NCBI GenBank assembly: GCA_017634975.1
Contig: JAGBMJ010000003.1
Coordinates: 1 to 47,742 of the forward strand
DNA length: 47,742 nt
DNA from: Lachnospiraceae bacterium
Lineage (GTDB): Bacteria > Bacillota > Clostridia > Lachnospirales > Lachnospiraceae
Direction: 5' to 3'
Position numbers and translations under genes: made by a program. The number at the start of each line of letters is the position of its first letter. Positions within the stretch are counted from its first letter, which is position 1. The notes under the pieces were generated by a model. The model did not search any database. It had not been told where the DNA came from and saw only the letters and a program-made list of their open reading frames with translations. This document shows, one piece after another, positions 1-47,742 of this stretch.

Positions 1-116
1 CCACACACCGATCCCTCCGGTACAGCGAACGAAACATCATCCAGCTTGAAGTCCCCGTAGTCTTTCGTCACGTGTTCCAGTTCGATCACGTTCTTTATCT
101 CCATATTTTCATCCAT
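1..116 (-). CDS. ABC transporter ATP-binding protein, N-terminal fragment (runs off the window)
   Basis: Only the first 38 or so residues are inside the window. The reading starts MDENMEIKNVIELEHVTKDY and continues with a short beta-strand pattern typical of the first strands of an ABC ATPase ahead of the Walker A motif, which lies outside. The ATG at 116 overlaps the last 8 bases of the GntR gene; an in-frame ATG at 104 is an alternative. A GntR/YtrA regulator directly upstream and overlapping fits the known arrangement in which YtrA-type repressors control an ABC exporter. Substrate cannot be inferred. Confidence 0.75.
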   Translation of the reverse strand, partial: MDENMEIKNVIELEHVTKDYGDFKLDDVSFAVPEGSVC

Positions 117-492
117 TCTTCTTTTCCTCGTAAATGATGCCCAGCATCTCCTGCAATTCGGACAGGGATACTTTTCCCAGCATCGCCTTATCCACTGCTT
201 TATCCAGCAGTTCCTCGATCGCATAGAGCATGCTTTCCTTCATAATCTCACCACTCACACCTTTGACAAAACTGCCTTTTCCGACCACGGTCTCGATATA
301 GCCGTCCCGTTCCAGCTCTTCGTAGGCCCGCTTGGTGGTGATCACACTGATCCTGAGTTCCTTCGCCAGGATACGCATAGACGGCAGGGCGTCCCCCGCT
401 GCCAGCTCTCCCGTCATGATCTGACTTTTGATCTGCTCCTCGATCTGCTCGTAAATAGGCACACCGGAAGCATTGCTGATTAGGATATCCAT
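109..492 (-). CDS. GntR-family (YtrA subfamily) transcriptional repressor
   Basis: A 127-residue protein with an N-terminal winged helix (about residues 10-78). Visible hallmarks are PIYEQIEEQIKSQI, GDALPSMRILAKEL and TKRAYEELERDGYIET-GKGSFV. The roughly 50-residue C-terminal helical tail is too short to be a FadR, HutC or MocR effector domain, which is the defining property of the YtrA subfamily. It is the first gene of a unit that continues into an ABC ATPase overlapping its 3-prime end. A promoter at 576-604 and an inverted repeat over the -10 box suggest autorepression. The start at 492 is preceded by a weak AAAGGC ribosome binding site. Confidence 0.93.
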   Translation of the reverse strand: MDILISNASGVPIYEQIEEQIKSQIMTGELAAGDALPSMRILAKELRISVITTKRAYEELERDGYIETVVGKGSFVKGVSGEIMKESMLYAIEELLDKAVDKAMLGKVSLSELQEMLGIIYEEKKNG

Positions 493-562
493 AAAATACT
501 GCCTTTCTTGCGCGCCGGCTTCGGATAGTTGCGCATCCTATCCTACACCTTGGTCTTCTACA

Positions 563-587
563 ATTGTATATATTGAATATATACACT
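563..587. promoter_or_regulatory. Probable YtrA-type operator
   Basis: On the minus strand it reads AGTGTA-N13-TACAAT. The 19-base core is a perfect palindrome (9-base arms, one central base). The known Bacillus YtrA site is AGTGTA-N13-TACACT, so the spacing is identical and one base differs. It overlaps the -10 box of the promoter for the adjacent GntR gene, so binding should block transcription. Confidence 0.8.
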
Positions 588-604
588 ATTTTCTCTGTTG
601 TCAA
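576..604 (-). promoter_or_regulatory. Sigma-A promoter of the GntR-ABC operon
   Basis: Read on the minus strand: TTGACA, 17-base spacer, TATATT. The predicted 5-prime leader to the GntR start is about 75 bases. Confidence 0.8.
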
Positions 605-623
605 TCATGAATTTCCTGTAAAG

Positions 624-660
624 AAAAAAACGCCCTTGGAATGCAAGCATTCCAAGGGCG
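624..660 (-). terminator. Intrinsic terminator of rplM-rpsI
   Basis: A 14-base perfect inverted repeat (631-644 with 647-660) around a two-base centre is followed, in the minus direction, by seven T. It lies 40 bases past the rpsI stop. The stretch between it and the GntR gene holds only that gene's promoter and leader. Confidence 0.92.
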
Positions 661-699
661 TATTCTTTTGCATTTGTGTGCCTCGTTGTTTCGCGCAGA

Positions 700-1101
700 T
701 TATCTCTTGCTGAACTGCGGTGCACGTCTCGCTGCCTTCAAACCGTACTTCTTACGTTCTTTCATTCTCGGATCTCTGGTGAGATATCCGGCTTTCTTCA
801 GAACCGGTCTGTTCTCAGCATCTGCCTGAACGAGTGCTCTTGCAAGGCCGTGACGAACTGCGCCTGCCTGTCCGGTGTAACCGCCGCCCTTAACGGTAAC
901 GATCACATCATACTTACCTACTGCATCCAGTGCAGCCAGCGGCTGACGAACGATCACCTTCAGCGTTTCCAAACCAAAATACTCATCGATGTCACGCTTG
1001 TTGATGGTGATGTTGCCCTTGCCCGGTACCAGGAATACACGTGCTACAGACTTCTTTCTTCTGCCTGTTCCGTAATATTTTTCTGTTGCTTTCTTTGCCA
1101 T
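700..1101 (-). CDS. rpsI: 30S ribosomal protein S9
   Basis: A 133-residue S9, normal length. It carries the family [12 protein letters not shown] start, the [19 protein letters not shown] core and the basic C-terminal tail ending FSKR, which reaches into the P site and contacts tRNA. The ATG at 1101 has a strong GGAGGAG site just upstream. It lies 14 bases after rplM, the standard rplM-rpsI pair, and ends before a strong terminator, so it is the last gene of the whole ribosomal cluster. Confidence 0.98.
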
Positions 1102-1115
1102 CTCTTATCTCCTCC

Positions 1116-1544
1116 TCAGAACTTCAGCTCTTCCGGCTGCTGTGCTGCATGCTTGTGCTCCGGTCCTGCATATACAAAGAGCTTACGATACATATCTCTG
1201 CCCAGCGGTCCCTTCGGGAGCATACCCTTTACAGCAAGTTCGATCACTTCTTCCGGTTTCTTTGCCAGCTTCTCACGAAGAGTAGCTTCCTTCATACCAC
1301 CTACATAATCAGAATGCTTGTAGTAAACCTTCTGATCCAGCTTCTTGCCGGTTACTTTGATCTTCTCAGCGTTGATAACGATCACAAAATCACCGGTATC
1401 TACGTGCGGTGTAAATTCCGGCTTGTTCTTTCCACGCAGCACCTTTGCAACTTCAGATGCCAGGCGGCCCAATGTTAAACCGTTTGCATCAACAACATAC
1501 CATTTACGGTTGATGCTGTCCGGTGTAGCCATGTAAGTCTTCAT
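1116..1544 (-). CDS. rplM: 50S ribosomal protein L13
   Basis: A 142-residue L13, with [41 protein letters not shown] and [11 protein letters not shown] as family landmarks. The start is placed at the ATG at 1544 because GGAGG sits ten bases ahead of it. An upstream in-frame ATG at 1559 would put the ribosome binding site inside the gene. L13 is an early assembly protein of the large subunit. It has its own consensus promoter and a folded leader of about 190 bases, as expected if L13 or a similar factor autoregulates the pair with rpsI. Confidence 0.97.
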
Positions 1545-1733
1545 TCCTGTTTCCTCCAAATTTTTGTTCCGTTATCCCGTTTGCTCCGTACCGGCAGTTG
1601 TATGGGATGTCCGGGCACATACAGCGCTTTCCGAAAAATCTGCGGTCTCCCGCCGGGAACTTCAATCCTTCGCAGCGGCACCACCGGTTATGTTCCGGTA
1701 CTGCAAGAGAGCACAATACTCCCTTCGCCACGG
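1545..1733 (-). promoter_or_regulatory. Structured 5-prime leader of rplM-rpsI (possible L13 leader)
   Basis: About 190 untranslated bases between promoter and rplM. In the minus direction there is a 7-base long-range pair between GTACCGG (1695-1701) and CCGGTAC (1588-1594), which would close the leader just ahead of the ribosome binding site. Inside are a local ACCGG/CCGGT hairpin, a GC-rich CCC/GGG hairpin and a TGTATG/CATACA stem. Known L13 leaders occur in Bacillota; I cannot align this one to that family, so identity is inference. Confidence 0.5.
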
Positions 1734-1739
1734 AAATTT

Positions 1740-1768
1740 ATTATAGTACACGCACCCGAGCGTGTCAA
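1740..1768 (-). promoter_or_regulatory. Consensus promoter of rplM-rpsI
   Basis: Minus strand: TTGACA, 17 bases, TATAAT, a perfect match to both hexamers. It sits 9 bases past the truA stop with no terminator between, so truA transcripts may also run into rplM. Confidence 0.93.
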
Positions 1769-1777
1769 CTACATTTT

Positions 1778-2545
1778 TTACAGAAACCGGTATTCCGCAA
1801 GTACCAGTCCCTGCGGCGGCGCCGTCGGGCCGGCCTGATGTCTTTCCTGTGCTTTCAGGATCCGCGCCACATCTTCTGCGGTCATCCGACCTCTTCCTGC
1901 CTCCATCAAAGTCCCCGCGATGATGCGCACCATATTATAGAGGAAACCGTTGCCGGACACACGGATCACGATCTCTCGCGCATCCGGCATTCCGCTGCCG
2001 GCGCGCAGCGGCACTTCTTCCACATCGATCCTGTAGATCGTCCGCACGTGATCCTCCGCCTGCGCATACAGACTGCAAAAAGAGGTAAAGTCGTGTTCCC
2101 CGATGAGCGGCGCTGCTGCCGTGCGCATCTTTTCCACCTCCATCGGCACATAGGTCCAGTAGTGATACAGACGGTACTGCGGGATCTGAAACGGTGCATT
2201 CAGAATCCGGTATTCGTAGGTCTTTACACTGTCACAATGCCTTGGATGAAAATCTTCCGCTACTTCCGCCCCGCTCATAATGCGGATATCGTCGGGCAGC
2301 CTGCGGTTTAAGGCATAGGGCATCTTCTCCGCAGGGATCCGCGCCTGCGTATCAAAGACTGCCACATTATCCAGGGCATGCACGCCGGCATCCGTCCGGG
2401 AGCCGCCGGTCACGGCGATCTCCTCGCCCAGCAGCTCGGACAATGCGTCATTCAGCACTTCCTCCACCGTGATCCCGTTATTCTGTTTCTGCCAACCATG
2501 ATAGTTTGTCCCGTCATAGGCCACTCGCAATAAGATGCGTCTCAT
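1778..2545 (-). CDS. truA: tRNA pseudouridine synthase A
   Basis: A 255-residue TruA, the enzyme converting U38-U40 of tRNA anticodon arms to pseudouridine. The catalytic aspartate is in GGSRTDAGVHALDNVA near residue 52. VAYDGTNYHGWQKQ at the N-terminus and FLYNMVRIIAGTLMEAGRG near the C-terminus are further family motifs. In Bacillota truA normally follows ecfT. Here an unrelated 584-residue gene is inserted between them, 31 bases upstream. The ATG at 2545 has GGAGCGGGA upstream. Confidence 0.97.
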   Translation of the reverse strand: MRRILLRVAYDGTNYHGWQKQNNGITVEEVLNDALSELLGEEIAVTGGSRTDAGVHALDNVAVFDTQARIPAEKMPYALNRRLPDDIRIMSGAEVAEDFHPRHCDSVKTYEYRILNAPFQIPQYRLYHYWTYVPMEVEKMRTAAAPLIGEHDFTSFCSLYAQAEDHVRTIYRIDVEEVPLRAGSGMPDAREIVIRVSGNGFLYNMVRIIAGTLMEAGRGRMTAEDVARILKAQERHQAGPTAPPQGLVLAEYRFL

Positions 2546-2576
2546 AGAAATGTCCCGCTCCTCTCATGCGGTTTTA

Positions 2577-4331
2577 CTACATCATCCCATAAAAGGGCAT
2601 ATACGATTCTCCGACCGCCATAGTGGCATAACGCGGATTTAAGAGCTCCTGTGTTTCCTCATACAGTATGTTACAGTCGGTGATCCAGGGGCTGCGATTT
2701 TCATCCAGATCATTCTGAAAAGAAATGTTCATTCCCGCATTCCCCGGGCAAAATCCCATACCACCCAGAGTTTCCGGGGTGGTCAGGCGCTGCCGTAAGG
2801 TCTCACGATACGCCGGGCTGACCAGCTTTTTATACATTGGATTTCCCTCCGAATAATTTCCGGAAACCTTCCCAATAAGTATGTCGATCAGTTTTTCCAC
2901 ATCGGTATAAAAATCCGCCACGCTCATAAAATGCCCGTCTTCGGTATCGAAGCAATAGGACTTATGATCTCCGAACGGGTCTTTATTCTGAAGCCCTCCC
3001 TCTATGGGCAGGCTATACGACTCTGCCCGCAGCATACGGAACCAGAAAAAGTTTTTCCCGTACTCCCCATCAAAATCCCCCAGCAGGCGGCTGGCGTAAT
3101 ACGGCGGCCTCTTCGCCTCCCGCACGTCCTGTCCGATCTTTGCCATGGCATCATACAACCACAGTCCTCTGGCTTTCTCCTCTTTGTTGATCTGCTGCAT
3201 CAACGCATCCAGAGCATTTTTAAGAGCCTCCGGTACTTCTCCGCTCATCTTCCATCTGCCGACAGGATAGGATACTTCATAAGCATATGCCTCACCCTGC
3301 ATGCTGACCTCTTCTTTCTCCCTGCCTTCCTGACTGAGTGTGATGCAGTATGCCGCATCCCTGCTCACGGTTTTGATCCGCAGCAACGCTTTGGTACTGT
3401 GGAATTCCATGCGGCCATAATCCAGGCCTGCCCTGATCAGCAGTTTCAGGAGGAATAAATGCAGCTTTTTGCCGTCAACCTGCCATTCCTTCGGAACAAA
3501 GATATGGTTGGCTCTTGCGTGATAGGATTCCTTAAAAAAACGGATTGACAGATCAAAGCTCTCCGTTCCCGCAGGGACACCATCCTGCCAGGCATCCAGA
3601 CCGTTCAACTGATCGAGCTTTCCGTTTGCAATACACAGCGCCAGCTCGTTCATCTCCGCCGGGCTTACCTCTACATCCGGGATCTTCACCCCACGATCCT
3701 GCATCCCCATCATCATCATCCCAGCCGCAAATCCCATCGTGCCAACGGCGTCGGGTGCACACCCGCCACGATCGAGCATAGCCCGAAGGATACCGCCATC
3801 GTTTTCGGTACGCTCGATCTCAAAGGTATAGTAGCCTGCATACGGCGGCATCGGCGCCATCATCCCGGTACTCGGACGTTGCGGTTCCTGCACCTTTAAG
3901 CAAAGCTTTCTGACGCGGTAATCCTGAAACCACTTGATCGCCTTCTCGTTGGTTTTGATATGCACCTCGCCATATTTCGGTGTTTCATAGGGCGTACGCT
4001 CAAAGCTTCGCGGCGTATACTGCATATCATATATGAGCATATTCAGACGTAACTGTATCCAATCCCTTTCTTCCCGCCGGGAAGCGTGGAAGATCAGTTT
4101 CTCAAACATGTCCCATTTGGTTTTGAACCCGCCGCCCGTGAGGATATCCCAGTCGTCCCCGTCTTCTTCGGGCCGATGCAGTCGGAAGGAACCGCTTGTA
4201 CTTTCCCCGCTGCTTTCATAAGTAATATGGTCCTTCTCGATGGTGATCACAGCCCCGTTCTCACGCTGCTCGTACCACTTACCCTGCATACGGTCCAGGA
4301 TGCTCTTTTTCTCTTCCTCCATATTTTCCAT
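2577..4331 (-). CDS. Unrecognised 584-residue protein between ecfT and truA
   Basis: I do not recognise a family. It is soluble by appearance: no signal peptide, no convincing membrane helix, rich in charged and aromatic residues. The first 45 residues (GKWYE, then alternating strands ending in a GSFRL segment) resemble a small beta-barrel or lipocalin-like opening. Residues near 200-212 contain an odd methionine run, AAGMMMMGMQ, and the protein ends in GESYMPFYGMM, again Met- and aromatic-rich. A GGGG ribosome binding site supports the ATG at 4331. It is cotranscribed in direction with ecfT (74 bases upstream) and truA (31 bases downstream), an accessory insertion into a conserved gene string. 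Function unknown. Confidence 0.85.
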   Translation of the reverse strand: MENMEEEKKSILDRMQGKWYEQRENGAVITIEKDHITYESSGESTSGSFRLHRPEEDGDDWDILTGGGFKTKWDMFEKLIFHASRREERDWIQLRLNMLIYDMQYTPRSFERTPYETPKYGEVHIKTNEKAIKWFQDYRVRKLCLKVQEPQRPSTGMMAPMPPYAGYYTFEIERTENDGGILRAMLDRGGCAPDAVGTMGFAAGMMMMGMQDRGVKIPDVEVSPAEMNELALCIANGKLDQLNGLDAWQDGVPAGTESFDLSIRFFKESYHARANHIFVPKEWQVDGKKLHLFLLKLLIRAGLDYGRMEFHSTKALLRIKTVSRDAAYCITLSQEGREKEEVSMQGEAYAYEVSYPVGRWKMSGEVPEALKNALDALMQQINKEEKARGLWLYDAMAKIGQDVREAKRPPYYASRLLGDFDGEYGKNFFWFRMLRAESYSLPIEGGLQNKDPFGDHKSYCFDTEDGHFMSVADFYTDVEKLIDILIGKVSGNYSEGNPMYKKLVSPAYRETLRQRLTTPETLGGMGFCPGNAGMNISFQNDLDENRSPWITDCNILYEETQELLNPRYATMAVGESYMPFYGMM

Positions 4332-4405
4332 CGTATCTTCCCCTTCTCCAACAGTGATTTAACACACACGCAAAGTAGTATGGATCAGGCTGGTGTGACA
4401 CCCCC

Positions 4406-5233
4406 CTATTTGGGGATTATCTTCCATAATTCCGTACTATACTTACCGAGCAGGATCACGCCTGCCAGATACGCGATCAATATGCCATACGCTGCAAGAT
4501 CCCGTACAGCATACTTAAGCGGTTTCATCTGGGTGCGCCCTTTGCCGCCGTGATAGCAGCGCGCTTCCATGGCCATCGCCAGATCGTTGGCGCGGCGGAA
4601 GGCCGAGATAAAGAGCGGCACCAGCACCGGTATCATACTTTTGGCCTTCTTGAACAGATTGCCGCTTTCAAAATCCGCACCTCTGGCCATCTGCGCCTTC
4701 ATGATCTTGTCTGTCTCATCCAGAAGGATCGGGATAAAGCGCAGTGCGATCGACATCATCATCGCGATCTCGTGTACCGGCACTTTGATGAGCTTGAGCG
4801 GCTTCATTACCGCTTCCATCGCATTGGTCAGGCGGGTCGGTGTGGTCGTGAGTGTCATCAGGTTCGATCCCAGGATCAGCATGATCAGGCGCGCAGCCAT
4901 GAAAACTGACTGCCGCAGGCCTTCCCGGGTTACCTGCAATTTCCAAAATGTCCAGATCACCTCTCCCTTCACCAGAAACATATTCATCACGATCGTAAAG
5001 ACCAGAAAAAACATGATCGGTTTCAGCCCTTTTACCATATAGGAGAAGGGCACCCTTGAGAGGAGGATCACAAAGAGCAGAAACGCTGCTGCCAGCGCAT
5101 AGACCGGCAGCGAGTCAAACAGAAACAACGACACCAGATAGACCAGTGTGCCGAGCAGTTTGGTCCGCGGATCCATCCGGTGCAGAACAGAGTCTGTGCT
5201 ATAGTATTGTCCGATGGTGATATCGCGTAACAA
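4406..5233 (-). CDS. ecfT: Energy-coupling factor transporter transmembrane protein EcfT
   Basis: A 275-residue CbiQ/EcfT membrane subunit with several hydrophobic helices. The two cytoplasmic coupling motifs that dock into the ATPases are visible as MARGADFE (about residue 184) and MEARCYHGG (about 223). It is the scaffold that joins EcfA1 and EcfA2 to exchangeable vitamin-binding S components. Translation starts at TTG (5233), giving the family-typical MLRDITIGQYY. The gene follows ecfA2 by 9 bases in the usual ecfA1-ecfA2-ecfT order. Confidence 0.96.
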   Translation of the reverse strand: MLRDITIGQYYSTDSVLHRMDPRTKLLGTLVYLVSLFLFDSLPVYALAAAFLLFVILLSRVPFSYMVKGLKPIMFFLVFTIVMNMFLVKGEVIWTFWKLQVTREGLRQSVFMAARLIMLILGSNLMTLTTTPTRLTNAMEAVMKPLKLIKVPVHEIAMMMSIALRFIPILLDETDKIMKAQMARGADFESGNLFKKAKSMIPVLVPLFISAFRRANDLAMAMEARCYHGGKGRTQMKPLKYAVRDLAAYGILIAYLAGVILLGKYSTELWKIIPK

Positions 5234-5242
5234 AGTTTCCGG

Positions 5243-6106
5243 TTATCCTTTCCAATGTAATGCTTCTAAAATAGTTTCTTTGGCTTCTGCCAGTGTGATC
5301 CCGGTCGTATCGACATCCAGACCGGCTTCTTTCAGCTCCTTCAGGATGTAAGTCACCTGCGGTGCCGAAAGGCCGATGGCTTCCAGTTCCTGCGCATGCG
5401 CAAAGACTGCCCTTGGCACATCGTCGTACAGTATCCTTCCACGGTCCATCACGATGATCCGATCCACGTACTCCGCCACATCCTCCATCGAGTGGGAAAC
5501 CAGTACGATGGAAATGCCTTCCTTTTCCCGAAGCTCCGTGATCATCGAGAGCAGCTCATCTCTGCCCTTCGGATCCAGGCCGGCCGTCGGCTCATCCAAT
5601 ACCAGGATCTCCGGCTTCATCGCCAGCACCGAGGCGATCGCCACGCGGCGCTTCTGTCCGCCGGACAGATCAAACGGTGACTGGTCGATGCATTCGTCCG
5701 GCAGTCCCACTCTCTTGATCGCAGCATAGGCGGTCAGCTCCACTTCCTTGGTCTCCAGTCCCATATTGATCGGGCCAAAGCAGACTTCCTTAAAGACCGT
5801 CTCTTCAAAAAGCTGATGCTCCGGATACTGAAAGACCAGACCGACTTTACCGCGCAATGCCCTGCGGTCATATCCTTTTTCGAATACATCCGCGCCGTCA
5901 TAGTAGATCGTGCCGCCATCCGGTTTGAGCAGTGCATTCAAATGCTGTACCAGTGTGGACTTGCCCGATCCCGTATGTCCGATCAGCCCGATGAACTCGC
6001 CCGGACGTATCACAAAGCTCACATCATCCAGCGCACGTACCGTCTGATTCGTTCCTTTATTGTATTCATAGACCAGATGGTCTGCGATGAGTTTCATATC
6101 TTCCAT
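5243..6106 (-). CDS. ecfA2: Energy-coupling factor transporter ATPase EcfA2
   Basis: A 287-residue ABC ATPase. Walker A is GHTGSGKST (about residue 42), the Q-loop region FQYPEHQLFE, the signature LSGGQKRR and Walker B LVLDEPTAGLDP, followed by the switch histidine in VSHSM. The YPEHQLFE Q-loop is characteristic of EcfA subunits. It pairs with EcfA1 to power the ECF vitamin importer. Its start lies 10 bases past ecfA1, with AAGGA at good spacing. Confidence 0.96.
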   Translation of the reverse strand: MEDMKLIADHLVYEYNKGTNQTVRALDDVSFVIRPGEFIGLIGHTGSGKSTLVQHLNALLKPDGGTIYYDGADVFEKGYDRRALRGKVGLVFQYPEHQLFEETVFKEVCFGPINMGLETKEVELTAYAAIKRVGLPDECIDQSPFDLSGGQKRRVAIASVLAMKPEILVLDEPTAGLDPKGRDELLSMITELREKEGISIVLVSHSMEDVAEYVDRIIVMDRGRILYDDVPRAVFAHAQELEAIGLSAPQVTYILKELKEAGLDVDTTGITLAEAKETILEALHWKG

Positions 6107-6116
6107 AACGTATTCC

Positions 6117-6989
6117 TTATGATCGCGGATCGCGCATCTTCTTCACCTTCCGTAATGCCTCCGTCAGTTCCTCTCTGGTCAGTATCCCGTCCGGCAGCGG
6201 CAGTCCCGCACACTTCAGCTCATACGCCAGCTCCGTCACCTGTGGTACATCCAGACGCAGATCCCGCAGCTCGGATACCCGAGAAAAGATCTCCTTTGGG
6301 GTTCCCCCCATTGCCACCCTGCCTTTGTCCATCACAAAGACACGGTCGGCATAGATCACTTCCTCCATATAGTGCGTGATCAGGATCACCGTGATCTTTT
6401 CCACATCATTCAGCGCCCGTACCGCACGGATCACTTCTCTGCGTCCCATCGGGTCGAGCATCGCCGTCGGCTCATCCAGGATAATGCATTTCGGGTGCAT
6501 CGCGATCACCGAGGCAATGGATACACGCTGCTTCTGGCCTCCGGAAAGCTTATTGGGCGAATAGCTGCGGTATTCATACATTCCTACCGCCTTCAGGCTC
6601 TCTTCCACACGTTCCCAGATCTCCTTCGTCGGAACCCCCATGTTCTCGGGGCCGAAGCCTACATCCTCTTCCACGATCTGCCCGATGATCTGGTTGTCCG
6701 GATTTTGGAAGACCATCCCTGCGGTCTGCCGGATCTGCAGCAGATGCTCTTCGTCCTGCGTATCCATACCGTCTACGATCACACTGCCTTCGGAAGGATA
6801 CAGGATCGCATTGATATGCTTGGCCAGCGTGGATTTGCCCGAGCCGTTATGTCCCAGGATTGCAATAAACTCGCCCGGCTCTACCGCAAGGCTCACGCCA
6901 TCCACGGCAGTCGTGATGCCTTCTACGTTATTTTCTTCATCCCGTCGGATATATTCATATTTGACTTTGTTGATATGGATGATCCCCAT
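6117..6989 (-). CDS. ecfA1: Energy-coupling factor transporter ATPase EcfA1
   Basis: A 290-residue ABC ATPase. Walker A is GHNGSGKST, the Q-loop FQNPDNQIIGQ, the signature LSGGQKQR, Walker B ILDEPTAMLDP and the switch histidine is in ITHYMEE. The NPDNQ loop marks it as EcfA1. In Bacillota ecfA1 usually follows rplQ directly; here two accessory membrane genes separate them. An AAGGA site precedes the ATG at 6989. Confidence 0.96.
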   Translation of the reverse strand: MGIIHINKVKYEYIRRDEENNVEGITTAVDGVSLAVEPGEFIAILGHNGSGKSTLAKHINAILYPSEGSVIVDGMDTQDEEHLLQIRQTAGMVFQNPDNQIIGQIVEEDVGFGPENMGVPTKEIWERVEESLKAVGMYEYRSYSPNKLSGGQKQRVSIASVIAMHPKCIILDEPTAMLDPMGRREVIRAVRALNDVEKITVILITHYMEEVIYADRVFVMDKGRVAMGGTPKEIFSRVSELRDLRLDVPQVTELAYELKCAGLPLPDGILTREELTEALRKVKKMRDPRS

Positions 6990-7029
6990 TTATAAATCCT
7001 TCTTGTATCGATCGCGGTATTCTGAATCG

Positions 7030-8214
7030 TTACTCTTTCTTTTTCTTTGAATACAGCAGTGCCGAAAAACCAAGCGCTGCCAGTACCGCACTCAGCGCTG
7101 CCAGCCCGGCCGGAACCACCGCCGGATTCTCCGCTTCCTCTTCGGTATCGCTCTCTGCCTCTACGGTGGTCTCGGCACGCTCTTCCGCAGCCACTGCCTT
7201 TTCGGTATCCGCCTCTTGCTGCGGTTCTTTGATCTCTTCGATCATTTCCGTTTGCTTCCGCCCCAGCGCGTACATCACGTACACCAGAAGTACCATTGCC
7301 AGACAGCTTAGCATCATCAGGCTGTACAACAGCACATACCGGTCGCCGTAGCGCTGCACCAGATACTCCAGATACCCTGTCGCTCCCATCGACAGCAGCA
7401 TTGCCACCCACCAGGGGATCACATACCAGACAAAGCCACGCCTCCTGAGCATTCTTACACAAAAGCCGATCGCCAGTGCCAGGATGGAAAGCCCCGCAAA
7501 GATCTGCAGTACACTGACAAATCCGTTAAACGGAAAATATCCGGCATCGTATCGTGTACTGTCCAGTATAAAACCGGATGCGGAATACAGGAGCAGGAAC
7601 AGCGCCGCCGTACATCCCTTTTCCTCGCCTCGAGCCGCATAAAACTCCATACAGAGTTTCATGATACCGAGCATCACCAGAAAAGCGATAAAAAACGTGG
7701 CAAAGCGATATTCCACGCCCCCCTGCGGCATCACCATCGGTGCCGAAAACGGCAGATGGCAAAAAACCGGTGTAGTGACCACTACTTTGCCCCTGCAGCG
7801 TATATCAAACAGACACATCAGATAAGACAGTCCCATTCCCAGAGAAATGCCCGGAGCGATCGCATCCAGCATCGCCGGCAGGCTTTTGGCCAGACGGATC
7901 AGCCGTATGAATGCAGCCGCCAGTATAACTGCGGGTATGATCCCAAGCATGGCAAAGCCATCCGGCGTGAAGTCATGCATAGCCGCGTGAAAATCATTGT
8001 ATTGCTCACGATTACAATACCAATACAGCGTCCTGCAGAAAAACAGGGATAAAAAGGCGGCAAGCGGCGCCCACAGCCACATACCGATCCTTCCGCCTCT
8101 ATGTGCCGCATATAAGGAATAACTCAAAAAGAACGCTGCCAGTACCGACAGTATCAGCAGGATGCTCTTCCACGGGATTTCTGTTGTACCGACGATGATC
8201 GAGATCGGTTCCAT
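7030..8214 (-). CDS. Divergent Lgt-like polytopic membrane protein
   Basis: 394 residues with about eight hydrophobic segments, then an acidic linker (about 325-360) and a final hydrophobic helix capped by KKKKE. The arrangement recalls prolipoprotein diacylglyceryl transferase: FFCRTLYWYCN matches the first Lgt arginine region, LDAIAPGISLGMGL the LDLIAPGIPLGQ segment, and LLYSASGFILDSTRYD the last conserved block. However, the GR-GNF core and the HGG motif of true Lgt are replaced (SYLMCLFD, DGFAMLG), so lipoprotein lipidation is doubtful. The tail, NPAVVP plus helix plus lysines, looks like a decayed sortase signal. It overlaps the upstream gene by one base (TAATG), implying coupled translation. 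Confidence 0.7.
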   Translation of the reverse strand: MEPISIIVGTTEIPWKSILLILSVLAAFFLSYSLYAAHRGGRIGMWLWAPLAAFLSLFFCRTLYWYCNREQYNDFHAAMHDFTPDGFAMLGIIPAVILAAAFIRLIRLAKSLPAMLDAIAPGISLGMGLSYLMCLFDIRCRGKVVVTTPVFCHLPFSAPMVMPQGGVEYRFATFFIAFLVMLGIMKLCMEFYAARGEEKGCTAALFLLLYSASGFILDSTRYDAGYFPFNGFVSVLQIFAGLSILALAIGFCVRMLRRRGFVWYVIPWWVAMLLSMGATGYLEYLVQRYGDRYVLLYSLMMLSCLAMVLLVYVMYALGRKQTEMIEEIKEPQQEADTEKAVAAEERAETTVEAESDTEEEAENPAVVPAGLAALSAVLAALGFSALLYSKKKKE

Positions 8215-9950
8215 TATCTGTTCTCTTCCTCCGGCAATGCCGTCCCAAAATATATGATATCACTTACGAGTCGTTCGTTTCCGTAATCGATCGCATTAAA
8301 CACACGGTTCTGGATCACGATCTCCGCTGTCTGTCCGCCATCCAGTGCATATGCATTTTCGCAGCCCTTCCCCTGCATGATCCGGGCTTCCTCCGCAAGT
8401 GTCGCTCCGCGGGAACCATAGCCGTAATTCAGATTCATCAGCAGATAATGGCAGGATCCGCTCTGTCCGATCGCTGACCGGGAATAATACTGTGTTCCCT
8501 GTCCCAGCAGGTAATCCCGTGCAAAGCTGTGCAGCTCACCATTTGCCACCAGCACCGGGCCGAACGTCAGGGTGAAGAGCACATCATTCTGCTCGATATA
8601 ATCCCGCGCTTCTTCCTCTGAGGAAAGTTCTCCGGCATATGTAAAGAGCAGATCCCCGGCCGAATTTACATGACAGCACTCCAGCTTATGCGGGCGGAAA
8701 CGATACAATTCCCTCTGGTAAACAGTGATCCCCTCGGAACGGTATTTGTAATAATCTCCGTTCATCGCGATCACGGCATTGGTCTCCGCTGCCAGCTGCG
8801 ATGCCTTCTTCTGGATCCCCGAGCCGTACATATCCGCAGCCAGTTTGCGCCGAAACTGTGAAGGGTCTGCGATAAAGACCTCTGCAAAGGCACAGTACTT
8901 GCCCTGGTACAGTTCCTTCCATGCTACAAAGAAGATCGTCTCGTCCATGTAATAGCGAAACTCTTTTCCTTTAAAGTTCGCATTTTCATCCCAGAAGATG
9001 GTCCTGCCCTCCGTCAGTTTGGAAGAGGCGTACAATGCCCTGATCTCTTCAATATCTGCAGTGGATCCGAATTTCGCAGGATCCGGCGCCGGAGCCAGAA
9101 GCGCATCTTCGGCGATCGTATAACGTTTCGGGATATATATGATCTCCGACAGTGCCTCACTCTTCAGATTGTTTGCAAAAGTATCCAGCGTAGTGACTCC
9201 GCCGGAAAATGCGATCAGCATCTGCTCATCCGGCTGCGTCTGCCAGTGTCCGTTCTCATAGGAAAGCTGCAACGGCAATTCTACCGTGGTGTAGTATTTC
9301 GATACGTCTGATAAAGTACTGCGGAGCGCCTTGCTGTATGCATTTTCCATGATCTCCGGTTTATAGTTATCGTCTTCATCGTAGATTTCCGCATTACTGT
9401 GGTTTTCTACGTATTCATCTATATATTTCTCCGTCTGCGTCTTTACGGGGATCATCAATTGCTTCAGATCCAGATAGGTTACCTGCAGCTCCTGCTGCGC
9501 ATGTCTTCCGTCTACCTGCATCTCACCGGCTGCCTGTATCGAAAAGCTGCTCCGTAATGCGTCATAGACCAGCTTTTCATTTTCATCATTTCCTTCCGGG
9601 ATCACGCTCATCTTCAGATCACTCTGCTGTTCCGGATCCATACAGCTTTGTGCAAATCGGAACGCCACATTTTCCGGGTCTTCATCCGGAAGAAAAACTA
9701 CCGTTCCGGCAGAAGATGCCATAACACAGAAAAAAAGCACCAGTCCGGCACAGATTGCCGCCAGTGTTCCCCAGAAGAACTCCATTTTTTTACGGATTGC
9801 CTGACGGATCACACCAAAGATCACGATTGCGAAGGTTACCGCAAGAGCAGTCATCAACAAAAGATGAATATAATCCATCTTCCCGAAATGTTCTATGATA
9901 TTATGAATTCCGTTTTCTAGCACCCGGAAAATAGTATCCGTATCAAACAT
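8214..9950 (-). CDS. Membrane-anchored NAGPA-domain (phosphodiester glycosidase-type) protein
   Basis: 578 residues. Two membrane helices lie near residues 27-48 and 58-80, then a long extracytoplasmic region and a C-terminal domain (about 380-570) of the NAGPA/DUF2233 phosphodiester glycosidase type. Its hallmarks are NAVIAMNGDYY, TFGPVLVANGEL, RSAIGQSGSCHYLLM and ENAYALDGGQTAEIV. Relatives remove or modify phosphodiester-linked sugars at the cell surface; the substrate here is unknown. The start at 9950 lacks a clear ribosome binding site. It is coupled to the Lgt-like gene by a TAATG overlap, so the pair probably works together on an envelope substrate (inference). Confidence 0.82.
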   Translation of the reverse strand: MFDTDTIFRVLENGIHNIIEHFGKMDYIHLLLMTALAVTFAIVIFGVIRQAIRKKMEFFWGTLAAICAGLVLFFCVMASSAGTVVFLPDEDPENVAFRFAQSCMDPEQQSDLKMSVIPEGNDENEKLVYDALRSSFSIQAAGEMQVDGRHAQQELQVTYLDLKQLMIPVKTQTEKYIDEYVENHSNAEIYDEDDNYKPEIMENAYSKALRSTLSDVSKYYTTVELPLQLSYENGHWQTQPDEQMLIAFSGGVTTLDTFANNLKSEALSEIIYIPKRYTIAEDALLAPAPDPAKFGSTADIEEIRALYASSKLTEGRTIFWDENANFKGKEFRYYMDETIFFVAWKELYQGKYCAFAEVFIADPSQFRRKLAADMYGSGIQKKASQLAAETNAVIAMNGDYYKYRSEGITVYQRELYRFRPHKLECCHVNSAGDLLFTYAGELSSEEEARDYIEQNDVLFTLTFGPVLVANGELHSFARDYLLGQGTQYYSRSAIGQSGSCHYLLMNLNYGYGSRGATLAEEARIMQGKGCENAYALDGGQTAEIVIQNRVFNAIDYGNERLVSDIIYFGTALPEEENR

Positions 9951-9987
9951 ATCATTTTATTTAATGATGTGGTCTTTTTATATAGTG

Positions 9988-10017
9988 AAAAACGGCTGCA
10001 TCGGAATGATACAGCCG
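9988..10017 (-). terminator. Intrinsic terminator after rplQ
   Basis: Hairpin of 10-base arms (9993-10002 with 10008-10017, one G-U pair) around a five-base loop, followed on the minus strand by five T. It separates the alpha operon from the NAGPA/Lgt-like/ecf unit. Confidence 0.85.
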
Positions 10018-10044
10018 TTCTACAATTACTTCTGCCTTGAAAAC

Positions 10045-10581
10045 TTATACCAGCTCAAGGATTACCATCATCGCAGCATCACCCTTACGAGGTCCAACCT
10101 TTACGATACGGGTGAAACCACCGTTACGGTTTACATACTTCGGTGCGATCTCATCAAACATCTTGCCGCACAGATCTACCTTCTTGGTATTGCGCTTCTT
10201 GCCTGCATTCTCTGCCGGTACTTCCTTTACATCATAAAGTACCTGAAGCATCTGACGACGTGCGTGCAGTCTGGAAGGAAGATCTTTCTTGATCTCTTTC
10301 TCAACTTCGTCAAAAACGGTTACTTTCTTGCCGTCTTTTTCCTCTTTTACACGCTTGCCATCCTTATCCTTCTGAGGAACCTTTACCTTTACGGTAGTGG
10401 TCTCGAAGTTGTCCTTCTCCTTGATTGCCAGCGCGATCAGCTTTTCTGCGATCTTCTTTACTTCCTTGGCACGAGCCTCGGTAGTAGTGATGCGGCCGTT
10501 CAGGATCAGCATCGTTACCTGGTTTCTCAGCAGCGCCTTACGCTGGCTGGAAGTCTTACCTAATTTTCTGTATTCTGCCAT
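10045..10581 (-). CDS. rplQ: 50S ribosomal protein L17
   Basis: 178 residues, longer than the roughly 120 of Bacillus. The standard N-terminus ([23 protein letters not shown]) and C-terminus ([24 protein letters not shown]) enclose a charged insertion at about residues 65-135 containing [17 protein letters not shown]. Such inserts are common in Clostridia L17. L17 sits at the exit-tunnel side of the large subunit. It is the last gene of the alpha operon, 125 bases after rpoA and just before a terminator. Confidence 0.97.
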
Positions 10582-10616
10582 GGTTTTATCTCCCTTCTTT
10601 TTGATCCTGCATCACA

Positions 10617-10677
10617 TGCTCATCGGACTTACTGTGACGCGGGAGCCTATACACTTCCGTGCTCATCGGTCTTACCG
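10617..10677. repeat. Short direct repeat in the rpoA-rplQ spacer
   Basis: Two 18-base copies, TGCTCATCGG(A/T)CTTAC(T/C)G, at 10617-10634 and 10660-10677, differ at two positions. The spacer holds no gene. They could be a local duplication or paired protein-binding sites on the mRNA. Confidence 0.6.
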
Positions 10678-10706
10678 GTCGTGCATTACTGTTCTTGAAT
10701 TACCTC

Positions 10707-11675
10707 TTACTCTTCGCTGTCTCTTAAGTGCAGACCCAGTTCCTTCAGTTTCTCCAGCACTTCGTCCAGAGACTTCTTACCAAGGTTACGAACCTTCATC
10801 ATCTCATCCGGTGTCTTATTGGTCAGTTCTTCCACCGTATTGATTCCTGCACGTTTCAGACAGTTGTAGGAACGAACGGACAATTCCAGTTCGTCAATAT
10901 TTAAAGAAATTGCCTGCTTCTGCTGATCATTCTCCTGATCTCTGATGATCACTGCCCCCCTTCCTTTTTCAGAAAGGTTGATGAACAGCTTCAGATGTTC
11001 GCACAGCACTTTTGCAGCAAGACTTACTGCCTCATCCGGTGAAAGCGAACCGTTGGTGTAAACATCCAGCGTCAGCTTATCATAGTCTGTGATCTGACCG
11101 ACACGAGTATTCTCAACGGTCATATTCACACGTTCTACCGGAGTGTAGATCGAGTCGATCGCAATACTTCCGATCGGGCAATCATCTCTCTTGTTCTTGT
11201 CGGCGCTCACATAACCGCGTCCTTTTGTCACAAGCAGATCCATCTCCAGCCTGGTATCTTTGGAACCGCTCAGTGTAGCGATCACCTGATCCTGATTGAT
11301 CACAGTCACTTCCGGATCTTCAAACTGAATATCAGAAGCCTTTACCACACCGGTTCCTTCAAAATCAATATGTGCTTTTTTCGGTTCGTCGCTGTCGCTG
11401 TTATCACGGATAGCCAGAGATTTGATATTCATAATGATCTCAGGAACATCCTCTTTCACGCCGTCAATCGACGAAAACTCATGCAGCACACCATCAATCT
11501 TGATCTGGCTCACTGCTGCACCGGGTAAAGATGCCAGCATGATCCTTCTTAAGGAATTACCAAGAGTGATACCGTATCCTCTCTCCAGAGGTTCCACTAC
11601 AAATCTGCCGTACTTCTTATCCTCGGAGATCTCCACAATTTCAATATTGGGGCTATCAAAGTCGAATTCTAACAT
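10707..11675 (-). CDS. rpoA: DNA-directed RNA polymerase alpha subunit
   Basis: 322 residues. The N-terminal dimerisation and assembly domain (about 1-230) shows [26 protein letters not shown]. The C-terminal domain (about 250-315), which contacts UP elements and activators, shows [20 protein letters not shown] and [15 protein letters not shown]. Length and motifs are normal for the family. It is placed between rpsD and rplQ, as in other alpha operons. Confidence 0.98.
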
Positions 11676-11735
11676 GTAGCTCTTCTCCTTTTTATGATGG
11701 AAGTTGTGCTCCTATTGTTGCAACCCGGTTACGGA

Positions 11736-12410
11736 TTATTTGGAATACAACTCGACGATCAGCATCTCGTTTACAGGTACATCGATTGCTTCGCGGGTAG
11801 GAAGCTCCTTCACGGTACCCTTCTTTGCTTCATAATCAACTTCCAGCCATCCCGGAACGATACGACCTTCGGTTACTTCAATGATATCCTTGAAACGCTG
11901 CAGTCCCTTTGCCTTCTCGGTCAGCTCGATCACATCGCCTGCCTTGATCTGATAAGAAGGAATGTTGATCTTCTTGCCATTAACCAATACATGCTTGTGG
12001 CCAACTACCTGGCGAGCTTCCTTACGAGTGCGGGCAAAGCCCATACGGAAGATAACGCTGTCCAGACGGCTCTCGAGAAGGATCATCAGGTTCTCACCGG
12101 TCATACCCTTCATACGGTCTGCCTTTGCATAGTAGTTACGGAAAGGCTTCTCCAGAACGCCGTAGATGAACTTAGCTTTCTGCTTCTCTTTCAGCTGCAT
12201 ACCATACTCGCTGACCTTCTTGCCTGCGCCTCTGGTAGCACGGATGGATTCGTTTACGTGACGATCCAGTCTCTTATTGATATTCTTCTTGCGGCCATCA
12301 ACCTCACTCTTCCACTCTTTTGTGTGAGTATACTTCTCAACACCCAGGAAGGAAGGATCAATGCCCAGCGCTCTACATCTTTTCAGTACAGGTACTCTGT
12401 TTACTGCCAT
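11736..12410 (-). CDS. rpsD: 30S ribosomal protein S4
   Basis: 224 residues, about 20 longer than usual. The extra length is an insertion near residues 27-62 (EKYTHTKEWKSEVDGRKKNINKRL region) ahead of the conserved KKVSEYGMQLKEKQKAKFIYG block. The S4 RNA-binding domain follows (about 110-175: LESRLDSVIFRMGFARTRKEARQ, HVLVNGKKINIPSYQIKAGD). The N-terminal zinc cysteines are reduced to one Cys, so this is a zinc-independent form. S4 initiates small-subunit assembly and in other bacteria represses its own operon. Confidence 0.97.
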   Translation of the reverse strand: MAVNRVPVLKRCRALGIDPSFLGVEKYTHTKEWKSEVDGRKKNINKRLDRHVNESIRATRGAGKKVSEYGMQLKEKQKAKFIYGVLEKPFRNYYAKADRMKGMTGENLMILLESRLDSVIFRMGFARTRKEARQVVGHKHVLVNGKKINIPSYQIKAGDVIELTEKAKGLQRFKDIIEVTEGRIVPGWLEVDYEAKKGTVKELPTREAIDVPVNEMLIVELYSK

Positions 12411-12443
12411 TGTTATTTATCCTCCAACTAAATGACCTAATGA

Positions 12444-12851
12444 TTATACACGACGACGCTTCGGCGGGCGGCAACCATTGTGCGGAACGGGTGTTACGTC
12501 ACGGATGCTTGTTACCTCAAGACCATTTGCGTTTAATGCACGGATCGCTGCTTCACGACCTGAACCCGGGCCCTTTACAAATACGTCTACTGTCTTAAGC
12601 CCATGCACAAGCGCTGCCTTTGTAGCGGTCTCAGCTGCCATCTGTGCTGCATAAGGAGTAGATTTCTTTGAACCGCGGAAGCCCAGACCACCTGCAGATG
12701 CCCAGGAAAGAGCATTGCCTTCGTTGTCCGTCAACGTTACGATCGTATTGTTGAAGGATGCCTGAATGTGTGCCTGTCCATGTTCAACGTTTTTCTTGAC
12801 ACGCTTTTTTGTTGCTTTTTTAGCTGCCGGAGCTGCTTTCTTTGCTGCCAT
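12444..12851 (-). CDS. rpsK: 30S ribosomal protein S11
   Basis: 135 residues. The N-terminus is Ala/Lys-rich and extended. The S11 core shows [56 protein letters not shown] and the C-terminal [14 protein letters not shown]11 lines the platform near the mRNA exit site. It lies between rpsM and rpsD as usual, 33 bases before rpsD. Confidence 0.98.
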
Positions 12852-12904
12852 AAAACTAACCTACTTTCTTTAATATTCTAATATGAATAGTTACCAGTGT
12901 TTAA

Positions 12905-13273
12905 TTATTTCTTCTTACCTGCAACCGTCTTCTTCGGTCCCTTACGTGTACGTGCATTGGTCTTGGTCTTCTGACCACGAACCGGCAGGCCCTTACGATG
13001 ACGAATACCTCTGTAGCAGCCGATTTCCTGAAGTCTCTTGATGTTCAGTGCGATTTCACGGCGAAGATCACCTTCTACCATATACTCGCCATCGATCACT
13101 TCACTGATCGCCTTTACCTCGTCGTCCGTCAGATCACGGCAACGGGTATCCGGGTTAACCTTTGCTGCATCCAGAATCTTGTTTGCACTTACGCGGCCGA
13201 TACCATAGATATAGGTAAGGCCGATCTCGACACGTTTGTCTCTGGGTAAATCAATACCAGCAATACGAGCCAT
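12905..13273 (-). CDS. rpsM: 30S ribosomal protein S13
   Basis: 122 residues: [26 protein letters not shown] at the start, [31 protein letters not shown] near the end, whose basic tail contacts P-site tRNA and the 23S bridge. The ATG at 13273 has GGAGG eight bases upstream. It is preceded by an unusually long, strongly folded 266-base spacer after rpmJ, described separately. Confidence 0.98.
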
Positions 13274-13298
13274 TTCTTCATTTCCTCCATTGTCTTGG

Positions 13299-13506
13299 TG
13301 TAACCTTTCGGTTACATTTTGCTTTTGTTAACAGTTACTAATTGACTGGGGTGTTATCCACCCGACCGGTTCCCCGGTCTTGCCTCTTTCCGGATAGGGA
13401 ATATATCCGCAAGAGTATCAATCGTAAATGCCCGGTGAAGCCACACCTCGAGGGTTGCCCCTAACTGCATTTATCGATTTTGGCCAGACATTTGACGGAA
13501 TGTCTG
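13299..13506 (-). promoter_or_regulatory. Highly structured RNA spacer between rpmJ and rpsM
   Basis: No gene is present, yet the spacer holds a run of strong helices (plus coordinates): 13299-13316 (7 pairs, GAAA tetraloop when read on the transcript), 13349-13363 (5 pairs), 13364-13379 (6 pairs), 13384-13415 (5 plus 6 pairs), 13421-13431 with 13467-13478 (long-range, about 11 pairs with a bulge) enclosing smaller stems, and 13485-13506 (8 pairs). None ends in a T-run, so it is not a terminator. A cis-acting leader controlling rpsM and the downstream alpha genes is the likely role (inference). Confidence 0.6.
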
Positions 13507-13539
13507 CCACAGCCGCTCATTGTTCACAACGCCCTATCA

Positions 13540-13653
13540 TTAACCCTGACGCTGTTTGTGCTTAGGATTCTCACAAATGATCATGATTCTCCCTTTTCTC
13601 TTGATGACCTTGCATTTTTCGCAGATCGGTTTTACAGATGATCTTACTTTCAT
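13540..13653 (-). CDS. rpmJ: 50S ribosomal protein L36
   Basis: A 37-residue L36, the smallest ribosomal protein. The four zinc ligands are visible as C-x2-C (ICEKC) and C-x4-H (CENPKH). It starts [13 protein letters not shown] and ends KHKQRQG. A GGAGG site precedes the ATG at 13653. A consensus promoter lies about 75 bases upstream, so rpmJ begins its own transcription unit after infA. Confidence 0.97.
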
Positions 13654-13728
13654 GGCAATCCTCCTTTCCTACCTTTAAGTACGCCATATAGAGAGCATAA
13701 TACACCCTCTGACAAAAGACCATTGTCG

Positions 13729-13757
13729 ATTATATCACGCAGCAAATTTCTTTGCAA
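13729..13757 (-). promoter_or_regulatory. Internal promoter for the rpmJ-rpsM-rpsK-rpsD-rpoA-rplQ unit
   Basis: Minus strand: TTGCAA, 17 bases, TATAAT, in the 138-base gap between infA and rpmJ, with an A-run upstream that could act as an UP element. It lets the alpha genes be expressed apart from the S10/spc part. Confidence 0.85.
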
Positions 13758-13791
13758 GCTTTTTTTCAATCGATTTTTGATCTCTGTTTTC

Positions 13792-14010
13792 TTATTTATC
13801 TCTCCAGACTATACGGCCTTTGGAAAGATCGTAGGGAGAAAGTTCCATCGTCACTTTATCTCCCGGAAGGATCTTGATGAAATTCTGGCGAAGCTTGCCG
13901 CTGATATGTGCCAGGATCTCGTGTCCGTTTTCCAGCTGCACCTTAAACATTGTATTCGGCAGCTTTTCAGTTACTGTGCCTTCGATTTCGATGACATCCG
14001 CTTTTGACAT
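13792..14010 (-). CDS. infA: Translation initiation factor IF-1
   Basis: A 72-residue single OB-fold S1-type protein: [41 protein letters not shown], then [18 protein letters not shown]. It binds the A site of the 30S subunit during initiation. The start at 14010 has GGGAG at eight bases. That start lies inside the end of the upstream KOW gene (40-base overlap in another frame), suggesting coupled translation. Confidence 0.98.
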
Positions 14011-14288
14011 GTAATATTCTCCCTTATATAATTGCCGATCAGTTTCCTGATCTCTTCCTCCCGCACGCTCTCACCGGCGCGAAGTCTTTTCCCTATTTCA
14101 GGATCCCAGTCTCCGTCTGCCGGCTGCAGGTGCTTTTTGTTCTTTTTTTTCGGTGAATCACAGGTACGTTCTTTACCATTTGCAACATACAGTTCTCTTT
14201 TATCTGCACCGACCACGATGTAGTATTCTCCTTTATCGTGTCCGGCGGTCGAACATACCAGCGTTCCAACGATTTCTTTTTCTGTCAT
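13971..14288 (-). CDS. KOW-domain RNA-binding protein (L14e/L27e-like)
   Basis: 105 residues. Residues 5-40 ([22 protein letters not shown], then [10 protein letters not shown]) form a KOW-type small barrel like archaeal/eukaryotic L14e and L27e. The rest is basic and charged (PKKKNKKH). Such a gene is found between map and infA in many Clostridia, where a role near the ribosome is assumed but not shown. It overlaps infA by 40 bases and lies 12 bases after map. Its ribosome binding site is weak (GACGGAAC). Confidence 0.85.
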
Positions 14289-14300
14289 AATCCGGTTCCG

Positions 14301-15053
14301 TCAGATCAAACTGAGTATTTCCGGTTCGCCGTCCGTGATCAGGATGGAATTTTCGTAATGTGCTGAAGGTGATCCGTCACAGGCAACCACAGTCCAATCA
14401 TCATCAAGCCATTCCACATCACCGCGTCCCATATTGATCATCGGCTCGATCGCCAGTGTCATACCCGGACGCAATACCGGACCACGCTTATTCTGTCGGA
14501 AGTTCGGGATCTGCGGTTCCTCATGCAGACTGGATCCCACACCGTGCCCTACCAGATCTCTCACGATACCATAACCGAACTGAGAGATGTAATCGTCAAT
14601 GGCGTTGGAGATATCAAACAGATGATTTCCCGCTTTTGCCATTTTGATTCCTTCAAAAAAGCTGTTTCTGGTCTCATCGATCAGTTTCTGCTTTTCCGGT
14701 GAGATCGTTCCTACACCATAGGTTCTGGCCGCATCGGAATGATATCCCTTATAGATCAGTCCTGCATCGATCGATACGATATCGCCTTCCTGCAGGATCT
14801 TATCTTTTCTCGGGATCCCGTGTACCACTTCCTCATTTACCGAAATACACAATGCTGCCGGGTAGCCCTCATAATTCAGGAAGCTTAAACCGCATCCGCA
14901 GTCTTTTGCATAACGTCTGGCTTCCATATCGATATCCCAGGTAGATCTCCCCGGCGTAACCATTTTTTCAAGTTCCAGATGCATGATGGCAAGCAGTCGG
15001 TTGGACTCCCGCATCAATGCGATTTCCCGTTCAGATTTAATAGAGATTGACAA
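14301..15053 (-). CDS. map: Type I methionine aminopeptidase
   Basis: A 250-residue enzyme removing N-terminal Met from nascent proteins. The metal ligands sit in VSIDAGLIYKGYHSDAART (two Asp), HGVGSSLHEEP (His), LAIEPMINMG (Glu) and the final YENSILIT region. I choose the TTG at 15053, giving MSISIKSEREIALMRESN, because AGAGG lies eight bases ahead and this is the usual N-terminus. A GTG at 15095 would add 14 unusual residues with poor spacing. The gene lies between adk and the KOW gene, the common Bacillota order. Confidence 0.96.
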   Translation of the reverse strand: MSISIKSEREIALMRESNRLLAIMHLELEKMVTPGRSTWDIDMEARRYAKDCGCGLSFLNYEGYPAALCISVNEEVVHGIPRKDKILQEGDIVSIDAGLIYKGYHSDAARTYGVGTISPEKQKLIDETRNSFFEGIKMAKAGNHLFDISNAIDDYISQFGYGIVRDLVGHGVGSSLHEEPQIPNFRQNKRGPVLRPGMTLAIEPMINMGRGDVEWLDDDWTVVACDGSPSAHYENSILITDGEPEILSLI

Positions 15054-15131
15054 TTTAAACGCCTCTTTTCTTATATTGAATGTTTTCTTGATCACGTATC
15101 TCCGCCGGGAATCGGAATACGCCTATAATAT

Positions 15132-15773
15132 TTATCCCAGAATCTTTTTGATCGCTGCAAATACATCTGCAGAATCTACCGTACCGTCTACCGTTTTCAG
15201 CACACCTTTTTTTGTATAGAAGTCGATCAGCGGCTGCGTCTGTGCATGATAAACGCTCAAACGGTTCTTTACGGTCTCTTCTTTATCATCATCACGAAGG
15301 ATCAGTTCCGCACCGCACTTATCGCAGATGCCTTCCTTCTTCGGCGGGATATGAACGATATGATAGGTAGCGCCACAGCTTACGCACGCTCTTCTTCCGG
15401 ACATACGACGAACGATGTTCTCATCCGGTACATCTACATTGATCGCATAATCGATCGCGTCTCCCAGTTTGGTCAGCTCTGCATCCAGCACTTCCGCCTG
15501 CGGAATGGTTCTCGGGAAACCGTCCAGAACATATCCGTTCTTGCAATCCTCCTGTGCCACACGATCCAGCAGGATCCGTACCGTAAGCTCATCGGGAACC
15601 AGCTCTCCCTTATCCATATACGTCTTTGCTTCTTTTCCAAGTTCCGTCCCGTTCTTGATATTCATACGAAAGATATCGCCAGTGGATACATGCGGTATCC
15701 CGTACTGCTCTGCGATCATTTTTGCCTGTGTACCTTTGCCCGCCCCCGGTGCTCCTAACATAACAATTTTCAT
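15132..15773 (-). CDS. adk: Adenylate kinase
   Basis: 213 residues. The P-loop is GAPGAGKGT (residues 7-15). The NMP-binding region shows STGDIFRMNI and DGFPRTIPQAE. The LID (about 126-160) carries a Cys4 zinc site, CVSCGATYH and CDKCGAEL, typical of Gram-positive enzymes. It interconverts ATP, ADP and AMP. It lies between secY and map; a strong hairpin precedes it. Confidence 0.98.
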   Translation of the reverse strand: MKIVMLGAPGAGKGTQAKMIAEQYGIPHVSTGDIFRMNIKNGTELGKEAKTYMDKGELVPDELTVRILLDRVAQEDCKNGYVLDGFPRTIPQAEVLDAELTKLGDAIDYAINVDVPDENIVRRMSGRRACVSCGATYHIVHIPPKKEGICDKCGAELILRDDDKEETVKNRLSVYHAQTQPLIDFYTKKGVLKTVDGTVDSADVFAAIKKILG

Positions 15774-15814
15774 ATCCTTCTCCTTCGTCTCTAATTGACT
15801 TTTTTACGAAAGAA

Positions 15815-15847
15815 CACTACACCGGCTTAATCTAAACCGATGTAGTG
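15815..15847 (-). terminator. Hairpin between secY and adk (attenuator-like)
   Basis: An 11-base stem (15815-15825 with 15837-15847, one G-U pair) around an 11-base loop, followed on the minus strand by TTCTTT rather than a clean T-run. It may partly terminate, or stabilise the upstream mRNA, adjusting adk-map-infA relative to the spc genes. Confidence 0.5.
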
Positions 15848-15862
15848 ATCTGTTTAAACTTC

Positions 15863-17185
15863 TTATGAATTCAGAAAACCCTTGTAGTTACGCTCTACCA
15901 TCATGGTTTCTACCTGACGCATCGAATCCAATACAACGCTAACGATAATGATCAGGCTGGTGCCGGCAAATGTAACGCTTGCACCAAACAGGCCGTTGAA
16001 TACGATGGGGATCGTTACTACGATAAACAAGCCTACTGCACCGATAAATATGATGTACTGCAGAATATTGTTCAGATACTCTGTGGTCGGCTTACCCGGA
16101 CGTACACCCGGAATAAATCCTCCACGCTTCTTTAAGTTATCTGAGATCAGTACCGGATTAAATGTGATCGCTGTATAGAAATAAGCGAAGAAAATAACCA
16201 GTACCACATAAAGCAGCAGACCTAATGTATAGATCGGTGTTTCTGCGTTGAACCAGTAACTGGACTGCAGTGCTTTCAAAATAGATGAAGCCGTATTCCC
16301 CGGTTCGATACCGAACATACTCACGATGATCACCGGAAACTGCATCAGGGAAGATGCAAAGATGACCGGCATAACACCCGAAGTATTGATACGCAACGGA
16401 ATATTATTTGTATTTCCCATTGCTGCAATACGACTTGCATTGCTGCGTCCGTTGTAATGAACAGGAATCTTTCTTACACCGGCATTTAACAATACCGTAA
16501 GAACGATCGTGAGTACGATCACCGCAATGATGATGACTCCGGAAAGAATTGCCTTTCCCACATTACTTGCGCTTGCAACGAACTGATTGTACAGTCCGGA
16601 GATATCACTCGGGATTCTCGAAGCAATATTAAACACAAGAATGATGGAAGAACCGTTACCGATACCTTTTTCCGTGATCTGCTCTCCTAACCACATTACA
16701 AACGCTGCACCTGCTGTCAATGCCAATGCCACGGTTGCGTAGTTTAAGAAAGTACGATTCTGAGGATCCAAAAGACCTCTCTGTCCAAAACCGACCGCCA
16801 TACCGATTGCTTCAAACAACGCTAAACCTACAGTCGCATATCGGGTAGCCTCGTTCAACTTCTTATGTCCGTCCTCTTCACGGCTCATCTCTTCCAGTTT
16901 CGGAATCGAGAGCGTCAGCATCTGGATAATGATCGACGCCATAATGTACGGCGTGATACCAAGTGCAAAGACTGACATACTGGTAAAGGAACCGCCGGTG
17001 AATGCGTCAAAGAAACTGAATGCATCCCCGTTCTGCTGTGCGAACCAATTTGCAAAGTAACTGCGGTTTACACCGGGTACCGGCAACTGGCTGCCAAGAC
17101 GGATGATCACCAGGGTGATCAAAGTGTACAGCAGTCTTTTACGGACATCCTTAATCTTAAATGCGTTAACTATAGTCCGGAACAT
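15863..17185 (-). CDS. secY: Protein translocase subunit SecY
   Basis: A 440-residue SecY with ten membrane helices. Landmarks are RLGSQLPVPGVN near the N-terminus, LGITPYIMASIIIQML, GLALFEAIGMAV, the GEQITEKGIGNGSSIILVFNI region and the C-terminal ETMMVERNYKGFL. It is the channel-forming subunit of the Sec translocon. It is located after rplO, as in other spc operons, 33 bases away. Confidence 0.98.
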   Translation of the reverse strand: MFRTIVNAFKIKDVRKRLLYTLITLVIIRLGSQLPVPGVNRSYFANWFAQQNGDAFSFFDAFTGGSFTSMSVFALGITPYIMASIIIQMLTLSIPKLEEMSREEDGHKKLNEATRYATVGLALFEAIGMAVGFGQRGLLDPQNRTFLNYATVALALTAGAAFVMWLGEQITEKGIGNGSSIILVFNIASRIPSDISGLYNQFVASASNVGKAILSGVIIIAVIVLTIVLTVLLNAGVRKIPVHYNGRSNASRIAAMGNTNNIPLRINTSGVMPVIFASSLMQFPVIIVSMFGIEPGNTASSILKALQSSYWFNAETPIYTLGLLLYVVLVIFFAYFYTAITFNPVLISDNLKKRGGFIPGVRPGKPTTEYLNNILQYIIFIGAVGLFIVVTIPIVFNGLFGASVTFAGTSLIIIVSVVLDSMRQVETMMVERNYKGFLNS

Positions 17186-17218
17186 AGAATTCCTCCATAG
17201 CGGCTAGAAGCAGTCTTT

Positions 17219-17659
17219 TCAGACTGCCTCGATGCTGCCGCCGGCTGCTTCGATTTTTTCTTTTGCGGTTGCGCTGAAAGCATCTACTTTCACAGTCAGC
17301 TTCTTTGTGATCTCGCCGTTGCCAAGAATCTTCACACCATCACGGGAATTCTTGATGATGCCTTTTTCGATCAGGCTCTCTACCGTAACAGTATCACCGT
17401 TCTCAAATACATCCAGACGGCTTACGTTGATGGATACGATATCCAGAGTGTTACGATTCTTGAAGCCACGCTTCGGAATACGGCGATACAAAGGCATCTG
17501 ACCACCTTCGAAACCGATTCTCGGTGCGCCGGAACGAGCTTTCTGTCCCTTATGGCCCTTACCAGCGGTCTTGCCGTTTCCGGATCCGTGACCGCGGCCG
17601 CGTCTGAAATTGTCGCTGTGCTTTGACCCGTCTGCAGGTCTCAAATTTGATAATTCCAT
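17219..17659 (-). CDS. rplO: 50S ribosomal protein L15
   Basis: 146 residues: [44 protein letters not shown]-like Gly/Lys-rich N-terminal extension threading the 23S core, then [18 protein letters not shown] and the globular C-terminal domain ending in AAGGSIEAV. It is separated from rpmD by two bases. Confidence 0.98.
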
Positions 17660-17661
17660 GA

Positions 17662-17847
17662 TTAAGCCTCCTCTACCTTCAGCATATAACCAACCTGCTG
17701 AATCTGTCCTCTTGTCGCCGCGTTATCCGGGAGCGTTACGGTCTTGTGCATCTTGGTAAGACCCATAGCCTCGATCGTTCTCCTATGCTTCGGTACCGCA
17801 CCGATCGGGGACTTTACCAGGGTCACCTTTAAAGTTTTCTCTGCCAT
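17662..17847 (-). CDS. rpmD: 50S ribosomal protein L30
   Basis: 61 residues, the short bacterial L30: [25 protein letters not shown] followed by [24 protein letters not shown]. The start is taken at the ATG at 17847 (MAEKTLK), which has GGAGG eight bases ahead; the in-frame ATG at 17862 would precede that site. It lies between rpsE and rplO. Confidence 0.97.
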
Positions 17848-17867
17848 GGTTGTTTCCTCCAATCTTT

Positions 17868-18380
17868 TTATGCCCGGATCTCGTCTACAGACTTACCGCG
17901 CTTCAATGCTACTTCCTCCGGGCTCTTCAGCTCAGACAGACCATTGATCGTTGCCAATACAACGTTCTGCTTGTTGTTGGAGCCAAGGGACTTGGTACGA
18001 ATGTTCTTAATACCTGCCATATCGCAAACGATACGAGCCGGACCGCCTGCGATGACACCGGTACCACCCGGAGCTCTCTTCAGCAGAACGGAAGCGGAAC
18101 CAAACTTACCAATCTGATCATGTGTGATGGATTCGTTCTCATCACGTGCTACAGATACAAGATGCTTTGCTGCATCTTCTTTGCCCTTACGGATCGCCTC
18201 CGGAATTTCGGAAGCCTTACCCAGTCCGGCACCTACGTGGCCGGCACCATCACCTACTACTACCAGTGCTGTGAAGCGGAAGTTACGACCACCCTTAACA
18301 ACCTTGGTAACGCGCTTGATGGCTACGACCTTGTCCTTTAATTCACCCAACTGGCTGGCATCAATGATTTCACGTCTCAT
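17868..18380 (-). CDS. rpsE: 30S ribosomal protein S5
   Basis: 170 residues. The double-stranded RNA-binding N-terminal domain shows [23 protein letters not shown]. The C-terminal half shows [25 protein letters not shown]5 contributes to decoding fidelity and mRNA unwinding. Length and order (after rplR, before rpmD) are standard. Confidence 0.98.
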
Positions 18381-18399
18381 GTACTCTCTTCCTCCTCGA

Positions 18400-18768
18400 T
18401 CAGAACTGTAAGCCGGCTTCTCTAGCCGCCTCAGCCAATGCTGCTACTTTACCGTGGTAGATATAACCACCTCTGTCGAATACGACGGTCTCGATGCCCT
18501 TATCCAATGCACGCTTTGCAATGATCTCGCCCAGTGCCTTAGCTGCTTCAATATTGTTTGTCTTTTCCAGCTTGGCCTTGATGTCCTTCTCCATTGTGGA
18601 TGCAGCTACCAGTGTCTTACCAGCAGCGTCATCGATCACCTGCACTGACATATGATTATTGCTTCTGAATACCGCAAGACGGGGTCTCTCGGCTGTGCCG
18701 CTGAAACGGTTACGGATCTTCAGGTGCTTCTTCTCACGAACCTTCTGTCTTGATTCTTTGCTTACCAT
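18400..18768 (-). CDS. rplR: 50S ribosomal protein L18
   Basis: 122 residues, a 5S rRNA-binding protein: basic N-terminus [24 protein letters not shown]-type, [20 protein letters not shown], and the C-terminal [26 protein letters not shown]. It follows rplF by 15 bases and precedes rpsE by 19. Confidence 0.98.
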
Positions 18769-18783
18769 TTCCTAGCCCCTCCC

Positions 18784-19338
18784 TTACTTCTTACCGGTCT
18801 TACCAACTTTACGACGGATCGTCTCATCAACATACTTGATACCCTTGCCCTTGTAAGGTTCAGGTCTTCTCTTGTCTCTGATCTCCGCTGCAAACTGGCC
18901 AACCTTCTCCTTGTCGATACCCTTAACGGTGATCAGACTGGAGTTGTTCTGCTGCTGCTCTACTACTGTCTCGATGCCTTCCGGATCTTCCATCTCTACC
19001 GGATGGGAATAACCCAGAGACAAGGTCAGCTTCTTACCCTGCTTTGCTGCTCTGTAACCAACACCGTTTACTTCCAGCTTCTTCTCGAAACCATTGGTAA
19101 CACCAACAACCATGTTGTTGATCAGTGTTCTTGTCAAGCCGTGCAAGGATCTCATTCTCTTCAGATCGTTCGGTCTGGATACTGTGATCTCAGCACCTTC
19201 AACTTTGATCTCCAATTCCGGAGCAACTGTACGCTCCAATGTGCCCTTCGGCCCCTTTACAGTCACTTTGTTATTTTCTGCAACCTCTACCGTTACACCG
19301 GCAGGAATTGCGATTGGCATTTTTCCGATTCGTGACAT
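18784..19338 (-). CDS. rplF: 50S ribosomal protein L6
   Basis: 184 residues. Two homologous L6 folds are present: the first with IPAGVTVEV and [11 protein letters not shown], the second ending in the conserved [20 protein letters not shown]-type block. L6 sits by the sarcin-ricin loop and factor-binding site. It starts 57 bases after rpsH. Confidence 0.98.
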
Positions 19339-19395
19339 GCCCGTACCTCCTGATTATTATTATAAAATTGCTCGTGTTCTTCTATTATTCAATGC

Positions 19396-19797
19396 TTACC
19401 ATACGAAAGCAAGAACTTCGCCGCCGACTTTCAGCTTTCTGGCTTCCTTGTCTGTGATCACACCCTGGTTTGTGGAGATGATCGCAATACCCAGACCGCC
19501 CAATACACGAGGAAGCTCATCCTTACCTGCGTAAACACGCAGACCCGGCTTGGAGATTCTCTTGATACCGGTAATGATCTTCTCATTCTTGTCAGCGCCG
19601 TACTTCAAGGTAATGTGGATTGCCTTAAAGTTACCGTCATCTACTACTTCATACTTTCTGATATAGCCCTCATCCTGCAGGATCTGTGCGATTGCAAGCT
19701 TCATCTTGGATGAAGGAACATCAACCGTATCATGTTTTGCAGTGTTTGCATTACGGATTCTTGTAAGCATATCTGCAATAGGATCGCTCATTGTCAT
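19396..19797 (-). CDS. rpsH: 30S ribosomal protein S8
   Basis: 133 residues: [18 protein letters not shown] at the N-terminus, [18 protein letters not shown], and the C-terminal [21 protein letters not shown]-type block. S8 binds the 16S central domain and in some bacteria represses the spc operon. It lies 21 bases after rpsN. Confidence 0.98.
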
Positions 19798-19818
19798 TTT
19801 CGTTTCCTCCTCCCTTTC

Positions 19819-20004
19819 TTACCAGCTCGCCTTTTTCACGCCCGGAATCTGGCCCTTGTAAGCCAGCTCACGGAAGCATACACGGCAGATGCCATACTTC
19901 CGCAGTACGGAATGCGGGCGGCCGCAGAGATTACAACGGGTATATGCCCGTGTAGAGAACTTCGGCTTGCGCGACTGCTTAATCTTCATTGCTGTTTTAG
20001 CCAT
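19819..20004 (-). CDS. rpsN: 30S ribosomal protein S14, zinc-binding type Z
   Basis: A 61-residue short S14 (also called rpsZ). The zinc site is C-x2-C (CNLCG) and C-x2-C (CRVCF). The remainder is basic, [20 protein letters not shown] at the start and PGVKKASW at the end. A zinc-free, longer S14 paralog may exist elsewhere for zinc limitation (family knowledge; not visible here). Confidence 0.98.
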
Positions 20005-20025
20005 GATCTATCTTTCCTCCTATAC

Positions 20026-20571
20026 TTAGGCGTTTTTTGCAAACGGCATATTGAACAGTGTCAGTAACTCTCTGGCTTCCTCATCGGTCTTGGCCGTAGT
20101 AACGATGATGACATCCATACCACGTACCTTATCAACCTTATCGTATTCGATCTCCGGGAAGATGAGCTGCTCTTTGATGCCCAGTGCATAGTTGCCTCTG
20201 CCGTCAAAAGAGTTCGGATTTACACCACGGAAGTCACGCACACGAGGTAATGCCAGGTTGATGAGACGATCCAAAAACTCGTACATCTTGTCACCACGAA
20301 GAGTCGTCTTGCAGCCGATCGCCTGTCCCTCACGGATCTTGAAGTTTGCGATGGAATTCTTTGCCTTGGTCACAACTGCCTTCTGGCCTGTGATGGTCTC
20401 CATATCGGAAACGGCGCTTTCCAGAAGCTTTGCATTCTCCTTAGCTTCGCCAACGCCCATGTTGATCACGATCTTGTCAATCTTCGGCACTTCCATCACA
20501 TTCTTGTAACCGAACTTCTTGGTCATTGCGTCAACGATCTCATTTGTATAAGTATCTTTTAATCTACTCAA
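20026..20571 (-). CDS. rplE: 50S ribosomal protein L5
   Basis: 181 residues, a 5S rRNA-binding protein of the central protuberance. Motifs include [62 protein letters not shown] and [20 protein letters not shown]. It lies between rplX and rpsN. Confidence 0.98.
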
Positions 20572-20590
20572 TGTCTTGGGCTCCTTTCGC

Positions 20591-20905
20591 TTAATCGATC
20601 ACATCGCCGGTGGACTTTGCAAAGCGAACCTTCTTGCCATCCACTTCTTTGAATCCGATCCTGGTGGGCTTGCCCTTGTGCACATACATTACATTGGAGA
20701 TATCGATCGGTGCTTCCTTCTCGATGATCCCGCCGGTCTGATTCTGTGCAGACGGTTTGGAGTGACGCTTGATCATGTTGATCCCTTCTACCAGAACTTT
20801 ACCGTTCTTGTGATCGATCTTCAGGACCTTGCCTTCCTTGCCTTTGCCCTTCTCTGTGCTGCCGGTCATCACTCTGACCGTATCGCCAACTTTAATCTTT
20901 GTCAT
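20591..20905 (-). CDS. rplX: 50S ribosomal protein L24
   Basis: 104 residues. The KOW motif is at the N-terminus ([22 protein letters not shown]), followed by [23 protein letters not shown]24 is an assembly initiator for the large subunit and lies close to the tunnel exit. It starts 15 bases after rplN. Confidence 0.98.
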
Positions 20906-20920
20906 TTGCCCGTCCTCCTC

Positions 20921-21289
20921 TTACAATACTTCGGGAGCCAGGGAAACGATCTTCATGAACTGTTTCTCTCTCAGCTCTCTCGCAACCGGCCCGAAGATAC
21001 GAGTTCCTCTCGGGGTCTTGTCATCCTTGATGATGACTGCTGCGTTCTCGTCAAACTTGATGTAGGAGCCGTCCTTGCGGTGAGCGCCCTTTACGGAACG
21101 AACCACAACAGCCTTTACTACATCACCTTTCTTTACAACGCCGCCGGGTGTTGCATCCTTGACCGTAGCAACGATCACATCACCGATGTTGGCATATCTC
21201 CTGGTGGAGCCGCCGACCACGCGGATGCACAGGATTTCCTTTGCGCCTGTATTATCAGCGACTTTCAGTCTGCTTTCCTGTTGTACCAT
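20921..21289 (-). CDS. rplN: 50S ribosomal protein L14
   Basis: 122 residues: [67 protein letters not shown]14 lies at the subunit interface and interacts with the silencing factor RsfS in other bacteria. It is 24 bases after rpsQ. Confidence 0.98.
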
Positions 21290-21313
21290 GATCTTTCTCC
21301 TTCCTTCGTGGGC

Positions 21314-21571
21314 TTACTTCGCACGCTCAACAACTTCTACAAGTCTCCATCTCTTATCCTTGGAGAGCGGTCTTGTTTCCATGACCTTCACGGTATCACC
21401 GATCTTTGCATCGTTGTTCTCATCGTGTGCTTTCAGCTTGTAGGTCTTCTTTACGATCTTATTGTAAAGAGGATGCTTTACATGGTCTTCTACTGCGACC
21501 GTGATGGTCTTCTGCATCTTGTCGCTTACGACCTTGCCTGTACGGACTTTTCTTAAGTTTCTTTCTTCCAC
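21314..21571 (-). CDS. rpsQ: 30S ribosomal protein S17
   Basis: 85 residues, an OB-fold protein: [22 protein letters not shown], then [29 protein letters not shown] and [18 protein letters not shown]. Standard place between rpmC and rplN. Confidence 0.98.
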
Positions 21572-21585
21572 GATCTTGCTCCTCC

Positions 21586-21804
21586 TTATGCTTCTGCCTT
21601 CTGCTTAGCACTCAGCACCGTCTTAATACGAGCGATGTTCTTCTTCACTTCGCCGATACGTGCTGTGTTGTCCAGCTGATTTGTGGCATTCTGGAAGTGC
21701 AGATTGAAGAGTTCCTTCTTCGCATCCACCAGAGCCTGGTTCAGCTCTGCTTCAGATTTATTTCTGAGTTCGTCTGTAAACTTTTTGGTCTTCTTAGTTG
21801 CCAT
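21586..21804 (-). CDS. rpmC: 50S ribosomal protein L29
   Basis: 72 residues, a helical hairpin protein at the tunnel exit and part of the docking site for trigger factor and [30 protein letters not shown] and [16 protein letters not shown]. Its start overlaps the end of rplP by 11 bases, so translation is probably coupled. Confidence 0.97.
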
Positions 21805-22243
21805 TTACTACACCGCCTTCCTGATCTGCTTCCAGGTCAGCCTTGGAAACGATCTTGCACTTGCAGGGAAGCTTGTGTGTTGCAAGACGTAATGCTTCCT
21901 TTGCCACTTCTTCGGAAACGCCTGCGATCTCAAACATCACACGGCCCGGCTTAACAACAGCTACCCAGTACTCCAGAGTACCTTTACCGGAACCCATTCG
22001 GGTTTCAGCGGGTTTGGTGGTTACCGGCTTATCCGGGAAGATCTTGATCCATACGCGACCGCCACGCTTAATGTAACGTGTCATTGCAATACGGGCTGCT
22101 TCTATCTGATTTGATCTGATCCAGCAGGGCTCTGTTGCAACGATTCCGTACTCACCGTAGGTCAGTGTGTTACCGCGCATTGCCTTGCCTGTCATCGTGC
22201 CGCGGAACTGCTTGCGGCGCTTTACTCTCTTCGGCATTAACAT
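21794..22243 (-). CDS. rplP: 50S ribosomal protein L16
   Basis: 149 residues: [21 protein letters not shown], then [29 protein letters not shown] and [22 protein letters not shown]16 shapes the A-site tRNA region and its arginine finger can be hydroxylated in some bacteria. The ATG at 22243 has GGAG at nine bases; a second ATG two codons later is less well spaced. Confidence 0.98.
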
Positions 22244-22246
22244 GAT

Positions 22247-22930
22247 TTATCGCTCCTTCCCTTCGCTGTTGCTTTTGGTCGGAAGTACCTCTCCACGGTA
22301 GATCCAAACCTTTACACCGATCTTTCCGTATGTGGTATCCGCCTCTGCGAATCCATAGTCAATATCTGCGCGGAGTGTCTGCAGAGGAATGGTACCCTCG
22401 CTGTAGAACTCCGTTCTCGCCATATCAGCACCGCCCAGACGGCCGGATACTGCAGCCTTGATACCCTGTGCTCCGGTAAGGGAGTTACCACGGTTATCTT
22501 TCTTCATAGTTCTCATCATGCAGGACTTCACTGCACGACGGAAGGAAATACGGTTTTCAAGCTGCTGTGCGATGTTCTCTGCAACCAGCTGAGCATCTGC
22601 ATCCGGCTTCTTAACTTCCTGCACATCCAGGGAGATCTCCTTGCGGCCGATCTCTTTCTGCAGTGCTTTCTTGGTGGTCTCGATGCCGGTACCGCCCTTG
22701 CCGATCACTACGCCGGGTTTCTGGGTGTAAACTACAACTTCCAGTTTCTCAGCCTTTCTTGCGATCTCAATCTTAGATACGCCTGCGGAGTAGAGCCTCT
22801 TCTTCAGGAACTTACGGATCTTGTAATCCTCAGCCAGATACTCTGCGAACTTATCTTCGCTGTACCATCTGGAATCCCAGTCTTTGATAACGCCGACTCT
22901 TAAACCGTGCGGATTAACTTTCTGTCCCAT
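22247..22930 (-). CDS. rpsC: 30S ribosomal protein S3
   Basis: 227 residues. The KH domain has the GKGG loop in [13 protein letters not shown] (about residue 80). The C-terminal domain shows [19 protein letters not shown] and [14 protein letters not shown]3 lines the mRNA entry tunnel and helps unwind mRNA. It lies 2 bases after rplV and 3 before rplP. Confidence 0.98.
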
Positions 22931-22932
22931 AC

Positions 22933-23331
22933 TTACTTAGCTCCTTTCTCGTCCAGAACGATCGTGATGTGGCTCACGCGCTTTTCAATCCTGTAAGCAC
23001 GGCCCTGTGCTCTCGGGTGGATCCGCTTCATCGTCGGTCCCTTGTTCGCGTAGCACGCTGCAATGTACAGGTTGTCCGGATTCATACCGTTATTGTTCTC
23101 TGCATTTGCGATAGCGGATTCGAGCAGCTTCTTGATCAGTGAAGAAGCATATCTCGGATTGTACTCCAGAATCGCCTTTGCTGTTGTCACATCTTTACCG
23201 CGGATCGCATCCAAAACGAAGCACGCCTTCTGTACGGAAACCCTTGCGTAAGATAACTTTGCGGAGGGCCTTGTCTCTCTGTTCTCCCGGTTTCTTTCTC
23301 GCTTAATCTGCGATCTATGTCCCTTAGCCAT
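22933..23331 (-). CDS. rplV: 50S ribosomal protein L22
   Basis: 132 residues: [51 protein letters not shown] and the beta-hairpin region [25 protein letters not shown]-like, whose loop narrows the exit tunnel and is a macrolide-resistance site. It has a basic N-terminal extension of about 20 residues. Confidence 0.97.
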
Positions 23332-23348
23332 TTGTTCCTCCTCCTATC

Positions 23349-23630
23349 TTACTTAACTTTCGATTTCTTATCGTCTTTGCCGTGGCCGCGGAAGGTACGC
23401 GTAGCCACGAACTCGCCGAGCTTATGACCTACCATGTCTTCCGTAACATATACCGGAACATGCTTGCGTCCGTCGTGTACAGCGATCGTGTGCCCTACAA
23501 AAGAGGGGAAGATCGTGGACCGGCGGGACCAGGTCTTGATTGCCTGCTTTTTGCCGGATGCGTTCATGTTGTCAACTGCTTTCAGCAGGCTCGCATCTGC
23601 AAAAGGACCCTTCTTTAATGATCTTGCCAT
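23349..23630 (-). CDS. rpsS: 30S ribosomal protein S19
   Basis: 93 residues: [62 protein letters not shown]-type core. S19 sits in the head of the small subunit next to S13. It is 24 bases after rplB. Confidence 0.98.
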
Positions 23631-23654
23631 TTCTTATATCCTCCTTAATCCCGC

Positions 23655-24497
23655 TTACTTGATCGCCTTGCCGTCGCGTCTTCTCACGATCAGCTTGTTG
23701 GAATGTTTCTTCTTTGCTCTGGTCTTCAGGCCCAGTGCCGGCTTGCCCCACGGAGTGGAAGGACCCGGACGTCCGATACCTGTCTTACCTTCACCACCAC
23801 CGTGCGGGTGATCGTTCGGGTTCATTACAGAACCTCTTACGGTCGGGCGGATACCCATATGACGCTTACGTCCTGCTTTACCGATGTTGATCAGGTTGTG
23901 ATCGCCGTTGCCGATCACACCGATGGATGCGCGGCACTCGATCGGAACCATTCTCATTTCGCCGGACGGAAGACGCAGCGTTGCGTACTTTCCTTCCTTT
24001 GCCATCAGCTGTGCTGAGTTACCTGCTGCGCGAACCATCTGGCCACCCTTGCCCGGTAACAGCTCAATGTTGTGCACCAGAGTACCTACCGGAATCTCGG
24101 AAAGCGGTAAGCAGTTACCGGCTTTGATCTCAGCGTGAGGGCCGTTCATAATCTTCATACCGTCCTTCAGTCCTTCCGGAGCCAGGATGTATGCCTTCTC
24201 GCCGTCTGCGTAGCAGATCAGTGCGATGTTTGCGGTACGGTTCGGATCATACTCGATGCCTACTACCTTTGCAGGTACGTCATCCTTATTTCTCTTGAAA
24301 TCGATGATCCTGTACTTCTGACGGTTACCGCCACCGTGATGACGCACCGTGATCTTACCCTGATTGTTACGTCCAGCTGTCTTACCCTTCTTTGCTAACA
24401 GGCTCTTTTCCGGAGTTGTTTTTGTGATCTCGGAAAAATCGGAGCCCGTCATATTTCTTCTGGACGGTGTGTATGGGTTATACTTCTTGATTCCCAT
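23655..24497 (-). CDS. rplB: 50S ribosomal protein L2
   Basis: 280 residues, the usual length. Motifs include [42 protein letters not shown], and the C-terminal [18 protein letters not shown], which holds the histidine near the peptidyl transferase centre. It lies 62 bases after rplW. Confidence 0.98.
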
Positions 24498-24559
24498 TTT
24501 TTCGTTTCTCCTTTACTCGTTTAATGTCACACTTTTCTGTGTATAGGCGGACCGTTTTT

Positions 24560-24859
24560 TTACAGTCCCGCAAAGATCTCGATGTCTTTGCTGTCTTCTG
24601 TCAGCTGAACGATCGCTTTCTTGGTCTTTGCTGTCTTGCCGATCACCAGACCGCGGCGTTTGCTCTTGCCATCCATATTGATGGTGTTGACCTTTGCCAC
24701 TTTAGCGCCTTCGAACATTTTCTCAACCGCTTCTTTGATCTGGGTCTTGTTTGCTTCCGGATGAACCAGGAAGGTATACTTCTTCATTCCCATACCATCC
24801 ATGCTCTTCTCGGTAACGAGCGGCTTCTGGATGACGTCATAATACATGATACTAGCCAT
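24560..24859 (-). CDS. rplW: 50S ribosomal protein L23
   Basis: 99 residues: YYDVIQKPLVTEKSMDGMGMKKYTFLV, ANKTQIKEAVEKMFEGAKVAKVNT. L23 is at the tunnel exit and is the trigger factor docking site. Its ATG overlaps the rplD stop by one base (TAATG), a coupled start. Confidence 0.98.
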   Translation of the reverse strand: MASIMYYDVIQKPLVTEKSMDGMGMKKYTFLVHPEANKTQIKEAVEKMFEGAKVAKVNTINMDGKSKRRGLVIGKTAKTKKAIVQLTEDSKDIEIFAGL

Positions 24860-25479
24860 TATGCATACACCTCCTCGATGGTCGCAACCGCCGCCTTTGT
24901 CAGGACTACGGTGCCTGCGTTCATCACATCATATACGTTGATGGTGCTTGTCAGTGCTGTCTTTGCATCCGGAATGTTTCTTGCGGAAAGGATCACATTG
25001 TCATCTTTCTCATTCAGAACTACCAGAGCCTTGTCAGCCTTGATATTCTTCAGGACCTCAGCAAAACGTTTGGTCTTGATCTCATCAAACTTCAGTTCAT
25101 CAACAACGATCAGCTTCTGATCTGCAACCTTAATGCTCAGTGCGCTCTTCAGAGCAGCTCTCTTCTCTTTCTTGTTGATCTTAAAAGAGTAATCACGCGG
25201 TACGGGAGCGAATACAACACCGCCGCCTTTCCACTGCGGAGCACGGATGGAACCCTGTCTTGCGTGCCCTGTGCCCTTCTGTCTCCAAGGCTTGCGTCCG
25301 CCACCGGATACCTCCGAGCGGGTCTTAGCCTTCTGTGTTCCCTGTCTGTTATTTGCAAGCTGCTGCACTACTGCCAGGTGTACCAGGTGTTCATTTACCT
25401 CTACACCGAAGATCTCATCGCTTAAGTCGATCGTGCCAACTTCCTTGCCTTCCATGTTTACAACAGATATTTTAGCCAT
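24859..25479 (-). CDS. rplD: 50S ribosomal protein L4
   Basis: 206 residues: AVVQQLANNRQGTQKAKTRSEVSGGGRKPWRQKGTGHARQGSIRAPQWKGGG-type tunnel-loop segment, then the globular domain ending in the VYDVMNAGTVVLTKAAV region. In gamma-proteobacteria L4 represses the S10 operon through its leader; whether it acts on the folded leader seen here upstream of rpsJ is unknown. Confidence 0.98.
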   Translation of the reverse strand: MAKISVVNMEGKEVGTIDLSDEIFGVEVNEHLVHLAVVQQLANNRQGTQKAKTRSEVSGGGRKPWRQKGTGHARQGSIRAPQWKGGGVVFAPVPRDYSFKINKKEKRAALKSALSIKVADQKLIVVDELKFDEIKTKRFAEVLKNIKADKALVVLNEKDDNVILSARNIPDAKTALTSTINVYDVMNAGTVVLTKAAVATIEEVYA

Positions 25480-25501
25480 TGTAAGTGCATCCTCCTTTCG
25501 C

Positions 25502-26185
25502 TTAAGCTTCTACCTTAGTGGTCTCTTTGATGGTGATCAGCGCTTTCTTAGCGCCCGGAACCGCACCCTTTACCAGGAGCAGATTCTTCTCCGCATCTAC
25601 ACGAACCACCTCAAGATTTCTTACTGTTACCTGTACGGATCCCATATGTCCCGGCATTCTCTTTCCCTTGAATACTCTGGAAGGGGAAGAACAAGCACCG
25701 TTGGAGCCTGCGTGGCGATGGTATTTGGAGCCGTGAGCCATCGGTCCTCTGGACTGTCCGTGACGTTTGATCGCGCCCTGGAAGCCTTTACCTTTGGTAA
25801 TAGCTGTGGCATCGATCTTGTCGCCCTCTGCAAAGATGTCTGCCTTGATCTCCTGAGCCAAAGCATATTCATCTGCATTTTCAAAACGGAACTCACGCAG
25901 ATATCTCTTTGCGCTGACACCAGCCTTCTTGAAGTGTCCCTGCTGCGCCTTGTTTACACCGTGGCGATGAGCAATTTCCTTCTTTCCGGCTTTGTCCTTG
26001 TTGACGATACGCTCTTTCTTCTCGCCGAAGCCTACCTGTACAGCGCTGTAGCCATCATTCTCTACAGTCTTTACCTGAGTAACCACGCAAGGGCCGGCCT
26101 CAAGTACCGTTACAGGAACCAGCGTCCCGTCTTCTTTGAAGATCTGCGTCATGCCGATCTTAGTTGCCAAGATTGCTTTCTTCAT
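25502..26185 (-). CDS. rplC: 50S ribosomal protein L3
   Basis: 227 residues: [21 protein letters not shown] at the start, [30 protein letters not shown] and [20 protein letters not shown]3 helps nucleate large-subunit assembly and reaches the peptidyl transferase centre. The start is the ATG at 26185, which has AAGGAGG ahead of it; a frame-open ATG at 26233 precedes that site. A structured 100-base spacer separates it from rpsJ. Confidence 0.97.
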
Positions 26186-26204
26186 ACATTTGCCTCCTTT
26201 TGAT

Positions 26205-26280
26205 CTACTAAAGCGGTACGGCGATGCGTACATAAAGTTAGTAGAGGTTTTTATTTACCATAACCGCCTTGGGCAGTTAT
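26205..26280 (-). promoter_or_regulatory. Structured spacer between rpsJ and rplC
   Basis: Two hairpins in about 75 untranslated bases. One (26260-26280) has 9 pairs around a three-base loop. The other (26205-26244) has a 7-base outer stem, CTACTAA with TTAGTAG, and a 5-base inner GTACG/CGTAC stem, ending a few bases ahead of the rplC ribosome binding site. No T-run follows, so translational control or mRNA processing is more likely than termination. Confidence 0.5.
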
Positions 26281-26285
26281 CCGGT

Positions 26286-26600
26286 TTACTGCATCTTCAC
26301 ATCTACATAAACACCAGCCGGCAGATCCATCTTCTGCATCGCTTCAACGATCTTCGGTGAAGGATTGTGGATGTCGATCAGGCGCTTGTGTGTGCGCTGC
26401 TCGAACTGCTCTCTGGAATCTTTGTACTTGTGTACTGCGCGAAGGATGGTTACGACTTCCTTCTTTGTCGGAAGGGGTACCGGACCGCTCACTGCTGCAC
26501 CGCTCTTCTTTGCGGTATCGATGATCTTCTGTGCAGAAGCATCAACCAGCTTGTGGTCATACGCCTTCAATGTTACTCTCATTTTCTGTCCTGCTGCCAT
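26286..26600 (-). CDS. rpsJ: 30S ribosomal protein S10
   Basis: 104 residues: [68 protein letters not shown]-type core, [10 protein letters not shown] end. S10 also partners NusB in antitermination (family knowledge). It is the first gene of the large cluster. The ATG at 26600 has GAGGAG upstream. Confidence 0.98.
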
Positions 26601-26881
26601 AAAAAAAGTCTCCTCTCATTTAATTACTACAAGCGGCGACTGTACACTCTCCCGTGTGTGTCATGCTTTTCCTTTTAAAAAACCCTGTGTTCAAAAGACA
26701 TCAGGGCTGCACAAACAAACACGTCGTTTCTGTGATCTCTTAATTTATTAAGTACACAGACTGTTTTTCGTACAGTGACTTGTTGTCAGATGAATTGACA
26801 TTCGCTCCACGGAAAACCCGCACGCTCTGTATTTTGAGCATTGCGGCAACCTCACGCTTCACAGCTATCAATGTCACAGCA
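26601..26881 (-). promoter_or_regulatory. Long folded leader of the S10 operon
   Basis: About 280 untranslated bases from the promoter to rpsJ. A strong hairpin at 26818-26846 (CCGCA and GCTC stems with their partners) is followed on the transcript by GGGTTTTCC; an ACTGT/ACAGT hairpin follows, and a terminator-like hairpin with six T lies at 26677-26706. I see no open reading frame with a ribosome binding site that would suggest a leader peptide. Confidence 0.6.
26677..26706 (-). terminator. Terminator-like hairpin inside the S10 leader (possible attenuator)
   Basis: CCCTG and TGT arms pair with ACA and CAGGG across a bulged A, with six T immediately after on the minus strand. It lies between promoter and rpsJ, so readthrough would have to be controlled. 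Confidence 0.55.
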
Positions 26882-26887
26882 ATGGTG

Positions 26888-26916
26888 ATTATACTATAGC
26901 TATTTTTTGATTGCAA
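26888..26916 (-). promoter_or_regulatory. Promoter of the S10-spc ribosomal cluster
   Basis: Minus strand: TTGCAA, 17 bases, TATAAT. Upstream are A/T tracts (26917-26960) that could serve as an UP element for the polymerase alpha subunit. This is the only strong promoter seen ahead of rpsJ. Confidence 0.88.
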
Positions 26917-26984
26917 GCATTTTTTACAAATTTTTGTAATTTTTTTCTGTTATTTTTTTATTCTGTACCGTTTTGTCCACTTAT

Positions 26985-27013
26985 GTAAACCAAGGCACCG
27001 TTTCTTCTATAAT
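26985..27013 (+). promoter_or_regulatory. Weak candidate promoter for the methyltransferase gene
   Basis: A good -10, TATAAT at 27008-27013, but the hexamer 17 bases ahead (GTAAAC) is a poor -35. The rest of the 27014-27150 stretch holds nothing else I can support. Confidence 0.35.
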
Positions 27014-27150
27014 ATAGGTACACCCAGGCGAATTCCGGCACGTTGCAAAATCATATTGCCAAACACCGGAGCATATTGTACCATAGGGAGAGTAATTTAC
27101 GCAAGTCTGGTGTAAGTTTACTATATTATATAGAAGCGTGGGAGAACAAC

Positions 27151-28038
27151 ATGTGGATCGCGGAAAACTGGAAAGATTATGAAGTATTGGACTGCACCGG
27201 TGGCGAAAAGCTGGAACGCTGGGGCGACTATATCCTGGTACGGCCGGATCCGCAGGTAATCTGGGAAACCGGTCACGAACATCCTGCCTGGAAGAAAAAG
27301 AACGGCCACTACCATCGCAGCACGAAAGGCGGCGGCGACTGGGAGTTTTTTAATCTTCCGAAGGAATGGACCATCTCCTATACCCTGCCCACCGATCATA
27401 CTCTGATGTTTCACCTGAAACCTTTTGCCTTCAAACACACCGGGATCTTCCCGGAGCAGGCCGTCAACTGGGATTGGATGAGTAATCTGGTCTCCGAACA
27501 GGTGGCTCTGGGCCGCAGCATCAAAGTGTTGAATCTCTTCGCCTATACCGGCGGTGCTACCGCAGCACTTGCCGCATCCGGTGCACAGGTTACCCACGTA
27601 GACGCCGCAAAAGGCATGGTCAACTGGGCCAAAGAAAATGCCGCCGCTTCCCGGGTTCCCAAAGAGAATACCCGCTGGATCGTGGACGACTGCGTTAAAT
27701 TTGTAGAACGCGAACTGCGCCGCGGCAACCGCTATGACGGCATCCTGATGGATCCGCCCTCCTATGGTCGCGGGCCAAAAGGCGAGATCTGGAAGATCGA
27801 AGAGTCGGTGTGGCCGCTGGTCAAGCTGGCTGCACAGCTTCTTTCCGACCGTCCGCTTTTCTTCCTGATCAATTCCTATACCACCGGTCTGCAGCCGGCG
27901 GTACTGACCTATATGTTAAATTTCGCCATTGGCGCACACTATGGCGGCAAAGTGGAAAGCAGTGAGATCGGCCTTCCCATCACCGGGACAGGACTGATAC
28001 TGCCCTGCGGCGCTTCCGGTCGCTGGACCCCGGCATAA
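27151..28038 (+). CDS. Class I SAM-dependent methyltransferase (rRNA methyltransferase-like)
   Basis: 295 residues. The N-terminal part is a beta-rich substrate module. The Rossmann part shows motif I VLNLFAYTGGATAALAASGA, the acidic VTHVDAAKGMVNWAKEN, and motif IV DPPSYGRGPKGE, the arrangement of RlmI/RlmL-type 23S rRNA methyltransferases acting on C or G bases. The specific target cannot be told. GGGAG lies six bases ahead of the ATG at 27151. It diverges from the S10 cluster. Confidence 0.87.
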   Translation: MWIAENWKDYEVLDCTGGEKLERWGDYILVRPDPQVIWETGHEHPAWKKKNGHYHRSTKGGGDWEFFNLPKEWTISYTLPTDHTLMFHLKPFAFKHTGIFPEQAVNWDWMSNLVSEQVALGRSIKVLNLFAYTGGATAALAASGAQVTHVDAAKGMVNWAKENAAASRVPKENTRWIVDDCVKFVERELRRGNRYDGILMDPPSYGRGPKGEIWKIEESVWPLVKLAAQLLSDRPLFFLINSYTTGLQPAVLTYMLNFAIGAHYGGKVESSEIGLPITGTGLILPCGASGRWTPA

Positions 28039-28108
28039 AAAATCCTAATCATATGCCCTGCTGCATCCGATATACTTTATGTAACCATAACGATCACAGG
28101 AATACGAT

Positions 28109-28648
28109 ATGAACGTAACGGAACTTTCTTCCAATTTATATCACCGCGCCGGCATCAGCAGCACCGATATCCTGAGCCTGCGCAGTACCCGCCGGAGTGA
28201 CCGCCCGGCTTCTTTGGGTGCCGATCGTTCCGAAGGTCCGCAGTTCTCGGAAGTACTCGCCGCACTGACGGAAAAACATCAGGGGCAGCCGGCACAAAAT
28301 GTCGGTGAAGACAGCGGATCCGCACCGGAAACAGCCACGCTTTCCGCAAAAGATGCACGCAGCCTGCTGCGTGAAGCCCTGAATGCCGACACACTGCCGG
28401 ACGAACTGGTCCGATCCTTAACCGACGATTCCGGTGAAATCTCTGAAGACATACTGGATCTGATCTTTCAGGAAGAGGAGGAAGATGAATTGACGAACGC
28501 TTTCACCACCCCCTCATCGACAGACACCTTAAACAGCATCCTTACCGATGCGCAAAAAGCCCAGTCCTACCTGACCACCCAATCCGGCCGAGACCTGATG
28601 GTAGCTCTTGCGCAGAATTCCATCTCAAACATTATCGCAAACACCTAA
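28109..28648 (+). CDS. Uncharacterised acidic 179-residue protein
   Basis: No family recognised. No signal peptide or membrane helix. The N-terminus is a Ser/Arg-rich helix-prone segment (residues 1-35), the middle is low-complexity and Gly/Glu-rich, then a run EEEEDEL near 125-131, and a helical C-terminus (LMVALAQNSISNIIANT). AGGA with good spacing precedes the ATG. It lies 70 bases after the methyltransferase on the same strand and ends at a shared terminator. Codon use looks like its neighbours. Confidence 0.75.
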   Translation: MNVTELSSNLYHRAGISSTDILSLRSTRRSDRPASLGADRSEGPQFSEVLAALTEKHQGQPAQNVGEDSGSAPETATLSAKDARSLLREALNADTLPDELVRSLTDDSGEISEDILDLIFQEEEEDELTNAFTTPSSTDTLNSILTDAQKAQSYLTTQSGRDLMVALAQNSISNIIANT

Positions 28649-28679
28649 AAAGCCTTGTCCGTATGAACAAGGCTTTTTT
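28647..28679. terminator. Bidirectional intrinsic terminator
   Basis: Eight-base stem (28651-28658 with 28667-28674), T-run on the plus side and A-run (T on the minus) on the other. It serves the acidic protein gene and the converging diguanylate cyclase gene. Confidence 0.85.
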
Positions 28680-28700
28680 CGACTTTCTACTATATAAAGG

Positions 28701-29765
28701 TCACTCTTCTCCCAGTTTATCTCCGTCTACACGGATACGGTACGCGATCAGCTTCGCCAGAAAATACAGAAGCGCACACTCCCTTTCCTGCCAGATCCGG
28801 TGACTGTTCGGTTCCGCGCAGACCAGGTATCCGTCCGTTTCCGCATCCATGCCGACCCGTACCACAAGAAGCGTCTCGATCCCACGCCGTTTCAAAGCAC
28901 TGTAAAATACCGGGCTTTTCTGTTCAATATCCGCCAATATGCTCGTACTGAACATATCATCATTTGTCACACTTGATATATCTTCCACCGGCACCTGCAG
29001 CGTAAAATCCCTGACAGCACGGAATATATTGTCCTTACCCACATAAAACAGATCCGAAACGTTCAACTCCTCCATTAATAACGGCAATACGGAATGCAGC
29101 TTGTTCTTCAGCCCCGGCACCATCTCAAACTGACGCACCAATGCCTGCATACTGTTGTTGATCCCGCTCTTGCGCAGCTTGCTGATCTCGATATCCTTGT
29201 GTTTTTCTTCGACATAGATAATATAACAGTTGCGCCCCTTGGTCTTGCCACGATACAGCACCTTATCCATAATAGAAAACAGGCCGTCATAATCTTTGGC
29301 ATCCGTCGGATAGGAAGCGCATCCCAGTGTCCCCGTAATAAACGGACTGCAGGTTTCCAGCGGAATGTTCTTCCGCAGTACCAGCCCCTCTTCATATAAG
29401 GCCAGCAGGAATTTTTTCTTATCATCATACTCCATGTCCCGCAGATTGATGATCAACAGTTCATCGCCGCCGAAACGCCCGACGATACCGAATCCGTCCA
29501 TAAAATCGATCAGCCCGGCAGCAACCGCCATCAGTACACCGTCCCCTGCCTTATGCCCGTAGGTATCATTGATAAACTTGAAATTATCCAGATCCAGCAT
29601 CGCATAGGTAAACGGGGTATCGTTTTCGATCAGATACTTGGCAAATCCCAGAATATACGGGCGCGACACGATCCCCGTCAAAGGATCCAGAAGAAACTCC
29701 TTTGCGGTTGTCTTCAATTCATTTTCGAAATATGGAAATCGTTTCAGTTGTTCTTCCGAATACAT
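28701..29765 (-). CDS. Diguanylate cyclase (GGDEF domain) with C-terminal GAF-like region
   Basis: 354 residues, cytoplasmic. The GGDEF domain spans about 25-190: DPLTGIVSRPYILG, MLDLDNFKFINDTYGHKAGDGVL, and the active-site variant GGDEL (residues 99-103). The usual RxxD inhibitory site nine residues ahead is absent, so product inhibition there is unlikely. The C-terminal half (about 200-350) resembles a GAF-type sensor. I start at the ATG at 29765, which has GGGGG close upstream; the longer frame to 29846 crosses the promoter. It makes cyclic di-GMP from two GTP. Confidence 0.87.
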   Translation of the reverse strand: MYSEEQLKRFPYFENELKTTAKEFLLDPLTGIVSRPYILGFAKYLIENDTPFTYAMLDLDNFKFINDTYGHKAGDGVLMAVAAGLIDFMDGFGIVGRFGGDELLIINLRDMEYDDKKKFLLALYEEGLVLRKNIPLETCSPFITGTLGCASYPTDAKDYDGLFSIMDKVLYRGKTKGRNCYIIYVEEKHKDIEISKLRKSGINNSMQALVRQFEMVPGLKNKLHSVLPLLMEELNVSDLFYVGKDNIFRAVRDFTLQVPVEDISSVTNDDMFSTSILADIEQKSPVFYSALKRRGIETLLVVRVGMDAETDGYLVCAEPNSHRIWQERECALLYFLAKLIAYRIRVDGDKLGEE

Positions 29766-29801
29766 AGTAGCCCCCAAAATGCCACTGCCTTCTCTAAATA
29801 C

Positions 29802-29829
29802 TTTATAAAAGTATATCACTTCTTTCCAA
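29802..29829 (-). promoter_or_regulatory. Candidate promoter of the diguanylate cyclase gene
   Basis: Minus strand: TTGGAA, 16 bases, TATAAA, followed by a leader of about 30 bases. Just upstream is the terminator of the preceding unit. Confidence 0.5.
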
Positions 29830-29848
29830 ATATCACAATACAACACAG

Positions 29849-29880
29849 AAAAAACGGCATTCCTGAACCATCCGTTTTTT
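29849..29880 (-). terminator. Intrinsic terminator after the thioesterase gene
   Basis: Nine-base arms AAAAAACGG and CCGTTTTTT around a 14-base loop, ending in a T-run on the minus strand, 29 bases past the thioesterase stop. Confidence 0.75.
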
Positions 29881-29908
29881 CGAACAATTTCTGCCCACTC
29901 TGTTTCAG

Positions 29909-30307
29909 CTACCGTCTCATATCCGGCATCCCGGTCACACGAAACATATCCACTACGGCATCTGCCAGTTTTTTCCCATCGGAAGTCCGTACCACGACAT
30001 GCACCACCACGATCGTCGTACCTCTGCGGATCACGTCGGTCTCCGCCAGTACCTCTTCCTCCTGATCCGTATTGTTCAGAAAATTCACATACGAATTCTG
30101 CGTCACATACGCATTTCCGTCCGCCCTGGCTGTGATCCCGGCCGCACAGTCGATCATCGTAAACAGAAGCCCGCCATGGATCATATTATACGGATTCCTG
30201 TGCTTCTTCAGCGGTATCACCCGCAATACCGTTCGCTCCGCCGATTCCGATACGATCTCGATCCCGTTCTCTTCCATGAACGGATTCCAGCCTTTTTTAT
30301 GCTCCAT
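29909..30307 (-). CDS. PaaI-family hotdog thioesterase
   Basis: 132 residues, a single hotdog fold. The signature NMIHGGLLFTMIDCAAG (about residues 41-57) carries the HGG turn and the Asp of PaaI-type acyl-CoA thioesterases. The following SYVNFLNNTDQEEEVLAE and GTTIVVVHVVVRTSDGKKLADA strands complete the fold. The substrate is an acyl-CoA, chain unknown. It lies six bases after a membrane protein gene, third in a unit with a spermidine-synthase-like gene. Confidence 0.88.
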   Translation of the reverse strand: MEHKKGWNPFMEENGIEIVSESAERTVLRVIPLKKHRNPYNMIHGGLLFTMIDCAAGITARADGNAYVTQNSYVNFLNNTDQEEEVLAETDVIRRGTTIVVVHVVVRTSDGKKLADAVVDMFRVTGMPDMRR

Positions 30308-30313
30308 AGTCCT

Positions 30314-31084
30314 TTATCTCCTGCGTTCTTTCTTCTCTTTTTTATCCTTTTTCACATTCTTCCGGTCCCATTTGTGGATGCACTGCAGCAGCAGTCCGAT
30401 CAACGCCAGTACACCGAGCGCGATATTGTAGGTCTGATCCGGCAGTTCATAGATCCGGTCCGCCATACTCACTACCAGCATCGCTCCGCTGACAGACGTA
30501 AACAGGATAATGATATAATCCCCCAAAAGCAGCGCCAGTACACCGATCACCACACCTGCGAGGAACGCGGTCAATAGCCCCTTCTCCAAAAACTGCATCG
30601 CATCCTTCAGCTCATTCATCACCGGAGCCGTCTGCTCACCGATCACCGCTTTAGCAGCTGCCGCCAGATCCCCCTTTTCCTTCACCTGCTCTACCCACAG
30701 GCGAAGGAGTGTATCCGTATCCGGGATGGCTGCCACACTCTTCCGCACCATCGCATATGCCTGTTTCAAAAACCACAGTGCGACTGCCCCGAACGTGCAC
30801 AGAGAGCCGGCAATATATAAAGCTGCCTTGTACTTCCAGACGCCAATGATGCCAAAGAGCAGTGCCGGGATCCCGGCCAGATAATACAGATCCGTATGCC
30901 CCGTCACATCCAGCACCGCGATACCGAGCAGTCCGCCGAGTACGGCGCAGATCACAAACTGCACGCCCTTAAAAACATAAAGACCCGCAAATAAAAGCAG
31001 AAGCCCGGCGATCAGATACACTACGATCGTCGGCGATTCTGCCACGACTTCCCGGATATGCTGCAGATACGTTTCGATCTCCAT
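30314..31084 (-). CDS. Polytopic membrane protein of unknown function
   Basis: 256 residues with about eight hydrophobic segments (residues 20-38, 42-58, 67-84, 86-108, 168-188, 190-205, 220-235 roughly) and a strongly basic tail KKDKKEKKERRR. Gly-rich helices resemble the TMEM198/DUF4203 type, but this is only a likeness. It starts on the TAATG overlap with the gene ahead and is followed by a thioesterase, so it is likely cotranslated. Function unknown. Confidence 0.75.
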   Translation of the reverse strand: MEIETYLQHIREVVAESPTIVVYLIAGLLLLFAGLYVFKGVQFVICAVLGGLLGIAVLDVTGHTDLYYLAGIPALLFGIIGVWKYKAALYIAGSLCTFGAVALWFLKQAYAMVRKSVAAIPDTDTLLRLWVEQVKEKGDLAAAAKAVIGEQTAPVMNELKDAMQFLEKGLLTAFLAGVVIGVLALLLGDYIIILFTSVSGAMLVVSMADRIYELPDQTYNIALGVLALIGLLLQCIHKWDRKNVKKDKKEKKERRR

Positions 31085-32718
31085 TATAAATACTCCAGCA
31101 GCGCTTCCAGTCCCTGCTCCTCATACACCTCACGGTAAAATCCCACTTCCTCCGAGATCAGTCCGTCGATCACACGCATCCCCAGGAGCTCCACCGGTGC
31201 CTGATCGTCCGTCATGATATGTTCCCCGCCTTCATAGGCGACAAACAGCTCCCCCACGTTTCCCATCATCCGTCGCAGATCCGGAGCTTCTTCCTTCTCG
31301 ACTCCTTCCGCAAACCGCTCTGCGATCCTCGGATCTGCGGCCGCAAACAGTTCCCGGTTCGTCGATCCCTGTACGTCCGCGGTATAGACCACCGGAAATA
31401 CCGAAGCGATGGTATCCGACAGGTATTCCGTAATATTTCCGGCCTCACTGCTGCGCATATTCATATTGACCACCATCACACCGTCGTCCTTCAGATGCGC
31501 CTTCACCTGTGCAAAAAACTCCACCGAGGACATCTGGAACGGGATCGTGATGTCCTGATAGGCATCCACCATGATCAGATCATACTTCCCGTCATCCGCA
31601 TTCAGATAGGCCCTGCCGTCATAGGTGATCACCGGCACCTCTTCCGGCAGTTCAAAGTATTCTCTCGCCAGCGCCGTGATCTTCTCATCGATCTCCACGC
31701 CGGTGATGTCCATATTGCCAAAATACCGGCGGCACTGTGTCGCATAGGTTCCGGTGCCCATCCCCAGGATCAGCACATCCAGATGATCCTTCTCCTTCAC
31801 GCCGGCCATATACGCTGCTGCCATCGCATAGTCATAGTACATCCCCGTCAGTTCTTTTTCCTTGCGGTACACCGACTGCACCCCGAAAAGTACATTCGTG
31901 GAAAGTGCCACCTGCCGGTCATTCTCATATACCTGCAGATAGTTGTACACAGACTCTCCCTCATAGGTCAGATCCTTCTGCCAGAAAGCAAAACTGCTGT
32001 CATGCCCGAAGATGCAGGCCAGCAGAAACAGCCCCGCGCCCACCGGCAGCTTTTTTACAAATACTTTGGATGTGGCAAAATATACGATTGCCAGTGCAAG
32101 CAGGATCCCCGCAAAGATCAGAAAAGTGATCGCTGTTCCCACTGCCGGGATCGAAATAAACGTCGGAACAAAGGTACCGATGATCGAACCCACGGTATTA
32201 AATGCATTCAGGTTGCCGACCGTCCGGCCCTCTTCGGCAGATTTTTCCCCCTCCTGCTGTTCCGATACCAGCAGGCAGTACTTTACCAGCGACGGCGTCA
32301 CCGTTCCCAGCAAAAACAGTGGGAATACAAATACGACCATACAGGCAGCAAAAGCCGCGATGATCAAAAAGTTATTGCTCACCGTAAAGATCAGGGTTGC
32401 AGCAATCCCCATGATGATATATTTTCCCGCCACCGGGATCAGTGCGATCCAGATAGCGGCTATGATGATCCTCCCGTACAGCCTGTCCGGATCCGGATCC
32501 TTATCCGCACTCCGGCCGCCATAGACGTTCCCCAACGCCATCGCGATCATGATCGTCCCGATGATGATGGTCCACACGATCTGTGACGAGGAGAAATACG
32601 GTGCCAGAAGCCGGCTCGCTCCCAGCTCCACCGCCATCACACTCATTCCCGCAAAAAACTCCGTCAGATACAGATACAGACGGTTCTTTAATATCGCTCT
32701 TTCTTTCACTTTTTCCAT
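31084..32718 (-). CDS. Membrane protein fused to a spermidine synthase-like methyltransferase fold
   Basis: 544 residues. Residues about 15-240 form seven or more membrane helices of the type fused to SpeE-like domains. Residues about 310-440 hold the Rossmann fold: VLILGMGTGTYATQCRRYF, acidic VEIDEKITALAREYFE, and VDAYQDITIPFQMSSVEFF in place of the DSTDP catalytic stretch. True spermidine synthesis is uncertain. The ATG at 32718 is one base from GGTGAGG; a GTG at 32709 has better spacing. First gene of a three-gene unit. Confidence 0.82.
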   Translation of the reverse strand: MEKVKERAILKNRLYLYLTEFFAGMSVMAVELGASRLLAPYFSSSQIVWTIIIGTIMIAMALGNVYGGRSADKDPDPDRLYGRIIIAAIWIALIPVAGKYIIMGIAATLIFTVSNNFLIIAAFAACMVVFVFPLFLLGTVTPSLVKYCLLVSEQQEGEKSAEEGRTVGNLNAFNTVGSIIGTFVPTFISIPAVGTAITFLIFAGILLALAIVYFATSKVFVKKLPVGAGLFLLACIFGHDSSFAFWQKDLTYEGESVYNYLQVYENDRQVALSTNVLFGVQSVYRKEKELTGMYYDYAMAAAYMAGVKEKDHLDVLILGMGTGTYATQCRRYFGNMDITGVEIDEKITALAREYFELPEEVPVITYDGRAYLNADDGKYDLIMVDAYQDITIPFQMSSVEFFAQVKAHLKDDGVMVVNMNMRSSEAGNITEYLSDTIASVFPVVYTADVQGSTNRELFAAADPRIAERFAEGVEKEEAPDLRRMMGNVGELFVAYEGGEHIMTDDQAPVELLGMRVIDGLISEEVGFYREVYEEQGLEALLEYL

Positions 32719-32756
32719 ACCTCACCAGAAAATAAAAAACTACTGAAAACACTGCC

Positions 32757-32785
32757 ATTCTACCATAATTTACATATGTTCACAA
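32757..32785 (-). promoter_or_regulatory. Promoter of the spermidine-synthase-like unit
   Basis: Minus strand: TTGTGA, 17 bases, TAGAAT, with a leader of about 30 bases. It is back to back with the plus-strand promoter at 32813-32841. Confidence 0.65.
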
Positions 32786-32812
32786 TACATTTACCGTTCA
32801 CAAAACCTTCAT

Positions 32813-32841
32813 TTGACCGCCTTAGCACGCCATGGTATGAT
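32813..32841 (+). promoter_or_regulatory. Promoter of the alarmone synthetase-response regulator pair
   Basis: TTGACC, 17 bases, TATGAT. The predicted RNA start near 32848 rules out the earliest in-frame start codon and supports the ATG at 32906. Confidence 0.8.
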
Positions 32842-32905
32842 AAAAATGTGGAGTTATGTGAATCCACAAGGGGGTTCTGAACAGTTACATTTCAGATGGA
32901 TTGTT

Positions 32906-33514
32906 ATGGATAGTATTTACAGCGGGTATGATAAAAAATTATACGATATCGCCAATCGGGTCACAGAGCGGATCCGGAACTATGGTGATGCCTATTCGGA
33001 TAAAACCGGCAAAAAACTTTTTGAGCACCTTTCCTGGCGTATCAAATCCGAGGAGAGTATGCGTTCCAAATGCCTCGAGGACGGTTTGCCTCTGAATGCC
33101 CACAGTGCCCTGAAAGAAGTCCACGATGCCATCGGCATCCGCATTGTCTGCCTGTTTCTCAATGATATCCATGCGAATATCGAAGAACTCCATAAGCTTC
33201 CCGGCTGCAGCGTAGTCGAGGAGAAGGATTATATCACGGCTGCCAAGCCCAACGGCTACCGCAGCTATCACCTGATCCTCTCCGTAGCGGATGACGAGCC
33301 GGATATTGACGGGAACTACCCCGGCACCTATTTTGCCGAGATCCAGCTGCGCACCATTGCCATGGACACCTGGGCCGCGCTGGAACATGAAATGAAATAC
33401 AAAAAAGACATCCGTCACCCGGAACTGATCAGCGCCGAACTGAAACGCTGTGCCGATGAGCTGGCCGCCTGCGATGTTTCGATGCAGACGATCCGGGATC
33501 TGATACGAAGTTAA
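32906..33514 (+). CDS. Small alarmone synthetase (RelA/SpoT synthetase domain only)
   Basis: 202 residues. It has the RelQ/YjbM-type synthetase motifs: RIKSEESMRSKCL (ATP region, about 45-57), HDAIGIRIVCLF (73-84), NGYRSYHLIL (116-125), EIQLRTIAMDTWAALEHEMKYK (145-166). No hydrolase, TGS or ACT domain is present. It is expected to make (p)ppGpp from GTP or GDP and ATP. The start has only a weak ribosome binding site (ATGGA). A response regulator follows after 28 bases on the same promoter. Confidence 0.88.
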   Translation: MDSIYSGYDKKLYDIANRVTERIRNYGDAYSDKTGKKLFEHLSWRIKSEESMRSKCLEDGLPLNAHSALKEVHDAIGIRIVCLFLNDIHANIEELHKLPGCSVVEEKDYITAAKPNGYRSYHLILSVADDEPDIDGNYPGTYFAEIQLRTIAMDTWAALEHEMKYKKDIRHPELISAELKRCADELAACDVSMQTIRDLIRS

Positions 33515-33542
33515 AATACCATGTGATTCTCGAGGATTGTTT

Positions 33543-34220
<678 letters not shown>

Positions 34221-34276
34221 TCATTACTGTTCCCGGCCCTTCGTACCGTGATCGTAACGTCCGCTCCCGTCCGCCT

Positions 34277-35509
34277 TCACTTAAACTGTATCGCAAACGT
34301 GATATCCCCGCCTTTGTAGCTTACCTGTATCTTGGCACCAAATTTCCTGCAGATTTCCTGCGCGATGGATAAGCCGATGCCAAATCCGCTTTTCTTGCTG
34401 TTGTGTGACTCATCCTCCCGGTAAAAGCGTTCAAAAAACCTGCGATAGTCCACACCTGCTCCTGCGGCATAGGAATTGGTCACCGCCAGCCGCGCTCCCT
34501 TTCCTCCCTTTGATGCCAACGTGATCTTTACACATCCTCCGTCATCACAGTACTTCGCAGCGTTGTCCAGCAGAATGGAGGCCAGCTCCTGCACGCCCCG
34601 CTTCTCTGCCCTGATCGTAATATCCGCTTCAATCTCTTTTTCAAACTGCTTCCCCTGCGACAGTACCACCTGTGCAAAACTGTCCGCCTGTTCCTCCACG
34701 ATCTCCGAAGCGTTCACGTTCGAAAGCACCACTTCATCCTTCTCATCCAGTTTTGACAGCGTCACCAGCTCCGATACCAGCGCATTCATACGCTGTACCT
34801 GCCGCATCGTCGATTCCGTCCACTTATTTTTACCGCCCAGCATCTCGGTCATTTCCGTATTTGCCGAGATCACTGCCAGCGGCGTTTTCAGTTCGTGACT
34901 CGCATTAGTGATAAACTGCTTCTGTTTTTCCGAGTTGCGGATGAACGGATTCACCACATGCTTGGACAAAAAGATCAGGATCAGACTGAAGAATAACAGG
35001 ATCACCAGCGATACCACCAGCAGATAATGCAGCACCTGCCGCAAAAGCCAGACTCTGGAGGTACAGTCTACAAATACATAGAGGCGCTCCCCCATCGGCC
35101 GTATCTTGGATTTATAATAGAAGATACTGCCGTCGTAATTGATCCGCCCTTCCGTATCCCCGCCGGCCAGCAGCCTCTTCGTGATCTCTCCCGCCTGCCG
35201 GTCATCTACGGAGACCACCCATTGCGTATTCGCATAGACCTCCTGCCCGTTTCCGTCCAGTATCACCGAAAAGAAGCGTGTTTCGTACTGCTGTTCCTGC
35301 GTGATCACCAGCCGCCCAACCGGCTCAAATTCCATACGCACTTCCGGCATCTCTCCTTCGTTACGCAGCAGCGCATCAATGATCATGTTGATCTGGGCCT
35401 CAAAGGCTTCCGAAGCCATATAATACCCGATCACCATGATCATTGCCAGCGCCAGCATCAGAGCCAGCGTGGCCGCCGCGACAAATTGTGCCCGTAAGCG
35501 GTTTAACAT
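34277..35509 (-). CDS. Membrane sensor histidine kinase
   Basis: 410 residues. Membrane helices at about 8-31 and 159-181 flank an extracytoplasmic sensor of about 125 residues. His205 is in FITNASHELKTPLAVIS. The ATPase domain shows ILLDNAAKYC and GFGIGLSIAQEICRKFGAKI. It converges on the response regulator at 33543-34220 and is the likely partner, although the genes are not in one operon. It starts 3 bases after the pepT stop and its ribosome binding site lies within pepT, so the two are probably cotranscribed. Confidence 0.9.
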   Translation of the reverse strand: MLNRLRAQFVAAATLALMLALAMIMVIGYYMASEAFEAQINMIIDALLRNEGEMPEVRMEFEPVGRLVITQEQQYETRFFSVILDGNGQEVYANTQWVVSVDDRQAGEITKRLLAGGDTEGRINYDGSIFYYKSKIRPMGERLYVFVDCTSRVWLLRQVLHYLLVVSLVILLFFSLILIFLSKHVVNPFIRNSEKQKQFITNASHELKTPLAVISANTEMTEMLGGKNKWTESTMRQVQRMNALVSELVTLSKLDEKDEVVLSNVNASEIVEEQADSFAQVVLSQGKQFEKEIEADITIRAEKRGVQELASILLDNAAKYCDDGGCVKITLASKGGKGARLAVTNSYAAGAGVDYRRFFERFYREDESHNSKKSGFGIGLSIAQEICRKFGAKIQVSYKGGDITFAIQFK

Positions 35510-35512
35510 ATC

Positions 35513-36739
35513 TTAAGCCTCCCACTCCCTGACCAGTTGTTTCAGGATCTCGATCGTTGTCAGCATATCCTCTACGCACAGATACTCATGCTTTCCATGA
35601 AAATTGCCGCCTCCCGTGCACAGATTCGGACATGGCAGTCCCATAAAGGTCAGCCTTGCACCATCCGTTCCGCCGCGGATCGGCTCTATCTGCACTTCCA
35701 CGCCACACGTTTCCATGGCAGCCTGTGCCTTTGCCATCACTTCCGGATGCGCATCCAGCCGTCCCTTCATATTGTAGTACTGATCCTGCAGATCCAACGT
35801 CAGCGTGCCTTCTCCGTACTTTGCATTGATCTCATCCACGGCATGTCGGAACAGCTCTTTCTTCTTCTCAAATTTCGCATCCTCATGATCCCGGATGATA
35901 TATTCCGAAACGGCGCATTCCACATCACCTTTCATATCCGTCAGGTGAAAGAATCCTTCCCGGTCTTTTGTATGCTCCGGCCGTTCCTTCTCCGGAAGCA
36001 GCGCGTGCAGATCCATCAATACCTGTAATGCATTGATCATTTTTCCATACGCATCCCCCGGATGCACACTTCTGCCGTGCGCCGTTACTTTTGCCCCGGC
36101 TGCGTTAAAATTCTCCCCGGACAGCTCCCCGAGTCTTCCGCCGTCTACAGTATAGGCATAATGCGCTCCGAAATCCTGCACATTGAAATAGTCCACACCC
36201 CGTCCGGTCTCTTCATCCGCAGTAAAAGCGATGCAGATCGTCCCATGCTTTTCCTCCGGATGCGTGCAGAAATATGCCGCCATCTCCATGATCTCCGTCA
36301 CACCGCTTTTGTCATCCGCTCCGAGAAGCGTCGTTCCGTCCGTCACCACCAGCGTCTTGCCCGCCAGTTCCTTCATCTCCGGAAAATCTTCCATTCTTGT
36401 CACGATCCCGGCTTCCGCATTCAGTACGATATCCTTCCCGTCAAAGTCTTTGATCACGCGTGGCCGGATATCATGTCCGCTCATTGCCTCGGAGGTATCC
36501 ACATGCGCGATAAAACCGATGGCCGGGATCGTCTGCGCCTTGCAGTTCGAAGGGATTGCCGCATAGACATAACCGTACTTCGCATCCTGCCGCACATCCG
36601 TCACGCCCATCTCCCGCAGCTGCTGCCGCAGATGATCCAAAAGCTTCCTCTGCCCCGGCGTACTCGGATACTCCTCTTTACTGCTGTCCGATCCTGTATC
36701 AAAACCCACATATTCCAAAAAACGTTCCAACGCTGTCAT
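35513..36739 (-). CDS. pepT: Tripeptidase T
   Basis: 408 residues, an M20 metallopeptidase that releases N-terminal residues from tripeptides. Metal and catalytic motifs are GFIAHVDTSEAMSG (His, Asp), TLLGADDKSGV (Asp), FTADEETGRGVDYF (Glu pair), and the late GGTDGARLTFMGLPCPNLCTGGGNFHGKHEY (His). The dimerisation lid holds SVHPGDAYGKMINAL. The start is the ATG at 36739 with an AGGGG site; a strong hairpin lies 20 bases ahead of it. Confidence 0.96.
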   Translation of the reverse strand: MTALERFLEYVGFDTGSDSSKEEYPSTPGQRKLLDHLRQQLREMGVTDVRQDAKYGYVYAAIPSNCKAQTIPAIGFIAHVDTSEAMSGHDIRPRVIKDFDGKDIVLNAEAGIVTRMEDFPEMKELAGKTLVVTDGTTLLGADDKSGVTEIMEMAAYFCTHPEEKHGTICIAFTADEETGRGVDYFNVQDFGAHYAYTVDGGRLGELSGENFNAAGAKVTAHGRSVHPGDAYGKMINALQVLMDLHALLPEKERPEHTKDREGFFHLTDMKGDVECAVSEYIIRDHEDAKFEKKKELFRHAVDEINAKYGEGTLTLDLQDQYYNMKGRLDAHPEVMAKAQAAMETCGVEVQIEPIRGGTDGARLTFMGLPCPNLCTGGGNFHGKHEYLCVEDMLTTIEILKQLVREWEA

Positions 36740-36758
36740 AATGATTTTTCCCCTACAC

Positions 36759-36785
36759 AAAAGGGCAGCATACCACCTGCTGCCC
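36759..36785 (-). terminator. Terminator-like hairpin upstream of pepT
   Basis: Eight-base perfect stem GGGCAGCA with TGCTGCCC around seven bases, then four T on the minus strand. It ends the small gene at 36812-37087, and might also attenuate transcription into pepT. Confidence 0.6.
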
Positions 36786-36811
36786 CAAATAACCGTTTCT
36801 CTTTGTCTTTC

Positions 36812-37087
36812 TTATAACCGGATACCGCCGGTACGTGCCATACTCTGCTCTACTTCCACTTTCAGGATTATACTCATCGGGAAGATCAGTTTCACCGGCG
36901 TACGCATCCCTTCCATACTGTCCACGGTAATGGTGAGTGCCCCTTCCGCAAGCGCATGCTTTCCCTGGAATACAACAAACTGCATACCGCTCTCCGGATC
37001 CTGCTGCAATTCCCCGTACCGGTGCAGATAGGTCAGAAATGCCGGTTCACTGCTGATATTCGCAAACAATACTTTGATCAGTTCCAT
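36812..37087 (-). CDS. Small uncharacterised protein, 91 residues
   Basis: I do not recognise a family. It is soluble, with alternating strands (VLFANISS, MQFVVFQGKHALAEGALTITVDSMEG, VKLIFPMSIILKVEVEQ) suggesting a small beta-barrel. A strong AAGGAG site nine bases ahead supports the ATG at 37087. It stands alone between the phosphorelay operon and pepT, with its own terminator. Confidence 0.8.
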   Translation of the reverse strand: MELIKVLFANISSEPAFLTYLHRYGELQQDPESGMQFVVFQGKHALAEGALTITVDSMEGMRTPVKLIFPMSIILKVEVEQSMARTGGIRL

Positions 37088-37213
37088 TTTCTTGATCTCC
37101 TTTATATTTCATATATATTGGGTGTTGCAAATATACTGTTATTTTACCAAATTCCTTCCAGGAAGTCCATTTTTTTATGACAGAGATTTACGGATTCGTG
37201 TATTTCCCGTATC

Positions 37214-39886
37214 TCACCTCATTTTTATCAACAATCCGAAGGTACCGCTGCCGCAGTTCACGGCGATGACCGGCGAGGCCTGGTAAAAATAAATGTGCTC
37301 AAAATGCATATATTTCTCCACCTCCGCGCGGATCCACTCCCGCTCCCTGCTGTTCAGGCCTACGTAAGTCACAAAAAGTCTTTCCGGATCGATCGCATAG
37401 CTTTGCCGTAAAACCGTTTTGATATACTTTTTCCAGGCCCCTTCCCTCGTACCGAAGTAAATCTTCCCCACACCCATCTTTCCGTTTTTCAATACCAGCA
37501 CCGGTCTGGCCATGATCGCCCGGGTAACGTTCGCCACCTTCCTGCTCACCTGTCCGGCCCGGGCCAGAAAATCCAGATTATCCACGATAAAACTGGTACG
37601 TATCCGTTCCTTGCATTGCTCTACGGCTTCCACGATCTCCTCCGGACGCATTCCCATCGCCGCGTACCGGCACGCCTCGAGTACCACCAGACCCTGTCCG
37701 CTGGAGAGATGCCCGGTATCGATCACCGATACATTGTCAAAAGCTTTTGCCGCCTCCTTTGCTGCCGGGCATCCGCTGTTCGCCAGCTGTGAGGAAATAG
37801 AGATATGGATCACGTTATTTGCAAGCGTCAACTGTTTTGCAAAAAAGCTTTCGATCTCCGGCACTTCCGCCCCCGATACCGTGACATTGCATTCCTCATC
37901 TTCCATATAATGCAACAGCCCCGTGGTCTCGATCTCGATGCCGTCCTTAAAATTTCCTTCTTCCGTGCAGACCAGATGCGGCAGTACTGCGATCCCGTAT
38001 TCCTTCAGCAGTTCTTCCGGCAGGTCCGCCACACTCTCCGTTGTGATCGCCACAGCCTTACGCTGCTGCCTTGCGTTCATCCAGGAGATGGTCTCCTTCA
38101 GAAGTTCCTCCTCTTCCCCGGTCACGACGGCCAGTCCTTTCGGCAGCAGACAGTACAGTTCCTTTTCAATGGCATCCCCGCTGATCGGTTTGACCAGATG
38201 CCCGTCGAACCCCTCCTTTTCATACAACTGCCTGTTTTCCTCACCGGCATTGGCCGTGAGTATGACTACCTTCGAGTCTTTGCAAAGTCCGCCGGTCTGG
38301 GAACGGATCGCGTGAAAGCATTCGATCCCGTCCATTTCCGGCATCAGGTGATCCATAAAGATCACGTGATAATGCCTGTTCAGTGTCTTCTTCAACGCTT
38401 CTGCCCCGGACGCGGCCGTGTCGATCTGCACTTTGGTCTCGCGAAGGAGTTTTTCCGTTACCAGCAGGTTTGAAGCATTGTCATCCACGACAAGTACCAT
38501 GGCTTCCGGTGCCTCATAAAGCGCCGTATGTTTCTTTCGGCGTCCGTCGGCTTTCCGCTGCTCCATATGCAGCTCCCCTATCGGATCATCCACAGCCGCC
38601 TTCTGCGGGATCTCGATGATGAATGTGCTTCCCTTGGTATATACGCTGTTGACCGTGATCTTTCCGCCCATCAGGTCTACCAGTTCCTTCACGATGGAGA
38701 GTCCCAGGCCGGTGCCCTCGATGTAGCGTGTCTTATCTTCCTCCACGCGCCGGAAGGCCGTAAACAGATATGGGATGCTCTCCTTCTTGATGCCGATCCC
38801 GGTATCCGTCACGGTATAGATGATATTGGTCAGTCCGTTCATGGTCTCCCCACGCTCCAGCGATAAGGTAACCGATCCTTCCCGGGTATATTTGATCGCA
38901 TTATTAAGAACATTCACGAGGATCTGTTTGATGCGCATCTCATCGCCGACCAGCTCCGCAGGGATTTCCGGCGACACATTCACATGAAATTCCAGCTGTT
39001 TTTCCCTGGCCCGCAGCCACAGCATCCCGACCAGTTCGGAAAGCATATTGCCTGGATGATACGGCGCCGGAGTCAGCTGCATCCGGCCGGAAGACAGCCT
39101 GGACATATCCAGGATATCATTGATCAGGTGCAGCAGCATCTTGCCGGCCGACTGGATATTCGCTGCATCCTCCGCCACTTCATCGCTGATATCTTCGCGC
39201 AGGATCATCTCATTGAGTCCGATAATAGTATTGATCGGTGTGCGGATCTCGTGACTCATACTGGAGAAAAAGCGGTTCTGTGCCTCTCCGAGCTGCTCGA
39301 TCTCCTGCTTCTGCTCCTGGCTGCGCAATACCTCCCGTGCATAGATCCGGCTCTGAAACGTCACCAGGATTCCGACCGCGGCACCCATCATCAAAAGTGC
39401 CACCAGCGAATACAGATGTGCCGAAAATCTGGTATTTTCCACGATCGTCTGCGGATACAGATAGGATATGCTCCAGCAGACGATCGACGTGACCGCATTT
39501 AAGAGAAGCATGACCAGCTTGACCCGGCCCGACAGACTCACACAGATGAACAGGATACTGAACAAAAACCACAGCGGTGCATCTCCGTAAACACCTCCTC
39601 CGCCAAAAAAAGTTACCGGAAGGAACGCAAACGTAATACCGATCGAGATCAGGAGCGCTCCGATGCGGTAATGCCGCATCCTTACGGACAATACGGTCAC
39701 GCCGGCCGTCAGCAGGATCGCGCCGGCCAAAAGCAGGATATCCGAAGCAGAACATCCGGCTATGCTGATCTCCACCAGCGTAAGAAGCCATACGACCAGC
39801 ATAATGATCATCGAGAGAACGAACAGCCTCTCATGCAGATCCCTTTTTCCATCCGTTATAAACGCCTTGATCTTTCTAGGATTCAT
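37214..39886 (-). CDS. Hybrid histidine kinase fused to a C-terminal DegV domain
   Basis: 890 residues. Five or six membrane helices occupy about 18-180. HisKA follows with His212 in SSMSHEIRTPINTIIGL. The ATPase domain shows VLNNAIKYT, DTGIGI (361-366) and GTGLGLSIV (391-399). A receiver (about 462-582) has Asp512 in IFMDHLMPEMDG. Residues about 610-890 are a DegV/EDD fold: VAITTESVADLPEELLKEYGIAVLP, VSVIDTGHLSSGQGL, SFIVDNLDFLARAGQVSR, ARPVLVLKNGKMG. DegV proteins bind fatty acids. The first serine motif is degraded (TES) and the SGT loop altered (ANSGCP). Its start overlaps the gene ahead by 11 bases. Confidence 0.9.
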   Translation of the reverse strand: MNPRKIKAFITDGKRDLHERLFVLSMIIMLVVWLLTLVEISIAGCSASDILLLAGAILLTAGVTVLSVRMRHYRIGALLISIGITFAFLPVTFFGGGGVYGDAPLWFLFSILFICVSLSGRVKLVMLLLNAVTSIVCWSISYLYPQTIVENTRFSAHLYSLVALLMMGAAVGILVTFQSRIYAREVLRSQEQKQEIEQLGEAQNRFFSSMSHEIRTPINTIIGLNEMILREDISDEVAEDAANIQSAGKMLLHLINDILDMSRLSSGRMQLTPAPYHPGNMLSELVGMLWLRAREKQLEFHVNVSPEIPAELVGDEMRIKQILVNVLNNAIKYTREGSVTLSLERGETMNGLTNIIYTVTDTGIGIKKESIPYLFTAFRRVEEDKTRYIEGTGLGLSIVKELVDLMGGKITVNSVYTKGSTFIIEIPQKAAVDDPIGELHMEQRKADGRRKKHTALYEAPEAMVLVVDDNASNLLVTEKLLRETKVQIDTAASGAEALKKTLNRHYHVIFMDHLMPEMDGIECFHAIRSQTGGLCKDSKVVILTANAGEENRQLYEKEGFDGHLVKPISGDAIEKELYCLLPKGLAVVTGEEEELLKETISWMNARQQRKAVAITTESVADLPEELLKEYGIAVLPHLVCTEEGNFKDGIEIETTGLLHYMEDEECNVTVSGAEVPEIESFFAKQLTLANNVIHISISSQLANSGCPAAKEAAKAFDNVSVIDTGHLSSGQGLVVLEACRYAAMGMRPEEIVEAVEQCKERIRTSFIVDNLDFLARAGQVSRKVANVTRAIMARPVLVLKNGKMGVGKIYFGTREGAWKKYIKTVLRQSYAIDPERLFVTYVGLNSREREWIRAEVEKYMHFEHIYFYQASPVIAVNCGSGTFGLLIKMR

Positions 39887-42488
39887 TATGATTCTCCTTT
39901 ACGGGAGCAAATTCCAAAATTTCGATATCTGCAGCTTCTTCGTTCTCCCCGGCGGGCGCAAACTCCAGGATCTCTTCTTTCTCCGGCGCCTGCTCCTTCG
40001 AGATTCCGCACGCTTCCGCAATACCGTCCACGACTGCACGATACTCTCCCAGCACTGCCTCCTGGTGTCCGGCAATAAAATCATAGTCCCCTGCCTTCGC
40101 AGCATCCTCCAGTTCCTTAGCGTGATCCGAAAGCACGCTGTTACCGATCGTTCTGGACGTACTCTTTAACGCATGTACGACGATCTGATAATTTTTCAGA
40201 TCTTTTTCCGCAAAAAAACGCTGCATTTTTTCCAGCTTGTCCGATGCTTCTTTTACATACTGCTCCAGCAGGACATGGTAAAAATCCTCATCTCCGGCAC
40301 TGTAGCGGATCCCACAGCTGACATCGACGCCGCAGGCAGCCAGCTTTTTGGAAAAAGGATCTGCTTCGCCTCCAACCGTCTTAGTGCTCTCCACTTCGGC
40401 TGTTTCCACCAAAGATCCCTGCACGGTCTCCGGCTTCCTCTCATACGTGATCGCCGACTTGGGCAGCACACGTTTCAGGACACGCTCCAGTTCCACCAGT
40501 TCGATCGGCTTGCTCACAAAACCGTCAAACCCGACCGACAGAAACATCTCTTTTGCCGAGCTTACGGCATTGGCCGTGAGCGCTACGATCGGTACCGCAC
40601 CGTGCTCACGCCCTCCCTCCGCACGGATCCGCCGCATCGCCTCCACGCCGTCCATTCCCGGCATCATATGATCCATAAAGACGATGTCGTACTGCTTTTC
40701 CCTGCACATATCGATGGATTCCTGTCCGGATATTGCCGTAGATACCTCCATTCCGTAGCGGCGGAAAATATTCAGCGCCACCGTCAGGTTCATCGGCTCA
40801 TCATCCACGACCAGCGCACGCACGCCACGGCAATACATACTGCCTTCCTCTGTCTCCGTTCCCGGTACCATATTCAGAAGTGCCGCCACCGGGAAGCAAT
40901 AGAACGGTTTTTCCAGGATCCGTGCTTTCGAACCTTCCGGCAGCGAAAAACCGTGGTCTGCCACTACCACGACCATGAGTTTCGACGTGAGTTGTTCCAG
41001 ATGTTCTCTTGCCGCCTGATATTCTTCTTCCCCGACAAACAGATGGGTCAGCTGCACGGAATGTGTCAGCTTGATCAGATTGGAAACATTATCCACACGG
41101 TGCATCTTCAGGTGCAGACCGCCCACAATATTACGCACCATGGTATCATAGAATTCACGCACGATCGGATGGGGGAATTTCTCAAAATTCAGATACGCCC
41201 CCAGCACCAGGCGATCGCTGTCTGCTACGGACATACATTTCTCGGCATTCACTACTTTCTGCGGTATGCTGACCCGCACCGTAGTCCCTTCTCCCGGCTT
41301 GCTCTTGAGCGTCATAAACCCGCCCAGAGAAGCCACAAAACCGGAAACGACCGCCATCCCCAGTCCCAGGCCGCCGCTCTTGCGGCTGCGTCCGGAATCC
41401 GCCTGATAAAAGCGTTCCGCGATACGCTCGCATTCTTCCTCCGTCATACCGATGCCGGTATCCGTCACCTCAATAAACAGATTGATCCCGTACTCCTGCT
41501 TCTCCGCGCAGATCCGTACGTACACACCGCCCTCCCGGGTATATTTCAGACCATTCATGATCAGGTGTCTCAGGATTTTGCGCAGCTTGCTCACATCCGT
41601 GTGCAATACCGAAGGGATGGCCGGATCCACGTCGATCACCAGCTCGATCTGCTCCTGCTTATACGGACGCAGTTCGTTTACCAGATCGTTGAGCAGGGAC
41701 GCGAGCATATAATCCTCAAAATTTGTCACCAGGCGTTTCCGGTCGATCTCGGAATAGTCCAGGATATCCCCGATCTGCTCCGCGACACGCAGGCCTGCAT
41801 TTCGTACCGACACCAGATTGGCCTTCTTTTCCGGATCGCGCTCTTCCTCGATCCCGATCCCGCTGAGGCCGATGATCGCATTGATGGGCGTACGGATCTC
41901 GTGAGATACGTTCGCCAGGAAATCATTCAGCCGGTCCGTTGCATCCGTGAGTATCTCGATCTCCCGGGTGGATGCATTCAACACCTGCAGCCATTTGGAT
42001 ATGATCATCCGCGCTACCCAGGCCACGACGGTGACCACGACCACATGCAGGATCGAGCGGGAGATGATCAGCGCATCAAAGGTCACGCCCTCCATCCACA
42101 TCAGTCCGATTCCATAGGCAAACGTGAGATAATACAGAAACTGCAGAAACGTGATCAGGGATTTCATCCCCGTCATCGTATACAGAAGCATCGCCAGCGA
42201 CATCACGGCAACCGTATCATACACGCTGGTGGTATGACTTCCGTAAAAGAAGAAACTGAACATGATCATCACGGTATAGATCCAGATCCGCTGACGATCC
42301 GAAAAGGTCTGTTCCACGTGCAGTTTCCATGAGATCAGCACGCCCAGAAAGATCGGAAGTATCGGCCACTTTTCCCATCCCATCAGAAAAGTCTCGATCG
42401 CCAGTATGACGGCAAAGATCGTATGACTGAGCAGAATGGTTAATTGGGAAGCCTGAAACAGTTCGTTTTTTTCAATCCCCGGTCTCAT
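39876..42488 (-). CDS. Membrane hybrid histidine kinase with receiver and HPt domains
   Basis: 870 residues. Membrane helices fill about 18-165. HisKA His196 is in ANVSHEIRTPINAIIGL. The ATPase domain carries DTGIGM (343-348) and GGLGLGMAVV. Residues about 418-540 look like a degenerate receiver without a phosphoacceptor Asp. A true receiver follows (about 556-676) with Asp606 in VFMDHMMPGMDG and Lys660. The HPt domain (about 725-825) has His772 in VHALKSTSRTIG. The tail repeats ILEFAP twice (841-846, 857-862). It starts one base after the gene ahead ends and overlaps the DegV-kinase gene. Confidence 0.9.
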   Translation of the reverse strand: MRPGIEKNELFQASQLTILLSHTIFAVILAIETFLMGWEKWPILPIFLGVLISWKLHVEQTFSDRQRIWIYTVMIMFSFFFYGSHTTSVYDTVAVMSLAMLLYTMTGMKSLITFLQFLYYLTFAYGIGLMWMEGVTFDALIISRSILHVVVVTVVAWVARMIISKWLQVLNASTREIEILTDATDRLNDFLANVSHEIRTPINAIIGLSGIGIEEERDPEKKANLVSVRNAGLRVAEQIGDILDYSEIDRKRLVTNFEDYMLASLLNDLVNELRPYKQEQIELVIDVDPAIPSVLHTDVSKLRKILRHLIMNGLKYTREGGVYVRICAEKQEYGINLFIEVTDTGIGMTEEECERIAERFYQADSGRSRKSGGLGLGMAVVSGFVASLGGFMTLKSKPGEGTTVRVSIPQKVVNAEKCMSVADSDRLVLGAYLNFEKFPHPIVREFYDTMVRNIVGGLHLKMHRVDNVSNLIKLTHSVQLTHLFVGEEEYQAAREHLEQLTSKLMVVVVADHGFSLPEGSKARILEKPFYCFPVAALLNMVPGTETEEGSMYCRGVRALVVDDEPMNLTVALNIFRRYGMEVSTAISGQESIDMCREKQYDIVFMDHMMPGMDGVEAMRRIRAEGGREHGAVPIVALTANAVSSAKEMFLSVGFDGFVSKPIELVELERVLKRVLPKSAITYERKPETVQGSLVETAEVESTKTVGGEADPFSKKLAACGVDVSCGIRYSAGDEDFYHVLLEQYVKEASDKLEKMQRFFAEKDLKNYQIVVHALKSTSRTIGNSVLSDHAKELEDAAKAGDYDFIAGHQEAVLGEYRAVVDGIAEACGISKEQAPEKEEILEFAPAGENEEAADIEILEFAPVKENHNES

Positions 42489-42489
42489 A

Positions 42490-44232
42490 TCAGTTCTGAT
42501 TCCTCCGACGCGTGATCAGTTCCATCAGATGCTGTACCCGCAGACTCAAAAGATCCGGATGAAACGGTTTCGGCATAAAATCCCATGCTCCGAGTTCCAA
42601 CCCTTTCTGCTCTGCCTCGATACTGATATCCGCGGTCAAAAATACCACCGGGATATTGGCATATCGTTTGTCCATGCTCTTCAGCCTGCGTACAGCTTCA
42701 AAACCATCCATCTCCGGCATCATCACATCCATCAGGATCATATCCGGCACTCTCTGTTCCAGGAACTTAAACAGCGCTGCTGCCGAACGCATCGCCGACA
42801 CGTGGAATCCTGCCTTGCTCAGCGCATTTCCGGCCAGCTGCAGATTGGCCACCTCATCATCCACCACCGCAATGTGCAATTCCGGTCTGGCGGCATCGCT
42901 GCCACCTTCCAGTGCCGTTTCAAACTCGATACGCAGACCGCCGCCGTTCTGTTCGTCCCATCTCCGGATCAGGTGATCCACTACCGTGGCGACCGCATTC
43001 TCCCGGATATCCGTAAGGAACAGAAAATACTGGTTCGGTCGGCAGCGCATAAACACGTCCGTCTTTCGGAAAAACTCACTCAGATGTTCTCCGAAACTGT
43101 CACACGCTTCCTGATATGACGCATCACTCATTCCCTCTCCCGGTCCCAGGGTAAAGAGCACCTTCCCCGCATATTTCCTGTTTCGCATGATATAGCGGAT
43201 CACATACCGGTACACAAAAGAAAAGGAGTCCTTGTCGAGCTGCAGCGCATCATTACCGATCGACCGCTCCCCGAGGATCTCCGAGATCTTCTCCATATTC
43301 AGGATATTGCTGTCCGCCACCTCTTCCGTAAACGCCGCTTCACTGTAGACAGCGCCGCCATGCTTTCCGTTCTTTTTTACGGAATACAAAGCCTTGTCTG
43401 CCAGTTTCAACAGCTTATCATAACTCTTCTCCGGTCTGGGAAGCAGGATCCCGCCAATGGAAGCCCCAAGCGGAATATCCATATCCTCGCCCATCAGCTG
43501 CTTTGCCATTTCCGTGATCTCTTCGTTGAGTTTTTCCGCCAGATCCGCCACTTCCGCCGCATCCGTATAGCCGTCCGCAAAGGCAACAAACTCGTCTCCT
43601 CCGATCCGTCCGCATTTGCTTCCCTGCGGAACACAGCTGCTCAGGATCTTCGCAAAGCCCTGCAGCACCTTGTCCCCCATCTCGTGGCTGTATATATCAT
43701 TGACCAGCTTAAACGAATCCAGATCGATCATCATCAGACACCCGGTCTTTTCCTCACACATCCGGCCCAGTTCTTCCGCCGTAGCTGCTTTATTCAAAAA
43801 ACCGGTCAGCTTGTCTATGGTCGCCTCGTTTTTGAGATTCAGGAGTCTCTGCTGTTTGGAGATGATGTTCCCGATGCGCCGCAAAAAAACATCCGGAACG
43901 AACGGCTTCTTGATATAATCCGAAACGCCGGCCTCAAAGCCCTGTTTTTCCGTGTCCGCATCTTCATCCGCCGTCAGAAAAATGACCGGCGTCTCCTCCA
44001 TGGAACGCGCCTGTTCCGCCACACGGAAACGTCTCAGCGTCTCAAACCCATCCATCTCCGGCATCTTGATGTCCAAAAGCACCAGCTCAGGCCGGCTTCC
44101 CTCTTCAATCTTCTGCAACAGCTCCATTCCGGAGCGGAGTGCCGTCACCTCAAAATCATTTTTCCTGAGAATATGCTCTGCGACACGCAGATTCGTAGTA
44201 TCGTCATCCACGACGATGATCTGATCCGCCAT
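42490..44232 (-). CDS. Two-receiver diguanylate cyclase, REC-GGDEF-X-REC
   Basis: 580 residues, soluble. First receiver 3-125 with Asp54 (VLLDIKMPEMDG) and Lys109. GGDEF domain about 135-300 with intact GGDEF at 211-215 and no RxxD inhibitory site. Residues about 310-445 are an unassigned module, possibly a degenerate second GGDEF. Second receiver 452-575 with Asp502 (MDVMMPEMDG) and Lys555. The start is the ATG at 44232, preceded by AAGGGGG; the longer open frame is untranslated leader. It is the first gene of the operon and the probable output, making cyclic di-GMP when phosphorylated by the two kinases downstream (inference). Confidence 0.9.
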   Translation of the reverse strand: MADQIIVVDDDTTNLRVAEHILRKNDFEVTALRSGMELLQKIEEGSRPELVLLDIKMPEMDGFETLRRFRVAEQARSMEETPVIFLTADEDADTEKQGFEAGVSDYIKKPFVPDVFLRRIGNIISKQQRLLNLKNEATIDKLTGFLNKAATAEELGRMCEEKTGCLMMIDLDSFKLVNDIYSHEMGDKVLQGFAKILSSCVPQGSKCGRIGGDEFVAFADGYTDAAEVADLAEKLNEEITEMAKQLMGEDMDIPLGASIGGILLPRPEKSYDKLLKLADKALYSVKKNGKHGGAVYSEAAFTEEVADSNILNMEKISEILGERSIGNDALQLDKDSFSFVYRYVIRYIMRNRKYAGKVLFTLGPGEGMSDASYQEACDSFGEHLSEFFRKTDVFMRCRPNQYFLFLTDIRENAVATVVDHLIRRWDEQNGGGLRIEFETALEGGSDAARPELHIAVVDDEVANLQLAGNALSKAGFHVSAMRSAAALFKFLEQRVPDMILMDVMMPEMDGFEAVRRLKSMDKRYANIPVVFLTADISIEAEQKGLELGAWDFMPKPFHPDLLSLRVQHLMELITRRRNQN

Positions 44233-44278
44233 AGAACCCCCTTGTGAGAATAAATACGTGCTACCTTTCCCTCTCCTT

Positions 44279-44307
44279 ACTTTATCACGAAACCCCTGCC
44301 GCCGCAA
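44279..44307 (-). promoter_or_regulatory. Candidate promoter of the phosphorelay operon
   Basis: Minus strand: TTGCGG, 17 bases, TAAAGT. Both hexamers deviate, consistent with an activated or weak promoter. It lies downstream of the clpB terminator, so the operon needs its own start. Confidence 0.4.
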
Positions 44308-44342
44308 GCAATCTCTATCCCCGCCTTCCCCCGGAATACATC

Positions 44343-44379
44343 AAAAAAGGTGTCAGGGAGAACTGTCTCCATTGACACC
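44343..44379 (-). terminator. Intrinsic terminator of clpB
   Basis: Seven-base outer stem GGTGTCA with TGACACC and an inner GGAGA/TCTCC stem, followed by six T on the minus strand, 14 bases past the clpB stop. Confidence 0.9.
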
Positions 44380-44392
44380 CTTTGTATATCCT

Positions 44393-46975
44393 TTATGCCT
44401 TCACTGCTGCCAGCACATCGCCCTGTTTTTCGATCCGTATCGTATCGCCCTGCGAGATCTGTCCGGACAGGATCAGCTTCGCCGAGAGCGTCTCCACGGT
44501 TTTCTGAATATAGCGCTTTAACGGTCGTGCGCCGTAGATCGGATCGTATCCGTTCTCTACCACGAAAGCTTCCGCTTCCGGTGTCAGTTCCACAGACACT
44601 TCCTTATCCTCCAGCCGCGCGTTCAGCGACTTCATGATCAGGCTCACGATACCGCTGATATTTGCTTTGGTCAGCGGCTTAAAGAGAATGATCTCATCCA
44701 GACGGTTCAAAAACTCCGGCCGGAAATGATCCCGCAGCTGATCCATCGCATCCTCTTCCGCCTCCGGCGTGATATTGCCATCGGCATCAATGCCATCTAA
44801 CAGCGTCTGCGCACCAATGTTGGAAGTCATGATCAGGATCGTATTCTTAAAGTCCACGGTACGCCCCTGCGAATCCGTGATCCGCCCGTCATCCAGCACC
44901 TGCAGCAGGATGTTGAACACATCCGGATGCGCTTTTTCCACTTCATCAAAAAGTACTACCGAATACGGTTTGCGCCGTACTGCCTCGGTCAGCTGACCGC
45001 CCTCATCATAGCCTACATATCCCGGAGGCGCTCCGATCAGACGCGATACGGAATGCTTCTCCATGTACTCGCTCATATCGATACGCACCATATTGCTTTC
45101 ATCATCAAAGAGCGTATCCGCCAGCGATTTGGCGAGCTCCGTCTTACCTACACCGGTAGGCCCCAGGAACAGGAACGAGCCGATCGGCTTGCCCGGATCC
45201 TTGATCCCGGCCTTGGAACGGATGATGGCCTCGCTTACCTTGGTCACCGCTTCGTCCTGTCCGATCACACGCTTGTGCAGTTCCTCGTCCAGATGCAGCG
45301 TCTTGTTGCGCTCACTCTCATTCAGCTTGCTTACCGGGATGCCGGTCCAGCGGGAGATGATCCGCGCGATCTCTTCCTCCGATACATTTTCATGCACCAG
45401 ACGGTTCTCCTTCTTTCCTGCCGTCTCTTCCTCGATCTCCAGCTGTTTCTTCAGATCCGGCAGTCTGCCGTAGGACAGCTCTCCGGCTCTTTCATAATTG
45501 CCCTCCCGCTGCGCGATCTGGATCTCGTTATTGACCGCCTCGATCTCCTCACGGATCTTGGACACTTTATCGACCGCCGATTTTTCATTCTCCCACTGTG
45601 CCTTGGCCGATTCGAATTTTTCCTTCTCCTCCGCCAGTTCCTTCGACAGATCCTCCAGCCGGTCGCGGCTTAAGTTATCATCTTCCTTCTTAAGTGCGGC
45701 CACCTCGATCTCCATCTGCATGATACGCCTCTGTGCTTCATCCAATTCGGTCGGCATAGTATCCAGCTCGGTCTTGATCAGCGCACAGGCCTCATCCACC
45801 AGGTCGATTGCCTTATCCGGCAGGAAACGGTCACTGATATAACGGTTGGAAAGCACCGCCGCACTCACCAATGCGTTATCCAGGATCTTTACGCCGTGGT
45901 ACACTTCATAACGTTCTTTCAGGCCACGCAGGATGGAGATCGTATCCTCCACCGTCGGCTCATCCACCATTACCGGCTGGAAACGACGCTCCAGCGCCGG
46001 ATCCTTTTCAATATATTTGCGGTACTCGTCCAGGGTGGTTGCACCGATGCAGTGCAGCTCGCCTCTTGCCAGCATAGGTTTTAACATATTGCCGGCATCC
46101 ATCGCACCGTCGGTTTTGCCTGCGCCCACGATGGTGTGCAGCTCATCGATAAACAGAATGATCTGCCCTTCGGATTTTTTCACTTCCTCCAATACCGCTT
46201 TCAGACGCTCTTCAAACTCACCACGGTATTTAGCCCCGGCGACCAGAGCCCCCATATCCAGCGAAAACAGTTTCTTGTCTTTCAGACCTCCCGGTACGTC
46301 GCCGCGCACGATACGCTGCGCCAGCCCTTCTACAACGGCCGTCTTACCGACACCCGGTTCACCGATCAGCACCGGATTGTTCTTGGTCTTTCGGGACAGG
46401 ATACGGATCACGTTACGGATCTCGGCATCACGTCCGATCACCGGATCCAGCTTCTGCTGCCGCGCGCGCTCCACCAGGTCAAAACCGTATTTTGTCAGGG
46501 TATCATAGGTCGCTTCCGGATTGTCTGTGGTCACCCGCTGGTTGCCGCGCACCGTTGCCAGCGCCGCCAGGAAGCGCTCTCTGGTAAAACCGTACTCGGT
46601 AAACAACGCTTTGATCTCACGATTCGGGAAGCGGATCATGGAAAGCATCAGATGTTCCACGGAAACATAATCGTCCCCCATCGCCTTTGCTTCGTCTTCC
46701 GCACTGATCAGCACTTTATTCAGATCCGGCCCGATCCGCAGATCACCGCCCTGTACCTTCACACGCTTTTCCAGCGCCTGCTTTGTACGCTCCACGAAAT
46801 GCTCGGTGTTGATCTCCATCTTCTCCACGAGCTTCAGGATCAGGGAATCCTGCAGCTGCAGCAGGGCATACAGTAGATGCTCCTGCTCGATCTCCTGATT
46901 GCCGTACTCCACGGCCAGTTTCTCACAATCCTGCACCGCCTGTACGGAATTCTGCGTAAATTTCTGAATATTCAT
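44393..46975 (-). CDS. clpB: ATP-dependent disaggregase ClpB
   Basis: 860 residues. Clp N-domain 1-145; first AAA module with [18 protein letters not shown] and [16 protein letters not shown]; the long coiled-coil middle domain about 400-525 that distinguishes ClpB from other Clp ATPases; second AAA module with [18 protein letters not shown] and [21 protein letters not shown]. There is no ClpP-binding IGF loop visible, as expected. It rescues heat-aggregated proteins with DnaK. Transcribed from a promoter under a perfect CIRCE, so HrcA repression is expected. Confidence 0.97.
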
Positions 46976-47035
46976 AAAGCTTCACCTCCCTTTTCAGCTC
47001 TATTATGCTTTTTCATAATCCCTCTGCATAGTAAA

Positions 47036-47075
47036 AGCGTAAGGTCTTGTTCCTTTCGGAACCTTTCCTTACGCT
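47036..47075 (-). promoter_or_regulatory. 5-prime stem-loop of the clpB transcript
   Basis: A nine-base outer stem AGCGTAAGG with CCTTACGCT and an inner GTTCC/GGAAC stem capped by a GAAA tetraloop on the transcript. It starts within a few bases of the predicted RNA start, a position typical of mRNA-stabilising or heat-sensing elements. Confidence 0.6.
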
Positions 47076-47078
47076 CTT

Positions 47079-47107
47079 ACTATACCACTCAGATTAGCAC
47101 TCGTCAA
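47079..47107 (-). promoter_or_regulatory. Promoter of clpB
   Basis: Minus strand: TTGACG, 17 bases, TATAGT. The -35 box lies inside the CIRCE operator, so bound HrcA would exclude sigma factor. Confidence 0.88.
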
Positions 47108-47120
47108 GAGAGAGTGCTAA
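47094..47120. promoter_or_regulatory. CIRCE element (HrcA operator)
   Basis: TTAGCACTC, nine bases, GAGTGCTAA: an exact match to the HrcA consensus with perfect arms. Confidence 0.97.
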
Positions 47121-47152
47121 CAATTCTGTTTTTCTTTCAAAATTCCCTTTAT

Positions 47153-47311
47153 TTACGGTACTTTCGGGAGTTTTGTTTCTTTGCTTTTTTCCGCACACTT
47201 CCTGCTTACCACAACAATATCTCCAATCCCCACGCCAAAAATATCTGCCAGGATCACGATATTATCTATGGCCGGGATAGCATCTCCCCTCATCCACTTG
47301 TAGATGGCCTG
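47153..47311 (-). pseudogene. C-terminal remnant of an XRE-type helix-turn-helix regulator
   Basis: The frame read from 47311 gives QAIYKWMRGDAIPAIDNIVI, then LADIFGVGIGDIVVV and a basic tail to a TAA at 47153-47155. This is the recognition-helix end of a typical Clostridia XRE regulator. A stop codon lies immediately before QAIY in this frame and the N-terminal half is missing, so the gene is broken at about 47312. What follows upstream is a fragment of an unrelated gene. Confidence 0.7.
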
Positions 47312-47327
47312 TTATCGGATTTTTCTG

Positions 47328-47540
47328 ATTCTTGTATTTTTCGGGTGCATTCTCCGGTAGCAAAACTTCGCAATGAACAAGATCCTCAGAATACTTCGGA
47401 TAATATGTCTGACCGTCATACTCGCAGTACATCTTCTCCCTGCTAATATATGAGGATTGCTCAACGGCAGAATGACCGCCCGTACATTTGGCACTCCTGC
47501 CACATATCTTGGCACGGGTGCTAATATTTTTAACTGTCAT
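47328..47540 (-). pseudogene. Truncated MobA/MobL-like relaxase, N-terminal 71 residues
   Basis: MTVKNISTRAKICGRSAKCT followed by GGHSAVEQSSYISREKM, EYDGQTYYP and EDLVHCEVLLPENAPEKYKN resembles the start of MobA/MobL relaxases (an AYRSGE-like helix, then H-x-E-hLLPPNAP). The expected WNAVE continuation and catalytic histidine cluster are absent; after residue 71 the frame runs into the XRE remnant and stops at 47262. The first residues differ from the usual MAIYH start, so assignment is moderate. It is a mobile-element scar. Confidence 0.55.
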
Positions 47541-47615
47541 GTCCGCACCTCACTTTCCACCTTAACGGCATACCAAAACATGGACGGACTGACAGGACAG
47601 ACTTTTCGCCTAGTG

Positions 47616-47740
47616 AAGCTCTGCTCTTTAGAGCTTTGCCAAGCGGAAAGTACACATAGGGGTAGGTGCGCAAGCACCGGAGGGGAAACGTAGTGTCCCC
47701 TCTTGGCTGCCCTCGGCAGACAACAGCTGTCCGCAGGACG
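47616..47740. other. Hairpin-dense region upstream of the relaxase fragment (candidate oriT)
   Basis: Five inverted repeats in 125 bases: 47616-47636 (7-base arms), 47665-47678 (5-base arms, GCAA loop), 47681-47701 (6-base arms), 47707-47719 (5-base arms) and GTCC/GGAC at 47730-47740. Relaxase genes commonly lie next to oriT inverted repeats. No nick consensus was recognised, and the window ends here. The stretch 47541-47615 shows nothing else. Confidence 0.4.
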
Positions 47741-47742
47741 CC

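Follow-up and report, generated by a model that had tools for sequence, protein, structure and literature searches.

Anatomy of the locus

The window, by which we mean the whole analysed stretch of 47,742 nucleotides from a Lachnospiraceae bacterium, carries on its minus strand three adjacent genes, the products of which are a REC-GGDEF-X-REC protein, a membrane HK-(dead REC)-REC-HPt protein and a membrane HK-REC-DegV protein. The host is a gut-type bacterium. Open reading frame and Pfam analysis confirmed these three architectures, which a preliminary description of the DNA had set out, together with their spacing: genes 1 and 2 lie 1 base apart and genes 2 and 3 overlap by 11 bases. The features of the locus are as follows.

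44343..44379, minus: terminator-like stem with a T run, between the gene at 44393-46975 and gene 1 (by eye)
42490..44232, minus: gene 1, the output protein (Pfam; REC and GGDEF residues intact)
43885-44223, minus: REC1 of gene 1 (Pfam)
43351-43833, minus: GGDEF of gene 1 (Pfam)
42880-43326, minus: X of gene 1, a degenerate GGDEF (Pfam matches of relatives of X)
42547-42876, minus: REC2 of gene 1 (Pfam)
39876..42488, minus: gene 2
41973-42488, minus: membrane module of gene 2, hydrophobic, N-terminal, without a Pfam match
41742-41930, minus: HisKA of gene 2 (Pfam)
41259-41597, minus: HATPase of gene 2 (Pfam)
40848-41234, minus: receiver of gene 2 without the phospho-Asp (dead receiver)
40479-40814, minus: REC of gene 2 (Pfam)
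39999-40304, minus: HPt of gene 2 (Pfam Hpt)
37214..39886, minus: gene 3
39329-39886, minus: membrane module of gene 3, hydrophobic, N-terminal, without a Pfam match
39086-39283, minus: HisKA of gene 3 (Pfam)
38600-38947, minus: HATPase of gene 3 (Pfam)
38159-38497, minus: REC of gene 3 (Pfam)
37217-38071, minus: DegV domain of gene 3 (Pfam)

The reading frame of gene 1 is open from a TTG at 44307 and its start is probably the ATG at 44232, since both a ribosome site and the relatives favour that codon. The gene upstream (44393-46975) is clpB-like by eye, and the terminator-like stem that separates it from gene 1 is not among the features listed by the automated scan. Phosphoacceptor and cyclase motifs are intact across the three-gene set. 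With an intact kinase His, receiver Asp and HPt His all within one gene set, the locus has the make-up of a multistep HPt phosphorelay, which supports the relay layout first proposed for it; Pfam matched no DNA-binding domain in the three genes, bearing out a further claim of that proposal. Profile comparison of the dead receiver with REC, and of X with GGDEF, gave P values of 0.29 and 0.11, respectively, and the identities were settled instead by the model of the dead receiver itself and by the Pfam matches of relatives of X. The two membrane modules match each other weakly in the same kind of comparison (P 1.2e-4), a match that hydrophobic composition may explain.

Elsewhere in the window, an S10-Clostridia ribosomal protein leader (26783-26870, minus; Rfam RF03136, 69.2 bits) is followed by ribosomal protein genes, and a 544-residue protein (31084-32718, minus) has a spermidine-synthase domain in its C-terminal half only.

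Conservation and gene neighbourhood

Two sets of relatives of this three-gene set, or cassette, were assembled. The first (L034-L113) comprises the 80 loci that most resemble gene 3, out of at least 578 from a genome scan in which any hybrid kinase counts; the second, less biased set (L194-L231) comprises 38 loci, some sharing one genome, that were picked by hand from matches to the dead-receiver profile in other genera. Neighbourhood genes were called on stop-to-stop segments, and nine of the 80 and two of the 38 loci, not being evaluable, were left out of the neighbourhood count.

In the first set (best 80 of at least 578), gene 2 lies directly before gene 3 in 76 of the 77 loci that have upstream sequence, and a cyclic di-GMP enzyme adjoins the kinases in 61 of the 71 judgeable ones (of nine loci scored as 'HD-GYP', four, L064, L083, L084 and L092, are cut by a contig edge, and L055 is a short piece). 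The corresponding figure in the second set is 18/36. The genes are thus kept together, and the first refuting condition named in the preliminary description, a lack of joint conservation in relatives, does not hold. Since the second set also has a receiver gene only beside the kinases in 14/36 loci and nothing recognised in 4/36, the output is not always cyclic di-GMP; a GGDEF gene is present one gene beyond in L218, L219 and L225. Twenty hybrid kinases without DegV, picked by hand and some with short flanks, served as the control in place of a same-loci control of n = 2. A cyclic di-GMP enzyme adjoins three of these 20, and one further control kinase carries an HD-GYP itself. Against them, Fisher p values are 5.5e-9 for the first set and 0.011 for the second, or 5.7e-8 and 0.045 if the HD-GYP-carrying kinase is counted.

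Within the window's own family the dead-receiver profile matches 54 of 299 genomes, as against four of 398 sampled across the phylum, of which three, the own genome among them, again belong to the family, and the three-gene system therefore belongs mainly to that family. By record titles, the loci of the first set (best 80 of at least 578) come most often from Lachnospiraceae and also from Oscillospiraceae, Ruminococcaceae, Eubacterium and others, with many from the rumen; the organism names of MAGs are submitters' labels. Outside the family, a gene of L229 (5916-9338, plus) places GAF and a weak HAMP before HK-(dead REC)-REC-HPt, beside a REC-HD-GYP gene; its relay core is that of gene 2, joined to another sensor. 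Two 257-codon frames that adjoin cassettes (L219, 12381-13151; L225, 3389-4159) have a C-terminal receiver behind 140 N-terminal residues without assignment, and each may be a dead receiver joined to a live one.

Number and place of the HPt

Both kinase genes are complete in 99 cassettes (19 of the 118 loci were not evaluable). The HPt lies in gene 2 in 93 of these, in the DegV gene in five and, in the one remaining cassette (L220), in a separate next gene that is neither kinase. No cassette has an HPt in both kinases (0/99), and exactly one HPt stands over two kinases in 98/99. The forms with the HPt in the DegV gene make one clade of 14 rows (99%) in a tree where gene 3 frames of more than 1080 codons were so labelled, by length, and the HPt therefore probably moved into the DegV gene once. 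That all but one of the cassettes have exactly one HPt over the two kinases, and that its place varies between the genes, fits a common HPt for both kinases and is the best anatomical sign of it.

Some observations count against a common HPt. In eight relatives a further gene, an HK-REC-HPt, stands upstream of the cassette as its fourth; the one looked at more closely carries a dCache sensor, and its HPt match, at 21.3 bits, is below the cut-off. Other HPt genes lie near the cassettes of L196, L197, L212, L218, L221 and L231, and gene 2 of L201 has two HPt matches. In one cassette gene 2 has Ser in place of the HPt His, and in gene 2 of L027 (1-1470, plus) Gln replaces the kinase His, so that one kinase of that pair may be dead. 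When covariation was scored between the HPt and the four receivers, the top scores exceeded a label-permutation null, one which ignores relatedness.

The output protein and its variants

The GGDEF domain of the window's gene 1 (E 9.3e-34) has the motif RIGGDEF, and with a REC and an intact GGDEF the protein is a response-regulator diguanylate cyclase of the PleD/DgcR class. The RxxD product-inhibition site (I-site), common among such cyclases and not obligatory, is absent from it, with PQGS there instead; in the cassettes the GGDEF motif is kept in 52/52 domains and the RxxD site is present in 0/52.

An HD-GYP stands behind REC2 in 33 of 53 cassette rows for gene 1 (window counted; the second, non-adjacent cyclase of L069 and the proteins of L028 and L041 are omitted from this set), and Pfam confirmed PF13487 in three such proteins (L043, L047 and L060). 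The window's gene 1 has no HD-GYP behind its receiver and is thus not a REC-HD-GYP phosphodiesterase. The original view of the two-receiver cyclase as the output holds as far as a cyclic di-GMP output is concerned; the refinement is that the protein looks like a reduced form of a cyclase-plus-phosphodiesterase. Elsewhere a REC-HD-GYP alone takes the place of gene 1 (L050, L072, L081) or lies directly behind gene 3 (L071), and in the second set of 38 picked loci a REC-HD-GYP gene adjoins the kinases in ten.

In a tree of the receivers REC1 makes one group (support 98), and REC2, with or without HD-GYP, is intermixed with the receivers of REC-HD-GYP genes, in few columns and with supported branches that do not force the mixing. 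This mixing suggests that REC2 belongs to the HD-GYP and that the window form has, most simply, lost that domain. All five receiver residues are intact in 16 of the 17 REC2 forms without HD-GYP (window included), which points to retention of the receiver after such a loss. The reverse of the window form is seen in L043, which has X-REC-HD-GYP, X being again the degenerate GGDEF, and no GGDEF; it is the sister row of the window in the gene 3 tree (support 87), and by path length the nearest to the window is L068 in one gene 3 tree and L043 in another. The HHExxDGxGYP motif is kept in 26 cassette rows and its D is changed in seven (HHERxGGGGYP, HHERFAGDGYP; L063, L078, L051, L074, L049, L079 and L056), so some cassette phosphodiesterases may be weak. 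The L028 and L041 proteins read, by eye, as REC, degenerate GGDEF and EAL; that of L028 (4256-5635, plus), with its EAL-type stretch, lies 200 bases behind its DegV gene and appears by eye to be a third kind of cyclic di-GMP output.

The DegV domain

The DegV domain of gene 3 has the fatty-acid-binding DegV fold over its whole length and so the fold of FakB. In FakB we take His266 to be the carboxylate-binding residue and Arg202 to be the FakA-docking one, roles reportedly described by Broussard in 2016. In the aligned columns the window DegV has neither: Asn877 stands at the His266 position and Phe811 at that of Arg202. All five FakB-defining residues differ at the aligned columns, with Arg170, Arg202 and His266 at clear columns and those for Thr61 and Ser93 ambiguous. 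The same changes run through the 136 fused DegV rows (133 distinct sequences), in which His266 is kept in one and Arg202 lost in 135, and the two ordinary DegVs of the window's own genome keep both residues. With the FakA-docking Arg202 and His266 lost, the cassette DegV may be regarded as a possible lipid sensor and not as a presenter, and the earlier suggestion that it presents a fatty acid is not upheld. In L227 the cassette DegV is a separate frame of 319 codons (5679-6635, minus), between the HK-(dead REC)-REC-HPt and REC-GGDEF-X genes, and this free-standing form has the same Asn and Phe changes.

A proposed route from two kinases to cyclic di-GMP

We propose, with a probability of roughly 0.6 for the explanation as a whole, that the three genes act as a single phosphorelay controlling the level of cyclic di-GMP, with DegV as a remodelled sensor pocket. 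Each membrane hybrid kinase would load its own receiver, both of these receivers would exchange phosphate with the single HPt, here in gene 2, and the HPt would then load REC1 and REC2 of the output protein. Phosphorylated REC1 would switch on the GGDEF cyclase, as described for DgcR (PMC8041772). Because REC2 carries an HD-GYP phosphodiesterase in many relatives, one relay could there act on the making and on the breakdown of the messenger through a receiver for each; in the window, where the HD-GYP has presumably been lost, the protein would be synthesis-only, with REC2 retained as a second phosphate acceptor. The dead receiver would probably transmit or restrain allosterically. The DegV would be a ligand pocket of the FakB type that has ceased to work with fatty-acid kinase, most likely tuning the kinase/phosphatase state of gene 3 upon a bound lipid-like ligand inside the cell. 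A more tentative proposal, one that we hold to be possible and somewhat doubtful, is that a FakB pocket, remodelled to sense lipid and independent of fatty-acid kinase, governs a relay of two kinases and one HPt. The output protein of this relay would have one receiver for production of the messenger and another for its breakdown, and the sign of the response would have changed in evolution by the dropping of one enzyme (synthesis only in the window, degradation only in L043).

Domains that follow a receiver are as a rule outputs and not sensors, and the DegV stands C-terminal to the gene 3 receiver, in just that place. Phosphorylation of the receiver might then change the lipid loading or the partner contacts of the DegV, beside a cyclic di-GMP branch, a role for which the separate frame in L227 also speaks. 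We think this unlikely, since the losses at Arg202 (135/136) and His266 (kept in 1/136), given the roles ascribed to these residues, argue against an output to fatty-acid kinase and since one clade has an HPt attached behind the DegV, which puts the domain inside the relay chain there. The difference of all five FakB-defining residues in the window copy, three of them at clear columns, would suit a DegV that binds a non-lipid ligand or none and acts solely in dimerisation or docking, a reading to which we also give a small share of the probability.

The single relay could itself be questioned, in that gene 2 alone holds a full HK-REC-HPt chain and might with its own HPt drive gene 1, gene 3 signalling elsewhere or modulating through mixed dimers; where further HPts lie close to a cassette they could be the partners of gene 3, and HPt-receiver covariation, judged against a null that ignores relatedness, gives no usable pairing. 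Two hybrid systems merely side by side are nevertheless improbable in our estimation, given that the kinases are adjacent in 76 of 77 loci (among the best 80 of at least 578), that gene 3 is without its own HPt in 94 of 99 cassettes and that in one clade gene 3 holds the sole HPt of the two kinases and gene 2 none, an arrangement most readily explained by use of that HPt by both.

Relation to known systems

That HPt relays meet cyclic di-GMP enzymes is already known, for example from the HptB pathway of Pseudomonas aeruginosa (HptB, HsbR, HsbD), where several hybrid kinases and one common HPt meet a diguanylate cyclase (PMC5085249). The present set is alike in leading several hybrid kinases to one HPt and on to a cyclic di-GMP enzyme; the HptB pathway, however, draws on orphan kinases encoded at other loci and has HptB as a separate protein that acts via HsbR/HsbA, whereas here kinases, HPt and enzyme form one gene set, the enzyme carries receivers and one kinase carries DegV. 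The response-regulator cyclases PleD, WspR and DgcR have REC before GGDEF, and receiver phosphorylation activates the cyclase dimer (PMC8041772). Gene 1 shares this order and differs in adding a degenerate GGDEF and a second receiver behind, and in having no RxxD I-site in any cassette GGDEF domain. The REC2-HD-GYP half of full-length relatives, and the REC-HD-GYP genes beside kinases, resemble RpfG-type REC-HD-GYP phosphodiesterases, except that the HD-GYP is often fused behind REC-GGDEF-X in one protein and is missing in the window copy. The gene 3 DegV is like FakB/DegV fatty-acid-binding proteins in its whole fold and unlike them in its fusion to a hybrid kinase and its loss of the His266 and Arg202 positions. 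Gene 2 has the kinase, receiver and HPt parts of BarA/ArcB-type hybrid kinases, its best NCBIfam match being BarA (NCBIfam matches are below the curated cut-off in all 25 rows listed of 155), and departs from them in the extra dead receiver between kinase and receiver.

The initial impression that no system of this composition had been described agrees with the open-access PMC literature, in which we found none, nor any account of DegV in a kinase or cyclic di-GMP network. Two papers with DegV and kinase terms (PMC8931315, PMC9912610) are, by title and start of abstract, not about such a system, and a 2022 review of the stimuli of cyclic di-GMP signalling (PMC8846402) does not mention DegV in its main text. 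In that main text lipid sensing by cyclic di-GMP networks is predicted, with a lipid sensor domain yet to be identified, and receptors for fatty-acid quorum signals are named, so fatty acids already have precedent as inputs. What is new is DegV as a candidate sensor domain, and the unusual two-receiver, two-enzyme output. If the cassette DegV binds lipid, the set supplies a testable lipid sensor in Lachnospiraceae and relatives, and the moving HPt and swapped output enzymes amount to a natural experiment in relay rebuilding.

Cyclic di-GMP genes elsewhere in the genome

The window's own genome, for which a contamination of 7.46% is given, holds readers of cyclic di-GMP in the form of five cyclic di-GMP-I riboswitches and three PilZ matches. 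It also has 17 HD_5 matches, some apparently doubled by assembly, and these proteins could supply cyclic di-GMP degradation; contigs C11 and C102 show an identical run of HD-GYP matches at constant offset, a probable assembly redundancy. A second GGDEF gene in the window (28701-29846, minus) encodes 381 residues from its listed start, the C-terminal 170 or so being without a Pfam match. On contig C21 (L192) a periplasmic-binding-protein-GGDEF gene neighbours a dCache-GGDEF-X gene, so that X follows GGDEF outside the cassette too. Contig C36 (L193) carries a tandem pair of REC-GGDEF-X genes together with a lone REC and a kinase of 1295 codons that has an HPt, another possible relay to cyclic di-GMP.
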